DNA of 64,000 bases from Thermaerobacter sp. PB12/4term (GTDB taxonomy: Bacteria > Bacillota > Sulfobacillia > Thermaerobacterales > Thermaerobacteraceae): assembly GCF_003403315.2 (NCBI RefSeq), contig NZ_CP048407.1, positions 2,232,001 through 2,296,000 on the forward strand. Direction: 5' to 3'. Each line of letters starts with the position of its first letter. Positions within the stretch are counted from its first letter, which is position 1. Below, in pieces: positions 1 to 64,000 of the stretch. The notes beneath the pieces were generated by a model, which made no database searches, was not told the origin of the DNA, and was given only the letters and a program-made list of their open reading frames with translations. The position numbers and the translations under genes are program-made.

Positions 1-474
1 GACACGCCGGGGTTCATGGCCGGGTCGGCGGTGGAACGGGCGGGGATCCTGCGGCGCGGGCGCAAGTTCATCTTCGCCACCTCGTCGGCCACGGTGCCCA
101 AGGTCTGCGTGGTGGTGCGGAAGGCCTACGGAGCGGGGATCTACGCCATGGCCGGGCCTGCATACAATCCCGACGTGACCCTGGCCCTGCCCTCGGCCGA
201 GATCGCCGTCATGGGCCCGGAAGCGGCCATCAATGCGGTCTACTTCAACCGGCTGCAGGCCATCCCCGACCCCGCCGAGCGGGCCCGGGTGGTGGCCGCC
301 CTGCGGGCGGAGTACCGCAAGGGCTACGAGATCACCAGGCTGGCGGCGGAGATGGTGGTCGACGACCTGATCCCGCCGCGGGACCTGCGCCGGGAGGTGA
401 GCCGGTACTTCAAGCAATTCGAGAACCGGGAGGTGCAGTTGCCCAGGCGCAAGCACGCCACCATCCTGAGTTGA
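1..474 (+). CDS. Acyl-CoA carboxylase carboxyltransferase (beta) subunit, C-terminal part
   Basis: This is the C-terminal ~157 residues of a biotin-dependent acyl-CoA carboxylase beta subunit (propionyl/methylmalonyl-CoA carboxylase type), which moves carboxyl from carboxybiotin to an acyl-CoA. The frame is open to the left edge, so the start is outside. Visible family signatures are DTPGFMAG at the first codons (usual form DxPGF.pG), the KVxVVxRKAYGAGxxAMAG block, and the PSAEIAVMGPEAAINAVY block that closes the crotonase-like fold. The tail ends in a basic RRKH stretch common in this family. An acyl-CoA ligase begins 4 bases after the stop, suggesting an acyl-CoA or branched-chain catabolic operon. 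Substrate preference cannot be read from this fragment. Confidence 0.93.
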   Translation, partial: DTPGFMAGSAVERAGILRRGRKFIFATSSATVPKVCVVVRKAYGAGIYAMAGPAYNPDVTLALPSAEIAVMGPEAAINAVYFNRLQAIPDPAERARVVAALRAEYRKGYEITRLAAEMVVDDLIPPRDLRREVSRYFKQFENREVQLPRRKHATILS

Positions 475-478
475 GACC

Positions 479-2104
479 ATGAAGGTCCTTGGATCGCATG
501 GGGGTGCGGTCATGGGAGCGTACGTGTCGGGTGGGGTGGTCATGGAGCCGCCCCGGGTGGGCGACCTACTCGCCCGGGCGGCCCTGCTGTACCCGGACAA
601 GGTGGCGGTGGTCGACGGGCCCCGGCGCTTCACTTACCGCGACCTGAACCGGCGGGTCAACGCCCTGGCCAACGCCCTTGCCGGCCTCGGGGTCCGGAAG
701 GGCGACCGGGTGGCCATCCTGATGCCCAACCGCTGCGAGTTCCTGGAGGTGCTCTTTGCCGCCGCCAAGCTGGGTGCCATCGCCGTGCCCATCAACCTGC
801 GGCTGGCGCCTCCGGAGGTCCAGTTCATCCTGTCGGACTCGGGGGCTTGCGTGCTGTTCTACGACGCCCTTCTCGAGCCGCTCGCCCGGCACGCCGCAGC
901 GGGCACGGCGGTCCGGGCCCTGGTCGAGGCAAGGGACGGCCCCGTCGCCGGGACGAACCCGCCCGCTTCGGCCGAGAGCCGGCCGTTGCAGTATGAGGCC
1001 CTCCTGGAACCCCACTTGCCGGCCGCCCGCGAGCCTGAAGCCCAGATCAGCTTTTTTGACCCGCATCTCATGATGTACACCTCCGGCACCACCGGGCGGC
1101 CCAAGGGGGCGATCCTTACCCACAGCAACTCCGTGTGGAACGCCGTGAACATGCTCCTCAACGAGGAAGGACTGGAGACCCGGGACGTGGTGCTGACGGT
1201 GGCACCCATGTTCCACATCGGCGGGCTGAGCGTCTACACCCTGCCGGCCCTGTTCAAGGGCTGCACGGTGGTGCTAGAGCGCCAGTTCGACCCGCGGCGG
1301 ACCCTGGAGCTGGTGGAACGGGAACGGATCACGGTGCTGTTCCTGGTGCCGGCCATGTGGCAGGCCGTGATGTGGCTTCCCGACTTCGATCGCTACGACC
1401 TGTCCAGCCTGCGGAGCCTGGTGTCCGGCGGTGCTCCCTGCCCGCTCACCGTGATCCAGTTCTTCCAGTCCCGCGGCTTCCGCTTCCTCGAAGGGTTCGG
1501 CATGACCGAAACGGCCCCCGACGTCGCCATCCTAAGCAGCCGCGACGCCGTGCGGAAGAACGGGTCCATCGGGCTGCCGGTGCACACCGTTCAACTGCGC
1601 ATCGTGGACGACACCGGCCAGGATGTGTCACCGGGACAGGTGGGCGAGCTGGTGGTCCGCGGGCCCAACGTGTGCGCTGGGTACTGGAACAACGCCGAAG
1701 CCACCCGCGAAGCCTTCCGTGACAGCTGGTTCCATACGGGCGACCTGGCCCGCCAGGACGACGAGGGCTTTTATTACATCGTCGACCGGAAGAAGGACAT
1801 GCTGATCTCCGGTGGCGAGAACGTCTACCCCGTCGAGGTCGAACAAGTGCTGGTCCAGCACCCCAAGGTCCTGGAGGTGGCGGTGACCGGCGCCCCCGAC
1901 GAGCGTTGGGGTGAAGTGCCGGCAGCCTTCGTGGTTCCCAAGCCCGGAGAAACAGTCACCCTGGATGAGCTGGTCGCCTTCTGCGAAGGGAAGCTGGCCC
2001 GTTTCAAGATCCCCAAGCAGCTGCATGTGGTGGACCAGTTGCCCCGCAACGCTACGGGGAAGGTCCTGAAGCACGTTTTGCGCGCCCGGGTGGCCGGTTC
2101 ATGA
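479..2104 (+). CDS. AMP-forming acyl-CoA synthetase (fatty-acid CoA ligase)
   Basis: Adenylate-forming enzyme that activates a carboxylic acid with ATP and loads it on CoA. The P-loop-like motif YTSGTTGRPKG lies near residue 200, GFGMTET near 340, the hinge DRKKDMLISGGENV near 436 and the catalytic-lysine motif PRNATGK near 525, so the enzyme looks complete. The 541-residue reading uses ATG 479. An in-frame ATG at 542 (MEPPRV) lies close to the usual N-terminus of the family and is preceded by GGGTGGGG, so it may be the true start; the first 21 residues look unlike the family. The gene follows the carboxyltransferase at 4 bases. The acid substrate (medium/long-chain or branched) is not determined. 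Confidence 0.93.
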   Translation: MKVLGSHGGAVMGAYVSGGVVMEPPRVGDLLARAALLYPDKVAVVDGPRRFTYRDLNRRVNALANALAGLGVRKGDRVAILMPNRCEFLEVLFAAAKLGAIAVPINLRLAPPEVQFILSDSGACVLFYDALLEPLARHAAAGTAVRALVEARDGPVAGTNPPASAESRPLQYEALLEPHLPAAREPEAQISFFDPHLMMYTSGTTGRPKGAILTHSNSVWNAVNMLLNEEGLETRDVVLTVAPMFHIGGLSVYTLPALFKGCTVVLERQFDPRRTLELVERERITVLFLVPAMWQAVMWLPDFDRYDLSSLRSLVSGGAPCPLTVIQFFQSRGFRFLEGFGMTETAPDVAILSSRDAVRKNGSIGLPVHTVQLRIVDDTGQDVSPGQVGELVVRGPNVCAGYWNNAEATREAFRDSWFHTGDLARQDDEGFYYIVDRKKDMLISGGENVYPVEVEQVLVQHPKVLEVAVTGAPDERWGEVPAAFVVPKPGETVTLDELVAFCEGKLARFKIPKQLHVVDQLPRNATGKVLKHVLRARVAGS

Positions 2105-2116
2105 CCGGCCACCCGG
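2086..2116. terminator. Strong hairpin at the acyl-CoA ligase stop codon
   Basis: CCGGGTGGCCGGT (2086-2098) pairs perfectly with ACCGGCCACCCGG (2104-2116) over a 5-base loop. The hairpin straddles the stop codon of the ligase and sits between two convergent genes, where a bidirectional terminator would be expected. No real T-run follows on either strand, so intrinsic termination is only probable. Confidence 0.55.
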
Positions 2117-2120
2117 CGGG

Positions 2121-2719
2121 TTAGCGGGGGCGGTCGACGGCTGAGGCGCCGCTCGAAGATGCAGCAATTTCCCCGTATGCTGCCGTATCCGCCTGGGTAT
2201 CTGCCTGGGTAGGAATACCCTGGGATAAACCGATCTGCTGGGCGATCTCAGCGCTGACCTCGTCTAGATTCCAGCGCCTCCGTACCGGAATCCTTAGCAA
2301 GGGTAGGCCGCCTGCCCGGCAGATCTCGTTTACCAGTTGATCCCGCTGGCGGCGGCGAGACTGGCCATGCGACGAGTCATCGAGCTCGATCGCCAGCAAC
2401 GGTGCCCAGGATCCCGGATCGACCAGGACAAAGTCGACATGCTTGTTGCTGATACGGCCGAAGGCCTGCCACCAATCTTTCCCCGAGGCCTGGATGGTGA
2501 ACAGGTCGGCAAATCGCACCTTGGATAGCACCCTATAACGATCCCCCACGACCTGGTCCAGCACCTGGGCAAACTGCTTTTCCGCAGGCGTGAGCAACGA
2601 GGCCACCCTTTGAAAGGGTAGCTTGCGGACTGGGGTCCCCTCCCGCAGCCGCAACAAGACCAACATCGCCACAACAAGGCCACAACAAGCATAATGGCCA
2701 AGATAAGCCAGCCGTTCAC
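2121..2719 (-). pseudogene. DUF2726 membrane-anchored protein, single-base frameshift in the membrane segment
   Basis: The C-terminal part (downstream of about 2678) is a DUF2726 domain of restriction-endonuclease-like fold: LLTPAEKQFAQVLDQVVGD, then KHVDFVLVDP and AIELDDSSH, then LVNEICRAGGLPLLRIPV. The natural N-terminus lies in another frame. GTG 2719 has AAGGGGG seven bases upstream and opens a membrane helix beginning MNGWLILAIMLVV. One missing C near 2678-2680 separates the two frames; restoring it gives one continuous helix leading into LLRLREGTPVRKLPF. Family members are single-pass proteins of unknown function with exactly this architecture. A longer open frame from 2903 exists but lacks a sensible start. 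Whether the lesion is real or an assembly error cannot be decided here. Confidence 0.7.
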
Positions 2720-2736
2720 CGTCCTGCCCCCTTGGA

Positions 2737-3485
2737 TCAGGATCCCGCCGTCCCAAGCTGCAGCTCCTTACGCGAGCTCCGGTTCGCCCCAGAGGCAATC
2801 CCAGCCCCACCAGCTCCCCACCGGATGGCCGGATTGTCATACGCCCACGCCGGATACTCCTCCGCCAGGAGGAACCGCCGCGCGTAATGACCGGCGAGGG
2901 CAATGTACCGTTGCCCGGCCGGGGAGCCGGCCCCCAGCTGGTGGCCCAGGTGGCAAAGCAGGGCGACCTGGGCCGCGTCGGCCAACTGGACCGTTACGTC
3001 CTTGGCATACTACTGGGCTTCTTCCGGCCGGCGGCAGGCCGCCTCCGCCAGCCGGGTCAGGGTCTGCTCGATGACCTGGCGGGCATGCCGGACCTCTGGG
3101 GTGCCGGGTTCGTCCAGCATGGGGATGAACTCCGCCAGAAAGGCCTCGTGGGCCCTTTTCTTGACCATGGCCTCCAGCAGACCCAGGGCCTGAATGTTGC
3201 CCGGAGGACCTCCAGTAGATACCCTCCTCCGGCTTGCCCACCAGGTAAGCCTCGCTGCCTCGAAAATCCACCTCCCCCGGGGGCCCGAGCGGGTGGCGTT
3301 CTTATCCTTACAGCCGCCGCACGAAGTAGTTCAGCTCTCCTGCATGGTGACGACTGGGAACAAGAACGAGAGCCAGCCCCAACTCCTCCTACCACTGGGC
3401 CAGCTGGGAAGCAGGCCAGGACGTGCCGCAGACCGGGGTCTACGTCCCAGTGATTCAGGCCGTAGGCGTAGGATTGGTACCGCAC
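2737..3485 (-). pseudogene. Decayed AidB-like acyl-CoA dehydrogenase (relic 1)
   Basis: Reading the minus strand from GTG 3485 gives an N-terminus VRYQSYAYGLNHWDVDPGLR. Fragments in shifting frames follow: RRLKDKNATRS and EVDFRGSEAYLVGKPEEGI, then NIQALGLLEAMVKKRAHEAF and a long C-terminal stretch. The C-terminal stretch is broken by one TAG (near 3012) and ends at 2737. These fragments match, in order, the adaptive-response flavoprotein AidB: the LKDKxGNRS / EVEF / GxxGEGI block and the NIMxLDVLR region. The large middle of the enzyme is deleted and at least two frameshifts are present, so it is non-functional. A second relic of the same family lies at 48059-48511 with a near-identical N-terminus. 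Assignment rests on motif order recalled from AidB, not on a search. Confidence 0.65.
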
Positions 3486-3764
3486 CCTGAGTCCCCTCGC
3501 GGCCAGCCGGTGGCCTTGCCCGGTGGGCCGTGAAGCCCCTGGGACCGGCCGGTGGCACGGCCGGCTTCGTTGTCGCTCCCTTCCACGTCCTTACGGGACT
3601 TCCTTTCACGGCCCGGCCGGGAGTGCCACAGCATGCCGGCCGGAGACCGGGGGCCTGCTACGGGGCCTGCTACGGGGCCGAGCTGAAGGAAGCGAACGGG
3701 GGAAGCCGGGGCAGAAGCCCAATTTGGCTTCAACCGGCCGGCGGTCCTGGGCCGCTGGCCATGC

Positions 3765-3805
3765 GAAATATTCCCGAATATTTCAGAAGATTCCCCGAAA
3801 TATTC
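3765..3805. repeat. AT-rich inverted repeat with a third copy
   Basis: GAAATATTC (3765-3773) and its exact reverse complement GAATATTTC (3776-3784) are separated by two bases, and a further GAAATATTC lies at 3797-3805. They lie about 120 bases upstream of the -35 at 3922. A dimeric regulator binding site is a reasonable reading; the family of regulator is unknown. Confidence 0.6.
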
Positions 3806-3921
3806 AGAAGTCTTTTTTATTAATACGCCAGGCGGCGGCCGCTGGAAATTATTTTATATATTCTTCGAATTTTATTTCTTGACAAATGCCCTCCTACGTG
3901 AACACTGCGCCAACGCCAGTA

Positions 3922-3951
3922 TTGACATCGACCCAATGTGTGTGGTAAAAT
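3922..3951 (+). promoter_or_regulatory. Sigma-A type promoter
   Basis: TTGACA (3922-3927) and TAAAAT (3946-3951) with an 18-base spacer. The start point would fall near 3958, about 45 bases before the GTG start at 4004, which carries its own GGAGGGGG ribosome site. Confidence 0.7.
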
Positions 3952-4003
3952 AATACCAGAACACCCGGCAGCCCCTGGCTGCCACCACGGAGGGGGATGG
4001 ACG

Positions 4004-4993
4004 GTGCGGGAGATGCTGTTTGCCGCGACCATCGCCCGGGGCCGGCCCTACATCATCACCCACGGGACGAGCCGGGATGACGTGGCCATGAAGGCGCTGA
4101 ACCTGCTGGGCCGCCTGGGCCTGGGCGGGCCCCTGCCCCTTTTCATCGGTACTCCGGCCGACATTGGCGAGCACCTTGGTGCTACCGGGCGGGTCCTGCT
4201 GCGCCGCTACCTCCGGACCCTGGCCGGTTTGCCGGTGCAACCGGACCCCGTCACCATGGACGAACGCCGCCGGCAGATCCTGGATCTGCGGGACCGTGCG
4301 GCCTGCCCGCTGCAGCCTTCTCACCTGGCGGAAGCCATTTTCTTCGACGGCGCCGACCCGGCGGATCCTGCCGTCCGGCGCCGCCTGGCCGCTTCCATCG
4401 GGTCTTCCGCCGCTCCGGCTGGAGGCGATACCTCCACCACCGCTTCCGGGGACGAACCGGCCGCGGCGGAGGACGGCCCCGGGGGCGATGAGGAACAGGA
4501 CGCGCCGCAGGAACAGGAGGAAGGACTGGTCATCTTCGGCATCGGCACCGTCCGCAGCGACGACGATCCCGACGGCCAACCCCGGACCGGCGCCTTCATT
4601 GGGTTTGGAACCGGCCGCCTCTCCGGCTCCGCGCCCCGCGGCACCGGCCGGAAGCCATCGGGGGCCCGGCGGGTGACCCTGGAGGTGTGCCGGGTCCTTG
4701 GCCTTCGGCGCCCGAACCGGTGGGCACGCCAGTACGTGGAGCATGCGGTCGCCCACCTCGCCACCATCCCGGAAGATCACCCCGACACCGCCTGGCCGGG
4801 CACCGAGCTGGAAGCCCCCGAGGATTTGCAGGCGTGGCTGGCCGGTTATCCCCTGGCCCTGGATTGCATCGAGGCAGCCTGGAAGGCCTTTGGTCTGGGG
4901 GACAACGTGTGGGAAGATCTTGAACTCGGCCTGGAGTGGATGAGCAAGCAGGTCTTCGACCTGACCTACCGCTACCTGGCCCGGCTCTGCTAG
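4004..4993 (+). CDS. Hypothetical protein, about 330 residues, acidic central linker
   Basis: I do not recognise this protein. GTG 4004 is chosen because GGAGGGGG (3989-3996) sits seven bases upstream; ATG 4013 is an alternative. The N-terminal ~130 residues (MLFAATIARGRPYIITHG, a block rich in MKALNLLGRLGLGG) look like a compact alpha/beta domain. Residues roughly 140-180 are a disordered, acidic Asp/Glu/Gln-rich linker. The C-terminal part is a basic then alpha-helical domain with many Trp and Leu, ending TYRYLARLC. No signal peptide or membrane segment is visible. It is a single-gene unit with a clear promoter upstream and a 12-bp hairpin downstream, so it is very probably expressed. Confidence 0.6.
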   Translation: MREMLFAATIARGRPYIITHGTSRDDVAMKALNLLGRLGLGGPLPLFIGTPADIGEHLGATGRVLLRRYLRTLAGLPVQPDPVTMDERRRQILDLRDRAACPLQPSHLAEAIFFDGADPADPAVRRRLAASIGSSAAPAGGDTSTTASGDEPAAAEDGPGGDEEQDAPQEQEEGLVIFGIGTVRSDDDPDGQPRTGAFIGFGTGRLSGSAPRGTGRKPSGARRVTLEVCRVLGLRRPNRWARQYVEHAVAHLATIPEDHPDTAWPGTELEAPEDLQAWLAGYPLALDCIEAAWKAFGLGDNVWEDLELGLEWMSKQVFDLTYRYLARLC

Positions 4994-5025
4994 TATCACC
5001 GCCAGCGGCGGTCAGGGTCAGAGCT

Positions 5026-5052
5026 GGGGTGGGCCCCTCTGGGGCCCACCCC
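5026..5052 (+). terminator. Perfect 12-bp hairpin downstream of the unknown gene
   Basis: GGGGTGGGCCCC (5026-5037) and GGGGCCCACCCC (5041-5052) pair over a three-base loop, 33 bases after the stop at 4993. The following sequence lacks a T-run, so it is an attenuated or non-canonical terminator. Confidence 0.5.
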
Positions 5053-5262
5053 CGATCGTTAGTTGAACCCTGCAACTGCCCATCAATGCTATCCTCGGAC
5101 GGGTTTTGCTCCCGCGAAGGTAGGATCCGGCACCGCCCGGATCGCCGGTGGTCCCAGCGGCTTCAGGGATTCACGGTTCCGGTGTCGAATGTTCCTTTCC
5201 TCAGGTCCAGGTCATCAGCCCTGCACCTGTGCGCCTGATTCGGTCAGTAAAGGAGGTTGGTC

Positions 5263-7164
5263 ATGAACCCGCCCTCAAGCGCAGGGCCATCCAGCCCCCT
5301 GCCGTCTCGGGAGGCCGCGGGCCCATCCCAGCCCGTCCGGTTCTTCTACAACGGGCGCATCTTCACCGCCGACCCGGACCAGCCCGAGGCCGAAGCCATG
5401 GTCGTGGCAAACGGCCGCATCCTCTGGATCGGCCGGCAGCAGGACGCCAACCCCGGCACCGGCGTGGAACGGGTTGACCTGCAAGGTTGCCGGGTCATCC
5501 CCGGCATCATCGATGCCCACATGCATCCCCTGTTCCTTGCCGAAACCGCACAGCAGATTGCCTGCCTACCTCCGGCCGCCCATTCGCTCGACGACATCAT
5601 CGAGGCCGTGCGGCGAAGGCGGGCGGAGCTAGGCCGGCTGCCCCTAGCCCCGGGTGGCCCGGGGGGAGCGGGCCGGCAAGGCCGGAACCCCGGCGGAACC
5701 GGTCTGGCAAGCCGTGGCGAAGGCCCTGGTGGGAACGGAAGCGGCCATGCCCAGGCGGCCCGGAGCCCATCCGGCGGAGAGGAGGCCGGACGGTCCGTGC
5801 CCGGATCCGGCGCCGCCGGTTCGTCCGGCACCCTGCCCTGGATCCTGGGCTGGGGTTACGACGAGGGCAAGCTGGCCGAGGGCCGAGCCCCGACCCGCTG
5901 GGATCTGGACCGGGGGGCCTCCGATGTACCCGTGGTCCTGACCCGCATCTGCTACCACGTGGTGGCGGTGAACAGCAAGGCCCTTGAGCTGGCGGGGATC
6001 ACCCGCGAGACGCCGGACCCGCCGGGTGGCCGGATCGACCGGGACGAACACGGCGAGCCCACGGGCATCCTGCGGGAGTCGGCCCGGTACCTGGTCCTGG
6101 ACCGCATCCCCACCCCGCCCCCCGCGGCGTGGGCCCAGATGCTGGCCAACCTCAGTCCCTTCCTCTTCGCCCGGGGGATTACCGGGATCACCGACATGAT
6201 GGCCCGGCGCCGGCCGGTCGACGACCTGGCCCTTTACCGGGACGCCCACGCCCGCGGCTTGCGGCAGCGGGTGGTGCTCTACTACCTGTGGGAGCACCTC
6301 CGCGATGAGCCTCCCTCCGCCCTCCGGCCCGAGGCGCTGCCAGGGCCCGGCCAGCCGGTGGCCGTCGGCGGCATCAAGGTCTTTGCCGACGGCAGCATCT
6401 CCGGCCGCACCGCGTGGGTCGACCCGCCCTTCAGCTCCCCGGGCGCCCCCTCCCCCGAGGATTCCGGCCTGGCCATGACCACCGCGGCCGAGCTTCTGGA
6501 GGCGGCAACTGCCGCCCGGCGGCTCGGGGTGCAGCTGGCCGTCCACGCCATGGGCAACCGGGCCATCGACCTGGTGGTGAACAGCCTGGCCCGCCTGCCG
6601 GGCCGGCTGGACGGCCCGGGCTGGCTGGACGGCAGCCCCTCCATCCGCTTGGAGCACGCCACCCTGGCATCCCCCGCGGCCATGGCGGAAGCCGCCCGGG
6701 CGGGCATCGCCTTCGTCCCCCAGCCCATCTTCCTGTTCGCGGAGGTCGAAAGCTACCTGAACAACCTGGGCCCGGAACGGGCGTCGCGGGCCTACGCCCT
6801 GCGGTCCATGCTGGCCGCCGGGGTGCAGGTGGCGCTGTCATCGGACGCCCCGGCCACCTCCTGGGCCGACCCGGCCAGCCCCTTTGCCAACCTCAAGATG
6901 GCCGTCACCCGGCGGGCATCCAACGGGATGGTGCTGGGTCCGGACGAGGCGATCCCCCTGGATGTGGCCCTGACCCTGTATACCCGGGAGGCGGCCCGGG
7001 TCACCCGGATGCCCGGCACCGGCCAGCTCAAAGCCGGCTTTGCGGCGGATTTCGTGGTCCTGGATCGGGACGTGCTGGCGGCCGGACCGGACACCGCGGC
7101 GGAGCTCGACGCGGTACGGGTGCTGGCCACGTATCTGGACGGAGAGCGGGTCTACGAGGCTTAG
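5263..7164 (+). CDS. YtcJ-type metal-dependent amidohydrolase
   Basis: Member of the amidohydrolase superfamily (YtcJ-like branch), hydrolysing amide or related bonds with a metal centre; the substrate is unknown. AAAGGAGG (5249-5256) six bases upstream fixes ATG 5263 rather than the in-frame TTG at 5257. Recognisable are the N-terminal beta-sandwich start FFYNGRIFTADP, the first metal motif DAHMH (near residue 87), VHAMGNRAID, RLEHATLASP and the late SSDAPAT motif with the active-site Asp. Between about residues 125 and 185 a Gly/Pro/Arg-rich low-complexity stretch is inserted, longer than usual. At 633 residues it is larger than the ~530 typical of the family because of that insert. It appears monocistronic. 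Confidence 0.88.
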   Translation: MNPPSSAGPSSPLPSREAAGPSQPVRFFYNGRIFTADPDQPEAEAMVVANGRILWIGRQQDANPGTGVERVDLQGCRVIPGIIDAHMHPLFLAETAQQIACLPPAAHSLDDIIEAVRRRRAELGRLPLAPGGPGGAGRQGRNPGGTGLASRGEGPGGNGSGHAQAARSPSGGEEAGRSVPGSGAAGSSGTLPWILGWGYDEGKLAEGRAPTRWDLDRGASDVPVVLTRICYHVVAVNSKALELAGITRETPDPPGGRIDRDEHGEPTGILRESARYLVLDRIPTPPPAAWAQMLANLSPFLFARGITGITDMMARRRPVDDLALYRDAHARGLRQRVVLYYLWEHLRDEPPSALRPEALPGPGQPVAVGGIKVFADGSISGRTAWVDPPFSSPGAPSPEDSGLAMTTAAELLEAATAARRLGVQLAVHAMGNRAIDLVVNSLARLPGRLDGPGWLDGSPSIRLEHATLASPAAMAEAARAGIAFVPQPIFLFAEVESYLNNLGPERASRAYALRSMLAAGVQVALSSDAPATSWADPASPFANLKMAVTRRASNGMVLGPDEAIPLDVALTLYTREAARVTRMPGTGQLKAGFAADFVVLDRDVLAAGPDTAAELDAVRVLATYLDGERVYEA

Positions 7165-7476
7165 CCGGCGGCCCAGGCGGTGTTGCATCTGCGCCCGCAT
7201 GAAGCCGGCAACCGGTGGGGAGGCGGGAACGGGTGACGGCGCCCGCCGTCTATCAAGAGGGGTGACGCGGAGGGTGACGCGAAGCTGGTCGCACCCGTGC
7301 CCTCCCGGGCAGGCGCCGTGCATCCCGCGCCGTGCCTTACGCGAAGTCAGCCGCAAGAAGTCACCCTGAACCCTTACAGGATTTGGAGCACTGGAAGGCG
7401 AACGGCAGAGTGGCGCGGCCGGCCGCCTGCGCCGGCGGCCAGCCAGCAACCAGCAGAGGGAAGGCCGGAGGGGGCG
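7165..7476. other. Intergenic region upstream of the vWA/MoxR locus
   Basis: No gene is supported. The downstream frame is open back to 7297, but no good ribosome site occurs before 7460. GGGTGACG/GGGTGACGCG motifs recur at 7228-7282. No clear promoter is visible, although the seven-gene locus must be transcribed from somewhere here. Confidence 0.5.
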
Positions 7477-10457
7477 ATGGACCTGGGGTTGAACAAGCCG
7501 AACAAGCGGGGCCAGCACGCCGGTTCCCTCCCGCGGCGGCGACGGGTCCGGGCGGTACTGGCGGTCTTGTTGGCGATGCTGACCGCGCTGCTCGTGAACG
7601 TCGCCTTTGCACTGGCGCCGGCAGGCACCGGTTCCTGGCCACCCAGGGTTGAAGCAGCCACTCCCGGCGGTCCGGCCTCGTCCGGCAACGAACCCCGGCT
7701 GGAGGTGGCCGCCGGTTACGGCCGGCAACCGGCGGGCGGCCCGTGGGTGCCCGCCCAGGTCTCCATCACCCACCCGGGTCCGGAAACCTTCCGGGGCACC
7801 CTGGAGATCGCGGGGGTGGTTGTCGCCCCTTCCTTCGGCTCGCCCGCATCGCCCGTGGCCATCCCGCCCGGCCGGGGCAGGGCCTTCGTCGATGCCATCC
7901 GCTGGCGGCAGCCCGTGGAGGTTCCCGCCGGAGCCACCCGCACGGTGATCGTCCCCGTGGCCATCGGCCCCCGGGAAACCCCCGTGATGGGTCTCGACGT
8001 CCGGCTGCGGGACGAACGCGGCCAGGTCGTGGCCCTGGCCCCCCTACCCGTGGGTCGCGGCCGGTTTTCCGACGTCCTCATCGCTCTCCTGGCCGAGCGT
8101 GACATCCCGTATCTGGGCGCCCTTCCCGCGCCCCGGGGCGGCTCGGCCAGCGTGGAGCGCCTCGACCCGCAGCTGGCCCCCCGTACCACGGTGGGCTGGG
8201 CCAATTTCGACCTGGTGGTGGTCGATGGCGCCGCGGCCCTGCGCCGGCTGGACGGGGACCAGCGGAACGCCCTGGCCACCTGGGTCCAGCTGGGCGGAAC
8301 GCTGCTGGTGGGAACAGGCCCCGATGCCACCGCCGTGGCGGACCTGCTGGGCCCCCGGGTCTTTCCATGGGAGGTGGCGGGGAGCACCACCACCAGCCCC
8401 CTCGATGAGGCCGTCATGTGGGCTCGGGTGATCGACCCCAGGACCCCGGCCCCGCCGGCCGATACCCCGGTGGTGGCCGCCCGGCTCCGGCCTGCCGGGG
8501 CGGGCCATGCCGGCAGCGCGGCCAGCGCCGGCTCGGCCCCCCTGGGATCCATCGCCCGGGTGGGCTTCGGCCGGGTTTACGCCTGGTCGACCCGGCTCGA
8601 CGCCGAGCCCTGGCTCAGCTGGCCGGGGACCCCGAACGCCCTGGCCAGCTGGCTGGGAAGCGACCTGACCCCGCCCTCCACCCGGCTGGCCACGTCCGTC
8701 GCGGCCCAGGTGGGCATGGGGATGATGACGCCGGGGTCATCACGGGCGCCGGCGCCGGTCGACATGCCCACCACGCTGGACGCCGGCGGGTACCGGTTCC
8801 TGGTGCAGGCGCTGCTGCGCGCCCTCGGATCCCACCAGGCTCCCTGGCAGCTGGTGGAACTCTGGCGCAGCGGCGCCCAGGATCTGCCGGGATTGCAGTT
8901 CCCCTCGACGGCGGTGCTGATCGGCGGGGTGATTGCCTACCTCCTTCTCATCGGTCCCGTCACCTTCCGGTGGCTGGGGCGGAAGCGACGCCGCCCCTGG
9001 GCCTGGGTGGTGGTCCCCGCCCTGGCCCTGCTGGTCATCGGGGCGTCGTACGCCAGCGGTGCCGTGGCAGGCCGCGGGGTCCCCCATACCGGGGCCGGGT
9101 TCCTCCTTCTGGACGAAACCGGCACCCGCGGGGTCTGGGCGGGGATGGTCTCCGCCTACCGCCCCGGCGGCAGGGCCCGGCTGATCCTGCGCAACGGGAC
9201 CCTGGTCACCGCACCTGATGCCGGCATGGGGTTTGGCCCCTTCGACCGGCCGGCGGACAACCGCACCCTCGAGGCGGAGGTCACCCCACGGGGACTGGAG
9301 GTGACGTGGCCCGCCTCGGCCGGACAGGTGATCCCCGTGGCAGCCCACCTGGATCTGCAGCTCGATGCCGGAAGCCCGGCGGGAGGGCTGGTAGCCCGGT
9401 GGTTCCCCACCGGAGACGGCCGCTGGCGCGTGGAGGTCACCAACGGGCTTGGGGTGCGGCTTTCGGGGGTGCTGCTGTTGCAGGGGGGCGGGGTGGTGGC
9501 GCGCTTCGGCGACCTGGACCCGGGCGAGCAGGCGGTGCAGGAGGTCCGGGTCTTCGACCGGCCGTCCACCCCCTCGAGCAGCCTGGTGCCGGGCAGCCTC
9601 GGCAGCGGCGTGCCTGGTGGCGGCTTGGCTGGCGCGGGAACGGTTTTCAGGGCGGACATCGCCACCCTGCGCCAGCGGGCCCGCCTTGAACAGGCCCTGG
9701 AATCGCTGTTGCCTGCCGTCGCTGGCGACGCCGTGCTGGTGGCGGGTATCCAGGGGACTCCTGTGGTGGCCGGTCGCACCGGGGGCGCGGTGCCGCCCTC
9801 ACCCCCCGGGACGGGGGGATCCGGGGCGGGGGGATCCGAGGCCATCCCGCCCTCCCAGTGGGATCCCAACGGCTACACGCTGCTCCTGGCACCGGTCACC
9901 GCACCCGGCCTGGACACCGAGGCACCGGCCGCGCCCCAGGCGGGTGGGCCCGGAGGACCCGGCACCAGCCCGGCCACCGAAAGACCGCTGCCGGCCTTCA
10001 CCGCCAGCAACGCCATCTGGCCGGCCATGACGCGGTTGCTGCGGGCCAGCGAGGTCTTCGTGCCGGATCCCGATACCGTTCGGCTACGCTCGGGCGAGGC
10101 GGTGATGGAGTGGCGGCCACCGGCGGCCGTCACCGCGGCTGCCCGCCGGCTGGCGATCGAGCTGCAGTACCGTGGCAGGTTCTCCGCCCCGCCGGCTTCG
10201 GCGCAGGTGGCCGTGGACGTTTACGACTTCAGCGCCGGCCGGTGGGTACCAGTCAAGGCCTTTCAGGGTGGCCTGGCCCCCGACGCCCCATCCTGGGTGG
10301 CCAGCGGTGTCACGGTGACCGGCGATCAGGTGGTGGTCGAGGGTGAAGCCCTGCACCGCTTCCTCCCGCCCGGGGGCCGCCTGCTGGTTCGCTTGTCCGG
10401 CCCGCAGGGTGAGGAGATGGTCCTGGGCCGGCCGGTCCTCTCGCTGGAGGTGAGCCC

Positions 10458-10461
<4 letters not shown>
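7477..10461 (+). CDS. Large membrane protein of unknown function, first gene of the MoxR/vWA locus
   Basis: A 994-residue protein opening a seven-gene co-directional cluster. ATG 7477 has a GGAGGGGG site just upstream (7468-7474). A membrane or signal segment lies at about residues 25-45 (AVLAVLLAMLTALLVNVAFA). A long extracytoplasmic region of beta-rich, Pro/Gly/Ala-rich sequence follows. Two membrane helices then lie at about 479-498 and 507-528, flanking a basic RKRRRP turn. A second exposed region of ~460 residues with low-complexity linkers closes the protein. Such two-helix, two-ectodomain proteins often accompany ABC exporters and MoxR/DUF58/vWA genes in Firmicutes and may present a complex at the surface. 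The stop overlaps the GTG start of the ABC ATPase, so the two are translationally coupled. Function not known. Confidence 0.8.
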
Positions 10462-11754
<1,293 letters not shown>

Positions 11755-11765
<11 letters not shown>

Positions 11766-12777
11766 GGAGGCGGCCTGGCGAGTCAAGGAAGCGGCCTGGC
11801 GAGAGGCGCTGCGCCAGAAACTGGGCGGTCTCCTGGCACCCACCCCGCTGAACCCCATCATCGAGCTGGAGTTCCGGGCCCGGATGCGCCGCAGCCGGAC
11901 GGTGGTCCTCCTGGTGGCCTACGTGGCCGTGGTGGCGGCCGTGTTCGTCCTGGGCGTGGTGCTGTCGGGCATCAACCGGGCCAGCGGGCTCCACGCCAGC
12001 CCCTATGAGGTCAGCTGGCTGCTCTTCCAGGCGATGATGCTGGCGGAACTGGTGCTCACCGGCGCCGTGGCCGGGGCTTCGGGCGCCGGCGCCATCAGCG
12101 GCGAGCGGGAGCGGCAGACCCTGGACGTGCTCCTGACGACCCGGCTGCCCGCGTGGCGCATCATGACCGGCAAGCTGGTGGCCGCCGTCGCCCTCTCCCT
12201 CTGGCTGGTGGTGGCCTCCTTTCCCGTCTTCCTGCCCTTGTTCCGGTTCAATGCGGTGGATCCCGGCACGCTGCTGAAGGTCGGCGCGGTGTTCGCCGCC
12301 AGCGGCCTGGCCTGGGCCGCCCTGGGCCTGTTCTTCTCCACCCTGTTCCGCCGGACCATCCCGGCGGTCATCGCCACGTACGCCACGGCCTCCGGCTGGG
12401 TCATCCTGACCCTGATCAGCCGGACCCTGCTCAACGCCCTGCGCCAGGGGCCGCCCTACGGCCCGCTCCCTCCCCAGCCCGTGGGCCCGCTGGCCGTGGA
12501 GGTGGCCAGCCCGGTGCTGGCGCTGCTCTACGCCATGCGCTCGCCCTTCCTCGAAGCCTGGAACTGGATTGCCGGCAGCATCGCCGTGCCGCCTTCCCCG
12601 TCGCCGGTGGCCCCCTTGACGCCGGCACACAACCGGCTGACGGTGGCCGCTCGAGTGGCGGCCCACCTGGGGGCCGATGGCTACTTCTGGCTTTATGTCG
12701 CCATTGCGCTGCTCGTGACCTTCGTCCTGACGGCGGCCGCAACCCTCTTGCTGAACCGCCGCCGGGCGGAAGGCTGA
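11755..12777 (+). CDS. ABC-2 type transporter permease
   Basis: Membrane partner of the preceding ATPase, about 340 residues. GTG 11755 is preferred because GGGGAGG (11740-11746) lies eight bases upstream; it overlaps the ATPase by 11 bases. Six hydrophobic segments are visible, beginning TVVLLVAYVAVVAAVFVLG, with an amphipathic GAISGERERQTLDVLLTTRL loop after the second helix. This loop is the hallmark EREREQGTLE-like motif of ABC-2 permeases that contacts the ATPase. The last helix ends LLLNRRRAEG. Substrate unknown. Confidence 0.9.
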
Positions 12778-12783
12778 GGCCGC

Positions 12784-12854
12784 GGGAAGGGAAGGAAGGG
12801 GAAGGAAGGGGCAGGCAAGGCGAGGGAAGGGAAGCCGAGTCAAGGGGAGGGGGT
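12784..12854 (+). repeat. Polypurine tract of GAAGG-type repeats
   Basis: An almost uninterrupted run of purines built from GGGAAGG/GAAGGAAGGGG units between the permease and the next gene. It may act as multiple ribosome sites, form triplex or G-rich structure, or be neutral microsatellite DNA. Confidence 0.6.
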
Positions 12855-12897
12855 CGGGCCGGTGGAGGATCACCCCCCTGCAAGGGAGCATGGCGCC

Positions 12898-14869
12898 ATG
12901 AGGTTCCGCCGCCGCACCGGACCCGGAGCGGCAGCCAACATCCGCCCGGAAGAGGACCGGCAGGCAGGGGGCGGCTCGCAGCGGGGCGACCGCAGCGGGC
13001 ACCGACGGGGCTTGCGCGGGTCGGGTTCGCACGGGACCCGCGCCGCCCCCGGCGTGGCGGGCAGCATCCGGGAGCAGCCCCAGGGGCTGCCCAGCGAGAC
13101 GGCCGGGGAGGGGGCGGGTGCCCAGATCCGCTCTGCCCTGGCGCCCTGGCGGAGACGGCTGCGGCGCCGGCACTTCCTGGCCCACGGCCTGGCCGGCCTG
13201 GTCCTGGCCGCCGGGCTGGCGCTGCCGGCGCTGGTGACGGACCGCTGGCTCGTCGACCCGGTGGGCCGCACCACCGCCCTCGCCGTGGCCGCCCTCACCT
13301 TGGCCGCCGCGGCCGTGCGGGCCTGGATCACCACACCGGGCTGGACCGAAGCCGCCCGGGCGGCGGATGCCGCAGCCAACCTGGGGGAGCAGGCCCTGAC
13401 GGCCCTGCACCCCGATCCCCTGGTGCCGGCCGCCATGACCCTTCTGCAGCGCCGGCGGGCCCTGGCTGCCCTGCGACAAGCCGACCCTCGGCACCTGCCC
13501 GTCGCCCCCCGGCGCTGGCGGCGATGGGCGGCGGTGGCCCTGCTGGCGCTGGCTGCGGACGCTGCCCTCTGGCTGGCCCCTCACCCCCTGGCCCCGGCCC
13601 GCGCCCAGCGGGCCCAGTGGCGGGCCGAGCTGGCCCGCCTGGAAAGGCAGGTCAAGGCCCTTGAGGAAAGCCTTCCCGCCACCGTGAACCCACCGGGGGA
13701 GGAACCCGGCACCCCGGCCCCCGCGGGCGCCGGGACCCGCCCGCCGGAGGACCGGCCGCAGGCCGGCGGCGAGGAGGACGCGGATGGCGCCCCCTCCCCC
13801 TCGGGCGCCAGTCTCCGCGGGCCGGAACCGGAGGGGCCCGATCCCGGCGGCCCGCCTGGCCGCCAGCCCGGAGGTTCCCGGGAGCAGGCGGCCGCCGGCG
13901 GATCCCGCGGCAGCCGGCCGGCCGGGGCACCCAGAGGGGGGACGGGGGAAGGTTCCGCATCATCCCCGGTCGATAACGCCTTGTCGGGAGCCCTGCACAC
14001 CCTGGCCCGGCAGCTGCAGGAGGCTCGAGCCAGCCTGGATCCTGCGGCCCTGGCCCAGGCGGCCGCAACCGCCCAGCGGGCAGCCGACCTGGCCCGGGCC
14101 GCCGCGGCGGCCGCACCGGAAACCCGGCTCCCGGCGCCGGCGACGCCAGGGGAGACACGAACGCCGGGGGCGGCAGAAACGGCGGGCGTCACGGGAGGCG
14201 CTGCCCAGGAGGCGGCCGCCGGGCTGCAGGCACTGGCCAGCCAACTCTCCACGCTGGCCGGGGGATTGGAGGTTCTGGCCGGGCAGGTGGCCCTGGCCGG
14301 CCTCGCCCGGGGGCGCAGCGGCCCCGGAACCGCCCCCTTCGTCCCTGGACAGGGCAGTGGTCCGGACGGCGCGGGAAGCCCGGCCGGGGGAGGGAACGGG
14401 CTGGCGTCAGGTAGCCCCCCCCGGCTCCGAACAGGGGATAGCGCCGGGAACTGCACCGGGGTCAACCCCCGGGCCCGGCGCGGGCGCCGGCGGCGGATCC
14501 GGCGGGGCGCCTGGGAGCGGGCCCGGCGGCGGTGGCGCGGCCCAGGGAGCCGGCGGTGCAGGGTGGGGCCGGGGCACCACCGGCTCGCCGCTGGCCGGCG
14601 GGCTGGCATCCAGCCTGCCCGGCGGCACCGTCCAGGGACTTCCGGGCGGCCAGGCGCCGGGCTCCCTCACCCTTCCCGGCTGGGCGGACGAACCCATCAC
14701 CATCCAGCCGGGCCGGACCCTGCCCGCCGGCGAGTTGCAGCGCCGGTGGGCCAGCCAGGCTGCCCTGGACCTGGGCACGAGCAGCTTTCAAGACCTCTCG
14801 CCGGAGCTTCAGTGGCTCGTGCAGGCCTATTTCGGCGGCACGGGCACGGACAGCCTGCCGGGCCCGTGA
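12898..14869 (+). pseudogene. Alanine-rich coiled-coil membrane protein, frame broken at a C8 tract
   Basis: ATG 12898 follows GGGAG at a good distance. After a disordered N-terminal ~75 residues, two hydrophobic helices (about 98-118 and 120-140) and a basic RRWRRW turn precede a third helix. Then comes an LERQVKALEESL coiled coil, Pro/Gly/Glu-rich linkers and alanine-rich helical repeats. At C8 (14415-14422) the frame leaves a protein-like sequence and becomes Arg/His-rich. Skipping one C moves into a frame running GSEQGIAPGTAPG, then WADEPITIQPGRTLPAGELQ, and ending FGGTGTDSLPGP at 14869. The intended product is about 656 residues. With seven Cs the gene would be intact, so this is an assembly error, slippage-corrected expression or a recent mutation. 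Function unknown; position suggests a partner of the MoxR/vWA complex. Confidence 0.65.
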
Positions 14870-15068
14870 CCCCGGCGGGCCCGTGACCGGGAGGGGGGCC
14901 GGGTGGGCGGGGGGGCGCATGGCCCGTGACCGCAGGCGGGGCCCGGGTGACCGGGAGGCGGGCGAGCAGGACGAGGGACCCCGTCCGGCCCGTGCCCCGC
15001 GACGACGAAACACGCAGCGGAAGCAGGACGAAACCGGCGCCGCAACATCCAGACAGGGGGCGGAACGG

Positions 15069-16283
15069 GTGACGGATCGCGAGGACCGCGGCAGCGGGTT
15101 CAGCCCGCCGGGGCAGGGGACGCCCGGCCTGGAGGATCCCGATGTCCTGGCCCGGCGGCTGGACCGGGTGGCCGAACAACTGGAGCGGGTCCGCACCGAG
15201 CTGGAACGGGTCATCCTGGGCCAGGAAGACGTCATCCGCCAGGTGCTCTGGGCCCTTCTGGCCGGCGGCCACGTGCTCCTGGAAGGCGTGCCCGGCCTGG
15301 GCAAGACGGCCCTGGTGCGGGCCCTCGGGCGGGTGCTGGGCCTTCAGTTCTCCCGGATCCAGTTCACGCCGGACCTGATGCCCGCCGACCTGCTGGGCAC
15401 CCACATCCTGGAGGAGCAGCCGGGCGGGCGCCGGGGCTGGCGGTGGGAGCCCGGCCCCATCTGGGCCCACCTGGTGCTGGCGGACGAGATCAACCGGGCG
15501 ACCCCCAAGACCCAAAGTGCCCTCCTGGAAGCCATGGCCGAAGGCCAAGTCACCACCGGCGGCACCACCCGGCCGCTGCCCCGTCCCTTCTTCGTTCTGG
15601 CCACCCAGAACCCCCTGGAGATGGAGGGGACCTTTCCCCTGCCCGAGGCCCAGCTGGACCGGTTCCTGTTCAAGGTGCTGGTCCCCTACCCTGCCGAAGC
15701 CACCCTGGCCGCCATCGGGCGGCTCACCACGGGTCCGGAGCCGCCCGCGCCGGAAACGGTGGCCGAAGGCGCCGCCGAGGTGCAGGCGTGGATCAACCTC
15801 ACCCGCCAGGTGCCGGTCACCGGGGAGGTGCTGGAGCGGGCCGCCCGGCTGGTGGCCATGACCCATCCCCAGCACCCGGAGGCTCCCCCTGCCGTGCGCC
15901 GGTTCGTCCGGTATGGTGCGAGTCCCCGGGGGCTGCAGGCCTTGCTGCTGGGCGCCCGGGCCCGCGCCTTGATGGACCGGCGGCTCAACGTGGCCTATGC
16001 CGACCTGGGTGCTGTCCTCTTCCCCGCCCTGCGGCACCGCCTGATCCTGACCTTCGAGGCAGAGGCCGAAGGCACCGGCGCCGAGCAGGTGCTGGCCGAG
16101 CTGGCAGCCCGGCTGGATCTTCGCACCCCCGGAGACCGGGCGGCGGAACCGGCGGGGGACGAACGGGCCCCCGCCGGGAGCCGGACGCCAGCCCACCGCC
16201 CGGTGGCTTCATCCCTCCGACCCGTCGCGGGAGATCGAGGAGACGGTGGCCATGACCGCGCCCAACCTGGACCGCTGGCTTGA
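15069..16283 (+). CDS. MoxR family AAA+ ATPase
   Basis: MoxR ATPases act as chaperone-like motors with vWA-domain partners. Walker A is GVPGLGKTAL, Walker B is LVLADEINRATPKTQSALLEAMAEG, and sensor 1 is FFVLATQNPLEMEGTFPLPEAQLDRF, all classic for the RavA/MoxR clade. The lid carries SPRGLQALLLGARARA. GTG 15069 gives 404 residues and has GGGGGCGG upstream; in-frame starts at 14883 and 14919 would only add Arg-rich sequence. The 3-prime end overlaps the DUF58 gene by 32 bases, so the two are coupled. Confidence 0.93.
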   Translation: MTDREDRGSGFSPPGQGTPGLEDPDVLARRLDRVAEQLERVRTELERVILGQEDVIRQVLWALLAGGHVLLEGVPGLGKTALVRALGRVLGLQFSRIQFTPDLMPADLLGTHILEEQPGGRRGWRWEPGPIWAHLVLADEINRATPKTQSALLEAMAEGQVTTGGTTRPLPRPFFVLATQNPLEMEGTFPLPEAQLDRFLFKVLVPYPAEATLAAIGRLTTGPEPPAPETVAEGAAEVQAWINLTRQVPVTGEVLERAARLVAMTHPQHPEAPPAVRRFVRYGASPRGLQALLLGARARALMDRRLNVAYADLGAVLFPALRHRLILTFEAEAEGTGAEQVLAELAARLDLRTPGDRAAEPAGDERAPAGSRTPAHRPVASSLRPVAGDRGDGGHDRAQPGPLA

Positions 16284-17340
16284 GCGCCCGCTGGTGCCCC
16301 TGCTGGAGCGGCTCCAGCTGCTGGGCCAGGCCGCCGCTCCCCAGGCATGGTCGGGGCGGTACCGCGCCCGGTCCAAGGGGCGCTCGCTGGAGTACGCCGG
16401 CTTCCGGGAGTACGCGCCGGGGGACGACCCCCGCACCCTGGACTGGCAGGCCCTGGCCCGGCTGGACCGGCCCTACGTCCGGGAGTACCAGGCCGAGCGG
16501 GAGCGGGCCGTCACCCTGCTGGTCGACGGGTCCGCCTCCATGGTGGCTGGCGACAAGGGAGACACGGCCCTCGAGCTGGCCGCAGCCCTGGGGTATTGCG
16601 CCCTGCACCACGGCGACCGCCTGGAGGTGGTGCTCCTGGAGGGCCCTCGGGCCCTGGCCCTGGGCGGCGGGCGGGGGCGGGCCGCCCGCCACCGGCTGGC
16701 GGTGGCCCTGGCGGCGGCAGCCGATCGGATGGCCGGGCAGCGGGCGGCCAGGTTCCTCCAGAGCGGGCGGCCGGCTGGGGACCGGGAGGGCACGCGTGCA
16801 CGCACCGGGCAGGAGGTGCCCGGGGAACCCACGGCAGCCCGGGCGGCCGGCGGTGGCCCGCCGGTGACCACCGCCCTGCGGGCGGCCTTGCAACGCTGGC
16901 AGGCGGGGCCCGGGGGAGAGCAGGCCCATCCCGGGGCCCCGGCACGGCCGGCCTGGGGCCCGCCGCGGCGCGGTAGCCTGGCCATCCTGATCAGCGACCT
17001 GCTGGACCCCGGCGGTATCGACAGCCCGGCTTACTGCCGTCAGGTGGCCGCCCTGCTGGCCGCGGCAGGCCAGGGCGCCCTGATCCACCTGCTGGACCTT
17101 GACGACCGCGTCCCGCCGCCGGGCGAGTGGACCCTGGTGGACGCGGAAACGGGCACCACCGTCGAGGTCACCGTGGACGAAAGCCTGCTGGCCCGCTACC
17201 GGCAGGCCGTCGCCCGGTGGGCGGAGGGCTGGCGCCGGGCCTGCCACGCCCAGCAGGTGCTCTACGTGGCGGTGCCGGCTCCGGCCCCCGCCCGTACCTT
17301 GATCGCCGGGCACCTGGTTCCGGCGGGGCTCCTCGGTTGA
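16252..17340 (+). CDS. DUF58 domain protein with vWA-like fold
   Basis: Partner typical of MoxR ATPases. ATG 16252 is chosen because GAGGAG lies nine bases upstream; GTG 16246 is too close to it. The DUF58 hallmark YRARSKGRSLEYAGFREYAPGDDPRTLDWQ (read here in parts) lies at about residues 35-65, followed by the MIDAS-like LLVDGSASM near residue 90. A Gly/Pro/Arg-rich insertion of ~50 residues interrupts the fold near residues 165-215, then SLAILISDLLDPGG resumes it. No membrane helix is visible, unlike many DUF58 proteins. In other bacteria MoxR-DUF58-vWA sets are tied to metal insertion, envelope stress or secretion. Confidence 0.92.
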   Translation: MTAPNLDRWLERPLVPLLERLQLLGQAAAPQAWSGRYRARSKGRSLEYAGFREYAPGDDPRTLDWQALARLDRPYVREYQAERERAVTLLVDGSASMVAGDKGDTALELAAALGYCALHHGDRLEVVLLEGPRALALGGGRGRAARHRLAVALAAAADRMAGQRAARFLQSGRPAGDREGTRARTGQEVPGEPTAARAAGGGPPVTTALRAALQRWQAGPGGEQAHPGAPARPAWGPPRRGSLAILISDLLDPGGIDSPAYCRQVAALLAAAGQGALIHLLDLDDRVPPPGEWTLVDAETGTTVEVTVDESLLARYRQAVARWAEGWRRACHAQQVLYVAVPAPAPARTLIAGHLVPAGLLG

Positions 17341-17455
17341 CGGTGCGGCCAGCTGAACGGCCGGCCTCCGCCCGGGGCGGGGGAAGCGAGCGAGGCCAGG
17401 GCGAGGATCGGGCACGGCAAGAGGAGCGGGCACAGCAACAGGAGGGCGGTGAACC

Positions 17456-20017
17456 GTGCCGGGTGCGGCCGGCAGCATCTTTCTCACCACGGGCTGGGGC
17501 TGGCTCGGGCCCTTTCTGGCCCTTCTGGGAGCTGGCCTCATCGTGCTGCTTTACATGCTGCGCCGCCGGCCCCGGATCCGGCCCGTGCCTTCCACCCTGC
17601 TCTGGCAGCAGGTGGTGCGGGATCAGGTGGCCCGCCGGCCCTGGCAGCGGCTGCGGTCCCGCCTCTCCCTCTGGCTTGAGCTTCTGGCCGCCCTGGCCCT
17701 GGCCCTGACGCTGGCGCGGCCCGCCCTGCCGGGCGGCACGGTGCCGGCCCCCGGGGTGGTCTGGGTCCTCGATGCCACGGCCAGCATGGGCGTCGAAGGG
17801 CGGTGGCAGGAGGCCATCGCCCTCCTCCGCGACGATCTCCGCCGCACCGGCCCGGGGTTTCGGGGCGCGTTGCTCTGGGCCGGCCCGGTACCCGGCTGGC
17901 TGGCGGAGCCGGGAGCGACGGCGGCGGACATCGGCTCCGCCCTGGACCGGCTGGCCGCCTCCCCCTCGGGCCCGGCGGGAGGCACCACCGACTGGGGAAC
18001 GGTCCTGGCCCTGGCCTACGGGGCGGCGGGGGCTCTGCCTCAAGGCAGCCCCGTGCGGGTCGTCACCGACGGCACCGACCCCGCCCTGGCCCGGGAGCTG
18101 GCAGAGCCTCCCCCGGCGTCCCAGCATCCCCTGGAGGTGGTGGTGACCGGCGAGCCGGTGGAAAACACGGCCATCCTGGCGGTGCACCTGCCGGGGCCGG
18201 GCCGGGGGAACGGCCCCGGGAACGACCTGGGGAACGGCCTGGCATCTCGAGACCCTGCCGGCAGCACCGAGCTCACCGTCACCCTGGTCCACTACGGCCG
18301 CCAGCCCGCCACCGTCACGGTGGTGGTCGAACCGGCCCCCCGCGACTCGGACTCGCCAGGCGCCGGCGGGGGGAGCCCGGACTGGCCAGATCCTCGCGAA
18401 GGTGCCGCGGGCCCGCAAAGCGGTGGCGCCGGCGGCTCGGCTTCGCCAGGCCACACCGGGAGCAGCCCGGGCTCGCCAGGCGCCAGCGGAACCGTGCCGG
18501 ACGGGCCCGGCGCCAGCCGGACCGGCCCGGGAGCCTCCACTGGCTCCGGGGAGCACGTCACCGCGGCCGGTTCGTCCGGCGACGTCCCGCCGCGCACCGT
18601 CGCCTTGCAGCCCGGCCGGCCCCTGCAGGTGACCTTCAGCGTCCCCGGTGGCGCCCCCTTTTACCGGGTGGCCGTGGTTCCCGGCGATGCCTACCCCACC
18701 GACGATGTCGCCTGGGCGATCCCCGAAGCCTCGCCCACGGTGCACATCGGCCTTCTGGCCCCGGGCGAGGCGGCCCTGATCCACCGGGCCCTGGCACTGC
18801 GACCGGGCGCCCAGGTGGTCCGGCTCGTCCCCCCGGGCACGGGCACAACCGGCGGAACCGGGGAAGGGCCTCCTCCTTCCGGGCCACGGCCGGCCGGGGG
18901 CGAACCCGCTCATTCCGGCGAAGGCTCCGCTGCGGGCCAACCTGTTCCCCCCGAGGGCGGCCCGGCGGGTGCAGGCGGAAACGGAGGCGCGGGGCCACCC
19001 GTGCCCCCCGAGGGCAGCCCGGCGGCGGGTACGGAAGGAAGCGAACCCGGGGCCGCAGCAGGTGCCGCGCCCGGCACGGAAGCCGCTGCGGCCCTTCCCC
19101 TCGAGGCCGTGGCCGGGCTGGATCTGCTGGTGGTGGTGGGCCTGCCGCTGCCGCCCGGTCTTCCCGAAAGCTTGCCCGTGATCTGGATCGACCCGCCGGG
19201 CCCCTCCTTCCAGCCCCGCTCGCTGACGGTGGCTCCGGGGGGCGACGCCGCCCGGCTCCTTGGCCTGGTGCCGCTGGAAGGGGTGACCCTCCTCTCCGCC
19301 CAGGCCCTCGAGCCGGCCCGGGGCGAGCGGGGACCCGGGGAGGTCCCGCTGCTGCTGGGCGACGGCCGGCCCATCGCGACCTACCGTCCCCCCGCCCCCG
19401 GCCGGGGCGGCCGGGCCGTCCTGGGCTTCGATCCCTACCAGGGGACGCTGCTGCTCCGGCCGGCGTGGCCGCTTCTGGTCCAGTCCCTGGTGGCTGACCT
19501 GGCGCCGGGCGGGCTGGGTGCCCCGCCCCACCAGCGGGCCGGCCAGGTGCTGGCCCTGGCCCCTTCGCCCTGGCTCACGGCGGTGACCGTGCTGTCCCCT
19601 TCCGGCCGGCCCGTCCTCCCGGGCGTGCTGGACGAACCCGGCCTCTACCGCATCACCGCCCGGCCGGTGGCACCCGCCACCGGCGGTTCCGGCGGCGATC
19701 AAGCGGCGGAGGCGACCGTGGAGGCGGCCCTCTGGGTCCAGCCCGACCCCGGGGAGTCGCTGGCGGTGGCCGAAGGACCCCGGGTGGGCACGGGCCGCGT
19801 CCCCCGACCCCAGCCCGGCCGGGGGGCGGACACCGCGGTAGGACGGCAGGGAAGCGATACCCAGGCGGCCGCCCCGGCACCCGGGGACGACCCATCCGGC
19901 CCGGGTGCACTCCCCTCTCCCGGCCCCCTGGCCGGTCATCCGGCCTGGCGGTGGGCGGTCTGGCTGGCCCTGGCGGGCCTGGCCGCCGGGACGTGGGTGG
20001 TGCGGCATGAGCTTTGA
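17456..20017 (+). CDS. BatA-like N-terminal membrane protein with von Willebrand A domain
   Basis: Membrane protein of 853 residues. GTG 17456 follows AGGAGGGCGG at good spacing. The N-terminus FLTTGWGWLGPFLALLGAGLIVLLYMLRRR (helix 1) and a second helix near 80-98 match the aerotolerance BatA N-terminal domain. A vWA domain begins at about residue 103 (WVLDATASMG); the MIDAS reads DATAS rather than DxSxS, so metal binding may be altered. Roughly residues 290-380 and 465-545 are disordered Gly/Ser/Pro linkers. A last helix (WAVWLALAGLAAGTWVV) anchors the C-terminus. The stop overlaps the next start by 11 bases. Confidence 0.9.
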   Translation: MPGAAGSIFLTTGWGWLGPFLALLGAGLIVLLYMLRRRPRIRPVPSTLLWQQVVRDQVARRPWQRLRSRLSLWLELLAALALALTLARPALPGGTVPAPGVVWVLDATASMGVEGRWQEAIALLRDDLRRTGPGFRGALLWAGPVPGWLAEPGATAADIGSALDRLAASPSGPAGGTTDWGTVLALAYGAAGALPQGSPVRVVTDGTDPALARELAEPPPASQHPLEVVVTGEPVENTAILAVHLPGPGRGNGPGNDLGNGLASRDPAGSTELTVTLVHYGRQPATVTVVVEPAPRDSDSPGAGGGSPDWPDPREGAAGPQSGGAGGSASPGHTGSSPGSPGASGTVPDGPGASRTGPGASTGSGEHVTAAGSSGDVPPRTVALQPGRPLQVTFSVPGGAPFYRVAVVPGDAYPTDDVAWAIPEASPTVHIGLLAPGEAALIHRALALRPGAQVVRLVPPGTGTTGGTGEGPPPSGPRPAGGEPAHSGEGSAAGQPVPPEGGPAGAGGNGGAGPPVPPEGSPAAGTEGSEPGAAAGAAPGTEAAAALPLEAVAGLDLLVVVGLPLPPGLPESLPVIWIDPPGPSFQPRSLTVAPGGDAARLLGLVPLEGVTLLSAQALEPARGERGPGEVPLLLGDGRPIATYRPPAPGRGGRAVLGFDPYQGTLLLRPAWPLLVQSLVADLAPGGLGAPPHQRAGQVLALAPSPWLTAVTVLSPSGRPVLPGVLDEPGLYRITARPVAPATGGSGGDQAAEATVEAALWVQPDPGESLAVAEGPRVGTGRVPRPQPGRGADTAVGRQGSDTQAAAPAPGDDPSGPGALPSPGPLAGHPAWRWAVWLALAGLAAGTWVVRHEL

Positions 20018-23000
20018 CCATCCCTGGATCCTGGTGCTTCTCGTGTTGCCCCTGGCCGCGGTCGTCGGCTGTCCCGGTCCGGCCCTGCAGTGGCCCGGTC
20101 AGGCCCTGGGGTGGACCGGGCCCTGGCGTCGGAGGCGGGCCATCGCCTCCCGCCCCGCTGGAGGGCCGCTCCTCCGGCTCCAGGCGCCGCGCCCCGGCCG
20201 GCTGCTGCGATCGCTGGCCATGGCCTGCCTCGTCCTGGCCCTGGCCGGGCCGTCCCTGCCCTTGCCCTCCCGCGGCCTGGCCGTGGCCGTGGTGGTCGAC
20301 CGCTCGGCCAGCATGGAACCGGTCCTGGATCAGGTGACCCGGGCCGTCGACGGCCTCCTTTCCGCCGACTCCGGCACCGGCCTGGGGGGCGACCCGGTGC
20401 AGGTGGCGGTGATTTCCGCCGGCGGGGAGCCGGCCGTCGAGCGCTCCCCCGGCCCGGTGCCCCAGCCTCCCCTGACCTGGACGGCCCCGGCCCAGCGGGA
20501 GGCCACCGACCTGGCCGCCGCCCTGCGGCTGGCGGCAGCCAGCCTGCCCTCCGATCACCGGCGGCGGGTGGTGCTGATCTCCGACGGGCAGCAGACCCGG
20601 GGCGACGCGGTGGCCGAAGCCCGGGCCCTGGCGGCGGCCGGCGCCGTCCTGGACACGGTGGTGGTGAACCCGGACCCCCGGCCGGACCTGGCCGTCACCG
20701 GGCTCGACGTCCCGGCCACCGCCAGGCCGGGACGGCCCGCGGCCGTTCAGGTCACCCTTCGCGCCCACCAGGCCGGACCGGCCCGGCTGCATCTGCTGGC
20801 CGGCGACCAGGCCGTCGCCAGCCGCCCCGTCCAGCTGGCCGCAGGGGACAACCGGTTCGTCCTGACGGTCACCCCGGAGCGGCCGGGTCCCCTGCCGTTG
20901 CGGGCGGTGATCGAGGCGGTGCCGCCCTCCACCAGCACCGAGCCGGCCAACGATGCCTTCACTGCCGTTCTCCAGGTGGAAGGCGCCCGGCCTGTGCTGG
21001 TCTTGAGCCCCCACCCCGACCCTCCCCTGGCCCGCTTGCTGGCCGCCCAGGGAATCCCGGTGGAAAGCCGCCGGCCGGCCCAGCGGCCGTCGGACCTGGC
21101 CGGGTGGGGGCGTTACGGAGCGGTCATCCTCGACAACGTGCCCGCCCCCGAGCTGGGCGAGGCCGCCATGGCCGACCTGGAGCGGTTCGTCCGGGACCTG
21201 GGCGGAGGGCTGGTGATGGCGGGGATGCCCGACACCTTCGGCCCCGGAGGCTACACCGGCACCCCCGTGGAGCGTGCCCTGCCCGTCCACAGCGACCTGC
21301 GGAACCGGAAGAACCTGCCCACCGTGGCCCTGGCCCTGGTGATCGACCGCTCCGGAAGCATGGCCGGGCTCAAGCTGCAGATGGCCGTCGAGGCGGCCCG
21401 CCGGGTGGCGCAGCTGCTGACGCCGGCCGACCGCCTGGCGGTGGTCCTCTTCGACAGCCAGGCCTACGTCACCCGGCCCCTGGAGCCGGTCCGCGACCCC
21501 GGCGAGGTCGACCGCGCCTTCCCCGCCGCAGCAGAGGGCGGGACCAGCCTGGGCCGCGGCCTGGCAGCGGCCCTCCCCTTGATGGAGGGCGTCCAGGCCG
21601 ACGTGCGCCACGTCATTGCCCTGACCGACGGCGTCTCGGAGCCCTTCGACGTGACCGGCCTGGCCCGCGCCTTCCGCCGCCAGGGCGTCACCCTTTCCGC
21701 CGTGGCCATCGGCCCGGACGCGGACCGGAACACCCTGGCCCAGCTGGCGCGGGAAGGGGGCGGGGCGCTGTACGAGGCCGCCGATCCCAGCCAGTTGCCC
21801 ACCCTGCTGACCCGGGACACCGCCCTGACCTCCCGCCGCTTCATCCGCGACGAACCCTTTCGCCCGGTGGTCACCGCGGCACCGGCACCGGGCGGACCCG
21901 GGGCCATCCTGCAGGAGGTGGTGCCGTCCCAGGTTGCGGCTCCAGGAGATCCGGGGTCGCAAGGCGGTCCGGGGGCGCCGGGAGGTCCTGAGGCGGCTGC
22001 AGGTCCTGGGGCGCCCGGGGAGGCCGGCGGCGGGCCCCAGGCGCCGGCCGGAACGGGGGCCTTGCTACCGCCCCTGGGGGGCTATGTGCTCACCGCACCC
22101 CGGGACCGGGCGGAGGTGCTCCTGGCCAGCGAGGCCGGCGATCCCGTGCTGGGCGCCTGGTTCTACGGTCTCGGCCGGGCGGTGGCCTGGACGGCACCCA
22201 CGGCAGGGCCCGGCATCGCTGCCTGGACCGGCGGCGCCGGACCGGGGGGAACGGGCCCCTTCGCCCGCCTGTGGGCCAACATCGCCGACTGGCTGTTGGA
22301 GGGAGCGGCGGGCGGCAGCGGCCCCTGGCAGGTTGCGGCCCGGGCCACGCCGGCCGGCACGGTGACGGTCACGGTGGAGGGCTCGCCGCCCTTGAGCGGC
22401 AAGGTCCGCCTCGGGGACGCGGAGGCGCTGCTGATCCCCGTCGCGGCGGGCCGCTCGGAAGCCGTGCTTCCTGCCCCGGAGCCCGGTGTCCACCCGGTGG
22501 TGGTGGAACCGGCAGCGGGAGGAACCGGCACCCTGCGCACCGTCGTGGCGGTGCCCTACCCGGCGGAGTTCCTCCAGACCGGAAGCGACCCCGTCTTGAT
22601 GGAGACCCTGGCCGGCCTCACCGGGGGGCGGGCGGTGCGGCTGGAGGCATGGGATCCTCGCAGCGCGCTGGACCCCCAGGGCGTCCCAGCGCCGCCGGGC
22701 CGCTGGTTCTTGTGGCCGTACCTTCTCCTGGCCGCCGCCGTGCTGCTGCCGGCCGACGTGGCCGCCCGGCGCCTGGGCTGGACCTGGGGAAGCTTCAGGA
22801 GGATCCCGGCCGCCCTGGCCACCCTGCTGCGGCCAGGGCGGGCCCAGCAGGCGGCTCGTGACCTGCGCCAGCTTGGGGCAGACCCGCCGGGCCCGGCAAG
22901 CAGCCTGGCAGGGCATCCCGCCGCCGGCGCGGCGGGGCAGCAGCCAGGAGACGCGGCCATCGAGCCCGTCACCCTTTCCTCCCCTGCCCCGGACGAACCA

Positions 23001-23261
23001 GCCCCCCCAGGCCGGTCTGCCGCGGCGCACACCGCTTCAGGAGCCGCGGCGCAAACGGCTTGGCAGGCTGAAGGAACCCCGGCAAGGTCCGGTACCGCAG
23101 GGACTTCAGGCGCTCCGGGTGCCCAGCCCGTTCAAGGGTCTCCTGCACCCGCCGCGGCGCAGGATGCCGGCCTGGCCCGCCTTCGGGCCGCCCGCCAGCG
23201 TTCCCGGGCCCGCACGGCCGAGCGGGTGCGCAGGCACGTCGATCCCTCTGCCGGGCCATGA
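20007..23261 (+). CDS. Large membrane protein with two von Willebrand A domains and a glutamine-amidotransferase-like insert
   Basis: About 1084 residues from ATG 20007. An N-terminal helix (ILVLLVLPLAAVVG) and a second one (LAMACLVLALAGPSL) are followed by vWA domain 1 with MIDAS DRSAS near residue 96. A beta-sandwich region follows, then a class-I amidotransferase-like segment (PVLVLSPHPDPPLARLL, GLVMAGMPDTFGPGGY) lacking an obvious catalytic Cys. vWA domain 2 has MIDAS DRSGS near residue 448 and a TDGVSEP motif. A late helix (WFLWPYLLLAAAVLLP, near 900) and a disordered 150-residue cytoplasmic tail close it. This is the architecture of the YegL/BatA-GATase proteins that cluster with DUF58 and MoxR. 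It is the last gene of the locus. Confidence 0.88.
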   Translation: MSFDHPWILVLLVLPLAAVVGCPGPALQWPGQALGWTGPWRRRRAIASRPAGGPLLRLQAPRPGRLLRSLAMACLVLALAGPSLPLPSRGLAVAVVVDRSASMEPVLDQVTRAVDGLLSADSGTGLGGDPVQVAVISAGGEPAVERSPGPVPQPPLTWTAPAQREATDLAAALRLAAASLPSDHRRRVVLISDGQQTRGDAVAEARALAAAGAVLDTVVVNPDPRPDLAVTGLDVPATARPGRPAAVQVTLRAHQAGPARLHLLAGDQAVASRPVQLAAGDNRFVLTVTPERPGPLPLRAVIEAVPPSTSTEPANDAFTAVLQVEGARPVLVLSPHPDPPLARLLAAQGIPVESRRPAQRPSDLAGWGRYGAVILDNVPAPELGEAAMADLERFVRDLGGGLVMAGMPDTFGPGGYTGTPVERALPVHSDLRNRKNLPTVALALVIDRSGSMAGLKLQMAVEAARRVAQLLTPADRLAVVLFDSQAYVTRPLEPVRDPGEVDRAFPAAAEGGTSLGRGLAAALPLMEGVQADVRHVIALTDGVSEPFDVTGLARAFRRQGVTLSAVAIGPDADRNTLAQLAREGGGALYEAADPSQLPTLLTRDTALTSRRFIRDEPFRPVVTAAPAPGGPGAILQEVVPSQVAAPGDPGSQGGPGAPGGPEAAAGPGAPGEAGGGPQAPAGTGALLPPLGGYVLTAPRDRAEVLLASEAGDPVLGAWFYGLGRAVAWTAPTAGPGIAAWTGGAGPGGTGPFARLWANIADWLLEGAAGGSGPWQVAARATPAGTVTVTVEGSPPLSGKVRLGDAEALLIPVAAGRSEAVLPAPEPGVHPVVVEPAAGGTGTLRTVVAVPYPAEFLQTGSDPVLMETLAGLTGGRAVRLEAWDPRSALDPQGVPAPPGRWFLWPYLLLAAAVLLPADVAARRLGWTWGSFRRIPAALATLLRPGRAQQAARDLRQLGADPPGPASSLAGHPAAGAAGQQPGDAAIEPVTLSSPAPDEPAPPGRSAAAHTASGAAAQTAWQAEGTPARSGTAGTSGAPGAQPVQGSPAPAAAQDAGLARLRAARQRSRARTAERVRRHVDPSAGP

Positions 23262-23316
23262 CGCCGCCGCATCAAGGGGCGCGGGTGCACGGGGACACCG
23301 GAACTGACCAAAGTTT

Positions 23317-23371
23317 TCGGTAGGTGCTGTTGGACGAAAAGCGACTCGGTAGGTCCTGTCGGGCAAAAAGC
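23317..23371 (+). repeat. Two 26-base imperfect direct repeats upstream of the MFS promoter
   Basis: TCGGTAGGTGCTGTTGGACG and TCGGTAGGTCCTGTCGGGCA begin two copies at 23317 and 23346 (period 29), each ending AAAAAGC or GAAAAGC. They sit about 50-100 bases upstream of the promoter at 23421. A regulator site or a small repeated element is possible. Confidence 0.5.
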
Positions 23372-23420
23372 AAAGGAGAGACCCACTAGGTTGTCCGAAC
23401 GGGCCCGGCCGGTCCCCCTC

Positions 23421-23449
23421 TTGACCGCCCCTTCCCTGTGGGCTAAAAT
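23421..23449 (+). promoter_or_regulatory. Sigma-A type promoter for the MFS transporter
   Basis: TTGACC (23421-23426), spacer of 17 bases, TAAAAT (23444-23449). The predicted start point (about 23456) lies only some 10 bases before ATG 23467, so either the message is nearly leaderless or the later ATG 23494 is used. Confidence 0.7.
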
Positions 23450-23466
23450 GGCGAACATCCGTTTGT

Positions 23467-24861
23467 ATGTGGGAGGGCGTTCTCCCGTCCCCCATGTCCG
23501 TTCCGGCTCGCCGTTCCCAAGCCCGTGGATCAGCCGGGTCGTGGATCTCCGGCACACCCCTTCCTTTCCTGCTGGCCGCAGCGGTGGAGGGGATGGGGGG
23601 CGTGGCGGTCTACGCCTACGCGCCGGTGTTCATGCGCCAGGCCCTGGGGGAACCGCGCCTCTCGGTACCGGCCGCGGGCCTCGCCCTGGCCTCTCTGGCG
23701 ACCTTCTTGATGGCCGGGCGCTGGGGGCGCTGGGGGGACCTGACGGGCCGGCCCGCGCGGCTGGTGGCCCTGGGACTGGCGGGCGCCGCCCTGGCCCTGG
23801 CCCTGCTGCCCTTGGTGCCGTCGTCGGCGGGGTTCATTGCCCTTCTGGTCGCCACCACCGCCTCCCTGTCCGCCGTGATGCCCCTGTCCGTCGCCTGGCT
23901 GACCCTGCGCCATCCCGACCGGCCAGGCGAGGCCGCGGCCGCCCTCTACCGGGCCCGGTCCGTGGGCTGGGCAGCCGGCAGCTTCGGCAGCGGCTGGCTG
24001 GCCGGCCGGGCCGGCATGGCGGGGATCGAGCTGTCCTACTGGCTGGCCGCGGGGATGGCCCTGGTGGCCGCGGCCGTGGTCAGCGGGCTGGCCTCCCGGG
24101 CCCCGGCAGCGGCGCCGGTCACCGGCGGCAGCGGCCAGGCGCCTCTCCTGGCCTTCGCCGCGGGCGAGGCCGGGCCGGAAGGGCCGGGTTCGTCCCCGGC
24201 CGACCTGCGCCGGCCTTCCCGGCCGCTGCGGGGCGCCGGCACCGTCACGCCTTCCCCGCTGCCGGCTCCGCTCCCCTCGCCGGCGGCCTCCGCGCGGCCG
24301 GTGTGGCGCTACCCCGCGGTGGTGGCCATCGCCGTGGCGGTGCTCTTTACCGCCGCGGGCAACGAGGCGTTCTTTGCCGTCTTCGGGCCGTATCTCACCG
24401 AATACCTGCACGGAAGCAGCGGCCAGGTGGGATGGGCCCTGGGGATCGCCAGCGCCCTGGGCATCCTCATCATGGCGCCGGTGGGGCGGCTGGCCGACCG
24501 CTGGGGACCGCAGCGGGTCTTCACCCTGGGCATTCTCGGGTATGTGGTGATGTACGGCTTGATCGCCGCCTTCCGCACCCCGCTGGCCACGGTGGCGGCC
24601 TTTGCCCTTCCCCTTTACCCTTTGACCGCGACCGGCGCCACCGGCATCATCAGCCGGACCATCCCCCCGGAGCGGCGGGGCGAGGGTGTGGGGGTCTACG
24701 AGGGAAGCGCGGCCCTGGCCGCATCGGTGGGAGGGGCCCTGGGCGGGCTGGTGGCCGACGCGGCCGGGCTCGGCAGCGTGCCGCTGGTGGCCCTGGCCCT
24801 GGCGCTGGCCGGCACCCTGGTGGCCTGGCGCTGGGTCGCCGGTGGAACGGGCGGGCGGTGA
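23467..24861 (+). CDS. Major facilitator superfamily transporter
   Basis: Inner-membrane secondary transporter with about 12 hydrophobic helices in two halves. The halves are separated by a Pro/Gly-rich central loop near residues 215-275. The loop GRWGRWGDLTGRPARL after helix 2 and its second-half echo GRLADRWGPQRV are the MFS motif A repeats. The closest style is drug or sugar efflux MFS, but substrate cannot be told. Start choice is unsettled: ATG 23467 hugs the transcription start, whereas ATG 23494 has a GGGAGGG about 17 bases upstream. Convergent with the rRNA methyltransferase. Confidence 0.9.
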   Translation: MWEGVLPSPMSVPARRSQARGSAGSWISGTPLPFLLAAAVEGMGGVAVYAYAPVFMRQALGEPRLSVPAAGLALASLATFLMAGRWGRWGDLTGRPARLVALGLAGAALALALLPLVPSSAGFIALLVATTASLSAVMPLSVAWLTLRHPDRPGEAAAALYRARSVGWAAGSFGSGWLAGRAGMAGIELSYWLAAGMALVAAAVVSGLASRAPAAAPVTGGSGQAPLLAFAAGEAGPEGPGSSPADLRRPSRPLRGAGTVTPSPLPAPLPSPAASARPVWRYPAVVAIAVAVLFTAAGNEAFFAVFGPYLTEYLHGSSGQVGWALGIASALGILIMAPVGRLADRWGPQRVFTLGILGYVVMYGLIAAFRTPLATVAAFALPLYPLTATGATGIISRTIPPERRGEGVGVYEGSAALAASVGGALGGLVADAAGLGSVPLVALALALAGTLVAWRWVAGGTGGR

Positions 24862-25004
24862 GCCCGGGGTGCTGGCGGCGCCGGCATCGCCCACAACCCA
24901 GGCATTCATGCCGCCACGGGCCAGGAGACCCGGCCGGCCGGCACCGCGGGCGAAGGGACCCGGCCGGCTTGTCGCACCCGCCTGGCTCGCCCCGCCCGCC
25001 TGAC

Positions 25005-26510
25005 TTAGCGCGGACCCCGTCCGTTCCCCGCTCCCTGGTGCTCCCCCGCTCCGGCACCCTCGCGGGCCAGAATGCTGAGCAGTTCCCCCGCCCGTTCCTG
25101 GGGCAGCGCGGAGCGCAGGCGCTCGCCGTCCCAGAACCCGCACCCCACGGCGTAGCCCCGGTAACGGAGGACGACCCACCCCCGCCTCTCCAGCGGCGCT
25201 CCGTGCGGCGGCGTCACCTGCCGGCCTTCCAGAAGCGCCCGCAAGGCGTCCTGCTCCAGGTCGACCACATTCCGCGTGGCCGCTGAACCCCACTGCACGA
25301 GGCCAACGCTGGTGGGCTTCCAGGTGGCCCCGTGGGCCCGGACCAGCCGAAGCCCCACCGACCACCGCTCCTCCCAGCCCGGAATGCGGGGCAGCGACGC
25401 CAGCCAGATCCCCTGCCCCTCGCTGGCATAGGCGTAAAGGCCGGCAAGCACCCCCTCGTCCAGGCCGAACTCCTGCCGGCACCAGGCCACCACCTGCTCC
25501 CGCAGGCTGGCGCTGGCCTCCAGCCACCCCACCCCGCCTGAGCCGGAACCAGCGCCGGCACCGCCCGGCGGGCCGGCCCCGGGGCCGCCGGGTTCTTCCC
25601 ACGGGACGGGACCTTCCTTGCGCAGCCGGGCCACGAACATTCCGCCGGAGTCCAGGTGATGGGGGTAGATCCGCCGGCAGAGCTCCAATTCGGGCCGGAA
25701 GCGCCGCCCCTCCCAGGCGGTCACCCCGGCCGTTCCGGGCAGGCCCGGCGGCAGGGGCTCCAGTCGCACGGCCCCCTCCGCCTCCCGCAGGATCTGGTCG
25801 ACCACGGCCTCGTTCTCCTCCGGCGCGAAGGTGCAGGTGGAATACACCACCACGCCACCCGGCCGGGCCAGCGCCAGGCCCCGCCGGAGCAGGGCCTGCT
25901 GGACGGCCGGCAGCCGGCGCCGCTGGTGCCGGCCGGCCCCCTCCCGGGCCCGGGCGCTGCGCCGGGCGTTGCCTTCGGCCGAGCAGGGGGCGTCGACCAG
26001 CACCCGGTCGAAGGCCACCCCGCCGGGGTACTGGCGGCCGTCGGCCCGGGTCACCACGGCCATGGTGACCCCCAGGCGCTGGAGGTTGTGGGCCAGCGCC
26101 GCCAGGCGGCGCGGGTCGGGGTCGTTGGCCACCACCATGCCCCGGCCGTCCATGCGCTCGGCCATCTGGGTCGACTTGCCGCCCGGTGCGGCGCTCAGAT
26201 CCAGCACCGCCTCCCCCGGCCGGGGGTCCAGGGCCAGGACAGGCACGGCCGCCGCCGCCTCCTGGAGGTAGAACCAGCCCAGCCAGTGCTCCAGGGTCAG
26301 GGCGGGCGAGAACGGTTCCTCCACCACCCGCCACAGATCCGGATACCAGTCGTAGGGCTCGAGGCGGAAGCCGCGTTCTTCCAGACGGGCGCGCAGCGCG
26401 CCGGGATCCGCCTTGAGGCGGTTGACCCTGAGCGTAGCCGGCTGGGGCCGGGCCAGAGCCGCCTGGAAAGCTTCCCAGTCGTCGATGATGGTGCGGTAGC
26501 GTTCGAACAT
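25005..26510 (-). CDS. RsmF/NOL1-type rRNA (cytosine-5)-methyltransferase
   Basis: S-adenosylmethionine-dependent RNA m5C methyltransferase of about 501 residues. ATG 26510 is preceded by AAAGGGGCG; upstream in-frame codons lack a site. SAM motif I is LDLSAAPGGKS near residue 100. The two catalytic cysteines are in DAPCSAEG (near 172) and YSTCTFAPEENE (near 221), so the enzyme looks active. The C-terminal ~190 residues carry the RsmF/PUA-like extension (GWVVLRYRGYAVGCGF) after a Gly/Pro linker. In E. coli RsmF modifies C1407 of 16S rRNA; the exact target here is not certain. Confidence 0.9.
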   Translation of the reverse strand: MFERYRTIIDDWEAFQAALARPQPATLRVNRLKADPGALRARLEERGFRLEPYDWYPDLWRVVEEPFSPALTLEHWLGWFYLQEAAAAVPVLALDPRPGEAVLDLSAAPGGKSTQMAERMDGRGMVVANDPDPRRLAALAHNLQRLGVTMAVVTRADGRQYPGGVAFDRVLVDAPCSAEGNARRSARAREGAGRHQRRRLPAVQQALLRRGLALARPGGVVVYSTCTFAPEENEAVVDQILREAEGAVRLEPLPPGLPGTAGVTAWEGRRFRPELELCRRIYPHHLDSGGMFVARLRKEGPVPWEEPGGPGAGPPGGAGAGSGSGGVGWLEASASLREQVVAWCRQEFGLDEGVLAGLYAYASEGQGIWLASLPRIPGWEERWSVGLRLVRAHGATWKPTSVGLVQWGSAATRNVVDLEQDALRALLEGRQVTPPHGAPLERRGWVVLRYRGYAVGCGFWDGERLRSALPQERAGELLSILAREGAGAGEHQGAGNGRGPR

Positions 26511-26861
26511 GGTCCGGTCGCCCCTTTCGGGGGGTCGGGCAGCCCGCGATGTCGCTGCGGTCTGCAGTGTCCGCGATGGTGCTCCGGTCTGCGGCATCGC
26601 GATGCCGCTTGGCGTCCGGCGTCGAGGCCACGGGGACGCCGTCACCGGGTGCCGTCTTCACCTTACACGATCCCCTGGAATGGATCGCACCTGAAACGGA
26701 TCGGCCCGCGGGTTGGAGCCCAGGGCTGGATCGGCTGGGCCGCCGGGAGTAGGAACATCCACCTGGAAAGACGAACCAGATCCCAGGACGTCGCGCCCAA
26801 CCGGGGCGGATCGATCGCCGTGATCCCGCCGATCAAGGTCCGAGGAGGACGAAGGGCCGTC
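26511..26861. other. Divergent intergenic region
   Basis: Lies between the divergently transcribed methyltransferase and the ABC exporter. It contains two 20-base direct repeats, GCGATGTCGCTGCGGTCTGC (26546-26565) and a 17/20 copy at 26573-26592, period 27. A GAGGAGGA site near 26842 serves the downstream gene. No clear promoter hexamers are seen. Confidence 0.45.
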
Positions 26862-27938
26862 ATGGTCATCCCCTCTGGAACGCCGGCCGCCGCTCGCGGT
26901 GTCGAACTCTACGGCGTCAGCAAGAGCTTCGACGGCGGCACCACCTGGGCCGTGCGCCAGCTCACCTGGCGGGTCGAACCCGGCCGGATCACCGGCCTGC
27001 TGGGCCCCAACGGCGCCGGCAAGACCACCACCCTGCGGGTGATCGCGGGGATCCTGCCTCCCGACGCCGGGACCGTCCGGGTCGACGGCATCAACCTCGC
27101 CCAACGGCCCCTGGATGCCAAGCGGCGCATCGGGCTGGTGCCCGACGGCGCCGCCCTGTACGACCGGATGAAGGGGACCGAGTTCCTGCGCTTCCTCGCG
27201 GACGTGTACGGCGTCCCGGACGACGAGCGGACCCGGCGCATGGAGGAGCTGGGCCGCCGCCTGGGGATCGGGAGCTGGGTCCGCGACCCCATCGCCAGCT
27301 ATTCCACGGGCATGCGGCAGCGGCTGCTCCTCGTGGGTTCCCTGCTGCACGACCCGGCAGTGTGGATCCTCGACGAGCCGATGACCGGTCTCGACCCCGA
27401 CGCGCAGCGGGGCCTCAAGGACCTGATGGCCGAACGCCGCGCCCGCGGGGGGACCGTCTTGCTCACCACCCACCTGCTGGACGTGGCCGAGCGGCTCTGC
27501 GACCGGGTGGCCATCCTGCACCGGGGACGGCTCCTGGCCGAGGGCTCACCGGCCGCGCTGCGCCGCCGGTTCCTGCGGGATCCGGGGGACGAACCGGCCC
27601 GCCGCGACGCCGGCCCTCCCCGGCACACCGCCGCTCCCCGCGACGCCGCCCCTCCCCGGGACGCCGCCGCCGGCCCCGGCGCCACGGCCCCGGCCCGCAC
27701 CGGGGCCATGGAGGGGACGACTGCGGCGCCCCGGCAGGCCGGGGCGCTGGGAACGGCCGATCTGGAGGCCGTGTTCCTCCTTCTGACCCGGGAGTCGGAG
27801 ACGGGCGGCGGCGATGGGACGGCCGCACCGGCGGTCGGCCCCGAACCCGGGGACGGGTCCCCGTCCGCCCCGGGGCCGGGGGACGGGCGCCGGGGCGGGC
27901 ACGGCGGAGACGGGCCCGCCGGCAGGGGGCAACCCTGA
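26862..27938 (+). CDS. ABC transporter ATP-binding protein (exporter)
   Basis: Cytoplasmic ATPase of about 358 residues. Walker A GPNGAGKTTT (near residue 46), signature YSTGMRQRLLLVGSLLHDP, Walker B WILDEPMTGLDPDA and H-loop TTHLLD are all present. The C-terminal ~110 residues are Pro/Arg/Ala-rich and disordered, apart from a short conserved LEAVFLLLTRE element often seen at the end of ABC-2 ATPases. The stop overlaps the start of the permease (TGATG). ATG 26862 starts the protein; an AGGAGG lies 13 bases upstream, a little far. Confidence 0.9.
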   Translation: MVIPSGTPAAARGVELYGVSKSFDGGTTWAVRQLTWRVEPGRITGLLGPNGAGKTTTLRVIAGILPPDAGTVRVDGINLAQRPLDAKRRIGLVPDGAALYDRMKGTEFLRFLADVYGVPDDERTRRMEELGRRLGIGSWVRDPIASYSTGMRQRLLLVGSLLHDPAVWILDEPMTGLDPDAQRGLKDLMAERRARGGTVLLTTHLLDVAERLCDRVAILHRGRLLAEGSPAALRRRFLRDPGDEPARRDAGPPRHTAAPRDAAPPRDAAAGPGATAPARTGAMEGTTAAPRQAGALGTADLEAVFLLLTRESETGGGDGTAAPAVGPEPGDGSPSAPGPGDGRRGGHGGDGPAGRGQP

Positions 27939-29694
27939 TGGGAACGGCCCGCTGGTGGCGGCAGGCGGTGTGGGCGCCCGGGTCGGGGCGGGCGCTCCGG
28001 GCGCTGGTGCGGCTCCAGGCCCGCCAGCTCTTTCTCCCACCACCCGACCTGTCCGGTCGGTGGCTTCTCAACACGGTGCTAGGCTTCCTCGGTCTCATGG
28101 CGACCGTCTGGTTGGCCGGCAACTACGTGTACCATGGCCTCGCCGCCACGGGCCATGCCCGCCTCTGGCTGCCCCTGGTGCTCGCCCTGCTTTCCCTCAC
28201 GGCCCTGGCCGCGGGATCGTCGGGGTTGGGAAGCCTGTTCTTCCAGCTTCGCGACCTTCCCCTGGTGGCCGCGCTCCCCGTGGCACCGGGCGTATTGGGT
28301 GCATCCAAGCTGCTCGTCTCCCTGATCGGGCAGTGGCTGACCCTGGCGCCCCTGGCGTTCGCCGTGCTCCCCGGGGCGCTGGCGCAGGGGTTCGGCGCCG
28401 CCTCCTGGGCGCTTGCCGTCCCGGTCTTGCTGCTCTTGCCGCTCCCGCCGCTGGCCGTGGCCGCCCTGGTCCTGCTGGGCATCGCCCGGCTGGTGCCCGC
28501 CCACCGGCAGCGGGACGCGCTGGCCGTGGTCGCGGGGCTGGCAGGCCTGGTGATCCTCGTACCCGTGCTGCAGGTCGGGCTGTTCCTCCCCGATCCCCTT
28601 CGATCCCGGGGCCCCTCCGGGTTGGAGCCGGCGGCCCAGGCATCCTGGGATGCCCTCGCCGCGCGCTGGGAGGCGGTTGTCGCCTACGGGCTGCCGCACG
28701 TGGCGTGGGCGGCCCAGGCCCCCGCGCCGGGCACGGGCATCGCCCGGCGGCGGCGCTCGCGGGTCTCGCGGGTCTGGCGGCCGCCAGCCTGGCCACGGGG
28801 CTGGTGGCCGTCCTCGTGGCAGGGGTGGCCCTCCCCCGCGCCCTCGCCGCCGCCCTGACCGCACCCCGGGCCGCGGTCGCCCCAGGGCAAAGGGCGGGGC
28901 GGATCGGCGGCCGGTTCGTCCCCGAGATCGGCCGGCGGCGCAGCGCCTTCCGCGCTCTGGTGGCCCGGGAGCTAGCCGTGTGGCGGAGGCCCCAGGAGAT
29001 GCTGGCCCTCGTCGTGAACGCCCTCCTGTTTCCCTTGGTCATCGGCCGGGGAAGCCTGGCCGGTGACGGGCCGTCACTGCGGCAACTGGCGGGGCCGGCG
29101 GGGGCGGTGGGACCGTCCGGCGAGCTTACCCCCGGCGTCGCATGGCAGGTGCTGGCGGCCGTGGCCATGGCCACCGTCGTGCCCCAAGCCTTGGTGGTGA
29201 CGCGCGCCACCGTCAGCGCCGAGGGCCGCCGGATCTGGCTGTCCCTGGCCATGCCCGTGGCTCCCTCGGTCCAGGTGGCCGCCAAGCTGGCCGTCCAGAC
29301 GGCGATGGGTCTGGTCGTCGCCCTGCCTGTGGCGGTAGTGTGGGGCCTGCGTTCCGGCATGCATCCGCTGGCGTGGGCCTGCATGCTCGTCAAGGTCCCG
29401 GGCACCCTCGCCATGATGAACGCGGCCTCGCTCCTGATGGACGCCACCCGACCCGAATTGGGTTCGCCGCTCGAGGACGTCATGCCGCGCCGGTTCGCCT
29501 GGACGATCTTCCTGCTCTGGAGCGGGTGGATGCTCGCCCTGGCCCTGGCGAGCCTGGTGCTGCAACCCACCGGAAGCGGCCCGTTGGTCCTGGCGGGGCT
29601 GGCCGCGTGCGCGGTCACCGGCGTCGGGGTCGCCCTCCGGATGCTCCACCGGCACACGCCGGCAGCCTACCGGCGCATCGTCCCCCCGGCGTAG
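27938..29694 (+). pseudogene. ABC-2 type permease, single-base frameshift
   Basis: The first ~265 residues from ATG 27938 contain several membrane helices (LLNTVLGFLGLMATVWLAGN, LWLPLVLALLSLTALAAG, VLLLLPLPPLAVAALVLLG). Near 28715-28760 the frame turns Arg/Trp-rich and ends at 28858. The -1 frame continues with helices AALAGLAGLAAASLATGLVA and so on to 29694, ending AYRRIVPPA. One extra base, for example in the C5 run at 28719-28723, would give a continuous 585-residue exporter permease. The upstream ATPase is intact, so the lesion is either recent or an assembly error. Confidence 0.7.
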
Positions 29695-30217
29695 CGGGTC
29701 TCGTCCGCCCGGGCGGGGCGACCGGTCACCGCCGGGGGGTCGTTGCCGCCGGCCGCCAAATGTGCTGAAATGGAACCTGCAAGCCGGCCGCGGCGACGCA
29801 GGCGATCTTGCTGCCTGGCCCCGGTCCATCACCGGCCGGTCTTGGAAGCGACGGGTGATGGGTTGCGGGGTAAGGGACCAGCGTACCCCGAGGAAGGGCG
29901 ACCGGACGACCGCGGGGACCGGCATGCGGAGCCTGGGGATCGGCGTAAGGCCTTCGGCGGGCGGCGTAGCTCAGCCGCAGGGGACCGTGCAGCTCGGCGG
30001 CAGGAGGCCAGCGTGGGGCCTCGCACAGCCCAAGGGATGAGGGCCGGGCGAAGGAGCGGTGGCGCCTGTGAGCCGGCTCCGTCGTCGTCCCTCGGACGCT
30101 GGGCCGGCACCACGGTCGCCGTCTCGCCACGCGTGCCTCAACGGCCCGGTCGCAGTGAGCACGCCAGGCCGCAGGGGCCGCCGAGACCGACGCCCCGGGC
30201 GCAAGCCCGCAGGGGCC
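29695..30217. other. Long leader region of pckA
   Basis: 523 bases without a supported gene, although the pckA frame is open back to 30059. GC-rich with several possible stems, for example CCGCCCGGGCGG at 29706-29717. A GTAGCTCAG string at 29966 recalls a tRNA D-arm, but no anticodon or T arm follows. No riboswitch could be recognised. Confidence 0.4.
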
Positions 30218-31849
<1,632 letters not shown>

Positions 31850-32004
31850 TCGCGGAGTCGGGGGGCGGAGCCGTCGCGGAGCCGCAGGGTGGAGCCGTCG
31901 CGGGGCCGCGGTGCGGGGCATGGTCGGAGGCCGCCGAGCCGCGGGGTCGACGGAGTCACTGGCTTACGCCTCCCATCCGAACGCTGTTGCGAATTAAACG
32001 GCCG

Positions 32005-32038
32005 ACACCCCGCCCCGATCTTCGGGGCGGGGTGTGTT
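32005..32038. terminator. Intrinsic terminator after pckA
   Basis: ACACCCCGCCCC (32005-32016) pairs with GGGGCGGGGTGT (32024-32035), with two further base pairs closing a three-base loop, then GTTTG. It lies between convergent pckA and the toxin gene and can serve both strands. Confidence 0.8.
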
Positions 32039-32061
32039 TGCTGGTTGCTTACGACGCCCAC

Positions 32062-32424
32062 TCATCCTGAACTCTCAATGCGCTTTTGAATCCACGCATC
32101 AATGGCTTCCCGACGCTGGGCCGCCGTTCGATACACCGCCAATCCATCGCGCTCTGCGACCGCCGCAATGACCGCAACCTGCACGACGCCGGTCTCGGTC
32201 ACCTTCCATACGATGCGAATCCTCTTACGGTCCACGTACACACTCCGAAAACCTGCCAAGTTCAGGCCAGCAAGATGCCCCAGCGGCTTCCCCACCCGAT
32301 CCGGCGCCCGCGCGATCTTCGCAATGGCCCGGAGAACGAGGACTCTCCGCGACCGGTCCAATCGACCCAAGTCTGCCCTGGCGTCGGGGAAAAACCACAC
32401 GTTCGGTGGCAGGACTTCACTCAT
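32062..32424 (-). CDS. RelE/ParE-superfamily toxin-like protein
   Basis: Small basic protein of 120 residues. Its compact RelE-like fold is suggested by WFFPDARADLGRLDRSRR, the central RAIAKIARAPDRVGKPLG turn, the RSVYVDRKRIRIVWKV strand and the VIAAVAERDG-VYRTAAQRR end. ATG 32424 overlaps the antitoxin stop (ATGA), so toxin translation depends on antitoxin translation. RelE-family toxins cleave mRNA on the ribosome; which residues are catalytic here cannot be fixed without alignment. A longer in-frame start exists, but it lies inside the antitoxin. Confidence 0.78.
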   Translation of the reverse strand: MSEVLPPNVWFFPDARADLGRLDRSRRVLVLRAIAKIARAPDRVGKPLGHLAGLNLAGFRSVYVDRKRIRIVWKVTETGVVQVAVIAAVAERDGLAVYRTAAQRREAIDAWIQKRIESSG

Positions 32425-32779
32425 CGTCCATCTCCACGTCCCCGACCAGTTCGTCCGGGGTGATCCCAAACTCCTTCATCACGTCAGCCAACGGGATCAG
32501 CTGCTCCCCGGAGACTGCCGCCTGGAGCACCCGTGCCAGAACTTCCAGCTCCAGCTCGAGCTCGGCGGCCTTCTCAGCCTTCTGCCACAACGCCTCGAAC
32601 TGGTCATAGGGAAGAATCGTGGTGCGGGGATCGGATCCGGAAAACACTAGAATATAAGGAAACTCGCGAAGCTTGGGTTCCACGCGAGAACGCCAGTTGC
32701 GCACCACGTCGCTGGCCGACACGATCTGGTCTCTTGTAAACGGCGGCTTGGAAGCCATGGTGGCCGTGCCCCCTGCCAT
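32417..32779 (-). CDS. Phd/YefM-like antitoxin
   Basis: 120 residues, first gene of the toxin-antitoxin pair. AAAGGAGG six bases upstream of ATG 32779 is one of the best ribosome sites in the window. The N-terminal half, QIVSASDVVRNW followed by PYILVFSGSDPRTTILPYDQF, has the Phd/YefM DNA-binding layout. The acidic, leucine-rich C-terminal half (KAEKAAELELELEVLARVL) would wrap the toxin. It should bind its own promoter, where phased repeats are seen at 32828-32868. Confidence 0.75.
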   Translation of the reverse strand: MAGGTATMASKPPFTRDQIVSASDVVRNWRSRVEPKLREFPYILVFSGSDPRTTILPYDQFEALWQKAEKAAELELELEVLARVLQAAVSGEQLIPLADVMKEFGITPDELVGDVEMDDE

Positions 32780-33025
32780 GTTCAGCCTCCTTTCAGCGTA
32801 TGCGCCGATTCAACATTCTATTCGCATTTATTTTCGCGCTTATTGTCGCGCACTTGCTCGATTCGCGCAATGCCTTGCCATCGCTCATGGCCCCGATGCG
32901 GCCTCAAGGCGGCCTCGAGGCGGCCAACCGACGGCCCGAAGCTCGGCCAGCTTCAGGAGGCCGGAAGCGTCATGCGAGGTCTCTGAAAAAGGGGTGGAAA
33001 GCTGACCCCATGGGGCCGAAGAGGG
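32780..33025. other. AT-rich promoter region of the toxin-antitoxin pair and remnant DNA
   Basis: 32810-32870 is AT-rich and contains the operator-like repeats. 32880-33025 is GC-rich filler with GGCGGCC repeats. A stretch GGGGTGGAAAGCTGACCCCA near 32990-33010 resembles the end of an IS21-type element but has no matching transposase beside it. No gene is supported here. Confidence 0.4.
32828..32868. promoter_or_regulatory. Operator-like tandem repeats upstream of the toxin-antitoxin genes
   Basis: TTATTTTCGCGC (32828-32839) and TTATTGTCGCGC (32840-32851) are adjacent 12-base repeats with one mismatch, and TTCGCGC recurs at 32862-32868. They start about 50 bases upstream of the antitoxin, where autoregulatory antitoxin operators are usual. 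Confidence 0.55.
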
Positions 33026-33111
33026 TTACCATCGACTGGATGGGACATGTGGCACTACAGGAGAGTGTAGGATCCGGCGGCTGACCATGCCCCGGTCGGC
33101 GACGAAGATCA
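33026..33111 (-). pseudogene. IS1634-type transposase fragment
   Basis: The minus strand reads VIFVADRGMVS, matching the VADRGMxS block of IS1634-family transposases. It abuts the cut end of the YedK gene. Only about 25 residues remain. An N-terminal piece of the same family lies at 41157-41281. Confidence 0.45.
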
Positions 33112-33330
33112 CCCGTTGAACGCCTCGGGCCCCCTGGCCCAATGCGGCACGAGCCCCCAGACGAGCCGCCCCAGCCGCCGCTCGCCGCCCGGCGCCTGCA
33201 CGATGGCGTTCACGGGCTGTCCGGGCGCGATGTTGTAGCGTGGCCGGAAGGGCTCCTGGCGCACGTTCACGGCCCGGAGCCGCAGGGCCAGCGTGATGGG
33301 ATCCCTGGTCAAGGTGAACCGCCCGCACAC
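33109..33330 (-). pseudogene. SOS-response-associated peptidase YedK/HMCES, N-terminal fragment
   Basis: GTG 33330 opens VCGRFTLT, with the catalytic Cys2 that links to abasic DNA. RPRYNIAPGQPVNAIV and WGLVPHWARG follow, diagnostic for the family. The frame stops at about 73 residues, where ~220 is normal, and the C-terminal two thirds are replaced by the IS1634-like fragment. The invariant late His and Glu are lost, so the fragment should be inactive. Confidence 0.85.
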
Positions 33331-33452
33331 GTCTTTGCGCGTCCTCCCTCCCCACGCTGGCACACGCACAGCCGAACGCGGGTTGAATCTCTGCCTCGGC
33401 AACTGGGCGGGTGCTCCCTGACGCTCACCTGAGCAGTACTCTCGTCTCTTGT

Positions 33453-34256
33453 CTATGGTCCGATCAGTACCACCGCCTGTTGGGCACCGAACCAGCGCGC
33501 CTCCCAGCCGAATGCTTCGGGCACGTAACGAGCGGGTAGATAGGTGCGCCCCCTGCGCACCACAGGTGCCACATCGATCCGCATGGTGATGCCGTCCACC
33601 TGGATCTCCTTCCGGCCAATGATGAGACCCACCTTCCTGTTCCCAGACACCAGGACCACCGTCTGGGCAGCTGGGTCCCACTCGACGGACGCAACCCCAA
33701 TGGCGGCCGCGAGGTAGCGGACGGGCACGAACGTGCGGCCACCCTCGACGAACGGCGCGGCGTCCATGGCGTGGACCGCGATGGTGCGGGACCCCTTGCT
33801 CACCTTCGCGTACGTAGCGCCGCCCACCCGGAAGGCCGCCATGGAGCGGACGGCCGGCTGTGCCAACTCGTTTGTGGGAGGACTCGCGGGCTGCGTAGGC
33901 GCCGGTGGCAAGACCGGCACGAGCGGGATCCTCGAGCCACCGATCTGCTTGGCGTCGAAGATCTGACAGGTCTGGTCCCGTTCGGGCAACACGATCTTCG
34001 ACCCCACGCCCGCGAAGAGGAAGCCGGGGGAGTAGATGATGACCTGCCTGCCTTCGTAAAACCAGAGGCTTAGACACCCCACGCCGTACTCAAGCAGCCA
34101 TTGCTCGCCGTTGGAACGCTCGACAATCACCCAATTCTCCAGGTCGTCTACTTCAAGCACCCAAACATACTCGACTTCGGCCGCCTCCACAGCACCTGCA
34201 GCCAAAGCCAGGGCAGCCAACACCAAGGCAATGGGAAGCCAGCTCCCGCTCCGCAA
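33453..34256 (-). CDS. Secreted protein with copper-amine-oxidase-N-like domain
   Basis: 267 residues from TTG 34256, which has AGGGAGG four bases upstream. A signal peptide (LPIALVLAALALAAGAVEA) is followed by a small Trp/Tyr-rich domain (residues ~25-100) with two cysteines (GCLSLW, QTCQIF). A Pro/Thr linker precedes the PF07833-type domain of two repeats: APFVEGGRTFVPVRYLAAAIG, then APVVRRGRTYLPARYVPEAFG (read in parts). Such domains are widespread on the surface of thermophilic Firmicutes and probably bind the cell wall or polysaccharide. The exact job is unknown. Confidence 0.8.
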   Translation of the reverse strand: MRSGSWLPIALVLAALALAAGAVEAAEVEYVWVLEVDDLENWVIVERSNGEQWLLEYGVGCLSLWFYEGRQVIIYSPGFLFAGVGSKIVLPERDQTCQIFDAKQIGGSRIPLVPVLPPAPTQPASPPTNELAQPAVRSMAAFRVGGATYAKVSKGSRTIAVHAMDAAPFVEGGRTFVPVRYLAAAIGVASVEWDPAAQTVVLVSGNRKVGLIIGRKEIQVDGITMRIDVAPVVRRGRTYLPARYVPEAFGWEARWFGAQQAVVLIGP

Positions 34257-34311
34257 CTATCCTCCCTCTCCTCCTCATCCCCAGTCTGCCACGGGTCCTT
34301 GTCGTTCGATC

Positions 34312-35061
34312 TACTCGCAGCCGATCCCATCGCGGTCGCGGTCGAGCCGGTGCGGGTCGGGCGGGAGTACACGGAAGCCCCGGTACGGGATGTCCCTGCA
34401 GTCCAGGTCCGGCGGCGGGGGCGGGATGCACACGTCCGGGTAGGCCGGATCGCACCGCCCGCCACCGCTGCCGCCCCCGGCACGATCCCGGCCGCGGCCC
34501 TTGAGGTCTCATAGCCCCCTCCCCTTCTTCCGCGCCTCGCGCTGGAACTCCACCAACAGGTCGGCGTATTTGACGTCGGGCGGGTAGGTGGCCACCTGGG
34601 CATGTCCTCCAGCACGAGAACGGCGTTGAAGAGATGCTGGCGGACCTGCTCCTCGGTGGGCTTTGCGGGCGGCAAGGCGAGTCACACGTACCGCAGCGCC
34701 CGTCCGTACCGGTCCTTCTCCGAGACGTCCTTCTCAAGGTAGACGGTCTTGCCCAGGAGCCGCTTGCGGGTGAAGGCCGTGGCTTCGCGGCCGTAGGGTT
34801 CGACCACTTTGGTGGTCTCGGGCGTGTCCACCCCGATGAGCCGCACGCGCGTGCTGGGCAGGCGGGCGCCGGAGAGGGCCTTGACGTCCACCGTGTCGCG
34901 CCGTCGACGACCCTGACCACGCGGGCCTTGGTCACGCCGGGCGGCAGCTTCTCCGCCCGGGCGGCCGCCTGCGCCCCATGGGCCGCGGCCGGGAGGAATA
35001 CCGCGACTGCGGTCACCGCAGCGAGCCGGGCAAGGGGACGCCGAAACCGCGTCGAACCCAC
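34312..35061 (-). pseudogene. Micrococcal-type thermonuclease with excalibur tail, broken
   Basis: GTG 35061 opens a signal peptide (LARLAAVTAVAVFLPAAAHG). KARVVRVVDG follows, then in another frame DTVDVKALSG, RVRLIGVDTPETTKV and KDRYGRALRYV, the SNase core with its catalytic Arg, Asp and Glu region. After RYV comes TGA where the family has Trp, then EEQVRQHLFNAVLVLE. A further frameshift leads to QVATYPPDVKYADLLVEFQR, and a second TGA follows GRGL, again where Trp is expected. The tail CDPAYPDVCIPPP and LDRDRDGIGCE is an excalibur calcium-binding motif. Two frameshifts and two stops make it a clear pseudogene of a secreted nuclease. Confidence 0.8.
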
Positions 35062-35108
35062 GATCGAACCCTACCCCTACACTCCAGACCGCTCCGCGCG
35101 CACCGGCC

Positions 35109-36257
35109 GTGCACAAGGCCAATCCCTTGGCTTGTCCGCCGCCACGTCCTCTCCCGACCCCACTTTTCAGTCTAGAGCCGGTCCATGACCGCAAGCGCCG
35201 CTGGCGACGCATCCTCCACACCTGGTGTGACGGCCGGCCGGTGTACCTGCGGGTTCGGGCGCGACGGTTCGCCTGCACGGCCTGCGGGAAGGTGTTCACG
35301 GAGCGGCTGCCGGGCATCCCGCCCTGGGCCCGGCGGAGCCAGCACGCCGAGGCAACCCTGCTGGCGGAGCTGGCGGGACGGAGCTTCCGGAGCGCGGCCC
35401 AGCATACGGGCACCCACCCGGGCGTGCTGCGCCGGGCGCTGCTGCGGCACGTGCCGGGCCAGGTGGACGTCCGCGCCGTCCTGGCGGACTGCCCGGAGGT
35501 CGTGCTGAGCGTCGACGAGCACAGCTTCCGCCGGCAGGACATGGTGGTCACGATCGCGTGCGTGTGGCCGAGGCGGCGGTTGCTGGCGATCCTGCCGGAC
35601 GACCGGGTGGAGACACTGGGGCGGTACATGCGGGGGGTACCCGAGGACGTGCAGTCGCGCATCCGCGCCGTCTGCATCGACCTGCGGCATGCGTGGCGGC
35701 GGGCGATCCAGCGGGCGTTGCCCGGCGTGACCATCGTCGTCGACCGCTTTCACGTGATCCAGGACGCGAACCGGCGGGTGGACGAGGCGCGGCTGGTGGA
35801 GCAGCAGGTGACGGGGCGGAAGATCCCGCGCTGGCCGCTGGTGAAGAACGAGGAGGACCTGACGCGGACACAGGCGTCTCAGTTGGCGGAGATTCGAGAG
35901 CGGCACCCGAATGTGGCGCACTTCCATTGGGTCAAGGAGCAGTTGCGGGCGTTCCACCGCGCCGGCAGCCGGAAGGAGGCGGAGCGGATCCTGAGCCGGA
36001 TCATCCTCAACGCCGAGGAGGCGGGTGACGCGGCGCTGGTGCTCTGGGGCGGCACGCTCCGTGCCTGGCGCGCGGAGCTGGTGGCCTACCACACGCACCG
36101 GGTGACCAGCGGCCACACGGAAGGCGTGCACACCAAGATCAAGCTGCTGAAGCGGCTCAGCTACGGGTTCCGGAACCGGCAGCTCTATGTGCGGAAGATG
36201 CTCCTAGCCTTCGCGCCCTTGGCTTGGCTGACCGCCTCGCCACACTTCTTGACCTAG
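35109..36257 (+). CDS. ISL3-family transposase, N-terminally truncated
   Basis: DDE transposase. From residue ~23 the sequence is ISL3-like: VHDRKRRWRRILHTWCDGRP, RRFACTACGKVFTERLP (second half of the zinc finger), then VDEHSFRR, VDRFHVIQDANRRVDEAR and TSGHTEGVHTKIKLLKRLSYGF, giving the catalytic D, D and E. The first half of the N-terminal zinc finger is missing and replaced by a Pro-rich 22-residue lead from ATG 35109, so the element is probably dead or only marginally expressed. No convincing terminal inverted repeats are seen. CTAGAGCCG occurs at 35172 and again at 36254 as a direct repeat spanning the transposase. This may mark a recombination event. Confidence 0.8.
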   Translation: MHKANPLACPPPRPLPTPLFSLEPVHDRKRRWRRILHTWCDGRPVYLRVRARRFACTACGKVFTERLPGIPPWARRSQHAEATLLAELAGRSFRSAAQHTGTHPGVLRRALLRHVPGQVDVRAVLADCPEVVLSVDEHSFRRQDMVVTIACVWPRRRLLAILPDDRVETLGRYMRGVPEDVQSRIRAVCIDLRHAWRRAIQRALPGVTIVVDRFHVIQDANRRVDEARLVEQQVTGRKIPRWPLVKNEEDLTRTQASQLAEIRERHPNVAHFHWVKEQLRAFHRAGSRKEAERILSRIILNAEEAGDAALVLWGGTLRAWRAELVAYHTHRVTSGHTEGVHTKIKLLKRLSYGFRNRQLYVRKMLLAFAPLAWLTASPHFLT

Positions 36258-36270
36258 AGCCGCGCGACCC

Positions 36271-36299
36271 TTGACATCCTGGACGACGGGGCTTATTCT
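36271..36299 (+). promoter_or_regulatory. Sigma-A type promoter of znuA
   Basis: TTGACA (36271-36276), 17-base spacer, TATTCT (36294-36299). An AT-rich stretch, AAATAGTAATTTTC, immediately downstream is a candidate metalloregulator site. The GTG start at 36347 follows AAAAGGAGG. Confidence 0.75.
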
Positions 36300-36346
36300 C
36301 CCAAATAGTAATTTTCTCAACTCCGCCGCAAAAGGAGGCCTGCATC

Positions 36347-37444
36347 GTGTTCGCGTCACGCCGCATCCCGCAACCCGGCTCGCAAAAGGCGCGCCGCCGC
36401 GCCTTCTCGGTCGCGGCCGTCTTGCTGGCCGTGAGCCTACTGGCGGCCTGCGGCCGCGGCAGCACCCCGCAGTCCGGCGGCGAGCCCACGCGCAGCGACG
36501 CCCCCGTCGGCGAGGCCCGTAAGGTCCGCGTGGTCGCCACCTTCCTCCCCTACGCCGAGCTGGCGCGTATCGTCGGCGGCGACCGCGCCGAGGTCCACAT
36601 GCTCGTCCCCGATGGCCTCGACCCGCACGACTGGGAGCCCCGGCCGTCCGACGCCATGCGCATCGAGCAAGCCGACCTCGTGATCTACAACGGGGCCGGC
36701 CTCGAACCGTGGCTGTTGCGCATGCTGGACCGCGCGCCCGCCGACCGGCCGGCGCGCATTGAAGCTGTAGCCGGGTTGCAGCTGTTGCCTGCTCCCAAGC
36801 CGGCCCTCGCCGCCCCCCAGCACGAGCACGACCATGACCACGACCACGGCCACGACGAACGCCACACCGAGGGCCACGGCGACGAGGGCCACGCCCACGA
36901 CCACGACACAGGTGGCGTGGACCCGCACATCTGGCTGGATCCCGTCCTGCTCCAGGACGTCGTGAAGCGGCTGCGCGACGCGCTGTCGCAGCTCGATCCC
37001 GAGGGCGCCCAGGGCTATGCCCAGCGGGCCGAGGCCCTGATCGCCGATCTCGCGCGCGTCGACAGCTCGTATCGCGACACGCTGTCGACCTGCCAGCAGC
37101 GGCAGGTGCTGGTGACGCACGGCTTCTACGCCTATCCGGCGGCCCGCTACGGTTTGGAGCAGCTGCCCGTGATGGGCGTCTCCCCAGAGGCCGAGCCGTC
37201 GCCGCAGACCCTGGCGCGCCTCGCCGACCTGGCCCGCGACCGGGGGATCCGTACGCTGTTCGCCGAGACGCTGGTGGGGCGCCGGGTGGCCGAGACCCTG
37301 GCGCGCGAGGCCGGACTCACCGTCCGCGTCCTGAACCCCATGGAGGGCCTGACGCCCGAGCAGCGGGCACAGGGCGTCACACTGTTCGACCTGTTCGAAC
37401 AGAACCTGCAGGAACTGAAGGCGGGGCTGGGCTGCGGGGCCTAA
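36347..37444 (+). CDS. znuA: Zinc-type ABC transporter substrate-binding lipoprotein
   Basis: Surface lipoprotein of 365 residues that captures Zn2+ (or Mn2+) for ZnuBC. AAGGAGG precedes GTG 36347 by eight bases. The lipobox is LLAAC, acylated Cys at about residue 35. The cluster A-1 fold shows FLPYAELARIVGGD, PDGLDPHDWEPRPSD (first metal His), VDPHIWLDP (second His) and LVTHGFYAYPAARYG (third His). Residues ~161-190 are the His/Asp-rich flexible loop (HEHDHDHDHGHDE and onward) typical of zinc rather than manganese binding. The znuCB genes are in the same direction about 540 bases later, across the repressor gene. Confidence 0.93.
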   Translation: MFASRRIPQPGSQKARRRAFSVAAVLLAVSLLAACGRGSTPQSGGEPTRSDAPVGEARKVRVVATFLPYAELARIVGGDRAEVHMLVPDGLDPHDWEPRPSDAMRIEQADLVIYNGAGLEPWLLRMLDRAPADRPARIEAVAGLQLLPAPKPALAAPQHEHDHDHDHGHDERHTEGHGDEGHAHDHDTGGVDPHIWLDPVLLQDVVKRLRDALSQLDPEGAQGYAQRAEALIADLARVDSSYRDTLSTCQQRQVLVTHGFYAYPAARYGLEQLPVMGVSPEAEPSPQTLARLADLARDRGIRTLFAETLVGRRVAETLAREAGLTVRVLNPMEGLTPEQRAQGVTLFDLFEQNLQELKAGLGCGA

Positions 37445-37452
37445 CCCCCAGC

Positions 37453-37920
37453 CTACGCCTCCCGGCCATCCCCGTCCGGGCGCGCCCGGCGGGACAGTTG
37501 CTCGCGGTCGCACCGCGGGCAGTAGCCGTAGACCTCGAAGGCATGCCCCACCACCCGGAAGCCCGGCACCGCCCCCGGCAGGACGCGATCGAGGGGCGGC
37601 GCGCATTCCGGCAGGCAGTAGCTGGTGCCGCAACCGAGGCAGACGGCATGATGGTGATGAACGTCGCCCTGCAGCTCGAAGCGGGCGGCCTCTCGGTTCT
37701 GCAGGTTGATCTGGCCTACCACGCCGGCGGCCGCCAGGGTCGCCAGGGTGCGGTACACGGTGTCCAGGCTAATCGTCGGGTGCGCCGCCTGGACCAGGGC
37801 ATGGATCTCGCGCGCCGTCAGGGGGCGCCCAGCCGATCCGAGGGTTTCCAGGATGGCGATGCGCTGGCCGGTGGCCCGCAGGCCCCGCTCGCGGAGCCAG
37901 CGCAGGACGTCGTCGCGCAC
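37453..37920 (-). CDS. zur: Fur-family metalloregulator, probably Zur
   Basis: 155 residues from GTG 37920. The winged helix LRATGQRIAILETL and TISLDTVYRTLATL is followed by the regulatory metal motif DVHHHHAVCLGCG and structural zinc cysteines in CLGCG and YCPRCD. PerR-type peroxide sensing cannot be excluded from sequence alone. Position between znuA and znuCB, convergent to the first and divergent from the second, supports zinc-dependent repression of the uptake genes. Confidence 0.88.
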   Translation of the reverse strand: MRDDVLRWLRERGLRATGQRIAILETLGSAGRPLTAREIHALVQAAHPTISLDTVYRTLATLAAAGVVGQINLQNREAARFELQGDVHHHHAVCLGCGTSYCLPECAPPLDRVLPGAVPGFRVVGHAFEVYGYCPRCDREQLSRRARPDGDGREA

Positions 37921-37937
37921 GCACCGGCACCTCTGTC

Positions 37938-37959
37938 ATCGTAGTATTCTTACATCGTA
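37938..37959. promoter_or_regulatory. Candidate Zur operator between zur and znuC
   Basis: CATCGTA occurs at 37938-37944 and again at 37953-37959 around a GTATTCTTA core, inside the 60-base divergent gap, with a TATTCT -10-like hexamer at 37945. The arrangement suits a repressor site controlling both zur and znuCB. It is not a textbook Zur palindrome. Confidence 0.45.
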
Positions 37960-37980
37960 ACGTAGGAGGAAATACGACCG

Positions 37981-38784
37981 ATGTCAACGTTGCAGGCGAC
38001 CGGAAGCACGCCCGTGCTGGAACTCGACGGGGTCCACTTCGCCTACGACGGCCGCCCGGTGCTCGAGGACGTGTCGCTGCGCGTCTTTCCGGGCGAGCTG
38101 GTGGGCCTGATCGGCCCAAACGGCTCAGGCAAGACGACCCTGCTGCGCCTGGCCCTGGGCCTGCTGCGGCCGCAGGCGGGCACGGTGCGCCTGTTCGGCC
38201 AGCCTACCGCCCAGTTCCGCGATTGGGGCCGCGTGGCCTACGTGCCGCAGCGGGCGACCCTGCAGAGCGGCGTCCCGGCCACGGTCCGCGAGGTCGTGCA
38301 CACCGGCCGCCTGCACGGACCGCGGCTCTGGCGCCCCTGGTCGGCGGCCGACGAAGCCGCGGTGGCGCGGGCCCTGCGCGAGGTCGACCTCGAGAACCTG
38401 GCCGACGAGCCGGTCGCGCGCCTCTCCGGCGGACAGGCGCAGCGCGTCCTCCTGGCCCGCGCGCTGGCCGGCGATCCCGCGCTCCTGCTCCTGGACGAGC
38501 CGACGGTGGGCATCGACCCCGGGGCCCAGGAGCGGTTCCTCGTCCTGTTGCGGCGGCTGCGGGAGGAGCGCGGCGTGGCCATGGTGCTGGTCTCCCACGA
38601 CGTGGGCGCAATCAGCCAGGAGGTCACCCGGCTGGCCTGCCTCAACCGCCGGCTGTTCTACTGCGGGCCGCCCCAGGACTTCACTCCGGGATGGTGGAGC
38701 GACCTCTACGGGCACCCGGTGCACCTCGTGGAGCACCGGCACGCGCACGACCACCACGCGTATGACGGGGAGGAGGGCCGCTGA
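37981..38784 (+). CDS. znuC: Zinc-type ABC transporter ATP-binding protein
   Basis: ATPase of 267 residues driving metal import. ATG 37981 follows AGGAGGAAATACGACCG. Walker A is [10 protein letters not shown]-loop [12 protein letters not shown], signature [15 protein letters not shown], Walker [16 protein letters not shown]-loop VSHDVG. The C-terminus carries a His-rich end ([15 protein letters not shown]), often seen in metal-ion ABC ATPases. The stop overlaps the permease start (TGATG). Confidence 0.95.
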
Positions 38785-39629
38785 TGCCGGACTTCCTGGC
38801 CTATGACTTCATGCAGCGGGCGCTGGCGGCCGGCCTGCTGGTCGCGGCCGCGGCGGCCACGGTGGGGCTGTTCGTGGTACTACGCCGGCTCGCCCTCCTC
38901 GGCGACACGCTGGCCCACGTGGCCCTGGCCGGCGTGGCCGCGGGCATCCTGCTGGGCGTGTACCCAGTGCTGACGGGCCTGGCCGGCACGCTGGCGGGCG
39001 CGCTGGCCGTGGAAGGCCTGCGCGTACCCTTCCGCCGCTATGGCGAGCTGGCCACGGCCGTGATCCTGGCCACGTCGCTGGGGTTGGCGGTCGTGCTCCT
39101 GGCCGTGGGCCGCGGCTTCAACACCGACCTGTTGGGGTACCTGTTCGGCAGCCTGGTGACCGTCGGGCCGGCCGACGTGGTCACGGTGGCGGTGCTCACC
39201 GTCCTGGTAGTGGGCGTGGCTACGCTGCTGTTCCGGCCGCTGTTCTTCCTCACGCTGGACGAGGACTTGGCCCGGGCCAGCGGGCTGCCCGTGCGCACGC
39301 TGAACGTGATCTTCGCCCTGCTGACCGGCGCCACGGTGGCCGTGACGATGCGCGTCGTGGGCGTCCTTCTGGTATCGTCGCTCCTGGTCCTTCCGGTGGC
39401 GACGAGCCTGCAGCTGGCCCGCAGCTTCCGCGCGGCCTGGCTGCTGTCGGTGCTCTTCGCCGAGCTGGCCGTGACGGTGGGGCTGGCGGCGGCGTTCTAT
39501 CTGGACCTGCCGCCAGGGGGCACGATCGTCTTGACGGCGGTCGCGCAGCTCTTGCTGGCGATCGCCGCCCGCCGCCCGTACGACCGGCTGCGCACCGGCG
39601 CGGCGGCCCGGCGGCCGGCGGCGGAGTGA
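38784..39629 (+). CDS. znuB: Zinc-type ABC transporter permease
   Basis: Integral membrane protein of 281 residues with about eight or nine helices, ABC-3 family. MQRALAAGLLVAAAAATVG, then RRLALLGDTLAHVALAGVA (the conserved region after helix 1) and LLGYLFGSLVTVGPADV are typical. The ATPase-contact loop is near DEDLARASGLPVRTLN. Starts on the last base of the znuC stop codon, so translation is coupled. Confidence 0.95.
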   Translation: MPDFLAYDFMQRALAAGLLVAAAAATVGLFVVLRRLALLGDTLAHVALAGVAAGILLGVYPVLTGLAGTLAGALAVEGLRVPFRRYGELATAVILATSLGLAVVLLAVGRGFNTDLLGYLFGSLVTVGPADVVTVAVLTVLVVGVATLLFRPLFFLTLDEDLARASGLPVRTLNVIFALLTGATVAVTMRVVGVLLVSSLLVLPVATSLQLARSFRAAWLLSVLFAELAVTVGLAAAFYLDLPPGGTIVLTAVAQLLLAIAARRPYDRLRTGAAARRPAAE

Positions 39630-39692
39630 GGAGCGCCCGTCGAAGGAACGCGGGAAGGTGCCGGGGAATCACCCGTCCGCGGTGGTGATCGC

Positions 39693-41111
39693 GTGCTGCC
39701 TTCCCGATCCGTGGGCGTCCAGGCCCTGGCCTCGCGCCTGCGGGTCCTCGGCCACCCCGTGGGTCCGGGCGAGGTCGCCGACGCGCTGGCCGCCCTGGCC
39801 GCCGCCGCGGTGGCCGACCGCCAGGTCGTGCGCGCCGTGCTGCGTTGCACGCTGGTCCGCGATCCCGAGTTCCTGGCGGCCTTCGACTCCCTGTTCGACG
39901 AGTACTTCCCGGCGCGCCCGCAGGCCGCCGCCCAGGCGATCGCCACGCTGCGCGAGCCGCGGACCGCCGGGCGACAGGCGGCGGGATCCGCACACCGCGG
40001 TCAAGGTCCCGGACCTGCTCCCGGCGGGGCGCGACCCGCGCCCGCGGCCCGCGCCGGAGGGAACCGGCGACGACCGCATGCCGCGGCTGCATCTGGCATA
40101 TTCCCCGACCCGGCACGCCGGCGCGCCGCCTGGGTGGAGGCCGACCCGGCCTAGGCCGCCGCCTACCGCCGCGCAGCCGCCCAGGTGGCCCGGGCCCTCA
40201 CCCGGCACCCCTCGCGCCGCTACCGGCCGGCGCGGCGCGGGCCGCGCGTCGACCTGCGGACCAGCATGCGCGGCTGGCTGCGCGCGGGCAGCGAACCGCT
40301 GCGCCTGTTGCGCCGGGCGCGCAAGCCGCACCCGGGCCGGGTGATCGTGCTCTGCGACGTGTCCGGCTCCATGGAGCCGTACAGCCATCACCTGCTGCGC
40401 TTCGTCCACGCGCTCGACAAGTTCCTGCCGCGCCGGGTGGAGGCGTTCGCGTTCAGCACGAGCTACCTGCGGCTCACGCCGTTCCTGCGGGCTGGCGACG
40501 CCGACGCGGCGTTCCGCCGGGCCGTGGCAGCGGCTGCCGACTGGGGCGGCGGCACGCGCATCGGCGAGTGCCTCGACCACTGGTACCGCGAATACGGCTC
40601 GTCGCTGTGTCGGCGCCGGTCCACCGTGATCATCCTCAGCGACGGGCTGGACATGGGAGACCCCGAGGTGCTGCGCCGGGCACTGGGCCGGATCCGCCGC
40701 GCCACCGGCCGCGTGGTCTGGCTGAACCCGCTGGCGGGCGACCCGCGCTACCGGCCCCTGGCTCGGGGCATGCGGGCAGCGCTGCCCTTCGTCGACGCGC
40801 TGCTGTCCGCCCACGACCTGGAGAGCCTGGCGCTGCTAGGCCGCCTCCTGGCGGCACGGGCCGGCACGCTCCCCGCGCCGCGCCAGGCCGCGCCATCTGC
40901 CGCGCTGGAGGTGCAGGATGCCGATGAGAACGCCTCGACGACTGGGATCGCTGACGCCGGGCCGGACGCGCTGGCCGCCACCTGGAGATTCAGCGCTGCC
41001 GGCACGGGCGGTCGCACGCGCGGTGGCGGGAGCGGATCGACGTTTCGATCGAACGCGGAGATTCACCACTGCCGGCACCTCGTCGGCATGCGCTCCCCGC
41101 GCCAACTATGA
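39693..41111 (+). pseudogene. CoxE-like von Willebrand A protein, broken
   Basis: The N-terminal part (GTG 39693: VQALASRLRVLGHPVGPGEV ... FDSLFDEYFPARP) and the C-terminal vWA part (YRPARRGPRVDLRTSMRG, GRVIVLCDVSGSMEPYS with MIDAS DVSGS, IILSDGLDMGDP) are in the same frame, with an in-frame TAG at 40152. Between about 40020 and 40150 the protein-like sequence (GDDRMPRLHLAYSPTRHAG) lies in another frame, so two compensating frameshifts exist as well. CoxE proteins work with MoxR-type ATPases in cofactor insertion. Here the gene follows znuB in the same direction but has its own lead, and it should be inactive. The last ~75 residues are unrelated filler. Confidence 0.7.
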
Positions 41112-41156
41112 CCCCTTATTCCCGATCAAACCCTGGCGCATCAACGTTCCGGCCCC

Positions 41157-41281
41157 CCGGCGCCGCGCGCCTCCACGACCCGCTGACGGACGCGACCGTC
41201 CTGTCGCGCGTTCTCGACGAGTTGGAGGTAGGTGCGGGTGGAGCCGTCTTTGTTCTTGAAGGTCTTCTGGCCGATGAACAT
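41157..41281 (-). pseudogene. IS1634-type transposase, N-terminal fragment
   Basis: ATG 41281, with GAGGG seven bases upstream, begins MFIGQKTFKNKDGSTRTYLQ and continues LVENARQDGRVRQRVVEARG, the canonical N-terminus of IS1634-family transposases. Similarity stops there. A left-end-like sequence (TGTAGTCCCACGG on the minus strand) lies at about 41329-41341. An internal fragment of the same family lies at 33026. Confidence 0.7.
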
Positions 41282-41546
41282 CGCACAACCCTCATAGCAT
41301 CGAAACCAGTCGCATACAAGTACCTGCTAACCGTGGGACTACACTTTTGGGCCCAAAAGAACCGCCGCCCCATGGGAACCCCTTGACCATGCGGGGACTC
41401 ATGCGGGTTCCTGGGGCGGTGTGGCACCGAGAAGGGCCGTCAACTGGAACACCCGAGGCAAAACCGAGTCAAACCTCAGCTAGACTACTTGTAGAAGTGG
41501 CCGTCATTTCAGCAAGCGCGAGTTATTTCATTGGAGGGGTGACGGT

Positions 41547-41879
41547 ATGGCAAGTTTCGACGTTCATCAGGTCGTCGTTCAATTCGTCGCAGGCATCGGC
41601 GCCATGATCGCGACGGGTGTTACGTCTGTCGTTGGACTTGTTCGCCGGCGTCCGGTCTGGTTATACGTTGCCGCTATATGCATCCTTGGCCCTTCGTATT
41701 TTATTGCTGGTCTGTCCGACAGCCTTATCATCGTGGGGGTCTTGGCCCCTGCTCTGTGTATCGCATCTGGAATGGCGTTGAAGTATGACAGAACTGCGGT
41801 GGCCGCCATACTGATGATACCGGTTTATGTTATGTTCCTCCTGTTCCTATTGATGTACGTGTCGGCGGCGGGATCCTAA
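41547..41879 (+). CDS. Small membrane protein, unknown
   Basis: 110 residues with three hydrophobic segments (VVQFVAGIGAMIATGVTSVVG, VWLYVAAICILGPSYFIAG, AAILMIPVYVMFLLFLLMYV). GGAGGGG lies seven bases upstream of ATG 41547. G+C is visibly lower than in neighbours, suggesting horizontal acquisition. I do not recognise the family. It stands alone between IS debris and the sugar transporter. Confidence 0.6.
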   Translation: MASFDVHQVVVQFVAGIGAMIATGVTSVVGLVRRRPVWLYVAAICILGPSYFIAGLSDSLIIVGVLAPALCIASGMALKYDRTAVAAILMIPVYVMFLLFLLMYVSAAGS

Positions 41880-42452
41880 GACGGTCCGCGACGCCAACAG
41901 CCGTCCGGGGGCCGATTCGGCCCCGGCTACCCTCTATGGGATGTACTCCGCGGTCCCGCTTTCCTGCCGGGAGCGGTCGGAGGTTGCAGCATGTTACCTT
42001 GGTAGACAGCGACCTCGCCAACGCGGAACGCGGCTCGTCGGACCACGAGAGCTCCCCGCAACTCGCACACCCCTCCTCGATCTCCCGACGTTGTAGGCAC
42101 AGGAAACCTTCAGGCCATCGAGCGTATACCCGCCCCTCGTCACGCAGCACTACTTGGCTGACCCCAAGTCCGGCCCGGAGCCGCCACCAAAACGCGCCGC
42201 ACCGCCGGCGCCGGGGCCGCTTGCCCGGACGTGAGCACCGCCGTCAAGGCCTCCGTCCGCTCCTCTTCCGCCTGCAGCAGCGGCTCCTGATGCCCTGATG
42301 CTCGCAAGACGCGTGTGAACGGTTGCCGTGACTTCTACCGAATGCCGCGGGACGGAAGAACCACCCGCGGCACGAAAGAACCGCAGCACCGGGAAGGCCG
42401 TGGCGCAGACACGGATCCCCTCCTCCCCGGTGCCGAACCAGCCCGCTCCCCG
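41880..42452. other. Gene-poor region, possible decayed coding
   Basis: 573 bases without a confident gene. On the minus strand 42050-42200 can be read as GVSQVVLRDEGRVYARWPEG followed by RREIEEGCASCGE. This is protein-like and may be a relic, but no start with a ribosome site or family match is seen. An upstream piece in another frame reads QAEEERTEALTAVL. Confidence 0.35.
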
Positions 42453-43640
42453 TCACCCCCGTCCCTCCGCGGTCCCCGCCTGCAGGACGAACGCCGCCTC
42501 CCGGTGCGCCGTGCCGCCCTCGTCCGGATAGACCGCCGTCCCCGTTTCCGGGACGAAGAAGTATAGCTGCTCTTCCGGGACCAGAACGCTGACCACCTCC
42601 CCCTCCGCGACCCGGCGATCGGACGGCACCAGGGCCTGGAGGCGCAGGTTCGTCCCCACCTCCACGTGCACCACGACCTGCCCGCCGAGAAACTCGCAGA
42701 GGTGAACCCGCCCGGGCACCCTAAGAGCAGGCCTGTCCCCGGCACCCGGCCGGGGTTCGCCCGCCCGCTCCACGCAGACGGACTCGGGACGCACGCCCAG
42801 CAGCCATTCCTCGCGCCGGTACCGCGCCAGGAAGGCAGCCCGGCGCTCCGGGAGCCGCAGGGCGTGATCGCCCAGCTGGACGTGCGTGCCGCGGATCCGG
42901 ACCGGGACCAGGTTCATCGGCGGTGTCCCGACGAAGGTGGCCACGAAGGTGTTGACCGGCCGCCAGTAGATCCGCTCCGGTGTGTCCACCTGCTGGAGCC
43001 GCCCCTCCCGCAGGACCGCCACCCGATCGCCCAGAGTGAGGGCCTCCACCTGGTCGTGGGTCACGTACAGCATGGTCGCCCCCCACCGGCGGTGCAGCTC
43101 GATCAATTCGGCCCGGAAGCGCACCCGGAGCTGGGCGTCCAGGTTGGAGAGGGGTTCGTCCATCAGAAGGATGCGGGCATCGCGCACCAGGGCCCGGCCC
43201 AGGGCCACCCGCTGCCGCTGGCCGCCCGACAGCTCCCGGGGCTTTCTCCGCAGCAGCTTGTCGAGCCCCAGCAGTTCCGCCACGCGCCCGACCCGCTGGC
43301 GGATCTCCGCCTCGGGCACCCGGCGCAGGCGAAGCCCGAAGGCGATGTTCTCGAACACATCGAGATGGGGGTAGATGGCGTAGTTCTGGAAGACCATGGC
43401 CACGTCCCGCTCGCCCGGGGCCCAGCGGGACGCCGGCCGGCCGTCGATATAGAGCTCGCCTTCCGTCAGTTCCTCGAGGCCCGCCACCAGGCGCAGCGCG
43501 GTGCTCTTGCCGCAGCCCGACGGCCCCAACAGCACCAGGCGCTCCCCGGGTTCGACGGTCAGGTCCAGATGGTCCAGGGCGGTGACGCCGGCGAACCGCT
43601 TCGTCGCACCCTCGAAACGGATGGCCCCTCGGTCCTGCAT
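42453..43640 (-). CDS. Sugar ABC importer ATP-binding protein (MalK/UgpC type)
   Basis: 395 residues. ATG 43640 is preferred over GTG 43649 because GAGGAGG then sits eight bases upstream. Walker A GPSGCGKST, Q-loop VFQNYAIYPHLDVFENIAFG, signature LSGGQRQRVALGRAL, Walker B LLMDEPLSNLDAQLR and H-loop VTHDQVEAL are all canonical for carbohydrate uptake class 1. The C-terminal ~150 residues are a TOBE/MalK regulatory domain (FVGTPPMNLVPV, LGVRPESV). It is the last gene of the five-gene importer operon; such ATPases are sometimes shared among sugar importers. Confidence 0.95.
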   Translation of the reverse strand: MQDRGAIRFEGATKRFAGVTALDHLDLTVEPGERLVLLGPSGCGKSTALRLVAGLEELTEGELYIDGRPASRWAPGERDVAMVFQNYAIYPHLDVFENIAFGLRLRRVPEAEIRQRVGRVAELLGLDKLLRRKPRELSGGQRQRVALGRALVRDARILLMDEPLSNLDAQLRVRFRAELIELHRRWGATMLYVTHDQVEALTLGDRVAVLREGRLQQVDTPERIYWRPVNTFVATFVGTPPMNLVPVRIRGTHVQLGDHALRLPERRAAFLARYRREEWLLGVRPESVCVERAGEPRPGAGDRPALRVPGRVHLCEFLGGQVVVHVEVGTNLRLQALVPSDRRVAEGEVVSVLVPEEQLYFFVPETGTAVYPDEGGTAHREAAFVLQAGTAEGRG

Positions 43641-43653
43641 CGCATCCACCTCC

Positions 43654-44490
43654 TCAACCCTTGATCCCCGCCGAAAGGAACGTTTGGACCACGTAACGCT
43701 GGGCCACCCAGTAGGCCAGCAGCGGGGGCAGGGCCGCCAGCGTCGCCGCTGCCATCATGGGGCCCCAGGAAGTGCCGCCCTCCTCGCTGACGAACAACTG
43801 CAGCGCCAGGGGCAGCGTGAACATGTTCTCGTCCTTGATGACCAGAAGCGGCCAGAGATACTCGTTCCAGGTGTTGATGAACACCAGGATGCCCAGGGCG
43901 ATGAACACCGGGCGCAGGTTCGGGATGAAGACCTTGCGGATCACCTGCAGGTGGGTCGCCCCCTCCAGGCGGGCCGCCTCCACCAGACTGGCGGGTACCG
44001 AGCGAAAGGCTTGCCGCAACAAGAAGATGCCCATGGCCTCCGCCAGGTGGGGCGCCATGAGGCCCGCGTAGGAGTCGAGCCAGCCGAGCCGCGCCACCAC
44101 CAGGTAGTTGGGCAGCATGGTCACCTGCACGGGCACCAACATGCTGGCGACCACCGCGTAGAACAGGAACTCCCGGCCGGGGAAGCGGAACTGGGTGAAC
44201 CCGTAGGCCGCCAGCGTGGCGGTCACCAGCTGCACCGCCGTCACCAGCGCCGCCACCACCAGGGAATTGAAGAAGTACCGGGCGAAGGGAATCCGGTCCC
44301 ACACGTAGAGGAAGTTCGAGAGGGTCGGTCGGTGCGGGATCGGGCTGAGGAAGCTGGTGAAGATCTCGTCCTGGAACTTGAAGGCGGTGCCGACCATCCA
44401 GGCGATGGGCAACAGGCTGACGCCGCAAGCGACAATGAGCACCAGATGCCAGGGAAGTGCCTTCATTTGAGCTTTCTGATCAACTTTCAT
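43654..44490 (-). CDS. Sugar ABC importer permease (MalG/UgpE type)
   Basis: 278 residues, about six helices. The EAA loop that docks on the ATPase is EAARLEGATHLQVIRKVFIPNLRP (read in parts). The motif NSLVVAALVTAVQLVTATLAAYGF and the end YVVQTFLSAGIKG are typical of the second permease of class-1 sugar importers. ATG 44490 overlaps the upstream permease by 11 bases. Confidence 0.94.
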   Translation of the reverse strand: MKVDQKAQMKALPWHLVLIVACGVSLLPIAWMVGTAFKFQDEIFTSFLSPIPHRPTLSNFLYVWDRIPFARYFFNSLVVAALVTAVQLVTATLAAYGFTQFRFPGREFLFYAVVASMLVPVQVTMLPNYLVVARLGWLDSYAGLMAPHLAEAMGIFLLRQAFRSVPASLVEAARLEGATHLQVIRKVFIPNLRPVFIALGILVFINTWNEYLWPLLVIKDENMFTLPLALQLFVSEEGGTSWGPMMAAATLAALPPLLAYWVAQRYVVQTFLSAGIKG

Positions 44491-45355
44491 AGTGCACCCG
44501 CCTCTCCAACACCAGGGCCTGGAGCAGGATCAGGGGAAGGTAGAAGGAGAAGGCGAGGATCGCCACCGCCGCCGCCTCGCCCACCCGGAAGAACTGGAAG
44601 GCGTACTGATAGGTCAGATAGACCAGGTTGGTGCTGCTCTCATTGGGACCACCGCCCGTGAGCATATGCACGGGCACAAAGCTGTACTGCACCCCGGTGA
44701 TGAGGGAGGTCACCACCAGGTACAGCAGGGTGGCCGAGGTCAGCGGCAACACGACGCGGCGGAAGATCTGGCCCTCCCGGGCCTTTTCGACCCGGGCGGC
44801 CTCCACCAGCTCGCCGGGGACGGCCATGAGGCCCGCCAAGTAAACGATGAAGCTATAGCCGAAGGCCTTCCAGGCCGTCACGCCGACCACCGCCCACAGC
44901 GCCCAGCGGTGGTCGCTCAGCCAGGCGGGCGGATCGAGGCCGAGGGCCCGCAGGCCGACGTTGAAGGCGCCGATCAGGGGGTTGTAGAGCCACAGGAAGA
45001 TCACCGAGGCCACGGCCAGGGAGATCACCGTGGGCGTGAAGAGCACGGAGCGATAGACGGCCTGCCATCGCCGGGGCACCTGCATGATTCCGTAAGCCAG
45101 GAGCACGGGAACCGCAACGTTGGCCAGAAGGAGCCCTGCCCCGTAGAGAAGGGTGTTGCCCACGGCCACCCAGAACTCGCCGCTCCCCAGGATCTCCCGG
45201 TAGTTGCCGGCACCCGCCCAGACCCGTTCCGGGCTCACCAGGTTCCAGTCGAACAGGCTGAGGGAGAAGGTCACCACCAGGGGCCGGAAGACGAAGACCA
45301 GCAGCGGCAACAGGGCCGGCAAGATGAACAGGTAGGGGGTCAGATGTCGCCTCAT
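44480..45355 (-). CDS. Sugar ABC importer permease (MalF/UgpA type)
   Basis: 291 residues, six helices. MRRHLTPYLFILPALLPLLV is the usual first-permease N-terminus, PLVVTFSLSLFDWNL follows, and the EAA loop is EAARVEKAREGQIFRRVVLP. ATG 45355 has GGGGG at proper spacing and is preferred over GTG 45373. The gene runs directly on from the isomerase gene. Confidence 0.93.
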   Translation of the reverse strand: MRRHLTPYLFILPALLPLLVFVFRPLVVTFSLSLFDWNLVSPERVWAGAGNYREILGSGEFWVAVGNTLLYGAGLLLANVAVPVLLAYGIMQVPRRWQAVYRSVLFTPTVISLAVASVIFLWLYNPLIGAFNVGLRALGLDPPAWLSDHRWALWAVVGVTAWKAFGYSFIVYLAGLMAVPGELVEAARVEKAREGQIFRRVVLPLTSATLLYLVVTSLITGVQYSFVPVHMLTGGGPNESSTNLVYLTYQYAFQFFRVGEAAAVAILAFSFYLPLILLQALVLERRVHYES

Positions 45356-45369
45356 GCTCCACGCCCCCT

Positions 45370-46380
45370 TCACGTCCCCTGCCGGCGGCGCGGTCCCCAG
45401 GCCGCGCCCCTGGCGCTCGCCGCGGCCCCCTCTGCGCCGCCACCGGCGCCACCGGCCGGGCCTTCCGCCCCATCGCCGACGGGCACTACCGGCGGATGGG
45501 CCCCCTCCCTGGCGGATACCGCGAGCTCCTCCGGCCCATTACTCCCGGCCGCTGCACCGCCTCCACCCCGGTCGGGGCCGGACAGCCAGGCGCCGATCCG
45601 GAGGGCATCGTAGACCTGCCGCGACACCGGCGTCCCCGGGGCGTACTCCAGAATCAGCACCGGCGGTCGCGGGAGCTGTCGGAGGGCCTGCCAGACCGGC
45701 TGCCAGTCGATGGTCCCCTCACCCACCGGCAAGTGCTCGTCAGCCCCGCCGTGGTTGTCGTGCACGTGGAGGGCGTACAGCCGGGGGCCGAGGGCGACGA
45801 TGGTCTCCGCCAGCGGCCAGCCGTTGAGGTGGGCGTGCCCCACATCCAGCAAGGCCACGGCCCCCGGCACCTCCGCAAAGAGGGCGACAAATTCGTCCCG
45901 GTTGAAGAGGGAGAACGCGCCCACGCCGATGTTCTCCACCGCCAGGCGCACGCCGCGGCCCGCCGCCTCCTCCGCCAGGGTCCGCAGTGCCGACAGCACC
46001 CGCTCACGGGCCGCCGCCCGGTCGAAGAGGGGCGCGGCGGTGTCGTGGGTGTGGACCACGACGAACTCGGCCCCACCCGCCGCTGCGACCTGCACCACTT
46101 GCCGCAAGACCTCCACGGACCAACGGGCACGGTCAGGGAAGGGCGAGGCGAGGTTGATCTCCCAGAAGGGGGCGTGGACGCTGCGCGGCCCCTCCCACCT
46201 TTCCAGGCAGGCCGCCAACCGGCGGCAGGCTTCCTCCGGGTTCGACCAGACGGAACCCTCGGCGAAGATCTCCAGACCTCCCGACCAGGACCGGGTCGAC
46301 CGGTAAGGCTCGTCCCACGCGCCGGACGCCGCCGCGCCGTACAAGATGGGAAGCGTACTCAACCACATCCTGTCCAACAC
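45370..46380 (-). CDS. TIM-barrel sugar isomerase/epimerase (AP-endonuclease 2 fold)
   Basis: 336 residues. GTG 46380 follows GAGGAGGAGGG. A Xyl-isomerase-like TIM barrel (PF01261) is indicated by SVHAPFWEINLASP, FVVVHTHDTAAP, LAVENIGVG (metal Glu), ALLDVGHAHLNGWPL, LHVHDNHGGADEHLPVGEGTIDW (metal His and Asp) and VLILEYAP. The metal-binding Glu/His/Asp set is complete. The last ~65 residues are Gly/Ala-rich and disordered. Being inside the importer operon, it probably acts on the imported sugar or polyol; the actual substrate is unknown. Confidence 0.85.
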   Translation of the reverse strand: MLDRMWLSTLPILYGAAASGAWDEPYRSTRSWSGGLEIFAEGSVWSNPEEACRRLAACLERWEGPRSVHAPFWEINLASPFPDRARWSVEVLRQVVQVAAAGGAEFVVVHTHDTAAPLFDRAAARERVLSALRTLAEEAAGRGVRLAVENIGVGAFSLFNRDEFVALFAEVPGAVALLDVGHAHLNGWPLAETIVALGPRLYALHVHDNHGGADEHLPVGEGTIDWQPVWQALRQLPRPPVLILEYAPGTPVSRQVYDALRIGAWLSGPDRGGGGAAAGSNGPEELAVSAREGAHPPVVPVGDGAEGPAGGAGGGAEGAAASARGAAWGPRRRQGT

Positions 46381-46424
46381 AGGCCCTCCTCCTCTCGCTC
46401 ACACCGGGATCCGGGGGATCCCCT

Positions 46425-47765
46425 TCACTGCCCGGTGCGGCTCAACAGGTCGTTGATACGCCGGGCCGCGTCCGGCAACGCCTCTTCCGGTTCCCGCCGG
46501 CCACCCAGAATGTCGTCGCGGGTGTTGAGCAAGATCTCCACGATCTGGAGACCGGACTCCCCCGGGAAGCTGGTCCAGGGCACCACATCGGGCAACTGCT
46601 CAAGGGCCGGCTTCATCAAGGGGTTCTCCCGCAGGAAGGGACCCAGGTAGGCCTCTTTCGTGGCGTCCTTGTGGGGCGGCAGGTAACCCGTGCCCTTGAC
46701 CCAGATGGTCAGCGCCTCAGGCGAGACCATGTACTTGATGAACTCCCAGGCCGCCTCCTGCTGGCGCGGGTCCTGGGCCAGGATGAAGAGGGCGTTGCCC
46801 CCCGCGGGAACCCGGCGGGGCTTGGAGCCGAAGGTAGGGAATTTGGCCGTGCGCAGGTCGAACGTGCTGTTCTCCTCGAAGTACGACCGCTTGGCGATGG
46901 TGGTGATCAGGATCCCGACGCGACCGGCCGCGAAGGCCTGGTTGCCCTCCTCCCACTTGGCGTGGAGGGCGGTCTTGTCCTTCAACACCATGTCCGCGTA
47001 CAGGCGGAAGGCCTCGATGGCCTCCGGGCTGCCGATCCCCGTCTCCCGCTTGCCGTTCTCGGAGATCAGGAGCCGCGCCCCGTTGGATTCGATCAGGGCC
47101 TGCTCGATCCAGAAGTCCGGCGGCTGCTGCATGTAGAAGCCGTAGGCCCCGGTCTTTTCCTTGATGATGCGGGCGTATTCCCGCACTTCCTCCCACGTGG
47201 CGGGCGGGCGATCGGGGTCGAGCCCGGCCTGCCGGAAGAGGTCGGCGTTGTAATAGAGCACCGGGTTGGAGATGGAGAAGGGCATGCCTTCCAGCTTGCC
47301 CCCGACCCGGCCCAGGTCGAGGACCTGCGGCAGGAAGTTCGACAGGAAGTCGGGGTCGTTGGTGTCACGACGGGCGGCCTCCTCCACGGGCAGGTGGGGC
47401 AGGTTCTGGGCCACGTAGTCCAGGAAGTTGTACCCCACCTGGATCACCGCCGGCGGCCGCCCCGCGGCGACGGCAGCCTGCACGTTCTCAATGATCCCCT
47501 TGTAATTCCCCGGGATGAACTTGGCCTCCACCCGGATGTCCGGATGCGACTGGTTGAACCGCCGGACGATCTCGTCGGTGGCGGGACCGCCCCAGTCGGC
47601 CGAGTTGACGTGCCAGTACTCGATGGTCACCGGCCCCCCGGCCGACGACCCGCCCCCGGAGGCGGAGGTCGGCGCCCCGCCGCAGCCCGCCGTCACCGTC
47701 GTGACCAGCATCGCCATGGCGAGTCCCGCCCCCGCAGCCCAGCGACGGTACCCGGCCACCTTCAT
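46425..47765 (-). CDS. Sugar ABC importer solute-binding lipoprotein (family 1)
   Basis: 446 residues, first gene of the operon. GAGGGGAGGGG precedes ATG 47765. Signal peptide with lipobox VTAGC, acylated Cys about residue 28. The binding-protein fold shows TIEYWHVNSADWGG, RFNQSHPDIRVEAKFIPGNY, FSISNPVLYYNADLFRQAGLD and FIKYMVSPEALTIWVKGTGYLPP, all typical of UgpB/MalE-like proteins. The ligand is not evident; glycerol-3-phosphate, disaccharides or polyols are all possible. Confidence 0.94.
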   Translation of the reverse strand: MKVAGYRRWAAGAGLAMAMLVTTVTAGCGGAPTSASGGGSSAGGPVTIEYWHVNSADWGGPATDEIVRRFNQSHPDIRVEAKFIPGNYKGIIENVQAAVAAGRPPAVIQVGYNFLDYVAQNLPHLPVEEAARRDTNDPDFLSNFLPQVLDLGRVGGKLEGMPFSISNPVLYYNADLFRQAGLDPDRPPATWEEVREYARIIKEKTGAYGFYMQQPPDFWIEQALIESNGARLLISENGKRETGIGSPEAIEAFRLYADMVLKDKTALHAKWEEGNQAFAAGRVGILITTIAKRSYFEENSTFDLRTAKFPTFGSKPRRVPAGGNALFILAQDPRQQEAAWEFIKYMVSPEALTIWVKGTGYLPPHKDATKEAYLGPFLRENPLMKPALEQLPDVVPWTSFPGESGLQIVEILLNTRDDILGGRREPEEALPDAARRINDLLSRTGQ

Positions 47766-48058
47766 GCGGTGCCCCTCCCCTCATGACGAGCCGGCCAAAC
47801 GGCGCCAGCACCACGCCGGCCCACCACGCGCCGCGCCGGCGAGATGGAAGGATCCAACATGTTTTCAACACCTCCGTTCCAAAGGGTTCACGACGGAGCA
47901 ATGCCGGGGGTTATCGTCTTGTTATAGGCGGGTTAAGATGATGCTAGGAATCGGTGGCTATTCATCATTATGTAGGTTATTTCCATATGGGATGCATTTG
48001 TAATTGCGCTGGAAGGCGAACCGGAAAAGCGACCGAGTGGATGAGAAAACGTGGCGCC
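47766..48058. other. Upstream region of the sugar importer operon
   Basis: 293 bases without an intact gene. 47920-48010 is AT-rich. On the minus strand TATAAC (about 47921-47926) could be a -10 with a weak TTCCTA -35 18 bases upstream. The stretch near 48000-48058 is decayed continuation of the AidB-like relic. Confidence 0.4.
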
Positions 48059-48511
48059 CTAGAACTCGCCGCGGAGGAGCTTGTCCTGCCACTCGCCAAA
48101 CTCCGGCGCGTACTTGTGGATGATGTAAGCGGCCTGGTTGGTGGTGGTCAGGATGCAGTAAATACCCGGAACGGCTACTAGTCAGTCCAGGGCGTAGTGG
48201 TGGTGCCAGCTGCCGCCCTCATAGGGTGGACGGTTCATGGGCGCCAGCTCCCGGAGGAGCGCCTCCTGGGCAGGCGACAGGCGCACCCGGTCCACCCGGT
48301 TGCCGTCCAGGTCGTGCATGACCAGGACCGGCCGGGCGTCGTGGCCCACGCGGTAGGCGACCTCGTAGACCTCCTTGCCCGCCAGGGCGTCGAAGCGGCG
48401 CAGCTCGTCCTCGTGAGCGATGTATGACGGCCAGTAGTGGGCCAGCACGTGGCGCCGATCCGGGTCCCGCTCCCAGTGGTTCTGCCCGTAGGCGTAAGAC
48501 TGGTACCGCAC
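48059..48511 (-). pseudogene. Decayed AidB-like acyl-CoA dehydrogenase (relic 2)
   Basis: GTG 48511 opens VRYQSYAYGQNHWERDPDRR, followed by DELRRFDALAGKEVYEVAYR, VGHDARPVLVMHDLDGNRVD and LSPAQEALLRELAPMNRP, the N-terminal helical domain of AidB-type acyl-CoA dehydrogenases. After YALD a TGA (48182) interrupts. The same frame then continues GIYCILTTTNQAAYIIHKYA and EFGEWQDKLLRGEF to a TAG at 48059, after which GATF still follows the family. The rest of the ~540-residue enzyme is gone. The N-terminal 25 residues closely match relic 1 at 3485. Confidence 0.75.
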
Positions 48512-48629
48512 GGTTCATTCCCCTACCGATCTGGAGTAACAGGAAAAGAGCCCGGCCCGGGACGGGAAGACTGCCCCGGGTCGGGCCCCGGCTGCCGGCG
48601 CGCTGGTCGCGCACCGGTCGTGAGGCGCC

Positions 48630-49460
48630 TCAGAAGTACGACGTGGCGACCACCTCGACGTCGCCGAAGCGCGCGAAGCCGTTGCCCTCCTTGAACAGCT
48701 GGATCTGGATGAAGGGCGTCGGCACCGTCGAGTACTCCTTCTCCACGTAGAGCCACTGCGTGCTACCGGCGGGCGGCAGGGTGAACGTGTCCAGAAGGCT
48801 CAGCCGCGTGCCCCCCGCGTCGCTGGCGTACACGTGCACGCCGGCGTTCAGGCCGTTGGCCCCCGAGCCACCCAGCACGTTGAAGCCCTCCGTCCAGAAG
48901 CTGAGCCGGAAGGGCTGGTCGGTGGGCAGGGGTCCGACCGTCTGGAAGACGGAGACGGTCTCGCTGTGCTGGGGGAAGCCCTGGATGGCCCCCAGCAGCA
49001 GGTTGCGGTTGCTGCACGGCCCGCCCGTATTGACGTTCACGGCCGAGGGATCGCCTTCAATGGTCCACCCCGTCGGAGTCGAGCCGGGGGGGTCCTGGTC
49101 GAAGCAGCCGTTCACCACCCGGTTGACGCCCGCCGGCGCCGCCTCGAACCCGGTGATCGTCAGGTGGACCCAATCGCCCTCCGTGCTCACGGTCAGGGTG
49201 CCGGGCGCGGTCACCGGCCCGGTCCAGGCCAGGAACTTCTCGTCCGCCGCTAGGGTGCCGACCGGCAGCGTGTTGCTGAAGATCGTCTGGCTACCCAGCT
49301 TGAGAAAGGTCACCCGGCTGCCGAGGCTTCCCCCGGAGAAATACAGGCTCTCCAGGTAAATCTGGGTACCGGGTGAGGGGGTCAAGAGCACCTGGTCGGT
49401 CACCGGCGCCTGCAGGTGCTCGTTGATGACGAATCGACGACCGGTCTGCGTAACTGGCAT
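48630..49460 (-). CDS. Beta-rich protein with carbohydrate-binding-module-like region, unknown
   Basis: 276 residues. ATG 49460 lies eight bases after GGAGG and is preferred over GTG 49469. No signal peptide is visible. The first half is beta-rich (VLLTPSPGTQIYLESLYFSG). The second half begins VNGCFDQDPPGSTPTGWTI, the usual opening of jelly-roll carbohydrate-binding modules, followed by Gly/Ser/Thr-rich strands. Lack of a signal peptide with an exported-type fold recalls spore-surface or phage-tail proteins, but I cannot assign it. It stands alone between pseudogenes. Confidence 0.65.
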   Translation of the reverse strand: MPVTQTGRRFVINEHLQAPVTDQVLLTPSPGTQIYLESLYFSGGSLGSRVTFLKLGSQTIFSNTLPVGTLAADEKFLAWTGPVTAPGTLTVSTEGDWVHLTITGFEAAPAGVNRVVNGCFDQDPPGSTPTGWTIEGDPSAVNVNTGGPCSNRNLLLGAIQGFPQHSETVSVFQTVGPLPTDQPFRLSFWTEGFNVLGGSGANGLNAGVHVYASDAGGTRLSLLDTFTLPPAGSTQWLYVEKEYSTVPTPFIQIQLFKEGNGFARFGDVEVVATSYF

Positions 49461-49702
49461 AACTCTCACCTCCGTGATGGCACGGACCGTCCGGGCCTCG
49501 GCCCGGCGCCGGCAGCGGTGGACGGCGGCCAGGCAGCCCCGGCGTCCAACACATCCTACGGGGTTGTCAACGGTAACGTCCCTGCTTGGCCGCAGGTGGG
49601 GACTGTTGCCAGAGCATTTCCGCCACTATCTTCCGGGCCGGGGATGTGCGTCGCTTTCCTCTTTGCACGACTGGCGTGCTGGCCCCGGTATCGGGCCGCA
49701 GC

Positions 49703-49708
49703 TATAAT
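49703..49708 (+). promoter_or_regulatory. Consensus -10 hexamer upstream of the mgtE relic
   Basis: TATAAT at 49703 lies about 30 bases before the GTG at 49737. No good -35 is found at 17 bases. It may be the surviving promoter of the dead transporter gene. Confidence 0.4.
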
Positions 49709-49736
49709 GGGCGAGGTGCAGAGGGGGTGACCCGCC

Positions 49737-50312
49737 GTGTCGGCCGGCGAAATCGCTCGTGAGGTCCAGGAACAGCTCGCTACCAGCCAGGGCGGGGCCG
49801 TCCTCGACCGTATCACCCGCCTCCAGCCCTTCGACCGCGCCGAGGTGCTGGCCGGTCTCCCCCACGAGGACCAATTGCAACCCGTGGCGCTGCTCCCCCA
49901 ACCAGGCGGCGCGGCTCAAGGCCTGGTTGCCCGCCGAGTACCGCCAGCGGCTCCAGACGCTGATGACCTTCCCCGAGAACACGGCCGGCAGCCTCGCCAC
50001 CATCGACTACATCGCCGTTCGCGAGGGATGGACCGTGCAGCAGGCTCTGTGGATCACGTGCGCAAGGTCGGCCATGAGGCAGAGGTGGTCTCGTACATCT
50101 ACGTGGTCGACGCCCGCGGCCGGCTCGTGAGCGTCCCCTCTCGGCCGTGGGGAGGAAGGACGTCATCTCGGTCCGGGCCACCGCCGACCAGGAGGAAGCG
50201 GCCCGCATCCTGTCCCGCTACGACTTGGTGGCGCTGCCCGTGGTCGACGACCACGACCGCCTGATCGGCATCATCAGCGTCGACGACATCGTCGACGTGA
50301 TCCACGATACTT
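49737..50312 (+). pseudogene. mgtE: Magnesium transporter MgtE, cytoplasmic part only, frameshifted
   Basis: GTG 49737 with GAGGGGG upstream opens SAGEIAREVQEQL. RLQPFDRAEVLAGLPHEDQL follows, then in a second frame PAEYRQRLQTLMTFPENTAG and IDYIAVREGWTVQQAL. Back in the first frame comes HVRKVGHEAEVVSYIYVVDA, and in the third frame DVISVRATADQEEAARILSR and LVALPVVDDHDRLIGIISVDD. These are the N domain and tandem CBS domains of MgtE in correct order. Three frameshifts are present and the whole membrane domain is missing; the sequence ends shortly before a truncated CPBP gene on the other strand. Confidence 0.8.
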
Positions 50313-50377
50313 CAAGACCCCGGTCTGGTACCTCTTCCGGAAGCGCGGGGGCTGGCTGCTGGTGCCATCGCGCCGGT

Positions 50378-50800
50378 TCATCCCCACGAGGACGCCGTGG
50401 CCGGGGCGGCGCGAGAAGCGCTGGCACAACTGGCCGGGCGGGCCCTTTGGGCCACGGCAAAGATGGCTGCCGGAACCGCGATCCCTGCGGCAACGGAGTG
50501 CAACCACTCGACGAGGAGCGATTGGATGGCCGCCCGGAAGAAGATCTCCTCCGCAAGAGCGGTCAAGGCCATGAGAAGAAAGATGTGCAGATAGCTGAGC
50601 TGGCTGAAGAACGCGTTGGTTCCGTCGTCGGCCCATAACCTGTCCGGCAGGCAGGTGGCCACGGCGATTTGCATCCCCACCACGATAAGGGCCAAAACCG
50701 CTCCCAGGTCCAGAACCTGCCACGGGTTGCCCATCGCCACGAGGACCGACCACCAGGCGTCGTTACCGCCACTCAGCCACAGGATGATGAGGTCCTTCAC
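50378..50800 (-). pseudogene. Truncated CPBP (CAAX/ABI) membrane protease
   Basis: GTG 50800 has AAGGAG just upstream and opens VKDLIILWLSGGNDAWW. ADDGTNAFFSQLSYLHIFLL and the catalytic motif 1 AEEIFFRAAIQS follow. The frame loses the family after FAVA, where motif 2 should supply a His; instead it reads QRARPAS and ends at 140 residues. It is a close paralogue of the intact gene at 60367-60960 (for example ADDGTN, FFRAAIQSLL shared). Lacking the motif-2 and motif-3 His, it should be inactive. Confidence 0.8.
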
Positions 50801-51456
50801 GCCTCTCCTTCGCGCCCCCGCCACAGGCCCGGGGACTGGAGTTGCCAGGCATTCGCGGGCAGGTGGGGGCTCGTTCAGCGCCGGCACCTGGTGCGGCAGC
50901 CGATAACGGCGAGTGCTTCGTTGCCGGACACGACCTCTTCGTGTTCGAAGAGGGTGCGCGGCACGGGCGCCGCGAAGTGGTAGCCCTGCGCCAGGTCGAT
51001 GCCGGCGCCGGGCAGGGCCGCCGCATCCTCGCCGGCTTCCACCCCCTCGGCGATGGGCGTGGCTCCCATGGCCTTGATCAGCCCTGCCAGGTGACGGATC
51101 AGCCGGTGCCGGCGCTCGGAGGAGCCGAGGCCGGCCACCAGCTTGCGGTCGATCTTGACGTATTCCGGGCGCAGGGTCACCAATCGCTCCAGGTCCTCCG
51201 TACCGACGCCGAAGTCGTCGAGGGCGATGGGCACGCCCAGCTGATGCAGGCGCCGGGCCACGTCCCCCACCCTGGGACAGCATCGTTCCGGGATCTCCAC
51301 CACCACATCCCGTTGCTGGCCCAGGTAGGCCGCGTAGGTGTCCGGTTCCAGCACGAACGCGTCCGGGGAGACGTTGAGGAACAGGGTCTTGCCGGGAAAA
51401 CAGCGCGCCCGCAGCGCCAGCGTGAAGTTGACCCGGTTTCGTGGACAGGTTGAGGC

Positions 51457-52358
51457 TTACGCGACAACCCCTTCCTGTGGCTGAGCCTTTCGCTCCTGGA
51501 TCCAACGCTCCTCGTACTCGTAGGGCGAGAGGTAACCAAGTGCCGAGTGACGCCGCCGCCGGTTGTAGAACCCTTCGACGTACTCGAAGATCGCCATGCG
51601 CAGTTGATCCCGTGTGGCCCAGGCTTGGCGGTCGAGGAGCTCCCGTTGCAGGGTCGCGTAGAAACTCTCCGCCATCGCGTTGTCCAGCGCATCGCCCACG
51701 GAACCCATTGATCCGGCGATGCCCAGGACCTCCAAGCGGCGGGTGAATGCCAGCGAGGTGTATTGCACGCCATGGTCCGAGTGGTGGATCAGACCGGGCC
51801 CCGGCCGGCGACGCCGTACCGCCATGGTGACGGCGTCGACCACCAACTCCGCCACGGGCCGGTCCCCATGGCCCAGCCCACCACGGCGCGGGAGAAGGCA
51901 TCCACCACCGTGGCCAGGTACAGCCAGCCTTCCTCCGTGCGATGCTGCGTGAGGTCCGCCACCCACACCCGGTTGGGGGCATCGGGCACAAACTGCCGAC
52001 CCAGCCGATCAGGGTAGACGGGGCGGCGGGGATCCCGGAGTGTGATCCCCCGGGTCCGGCGCCGGTGCACGCCGGCCAGCCCCATAGCCCGCATCAGCCG
52101 GGCGACCCGCTTCCGACCACAGCGGACCCCATGCGTCAACCGCAGCTCTGCATGGATGCGGGGCGCGCCATACGTGCCCCGGCTGCCAGCATGGATGAGC
52201 CGGATCCGCTGGCTCAAATCCGCGTCCTCCTGGGACCGTCTGGAGGCACCCCGTTGCCGCCATGCGTAATAGCCACTCGTCGAGACGCCCAGGACACGGC
52301 ACAGCGTGGCCACCGGATGGTGGGCCTTCTCCTGCTCGATGAACCGAAACACGGTCAC
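51457..52358 (-). pseudogene. IS3-family OrfB integrase, one-base frameshift
   Basis: From 52358 the frame encodes FIEQEKAHHPVATLCRVLGV, the HTH_21 region, and WVADLTQH (first catalytic Asp) up to VVGWAMG. At the G4 tract near 51865 it shifts. The adjacent frame continues DRPVAELVVDAVTMAV, HHSDHGVQYTS (second Asp) and GDALDNAMAESFYATLQREL (Glu), ending at 51457. One extra G would restore a ~300-residue integrase with a complete DDE triad. As it stands the copy should not move itself. Confidence 0.85.
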
Positions 52359-52651
52359 CGGTTCCGTCGGCTCTCCTGGGCAAAAAAGGCTGCGGCTTTT
52401 TTTAGGATTTCACGCTCCTCCCGCAGGATCCGGTTCTCCCGCCGCAGCCGGTTGAGTTCCTCCCGTTCGGCGGTCGTCAACCCGGGGCGCTGCCCCGCGT
52501 CGATCCCGGCTTGCCGAACCCACTTCCGCAGGCTGGCCTCCGAGACGCCGAGGTCGGCGGCAATCTGCTGGAGCTTCTTCCCACTCTCCCGGACGAGGCG
52601 GACGGCTTCGGCCCGGAACTCGGGAGGATACGGCGGCTTGGTAGCCGGCAT
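52355..52651 (-). CDS. IS3-family OrfA (transposase DNA-binding subunit)
   Basis: 98 residues. ATG 52651 lies eight bases after GGAAAGG. PPEFRAEAVRLVRESGKKLQ and LGVSEASLRKWVRQAG form the helix-turn-helix; LNRLRRENRILREEREILKK is the leucine zipper. An A7 run (52397-52403, minus strand) near the end is the usual -1 frameshift site for making the OrfAB transposase. The stop overlaps orfB. Confidence 0.92.
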   Translation of the reverse strand: MPATKPPYPPEFRAEAVRLVRESGKKLQQIAADLGVSEASLRKWVRQAGIDAGQRPGLTTAEREELNRLRRENRILREEREILKKAAAFFAQESRRNR

Positions 52652-53011
52652 GGGGATCACCCTTTCCGGGGCTTACGCCCCAAGTATCGGGGTGTCCACT
52701 AAACCGGGGCAAGTCCAGCGCCCGGGCGTGGGCCTCGCGCTCGAGCCGCCCCAGCAACCGCGGGGGCACCCCGCCCGTCATGAGGGCCTGGGGCAACAGG
52801 ATCACTCCCCCCGCCGCCCGGACGCGCAGCAACGCCTCGTAAGCCACCACGGACCCGCCGGCGACGGATACGATGGGCTGGAGGGCCACGTCCGCTTCCA
52901 CGATCTCGAGGTCCAGGCGCTTCAACCCGTCTTCGGTCACCATCGTCCCTCCCGTACCTGCCCCACGGTTCCCCGGTGCCCTGCCCGCGGCGGGAACCGG
53001 CCCGGGGCGGC

Positions 53012-53587
53012 TCAAGGCCGCACGGCATGCGGCTTGTTCTTCATCTCCTCCCGGGGCAACCCAAGGCCGTCATACACCGCCTGGCGGAACCACGGGGCCA
53101 ACAGCCACACCGGCGCCGCACCCAGCAGTAGCCCGTGGCTGAGGATGTTCCCCAGCAGCGACACCCCCGCCTCGGCCAGGGTCACCCGGCCGAAGCCGTA
53201 GAACATGGCCGCCTCCGGCAGGGCGTTGATCACCGCCGCCGCCAGGGCCGCCAGCGCGACCCGCCCGATAGTCGCCGCAGATCCGCCGGTGATCCGGCCC
53301 GCGATGGCAAAGCCCAGCACGTAGCCGATGAAACCCAGCGGGTCGTCCAGCTCATAACCCTCGATGAGGTCGCCGAATCCCTCCCCCACCGCCGCGCCCA
53401 GGGCCACGGCCCAGCGGTAGCGAGCGGGCAACGTCACCGTGAACAACAAGGGGATGAAGAAAGGCTTCAGGTCGATGTCCGGCGGGATCTCGCCGAACAG
53501 TTCCGTCACCAGCAGGCCCGTAAAGAAGAAAGCCGCGGTGTACGCGCTGGCGTACCACCAGCGGGGGTCGCCGGACACCCGCCTCAC
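53012..53587 (-). CDS. Multi-pass membrane protein, ECF S-component-like
   Basis: 191 residues. GTG 53587 overlaps the preceding stop (CCGTGA). About five helices are visible: AAFFFTGLLVTELFG, FFIPLLFTVTL, then WAVALGAAVGEGFGDLIEGY, LGFIGYVLGFAIAGRITGG and AALAALAAAVINALPEAAMF. Small Gly-rich helices of this kind are usual in substrate-binding subunits of ECF transporters (BioY/ThiT-like size), but no diagnostic motif is recognised. It is the third gene of the diguanylate-cyclase operon. Role unknown. Confidence 0.65.
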   Translation of the reverse strand: MRRVSGDPRWWYASAYTAAFFFTGLLVTELFGEIPPDIDLKPFFIPLLFTVTLPARYRWAVALGAAVGEGFGDLIEGYELDDPLGFIGYVLGFAIAGRITGGSAATIGRVALAALAAAVINALPEAAMFYGFGRVTLAEAGVSLLGNILSHGLLLGAAPVWLLAPWFRQAVYDGLGLPREEMKNKPHAVRP

Positions 53588-53826
53588 GGGTGCCCACCGC
53601 CCCGGGCCCGGCCGGGGGCGTCCGCAGCCGTGGTGGTTTCGGTCGCCGCGGTCCCGGCGCCCTCGCCGCCTGCACCACGCCCGGGCCGCGTGCGCAACAG
53701 CGCCTGCAGCCGCGCCAGGTAACGGGCTCGCAGGAACAGGTGATAGGCCATGATCGTTGACAGGCTGATGCCGAGCATCTGCCAGAGGGGGTCGCCCGGC
53801 AGGTCCACCAGAACCCGGTCCATCAT
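53584..53826 (-). CDS. Short membrane-anchored protein, unknown
   Basis: 80 residues. ATG 53826 has GGAGG eight bases upstream and overlaps the diguanylate cyclase stop by four bases. One hydrophobic helix (WQMLGISLSTIMAYHLFL) is followed by a basic LRARYLARLQALLRTRP segment and a Gly/Ala/Thr-rich tail. It lies between a cyclase and a multi-pass protein in a tightly coupled operon; function unknown. Confidence 0.6.
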   Translation of the reverse strand: MMDRVLVDLPGDPLWQMLGISLSTIMAYHLFLRARYLARLQALLRTRPGRGAGGEGAGTAATETTTAADAPGRARGGGHP

Positions 53827-54986
53827 TCCTGACACCTCCGCAGCGCGATTCCCGGCGAGGGCCGATACGCCACGCCCTCCGCCGCTTCGGGCGCCGTCGC
53901 CTGCCCGCAGACGCGGACGGCATTGCGGGATGAGTACTTGGCCGCGTACAGGGCCTGATCGGCCGCTTCCACCAGCTGCTCCGCCGTGCCCGCGTGGTCG
54001 GGGAAGGTGGCGACCCCCGCGGAAACGGTGACCCGGCCCACCGGCCGGTTGCGGGCGTCACGGAAGAGGTGCGACTCCACCCGGGAGCGCAGGCGCTCGG
54101 CGATGTCCAAAGCCTCCTGCGAAGAGGCTCCGGGCAGCAAGACGGCAAACTCCTCGCCCCCGTAGCGAAACACCACGTCGGTGCGGCGCACGTCGGCACA
54201 CAACAGGCCGGCCACCTCCTGCAGCACCCGATCGCCGCTGCGGTGGCCGTAACGGTCGTTGAAGCGCTTGAAGTGGTCCACGTCCAGCAAGACCAGCGAC
54301 ACCGGGCGGCCGCGGTCTCGCCCCTCCCGCAGCAGGCCCGACAGGGTCTCGTAGAAGGAGCGGTGGTTGAGCAGGCCGGTGAGGCCGTCGGTCTCGGCCT
54401 TCTGGCGGCTCAGGTAGTACTCACGCAGGATGAACAGGAGCAGCGGCACCATCGCCCAGGTTTCCAGGACCACCGCCCACACCTCGGGAGTCCGGATGAT
54501 GGTGCCGAAGGCCTCGTTGGGCCTGGCGAAGGACTGCCTCACCAGCATATAGGCGCGCAGGTAGCTGAAGGTGAAGGCCGCCCCCGACACCGCCAGGGTC
54601 GGGCGTAACGGCAGGAAGCGGGCCACGTAGAACACCTCGGTCACCATCAGCAACACGGCCGGGCCGCTGCGCCAGATCTCACCGGCGAGGCCGGCATCAT
54701 CGGTGAGGATGAAGTTCAGGTTGACGTAGACGAGAAAGGCGAGGCTGCACGCCACCGCGGGCAGGACCACGTCCTCGGTGACCGGCCGCCGGCGGAGCCA
54801 GGCCAGGTACAGGCCGTAGGCACCGCCGAACACGAGGGATAGCAGCAGCCAGTTGTCCAACGCCTGGCGCTCGACGGCCAGGGCGACCACCAGGCTGGTG
54901 ATGATGTGGTTGGCACGCACCCACACGCCCAACCCGCGCTCGTGGGCCCAGGCGCGGGACTGGGGGACCACGCTCGCCCGGTGCAC
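53823..54986 (-). CDS. Membrane-bound diguanylate cyclase (GGDEF)
   Basis: 387 residues from GTG 54986 with GGGAGG eight bases upstream. The N-terminal ~200 residues hold about six membrane helices (LLLSLVFGGAYGLYLAWL, VLPAVACSLAFLVYVNLNF and others), a probable ligand-sensing module. The GGDEF domain follows: DGLTGLLNHRSFYETL, LVLLDVDHFKRFNDRYGHRSGD and active-site GGEEF. RRTD lies five residues before GGEEF, the RxxD inhibitory site, so product feedback is expected. It makes c-di-GMP from two GTP. The EAL gene that would degrade it lies just beyond the operon but is disrupted. Upstream GGTGAA repeats (55079-55095) suggest response-regulator control. Confidence 0.92.
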   Translation of the reverse strand: MHRASVVPQSRAWAHERGLGVWVRANHIITSLVVALAVERQALDNWLLLSLVFGGAYGLYLAWLRRRPVTEDVVLPAVACSLAFLVYVNLNFILTDDAGLAGEIWRSGPAVLLMVTEVFYVARFLPLRPTLAVSGAAFTFSYLRAYMLVRQSFARPNEAFGTIIRTPEVWAVVLETWAMVPLLLFILREYYLSRQKAETDGLTGLLNHRSFYETLSGLLREGRDRGRPVSLVLLDVDHFKRFNDRYGHRSGDRVLQEVAGLLCADVRRTDVVFRYGGEEFAVLLPGASSQEALDIAERLRSRVESHLFRDARNRPVGRVTVSAGVATFPDHAGTAEQLVEAADQALYAAKYSSRNAVRVCGQATAPEAAEGVAYRPSPGIALRRCQE

Positions 54987-55078
54987 GTGCCGGGCCTCCC
55001 TTCGCCGCCCCTGCAACGGAAAACCCGACAGGCAGGACTGAATATACACGGACAAGATTCGACAGAGGATGTTCATCC

Positions 55079-55095
55079 GGTGAAGGTTGGGTGAA
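55079..55095. promoter_or_regulatory. GGTGAA-N5-GGTGAA direct repeat upstream of the diguanylate cyclase
   Basis: GGTGAA at 55079-55084 and 55090-55095, exactly 11 bases apart (TTCACC on the coding strand), about 95-110 bases upstream of the GTG. Eleven-base-phased hexamers are the normal operator form for OmpR/PhoP-type response regulators. Confidence 0.6.
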
Positions 55096-55153
55096 GATTG
55101 GGTTTCGTCCTGTGGGGCCCGCGCTCCCGGGCGCGGCCCCGCCGCGCCACCTC

Positions 55154-56407
55154 TCAGGAGCGCACCGCCCGCCCCGGGCGGAAGGCCCGCCGCAGGGAGA
55201 AGGGTTGCTGGACCAGTAGGTTGTCCCGGTACACGCGCCCGGCCCAGCGGAGAAGCAGCCACAGGACGGCCAGGTTGACGGCCACACCCAGGAGCGGCTG
55301 CCACAGGGGAGGTTCCAGCGTGACGACGCGGGCGAACATGATCAGGGGGGTCAGGAACGGGACGAAGGAAGCGATGGTGGCCACCTGCCCCCCCGGCGTG
55401 ACAAGGGCAACTATCGCTACGATGTATGCGACCACAAGAATTATGGTCGGCAGCCCCGAGGCATTCTGAACCTCCTCCGGGCGGCTGACCATCGCCCCCA
55501 TGGCGGCGTAGAGGGCCGAGTACATCAGGAAGCCCAGAAGGAAGAAGACGAGAAGCCAGGCCCAGGTTCCCACGGGCACGCTGGAGAGCTGCAGGTCCTC
55601 CAGTGACACCGGGCTCCCCAGCTGCCCCCGTACCAGGACCGCGCCCACCCCCACGACCGCCATCAGCAGGAACTGCAGCAAACCGGCGGCCCCCAGGCCC
55701 ACGAGCTTGGAGACGAGGAGAGTGCCGGGGCGGGTGGCCACCAGCAGCACCTCGGCGATGCGCGATGTCTTCTCCGTGGTGACGCCGTATAGCGCCATGC
55801 TGCCGTACATGGCGAGGGCGATGTACAGGACGAGCATGAGCAGGTAGCCCAGGCCCTGGGCAACCAGGGACTCCCGCGGCTCCTTCCCCGGCTCCAGGAC
55901 CACCTCCTGCAAGGGAACGGGAGCCAGTACCGCCTGAAAAGCGGCCTGGTCGATACCCGCCCGCTGCAGGCGCAGGGGCAGGGCCGCCTGGCTCACGGCG
56001 GCGGAGAGGGCCGAGACCGCGTCGCGCTGGTAATCCCGGGACACGTACCGGGCCGCGACGGCTTGCGGTCCCGCCACCGGCTTGAGCCAGAGGACGCCGT
56101 CCACCCGTTCCTCCCGGACCGCCTGCTCCACGGCGGCCTCGTCGGCCGGCCCCGCCCACGGTTCCAGAACCAGGTCGGCGGCCGGCACCCCGGCATCCAG
56201 CACCTCTTGGAGCGCGGCGACCAGGCCCGTGCCCTCGTCGAGGACGGCCACCCGCCGCTGATCCAGTCTGCCCAGCCAGTCCATGAGGGCCGGCAGGAAG
56301 GCCAGGCCCGCCACCAGCAGGATGGCCACGGCCGTCGTCACTTTGTACGCCGTGGAGCGGGTCATCTCCAAGAACTCGCGCCGCACCAGCACGCGGAACT
56401 GATTCAC
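55154..56407 (-). CDS. ABC-2 type permease, NatB-like
   Basis: 417 residues. MNQFRVLVRREFLEMTRSTA and helix 1 (VTTAVAILLVAGLAFLPAL) are typical of NatB/YhaP-type permeases. A ~150-residue extracytoplasmic domain follows, then five or six helices starting LGYLLMLVLYIALAMYGSMA. The motif TTEKTSRIAEVLLVATRPG is the ABC-2 coupling signature. It partners the preceding ATPase; the stop of that gene overlaps this start (ATGA). NatAB pumps Na+ in Bacillus; substrate here is not proven. Confidence 0.92.
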   Translation of the reverse strand: MNQFRVLVRREFLEMTRSTAYKVTTAVAILLVAGLAFLPALMDWLGRLDQRRVAVLDEGTGLVAALQEVLDAGVPAADLVLEPWAGPADEAAVEQAVREERVDGVLWLKPVAGPQAVAARYVSRDYQRDAVSALSAAVSQAALPLRLQRAGIDQAAFQAVLAPVPLQEVVLEPGKEPRESLVAQGLGYLLMLVLYIALAMYGSMALYGVTTEKTSRIAEVLLVATRPGTLLVSKLVGLGAAGLLQFLLMAVVGVGAVLVRGQLGSPVSLEDLQLSSVPVGTWAWLLVFFLLGFLMYSALYAAMGAMVSRPEEVQNASGLPTIILVVAYIVAIVALVTPGGQVATIASFVPFLTPLIMFARVVTLEPPLWQPLLGVAVNLAVLWLLLRWAGRVYRDNLLVQQPFSLRRAFRPGRAVRS

Positions 56408-57402
56408 GGCCGCACCTCCCCGGACTGGCGGGAGGAGGCCCCGGCACCCGGTCCCCCGCCCAGCCCTTCCACCCGGTCGATGTAGATCCGCTCCAGGCTG
56501 GGCAGGCCGATCTCAAAGCGGATCGGCACGCCGAACGCCCGGATACGATCCAGGAGGGCGCCCGGGTCGACCGGTCGCCCGGGCTCGATCAGGTACTCCC
56601 AGTAGTCGGCGCCGCGCCGGGACACGGTCAGCCCCAGGTCCCGGGCGACGACCTCGTAGCGTTCCGCCGCCGCTGCGGCAGCCGCCCCGGCGAAGGCCAG
56701 CCGCAAGGTCCGGCGCCCGTCGGCCCGCTTCACCTCGTCCAGGGTGCCGGCCAGAATGGAACGGCCGCCGGCGATCAGGCATACGCCCTCACAGAGTTCT
56801 TCCACGTGGCCCATGCGGTGGCTGGAGAACAGCAGCGTGCGCCCGGAGCGAACCTGCTCCTGGATGATGCCTTTGAGTACATCGACGTTGACCGGGTCGA
56901 GGCCGCTGAAGGGCTCATCCAGCACGATCAACTGCGGCTCGTGCAGGAGAGCCGTGGCCAGTTGGGCCTTCTGGGCGTTCCCCTTGGACAGCGCCTGGGC
57001 GGGCTTGTCCGCCCACGGCCCCAGTCCCAGGCGCTCGATCCAGGCATTCGCCCGTCGCCGAGCCTCGCCGCCGGGCAGGCCGGCCAGCTCGCCGAAGAAG
57101 GCCAGCTGCTCGCGCACACGCATGCGGGGGTAAAGACCGCGTTCCTCGGGGAGATACCCGAAAGCCCGGGGCGGCAACTCCCCTACGGGTCGCCCGTGAA
57201 AGTGGATGTGACCGGCGTCGGGCGAGAGAATGTTCACGATCATGCGCAGGGTCGTGGTCTTGCCGGCCCCGTTGGGCCCCACGACACCGAAAGCGGTGCC
57301 CGCCGGCACCCGGAAACTGACCTCCCGCACCGCCGCGACGGTGCCAAAAGACTTCCGTAACCCTGCGATCTCCAGGCCCGGCGGGGTGCCCGTCCCGATC
57401 AC
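56404..57402 (-). CDS. ABC transporter ATP-binding protein, NatA-like
   Basis: 332 residues. GTG 57402 has GGGAGGGA about seven bases upstream. Walker A GPNGAGKTTT, YLPEERGLYPRMRV after the Q-loop, signature LSKGNAQKAQLATALLHEP (the LSKGNxQK form is typical of NatA), Walker B LIVLDEPFSGLDPVN and H-loop FSSHRM are all intact. The C-terminal domain ends with a Gly-rich tail overlapping the permease start. Operon promoter region carries four 11-base-phased repeats. Confidence 0.93.
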   Translation of the reverse strand: MIGTGTPPGLEIAGLRKSFGTVAAVREVSFRVPAGTAFGVVGPNGAGKTTTLRMIVNILSPDAGHIHFHGRPVGELPPRAFGYLPEERGLYPRMRVREQLAFFGELAGLPGGEARRRANAWIERLGLGPWADKPAQALSKGNAQKAQLATALLHEPQLIVLDEPFSGLDPVNVDVLKGIIQEQVRSGRTLLFSSHRMGHVEELCEGVCLIAGGRSILAGTLDEVKRADGRRTLRLAFAGAAAAAAAERYEVVARDLGLTVSRRGADYWEYLIEPGRPVDPGALLDRIRAFGVPIRFEIGLPSLERIYIDRVEGLGGGPGAGASSRQSGEVRP

Positions 57403-57872
57403 CGGGGAATCCCTCCCTTCCTCAGTGGACGCTCCCCGCTGCCCGCCCCGATGGCCGTGAAGGGAGGGCCCGGGCACCGTGCTCCAGCGCCGGAAGGGGA
57501 CGCCCATCACCCGGCCCCCCAGTGGCTTACCAACCCAAGGTAATCGGCAAGAGGGGGCCATCGGGTGAAGGGAATGCGAAGCTTGTGTGAACTTTCGGTG
57601 AAGGTTCTCGGTTCACACCCCGGGGGCGCATCGCCCGTTGCTTGAAACATAGTCATCTGTTTCAAGCAGCCGATCCTTACGGATAGGCGGTGCCGGTCTT
57701 ATCCAGCGATCCGCTGGCGCCGGCTTCCCGCTTCCTCCGGGACTGCCTGCCAAGGCCGGTTGAGTTTTGACCCACTTCGGCCGGTTGAAAAGTGACCCAC
57801 CGGAGCTGGCAATCTGGTCCACTCATCCTGCTGTGGTTCGACCGCACTACGAAGGACACCCGAACGGCGCTT
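57403..57872. other. Regulatory region of the NatAB-like operon and IS21 end
   Basis: 470 bases. 57564-57602 holds the phased repeat array. TGCTTGAAACA and TGTTTCAAGCA (57639-57649 and 57658-57668) form an 11-bp inverted repeat with an 8-base loop. At about 57758-57802, TTGAGTTTTGACCCACTTCG and TTGAAAAGTGACCCACCGG are the multiple terminal repeats of an IS21-type element, oriented with the istB fragment that follows. Confidence 0.6.
57564..57602. promoter_or_regulatory. Four 11-base-phased repeats upstream of the NatAB-like operon
   Basis: GGTGAA (57564), TGCGAA (57575), TGTGAA (57586) and GGTGAA (57597) are each separated by exactly five bases, so all four start 11 bases apart. This is the layout of PhoP/OmpR-type operators and matches the pair upstream of the diguanylate cyclase. 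No response regulator gene is in the window. Confidence 0.65.
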
Positions 57873-58041
57873 CTACCGGAGTCGGTAGCTCTCGCCCCGG
57901 ATGTTGATCACGTGACCGTGATGCAGCAACCGGTCGAGGATAGCCGTGGCGATGACCGGGTCACCGAACACCTCCCCCCAGTCGGCGAAGGTCTGGTTCG
58001 ATGTGAGGACGATGCTGCCGCGCTCATATCGGGCCGCCACG
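57873..58041 (-). pseudogene. istB: IS21-family IstB ATPase, C-terminal fragment
   Basis: The minus strand reads ARYERGSIVLTSNQTFADWG, EVFGDPVIATAILDRLLHHG and HVINIRGESYRLR then stop, the invariant end of IstB helper ATPases. Only about 55 residues remain. IS21-type terminal repeats follow at 57758-57802. Upstream it is cut by an IS1182 fragment. Confidence 0.88.
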
Positions 58042-58043
58042 AG

Positions 58044-58445
58044 TTAGAAGAACACCGTGGCGCCCACCTTGTCGAGGCGGGCCTGCTGCCGGGCCGCTTC
58101 CTGAGCCGCCTCTTCCTCCAGCCGCTGCTTGCACGCCTTCAGACGCTCCAGGCGGCTCGCACGGTGGCGCAGCTCCTCCGGCATCGCGTCCCCACGACGC
58201 CCGGGGCCGTACCGCTCATCTTCTTCCCCGTCCGTGGCCTCCGCCTCCCGAAGCATCTGCTCGACTTCCTCACGAATCGCTTCGTAGGTTCGGTTGGCCG
58301 CCAGCGAGGCGTTGGCCTTGACTTTCGTCGCCCGGGTACCCCCTGGCTCCGGAATGGCTTCCCCGAGCGCGTTGGCGACAAGGTCACGGACGGTCGGTGG
58401 AACCGAGCGGTGAGTGTCGTCGTGTACGAGGTGAAAACTTCCCAT
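58044..58445 (-). pseudogene. IS1182-family transposase fragment
   Basis: The minus strand reads TKVKANASLAANRTYEAIRE, EVEQMLREAEATDGEEDERY and MPEELRHRASRLERLKACKQ, the central region of IS1182 transposases, after an unrelated N-terminal 39 residues. It is truncated at both ends and abuts the IstB fragment two bases away, so one element inserted into the other or both were joined by deletion. Confidence 0.7.
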
Positions 58446-58487
58446 TCGGCGTGGGGTCCATCCGCGCCTTAGGAGGAGGTACTGCCC

Positions 58488-58895
58488 GTGGTTAGACGGG
58501 TCTACAGCGTAGTCGTCCCGTTTGTTTTCGTGATGTTGATCGTTGCCACTCCGGCGTCGGCGGCCGCCCGGCCTCAGGCCTACCAGTACCTGGTCAATGG
58601 GTCCTGTGACATCAATCTCGACCGAGACGGCACCTTCGTGCTTTGGGGCTCTACCACTGCAAGTCGTCCCGTTGACCGAATTTCCGTGGTCGTCACCTTG
58701 GAATATTGGGACGGGGCGCGATGGATCGCGTTGACATCCCGAACACTCAATGCGTACAACACGCGGACGGTCTCAGGGGCCTGGTCTGTCATCGCTTCGC
58801 CAGGCTATTGGTACCGGGGGTTCTGCGAACACAGCCTCTACGAAAGCGGGGTGTCGGAGTACGGCACCGCGACCACGAGCCCACTTCGATACTAA
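58488..58895 (+). CDS. Small secreted protein (DUF6147-like)
   Basis: 135 residues. GTG 58488 follows TAGGAGGAGG. A signal peptide (VVVPFVFVMLIVATPASA) is cleaved near residue 26. The mature part YLVNGSCDINLDRDGTFVLW, then VDRISVVVTLEYWDG and a late YWYRGFCEHSLYESG is beta-rich with two cysteines that could pair. Layout and strand pattern resemble the DUF6147 proteins of Firmicutes, function unknown. G+C is lower than average and the gene sits beside IS remnants, so recent arrival is likely. Confidence 0.7.
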   Translation: MVRRVYSVVVPFVFVMLIVATPASAAARPQAYQYLVNGSCDINLDRDGTFVLWGSTTASRPVDRISVVVTLEYWDGARWIALTSRTLNAYNTRTVSGAWSVIASPGYWYRGFCEHSLYESGVSEYGTATTSPLRY

Positions 58896-59666
58896 CGCCC
58901 TGGGGCAGCGGACGGGCCAAGGGACTCCGGGACCCGGAGGGCGTCTTGCGGTTCAATGGTGCCTTCGACCGTCAATGCGTACCCACGGATGGCCCAAGTC
59001 AACTGAACATAGCCCGCCTTGTGCACGATGAGCGTCCCTGGGGATCTACCGACGGACACCCTGTGCACCCGGGCATCATCTGTATCGTACAGGCTACCGA
59101 ACGCGGTTTGTCCATTGAGCCAGCGCTCTCGGATGACAAAATGGCCACCCGACGCCACATATCGAAGCTCAACCTGCTGGGCTTCCGCATGCTGAACCGA
59201 AACCAGGATTACGCCTTCCAACTGGGATGCAGTCGGGAGCCACCGGGGGACGAGAATCGGGAACGATGATGCGCTCCGCTGCGGCGAGATCGATGAACTT
59301 GCGGGTCACAGTCTCCGGACCTTCCTCGACGGCGGGCGGTGGCAACGTCGCGGCCGCACCGGGGCTCAAGTACGCCCGAATGTTGCGAACGGTTCCCCCT
59401 ACCCATGAATCTTCGAACCGGGCCACAAGGACCGGCACCGCCCCCGCACGGACCGACACCACGAAAACAGCAAAGGTGGCCGCTACCGCCGCAGCCCCAT
59501 ACCACGGCACCCTTCGCCGCCGCTGGCGGTAGCGGGCGTACCGGCCCTTCACCAGCCCAAGGGCCCGTTCCGCGTCGGGCTCAGGCTGGCCGGCCATAAG
59601 GTGGTGGAACGCTGCCCGCATGGCCTTACGGTCGGGCCAGTCGGGGCGATGTTCCCCCGGCCTCAT
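58892..59666 (-). pseudogene. Anti-sigma factor-like membrane protein with DUF4367-type domain, frameshifted
   Basis: ATG 59666 has GGGAGGGAGAGGG upstream and overlaps the sigma gene by 41 bases. A cytoplasmic ~55-residue domain is followed by a helix (WYGAAAVAATFAVFVVSVRAG) and an extracytoplasmic part ending LAAAERIIVP. The frame then shifts: the other frame gives ILVPRWLPTASQLEGVILVS, then QQVELRYVASGGHFVIRERW and the end at 58892, a DUF4367-like fold. One base gained or lost near 59255-59265 separates them. If real, the sigma factor may be released from control, since the cytoplasmic domain could still fold but lacks its sensor. Confidence 0.65.
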
Positions 59667-60270
59667 CCCTCTCCCTCCCCATCGCGTGATGCTGGCCCTG
59701 CTGAGAAGCGCCCGCCTCAATGAATTCCCGCAATGCCTGCCGTGCCCGGAACAAGCGAGACTTGATAGTCCCCGCTCGGCTCCCCGTCCGCTTGGCGACC
59801 TCGTCGATCGTGTAGCCATCATAGTAATGGAGCAACAGGACCTCGCGATGGGCAGGTGAAAGTCTCATGATCGCACCGGCCAGGTCGTTTGCAATGACCC
59901 GGTCCTCAACGGCCTCCTCTACATGGAGACCAGAGCGCACGGCATTTTCGAACACGATTTCAGAATCGCTCGCCTGACGGGTTCGTGATGCATGGCGCAC
60001 AATGTCGCGAGCCACATTGCGGGCCACGACAAAGAGCCAGGCCTCCAGACTGGAGATCTCTTCAGACCGACGACGGCGGCAGAGGCTGCGGTAAAAGGCT
60101 TCCTGCACAGCTTCCTCCGCGATGTGGGTGTTACCGAAAATGACGCTCAAGCGATAAACCAGCGGCGCGTAAAGCCGGCGGAAGGCCTCGTCCCACGATT
60201 GCCGTTCAGCGTGGCGGTCCGACGGCTCCATGCGGTCACCCCGTCCAGGCATACCCCCGAACCATTCCAT
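59626..60270 (-). CDS. ECF-type sigma-70 factor
   Basis: 214 residues. ATG 60270 has GGGAGG six bases upstream; ATG 60231 is a possible internal start. Region 2 is FRRLYAPLVYRLSVIFGNTH, AEEAVQEAFYRSL and LEAWLFVVARNVARD; region 4 is LSPAHREVLLLHYYDGYTID and TGSRAGTIKSRLFRARQAL. Region 3 is absent, as in extracytoplasmic-function sigma factors. The overlapping downstream gene is its probable anti-sigma factor, broken by a frameshift. The pair often senses envelope or metabolite stress. Confidence 0.93.
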   Translation of the reverse strand: MEWFGGMPGRGDRMEPSDRHAERQSWDEAFRRLYAPLVYRLSVIFGNTHIAEEAVQEAFYRSLCRRRRSEEISSLEAWLFVVARNVARDIVRHASRTRQASDSEIVFENAVRSGLHVEEAVEDRVIANDLAGAIMRLSPAHREVLLLHYYDGYTIDEVAKRTGSRAGTIKSRLFRARQALREFIEAGASQQGQHHAMGRERDEAGGTSPRLARP

Positions 60271-60366
60271 TCCTCCCGCAGGATTTCCTACCGGGTCGTG
60301 CTTCCATGTTTACCATCTGACCAGGCCCCGTTCGGTTCGTAAGAGTCCAGGGCATCTCCTCGTCCA

Positions 60367-60960
60367 TCATGTCCGCTGCGGAAGGAACCACCCCTGCTTC
60401 CCCAAGACGGTCATGGTGACGTTGCGCAGGAAATGCGCCCACACCGAGGTCCAGATGCTGCCGGTGAACCAATATCCCCAACCCAGGAGGAGCCCGATCA
60501 ACCACGCCCCCGCCAACAGCACGGGCCGGGTGAGGTACCGCACATGCGCCACGGCGAAGACCCCGGCTGCCACCGCCAGTGCCACGGCAACGGGGGAGAT
60601 CCAGTGAAGCAGAAGGGATTGGATCGCCGCCCGGAAGAAGAGCTCCTCGCCAAGGGCCGTCAAGACCATCAGCAGGAAGATATGGGAGTAGCTGAGCCGA
60701 CTGAAGGAGGCATTGGTTCCGTCGTCGGCCCACAACCGTTGGGGGAGGAACACGGCGATGCCGATTTGCATCGCCACGACGAGGAGGCCCAGGATCGTCC
60801 CCAGGCCCCACACCTGCCGCGGATCCCCCACCGCCAGCAGGTCGGACCACGAGGGCGTCTTGGCATCGCCGAGCAGGAGGACGAGGAGACCAAACACCCC
60901 GACGTACACGGCGCTCAGGTAGAGCATCCACAGGGAAGGCGTCCCGTTCCGCTGTTCCAC
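60367..60960 (-). CDS. CPBP (CAAX/ABI) family intramembrane protease
   Basis: 197 residues from GTG 60960 with AAGGAG about nine bases upstream. Several helices surround motif 1 EELFFR (E105, E106, R110), motif 2 FAVAH (H139) and motif 3 HFLRN (H176, N180), the complete glutamic-protease set of the Rce1/CPBP family. These enzymes cut within membranes or act in bacteriocin self-immunity and prenyl-protein processing. A truncated paralogue lies at 50378-50800. It follows the sigma operon in the same direction but with a ~100-base gap before the sigma start. Confidence 0.88.
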   Translation of the reverse strand: MEQRNGTPSLWMLYLSAVYVGVFGLLVLLLGDAKTPSWSDLLAVGDPRQVWGLGTILGLLVVAMQIGIAVFLPQRLWADDGTNASFSRLSYSHIFLLMVLTALGEELFFRAAIQSLLLHWISPVAVALAVAAGVFAVAHVRYLTRPVLLAGAWLIGLLLGWGYWFTGSIWTSVWAHFLRNVTMTVLGKQGWFLPQRT

Positions 60961-61125
60961 GCTGTGTGGCTCCTTCTCGTCTTCGCAGCGGCAGACAGCG
61001 CATGGGGAGCGGTATAGATCCCATGGGAACGTGGTCGAACGTCACATGACCCTTTGCCGCAGTCGCGACACCCGTTACCGGAGGTCGTGAAACCCGTTAC
61101 CGGCGGTTCGGGGCGCCCCAAGCGC

Positions 61126-61924
61126 CTACGGGCACGGAGACCTTCCAGTTGCCGCCGGCCCGTTCCCTGGATTCGGTTGCCAAGCCGCCCACCGCTCGAT
61201 CTCGCGTACGATGGCGCCGAAGTCGAGATGCCCCAGCCCGCCGGCCGTGGCGGCGGCGTAGGTCTGGGCCACCTGGGCGGTGGCAGGCATCGGCACTCGG
61301 GCCTCGTGAGCGGCCGCCAGGGCCAGGCCGAGATCCTTGTGCATCAGGGCCAGCTGGAACTGGGGCGGGAACTCCCCACTGCGCCACGCGGGCAGCTTCA
61401 TCTTGAGGAGCGGCGCCGCCGCCGGTCCGGCTTCCAGCAGCTCCAGGAACGCCTCCCGGTCGACACCCAGGCGTTCGGCCAGGACCAGGCCCTCCGCCGC
61501 CACCTGCAGCAGCCCGGCCAGGACCAGGTTGACGGCGATCTTGGCCGCCTGGCCCTGGCCCGCCTCGCCGAAGTAGATGGTCTTCCGGCCCAGGGCGGAA
61601 AACAGCGGCTCAAGTCCCCGCAGCGTGTCGGGATCGCCACCGGCCAGGATCACCAGCTGCGCCTCTTCCGCCGCCCCCAGGCTACCGCTGACCGGCGCTT
61701 CGACGAAGGGGATGCCCCACTCCCGGGCTTCGGCGGCGAACTCCCGGGCGGCCTGCGGCCCGATGGTGCTCATGTCGACCCAGACGAACCACCCGGCCGA
61801 GTTCCTCCGCCCGGGCCGGCGTCCGGTTCCACACGTCCACCTCAAAACCCGCTTTGATCGGGTTGCGCGCCATGCGACTCCCCATGGCGCCAAGGCCGAT
61901 CCACCCCACGCGGTGCAAAGGCAT
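61126..61924 (-). pseudogene. 3-hydroxyisobutyrate dehydrogenase family, internally deleted
   Basis: The start reads HRVGWIGLGAMGSRMARNPI (Rossmann NAD motif), then FEVDVWNRTPARAEEL. After that the frame shifts and about 50-60 residues of the family, including the MLPD region, are absent. The other frame resumes WFVWVDMSTIGPQAAREFA, then FVEAPVSGSLGAAEEAQLVI, the catalytic-Lys region GQGQAAKIAVNLVLAG and the helical C-terminal domain to 61126. A single deletion explains both the loss and the frame change. It should be inactive. Confidence 0.8.
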
Positions 61925-62086
61925 AGGCCCTCATCCCTATTTCGCCAATTTCGCCCGGCGCCGTGCCGGTTCGACCGGGCGCGGGCCGCCGCCGGAGGGT
62001 TTCGCGCGGGGTGACGGCAAGGTCTACCGGCACCCCACCCCGTTATTGAAGAATTTCCCTCGTCCTTCCTTCCCCGGCGGGCCACT

Positions 62087-62114
62087 CCACCGGCCGGTGG
62101 GCCTTCGCCGGTGG
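62087..62114. promoter_or_regulatory. Palindrome and half-site upstream of the MntA-HepT fusion
   Basis: CCACCGGCCGGTGG (62087-62100) is a perfect 14-base palindrome. Its half CCGGTGG recurs at 62108-62114, directly before a TAACAT that could be the -10. Placement suits a repressor operator. Confidence 0.45.
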
Positions 62115-62146
62115 TAACATCGTACTGATACGGGAGGTTCGGAGCC

Positions 62147-63286
62147 GTGGTCCGTAAGCCGCGGGTGACCGGCGAGTTCGTCCGCGTCGACGAGCGGCTC
62201 TACCGCCTTCCGGGCGTCTTCGCCCGGTTCGACGGCCTGGTGGCCGCATTCCTCCACGGCAGTTACAGCACCGCGCACCAGACGCCCCTGAGCGACGTGG
62301 ACCTGGCCGTGGTCTACCGGGCGGAGCGGCTTCCGGACCTCCGGGAACTCGTGGACCTCCAGGGTGCCGTGGAAGACGCCCTGGACCTCGAAGACGGGTT
62401 CGTCACCGTCCTCAACCGGACGCCTTTGCCCTTTCGGTTCCGCGTCCTGGCCAACGGCCGACTGCTCTACGTCACCGATCCCGTGGCCCTGGCGGACTTC
62501 CGGGAGCGCGTGTGCAAGCTCTACGGGGATTTCGCCCCCGACTACCGGCGCCTGGCGCTGGACTACGACCGGGCACTCAAGGAGGCCTACGCCCCGATGG
62601 TCGAGATAGCGCCTCCCGGTCCCTCAGGCGGTCCCGTTGATTCCGGCGACCAGCGGACCACGGACGCCGACGAGGCGCCGGTTACCCCCTATTCTCCTGC
62701 CGGTCTCCCGCGTTCCGATGCCGCGGGTTCCGGCTCTGCAGGTTCCGGCAACCCCGGACCGGCGGACGAACCCGGCCGGCCGACGGCAGGCCCGCGCCGG
62801 GACGGCCCCGAGGGCGTGCCGGAAACGCGGCCGACAATGAACGGCGAGCCCCCAACCACCCCGTTGGGCGTCATCGACCGGGAGAAGGTACGGGATAAGC
62901 TCGACTTCATTCGGAGGAACCTGGTGCACCTCGAGGCCCTCGCCCGGCGCGGGCCCGCGGCCTTGCGCGACGACAAGATCGCCGAGGCCGCGGCCGTCCA
63001 TATGCTACAGACCTCCATCGAGGCGATGATCGACGTGGCCAACCACGTGGTGGCCCGCCTGGGGCTGGGTGTTCCCAGGTCGTACCGCGAAGCCTTCGAC
63101 CTGCTGGTGCAGGCCGGGATCTTCCCCGCGCAGCACCGGGCCGCCTTCCACCGGATGGTCCGCTTCCGCAATCGCGCGGTGCACCTGTGCGACCGGATCT
63201 CGCCCGAAGAGGTTCATGCGATCCTGGCCCGTCCCATGGGGGACTTCGACCTGTGCATTGGAGCCGTGGTCCGCCGGTTCTTCTAA
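62147..63286 (+). CDS. Single-chain MntA-HepT-like fusion (nucleotidyltransferase antitoxin plus HEPN toxin)
   Basis: 379 residues. GTG 62147 lies nine bases after GGGAGG. Residues ~1-165 form a minimal nucleotidyltransferase of the MntA type: FLHGSYSTAHQTPLSDVDLA carries GS (G38, S39) and the metal aspartates D50 and D52. Residues ~170-240 are a disordered Pro/Gly/Ser linker. Residues ~245-379 are a HepT-type HEPN domain: KLDFIRRNLVHLEAL, MLQTSIEAMIDVANHVVARL and RFRNRAVHLCDR. In known pairs MntA and HepT are separate genes; MntA AMPylates a Tyr in the toxin motif Rx4HxY and so silences its RNase. Here R341 and H346 are present but the Tyr position is Cys (C348). So either the toxin is controlled differently or it is not silenced by AMPylation at that site. 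Confidence 0.88.
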   Translation: MVRKPRVTGEFVRVDERLYRLPGVFARFDGLVAAFLHGSYSTAHQTPLSDVDLAVVYRAERLPDLRELVDLQGAVEDALDLEDGFVTVLNRTPLPFRFRVLANGRLLYVTDPVALADFRERVCKLYGDFAPDYRRLALDYDRALKEAYAPMVEIAPPGPSGGPVDSGDQRTTDADEAPVTPYSPAGLPRSDAAGSGSAGSGNPGPADEPGRPTAGPRRDGPEGVPETRPTMNGEPPTTPLGVIDREKVRDKLDFIRRNLVHLEALARRGPAALRDDKIAEAAAVHMLQTSIEAMIDVANHVVARLGLGVPRSYREAFDLLVQAGIFPAQHRAAFHRMVRFRNRAVHLCDRISPEEVHAILARPMGDFDLCIGAVVRRFF

Positions 63287-63335
63287 CCCTTTGTCTCCTT
63301 GTGTTTTTGTCTCTTTGTCTTTCCCTCTGGTTGGG

Positions 63336-64000
63336 TCATTGACTGCTTCCGTTCGGCTCGAGGGCGAAGGTCACCTCGACCTCGGCGCTGATGTCGTGCT
63401 GGCCGGGGGTGATGGGCGCCGAAGGTGCGTCCCCGGGTTCCGCCGCGTACACCGCGTAGGAATCGCGGTAGCTGTAGCGGCCCCCGCGCCGGCCCAAGTG
63501 CAGGTTCATCTGCACGGGCGGGCCGAGCCGGACCCCAGCCGCTCGGGCGGCCACCTCGGCGCGTTCCCGGGCGTGCCGGACGGCATGCTCGAGGGCCTGG
63601 AGCTCGAGTTCCCGTACGTCCGAGATCTCAAAGGCCCACAAGGTCGCCTCGCTGGCCCCTACCGCCAGGGCGCGGCCGAGCAGCTTGCCTGCCAACTCGA
63701 AGTCCCGCACCCGGGCTTCCAGGACGTACCGGACCTCGTGTTCGATCAGGCGCCGGCGACCTTGGCGATCGGTGTGGTGACGGGTGCTGGTTTCGATGTC
63801 CACGGTCCGCAGGGCGTCGTCGGCGAGCCCCTCTTCCCGCAGGGCGGCGATGACCTGCTGCGCGGCATCGACCGCCGCCCGGTAGGCCGCCATGTGGTTC
63901 GTGGGATGCGTCCTGTAGACGTAGAACCGCAAGACCGCCACGTCGGGCGTGACCGAGACCCTTCCGTAGCCGGTGGCGAAGAGGGTAGGTTGGCGGGATT
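63336..64000 (-). CDS. SIMPL-domain (DUF541) protein, N-terminus beyond the window
   Basis: The frame is open to the right edge, so the N-terminus is missing. The visible part begins ATGYGRVSVTPDVAVLRFYV, the SIMPL-domain opening, and continues AALREEGLADDALRTVDIET, IEHEVRYVLEARVRDFELAG and LEHAVRHARERAEVAARAAG to the stop at 63336. SIMPL proteins are mostly periplasmic or surface oligomers of unknown role. GTG 63941 is in frame but lies inside the conserved domain, so it is not the start. Confidence 0.85.
   Translation of the reverse strand, partial: SRQPTLFATGYGRVSVTPDVAVLRFYVYRTHPTNHMAAYRAAVDAAQQVIAALREEGLADDALRTVDIETSTRHHTDRQGRRRLIEHEVRYVLEARVRDFELAGKLLGRALAVGASEATLWAFEISDVRELELQALEHAVRHARERAEVAARAAGVRLGPPVQMNLHLGRRGGRYSYRDSYAVYAAEPGDAPSAPITPGQHDISAEVEVTFALEPNGSSQ

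Follow-up and report, generated by a model that had tools for sequence, protein, structure and literature searches.

The exporter locus

Two minus-strand genes of the window (the whole stretch of DNA analysed, 64,000 nucleotides) encode a NatAB-like ABC-2 exporter, made up of an ABC ATPase (PF00005) and a PF12698 permease, for which no relative of solved structure was found by sequence. Upstream of them, on the same strand, reside four hexamers spaced by exactly 11 bp (plus-strand reading GGTGAA at 57564, TGCGAA at 57575, TGTGAA at 57586 and GGTGAA at 57597). An earlier note on this DNA had reported both the hexamers and their place in front of such an exporter, and all were found as described. 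Read along the minus strand, the array is TTCACC GAAAG TTCACA CAAGC TTCGCA TTCCC TTCACC, and the units, taken with the preceding base, are CTTCACC, GTTCACA, CTTCGCA and CTTCACC. Features of the region are listed in Table 1.

Table 1. Features of the exporter locus and of related sites in the window
Feature	Position	Strand	Remarks
UgpB-like solute-binding lipoprotein	46425..47765	-	UgpB is the top NCBIfam model, but 124.7 bits fall short of its cut-off of 411
Third array, CTAGCA N5 TTAACC N5 ATAACA N5 ATAACC	47909..47947	-	Precedes the UgpB-like operon; G002 has it too
Membrane protein with GGDEF domain	53823..54986	-	Diguanylate cyclase family
Second array, GAAACC N5 TTCACC N5 TTCACC	55079..55106	-	Gap between exporter and GGDEF gene
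ABC-2 permease	55154..56407	-	PF12698, NatB-like
ABC exporter ATPase	56404..57402	-	NatA/DrrA-like; likely GTG start 57402
Leader stem	57411..57468	-	CCCTCCCTTC (57468-57459) / GAAGGGAGGG (57420-57411); would cover the Shine-Dalgarno sequence
Putative four-unit direct-repeat operator	57564..57602	-	PHO-box-like, 11-bp period
8-bp dyad	57585..57620	-	GTGTGAAC (57620-57613) ... GTTCACAC (57592-57585); overlaps the array, alternative operator or accidental; noticed by direct sight
Relic right end of TnpB (IS200/IS605-type) element	57635..57751	-	With omega-RNA (RF03015 at 57734-57665); outside the operator

The ATG at 57561, chosen mechanically as the start of the exporter, would leave 3 bp between the array and the coding region. 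A strong Shine-Dalgarno sequence (57420-57411) precedes the GTG at 57402, and homology with the orthologue of a congeneric species (G002) extends over this codon. The exporter therefore likely starts at the GTG, not at the ATG, and the array lies ~160-200 bp upstream of the gene, 161 bp separating its end from the GTG. A scan for sigma-70 promoters revealed no clear -35/-10 elements. The two arms of the leader stem are identical in the leader of the G002 exporter, and the loop has diverged. The fold energy of this hairpin is not below that of shuffled sequences, and compensatory changes are absent from the two species compared. Sequestration of the Shine-Dalgarno sequence, and hence translational control of the exporter, is possible.

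The DNA beyond the array carries traces of mobile elements. The TnpB relic is a solo end which stops ~32 bp upstream of the array and points towards the exporter. Its omega-RNA matches the Rfam model with 69.1 bits (cut-off 42.7), and the relic is 86% identical to copies located at 0.72 and 0.97 Mb (L121, L122), beside tnpB genes. Adjoining it, an IS21-like remnant (57757-58050) comprises repeated GTGGGTCA-type ends and a reading frame that resembles the C-terminal part of IstB.

The array exceeds chance expectation

In the window, three KKYGAA units at 11-bp period, allowing up to 2 mismatches, match only the two registers of the array. In dinucleotide shuffles 0.15 matches are expected, and two were reached in none of 100. 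First-order Markov sequence of matching composition (5.6 Mb) yielded a best four-unit score of 14.9 bits vs 37.7 for the array, figures which are illustrative only, the unit matrix having been made by hand once the sites were known. Among 41 genomes, its own included, the four-unit pattern (up to 3 mismatches) has a single occurrence, the exporter array. When periods of 8 to 15 were tried on stretches of the same genome, high-scoring arrays emerged at 11 only. Shuffle, Markov and period controls place the array well outside chance, and the genome-wide background frequency which, according to the earlier note, would have spoken against a regulatory site was not seen. By its sequence, the array is built as a tandem OmpR/PhoB-type operator would be, and its repeats are very probably an OmpR-family operator of one kind or another.

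Related sites in the genome

Pattern and model searches were carried out over the genome (2.82 Mb). Three TTCRC units at 11 bp (up to 2 mismatches), a pattern derived from the array alone, gave 15 non-self matches. One resides in the ~80-bp gap between the gene of a PhoR/PnpS-like kinase and pstS (TTAACA GAAGC TTCACA AAAGG TTCCCC). By our own arithmetic, which takes only length into account, 15 random matches would place at least one in this gap with a probability of ~4e-4. PstS matches TIGR00975 with 422 bits, above the cut-off; the best matches of the adjoining kinase are PnpS, WalK and PhoR.

Three TTMACM units at period 11 were found 19 times in the same genome vs 4 for the reversed-pattern control. 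The best sites are those of pstS and of the exporter, each with 1 mismatch. At 2 mismatches follow one coding-region match and two sites of the window: that of the UgpB-like operon, in which UgpA/E-like permeases come after the UgpB-like gene, and that in the gap preceding the GGDEF gene. Exact two-unit sites number 6 genome-wide vs 0 in the control, and are associated with pstS, the exporter, the GGDEF gene, a multicopper-oxidase/response-regulator/kinase operon, a menF-like gene and a dehydrogenase gene. The unit is thus not specific to Pho genes, because exact two-unit sites occur in non-Pho neighbourhoods as well. PstS and UgpB-like genes rank among the best sites of this type, and phosphate genes are prominent, not exclusive, among the companions of the array. 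PhoP also binds genes unrelated to phosphate.

A matrix for which only the pstS and ugpB-like sites served as input was run on 222 kb of the same genome. With four units, the top rank went to the exporter array; with three, this array came directly after the training sites. In 16 kb around the G002 orthologue, the top match of the matrix was the region upstream of that exporter. A sequence-only model (R1), trained on four companion sites (two of pstS, the ugpB site of G002 and the G002 exporter), returned its training sites only when run on the genome, and recovered the exporter array weakly in the window (5.5 bits, E 4.6), since sequences were too few and spacers over-weighted. A site of three TCAACC units at 1.534 Mb was dropped: it lies at the end of a homoserine-dehydrogenase-like coding region, and is probably conserved because it is coding.

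Conservation in related organisms

Among three congeners examined, G002 has an orthologue of the exporter (permease 78% identical); a close orthologue is absent from G001 and G003. The G002 exporter is preceded on the same strand, ~240 bp before the start, by GTAACA-N5-TTAACG-N5-TTCACC. Outside this 11-bp array the upstream region cannot be aligned with that of the genome under study. Three orthologues (63-71%) reside in another genus. One features a weak two-unit site (TTAAAA-N5-TTAACC), well upstream of the exporter and in an apparent preceding gene; no array was found upstream of the other two. The earlier note had taken absence of the pattern upstream of orthologous exporters as a refutation. 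An array is present at the one congeneric orthologue, but beyond the genus conservation looks poor from the sequences compared. The pstS and ugpB sites are present in relatives too, in regions too similar to count as strong evidence. No orthologue of the GGDEF gene was found among 12 relatives.

Similarity to PHO boxes

PHO boxes consist of 11-nt direct repeat units, and the core of the S. coelicolor unit is GTTCACC (PMC4415409, PMC6283541). The array is made of tandem 11-nt direct repeat units, its cores resemble GTTCACC or TTAACA, and the genome has sites of the same type at its Pho-type promoters (pstS, ugp). The likeness to Streptomyces boxes bound by PhoP extends to the head-to-tail order, the presence of several units per operator, the TTCACC/TTCACA core and the occurrence of phosphate genes among the genomic companions. 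In contrast to those boxes, one unit of the exporter array has G at the fourth position, the exporter is devoid of a known phosphate role, and the array is a predicted operator. Bacillus subtilis PhoP boxes are TTAACA-type repeats with ~5-bp spacers. The period is the same, and TTAACA/TTAACC units are found in the pstS and ugpB-like sites of this genome, whereas the third base of the units is C in the exporter array, which the high GC content of the genome might lead one to expect. The OmpR/PhoP-family reading was narrowed to a PHO box because a pattern derived from the array finds the pstS promoter. It seems moderately probable that the array acts as a PHO-box-like operator, through which a PhoP/PhoB-type regulator would control the exporter.

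Candidate regulators and alternative readings

About eight OmpR-type response regulators are encoded by the genome. The strongest candidate for PhoP is the regulator at L031:5363-6217 (G000, 1.9556 Mb). It ties between YycF, MtrA and PhoB, each scored below cut-off and YycF marginally highest with 246.8 bits, and its start is not marked by an array. No strong array was found in the response regulator regions L027, L031, L032, L033 and L034. The OmpR-type regulator at L034:4499-5412 is split by a frameshift within the DNA-binding domain, and is a pseudogene or reflects a sequencing error. The earlier note assigned control of the exporter to an OmpR/PhoP-family regulator encoded elsewhere, a view that period, strand, excess over background and the congeneric array all fit, short of proof, and proposed searching for a regulator with the repeats in its own promoter. 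Such a search points instead to the multicopper-oxidase/response-regulator/kinase operon (G000, ~1.905-1.908 Mb): its promoter features TTCACA CGCTT TTCACC followed by TAAAAT, the units being identical to two of the exporter, but there are two units only.

Should the array be the target of a different OmpR-family protein, the MtrA-like regulator of that operon would be the most plausible candidate, and the exporter would answer metal or envelope stress, not phosphate. Besides the shared units, two other response regulator regions carry degenerate 11-bp arrays, one in front of another ABC exporter. Yet in stretches of G002 picked by synteny the second unit of the multicopper-oxidase site is changed to CTCACA, and a Pho set accords better with the pstS and ugpB sites and with the exporter array of G002, in which position 3 varies between A and C; we regard this alternative as unlikely. 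The res operon is a PhoP target in B. subtilis; identification of the multicopper-oxidase operon as res was ruled out, the gene encoding a multicopper oxidase. The other ABC exporter adjoins a response regulator/kinase pair, and its degenerate 11-bp array (L030:10124-10157, L141:13457-13490) is kept in G002.

Direct repeats at 11-bp period are shared with operators of WalR/YycF and of other OmpR-family members. WalR sites conform to TGTWAH-N5-TGTWAH, and the complement of the array units (TGTGAA, or TGTTAA) is reminiscent of them. A WalR/YycF-type cell-envelope regulon would agree with the slight preference of the candidate regulator for YycF, and a WalR-type site (TGTTAA-N5-TGTAAA) is found upstream of a WecA/TagO-like gene (L104, about 3250-3278). 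The exporter array, however, lacks the TGTWAH core, TGTGAA and GGTGAA having G at the W position, and its closest neighbours among the sites are phosphate genes, which makes its membership in such a regulon quite improbable. Least credible is a chance or non-regulatory repeat, for instance a residue of the mobile elements just upstream. The TnpB-element relic and the IS21-like end do lie within 32-200 bp of the array, but the array is far above shuffle and Markov expectation, is located outside the homologous IS end, and is not repeated elsewhere in the genome. Moreover, G002 has an array in the absence of either element.

Implications of a proposed PHO-box-like operator

If the array is a PHO-box-like operator, the PhoR/PnpS-type kinase encoded beside pstS would phosphorylate a PhoP/PhoB-type response regulator under phosphate limitation. 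Upstream of the exporter promoter, the winged-helix domains of the regulator would dock head to tail onto the four 11-bp units, all from one face of the DNA. Activation of the two-gene exporter, as for pstS, would be the most likely outcome; we infer it in preference to repression, and anything on the exported substrate is similarly inferred.

The exporter array looks like a new, rather ordinary case of a known type of switch, and would amount to a routine operator prediction should the Pho reading be untrue. A bolder and only tentative proposal is that phosphate limitation drives, via tandem PHO boxes, both the ABC-2 exporter and the neighbouring membrane diguanylate cyclase, which would tie phosphate sensing to export and to c-di-GMP. 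To our knowledge, a link between phosphate and c-di-GMP has not been described for an ABC-2 exporter of this type. The connection is known in other forms, as in the case of P. fluorescens RapA (PMC3032545). If true, the Pho reading would extend the phosphate-starvation regulon of a poorly studied high-GC lineage by an ABC-2 exporter, perhaps along with a diguanylate cyclase, and would provide a clean four-unit operator for determining the DNA specificity of a PhoP-type regulator.
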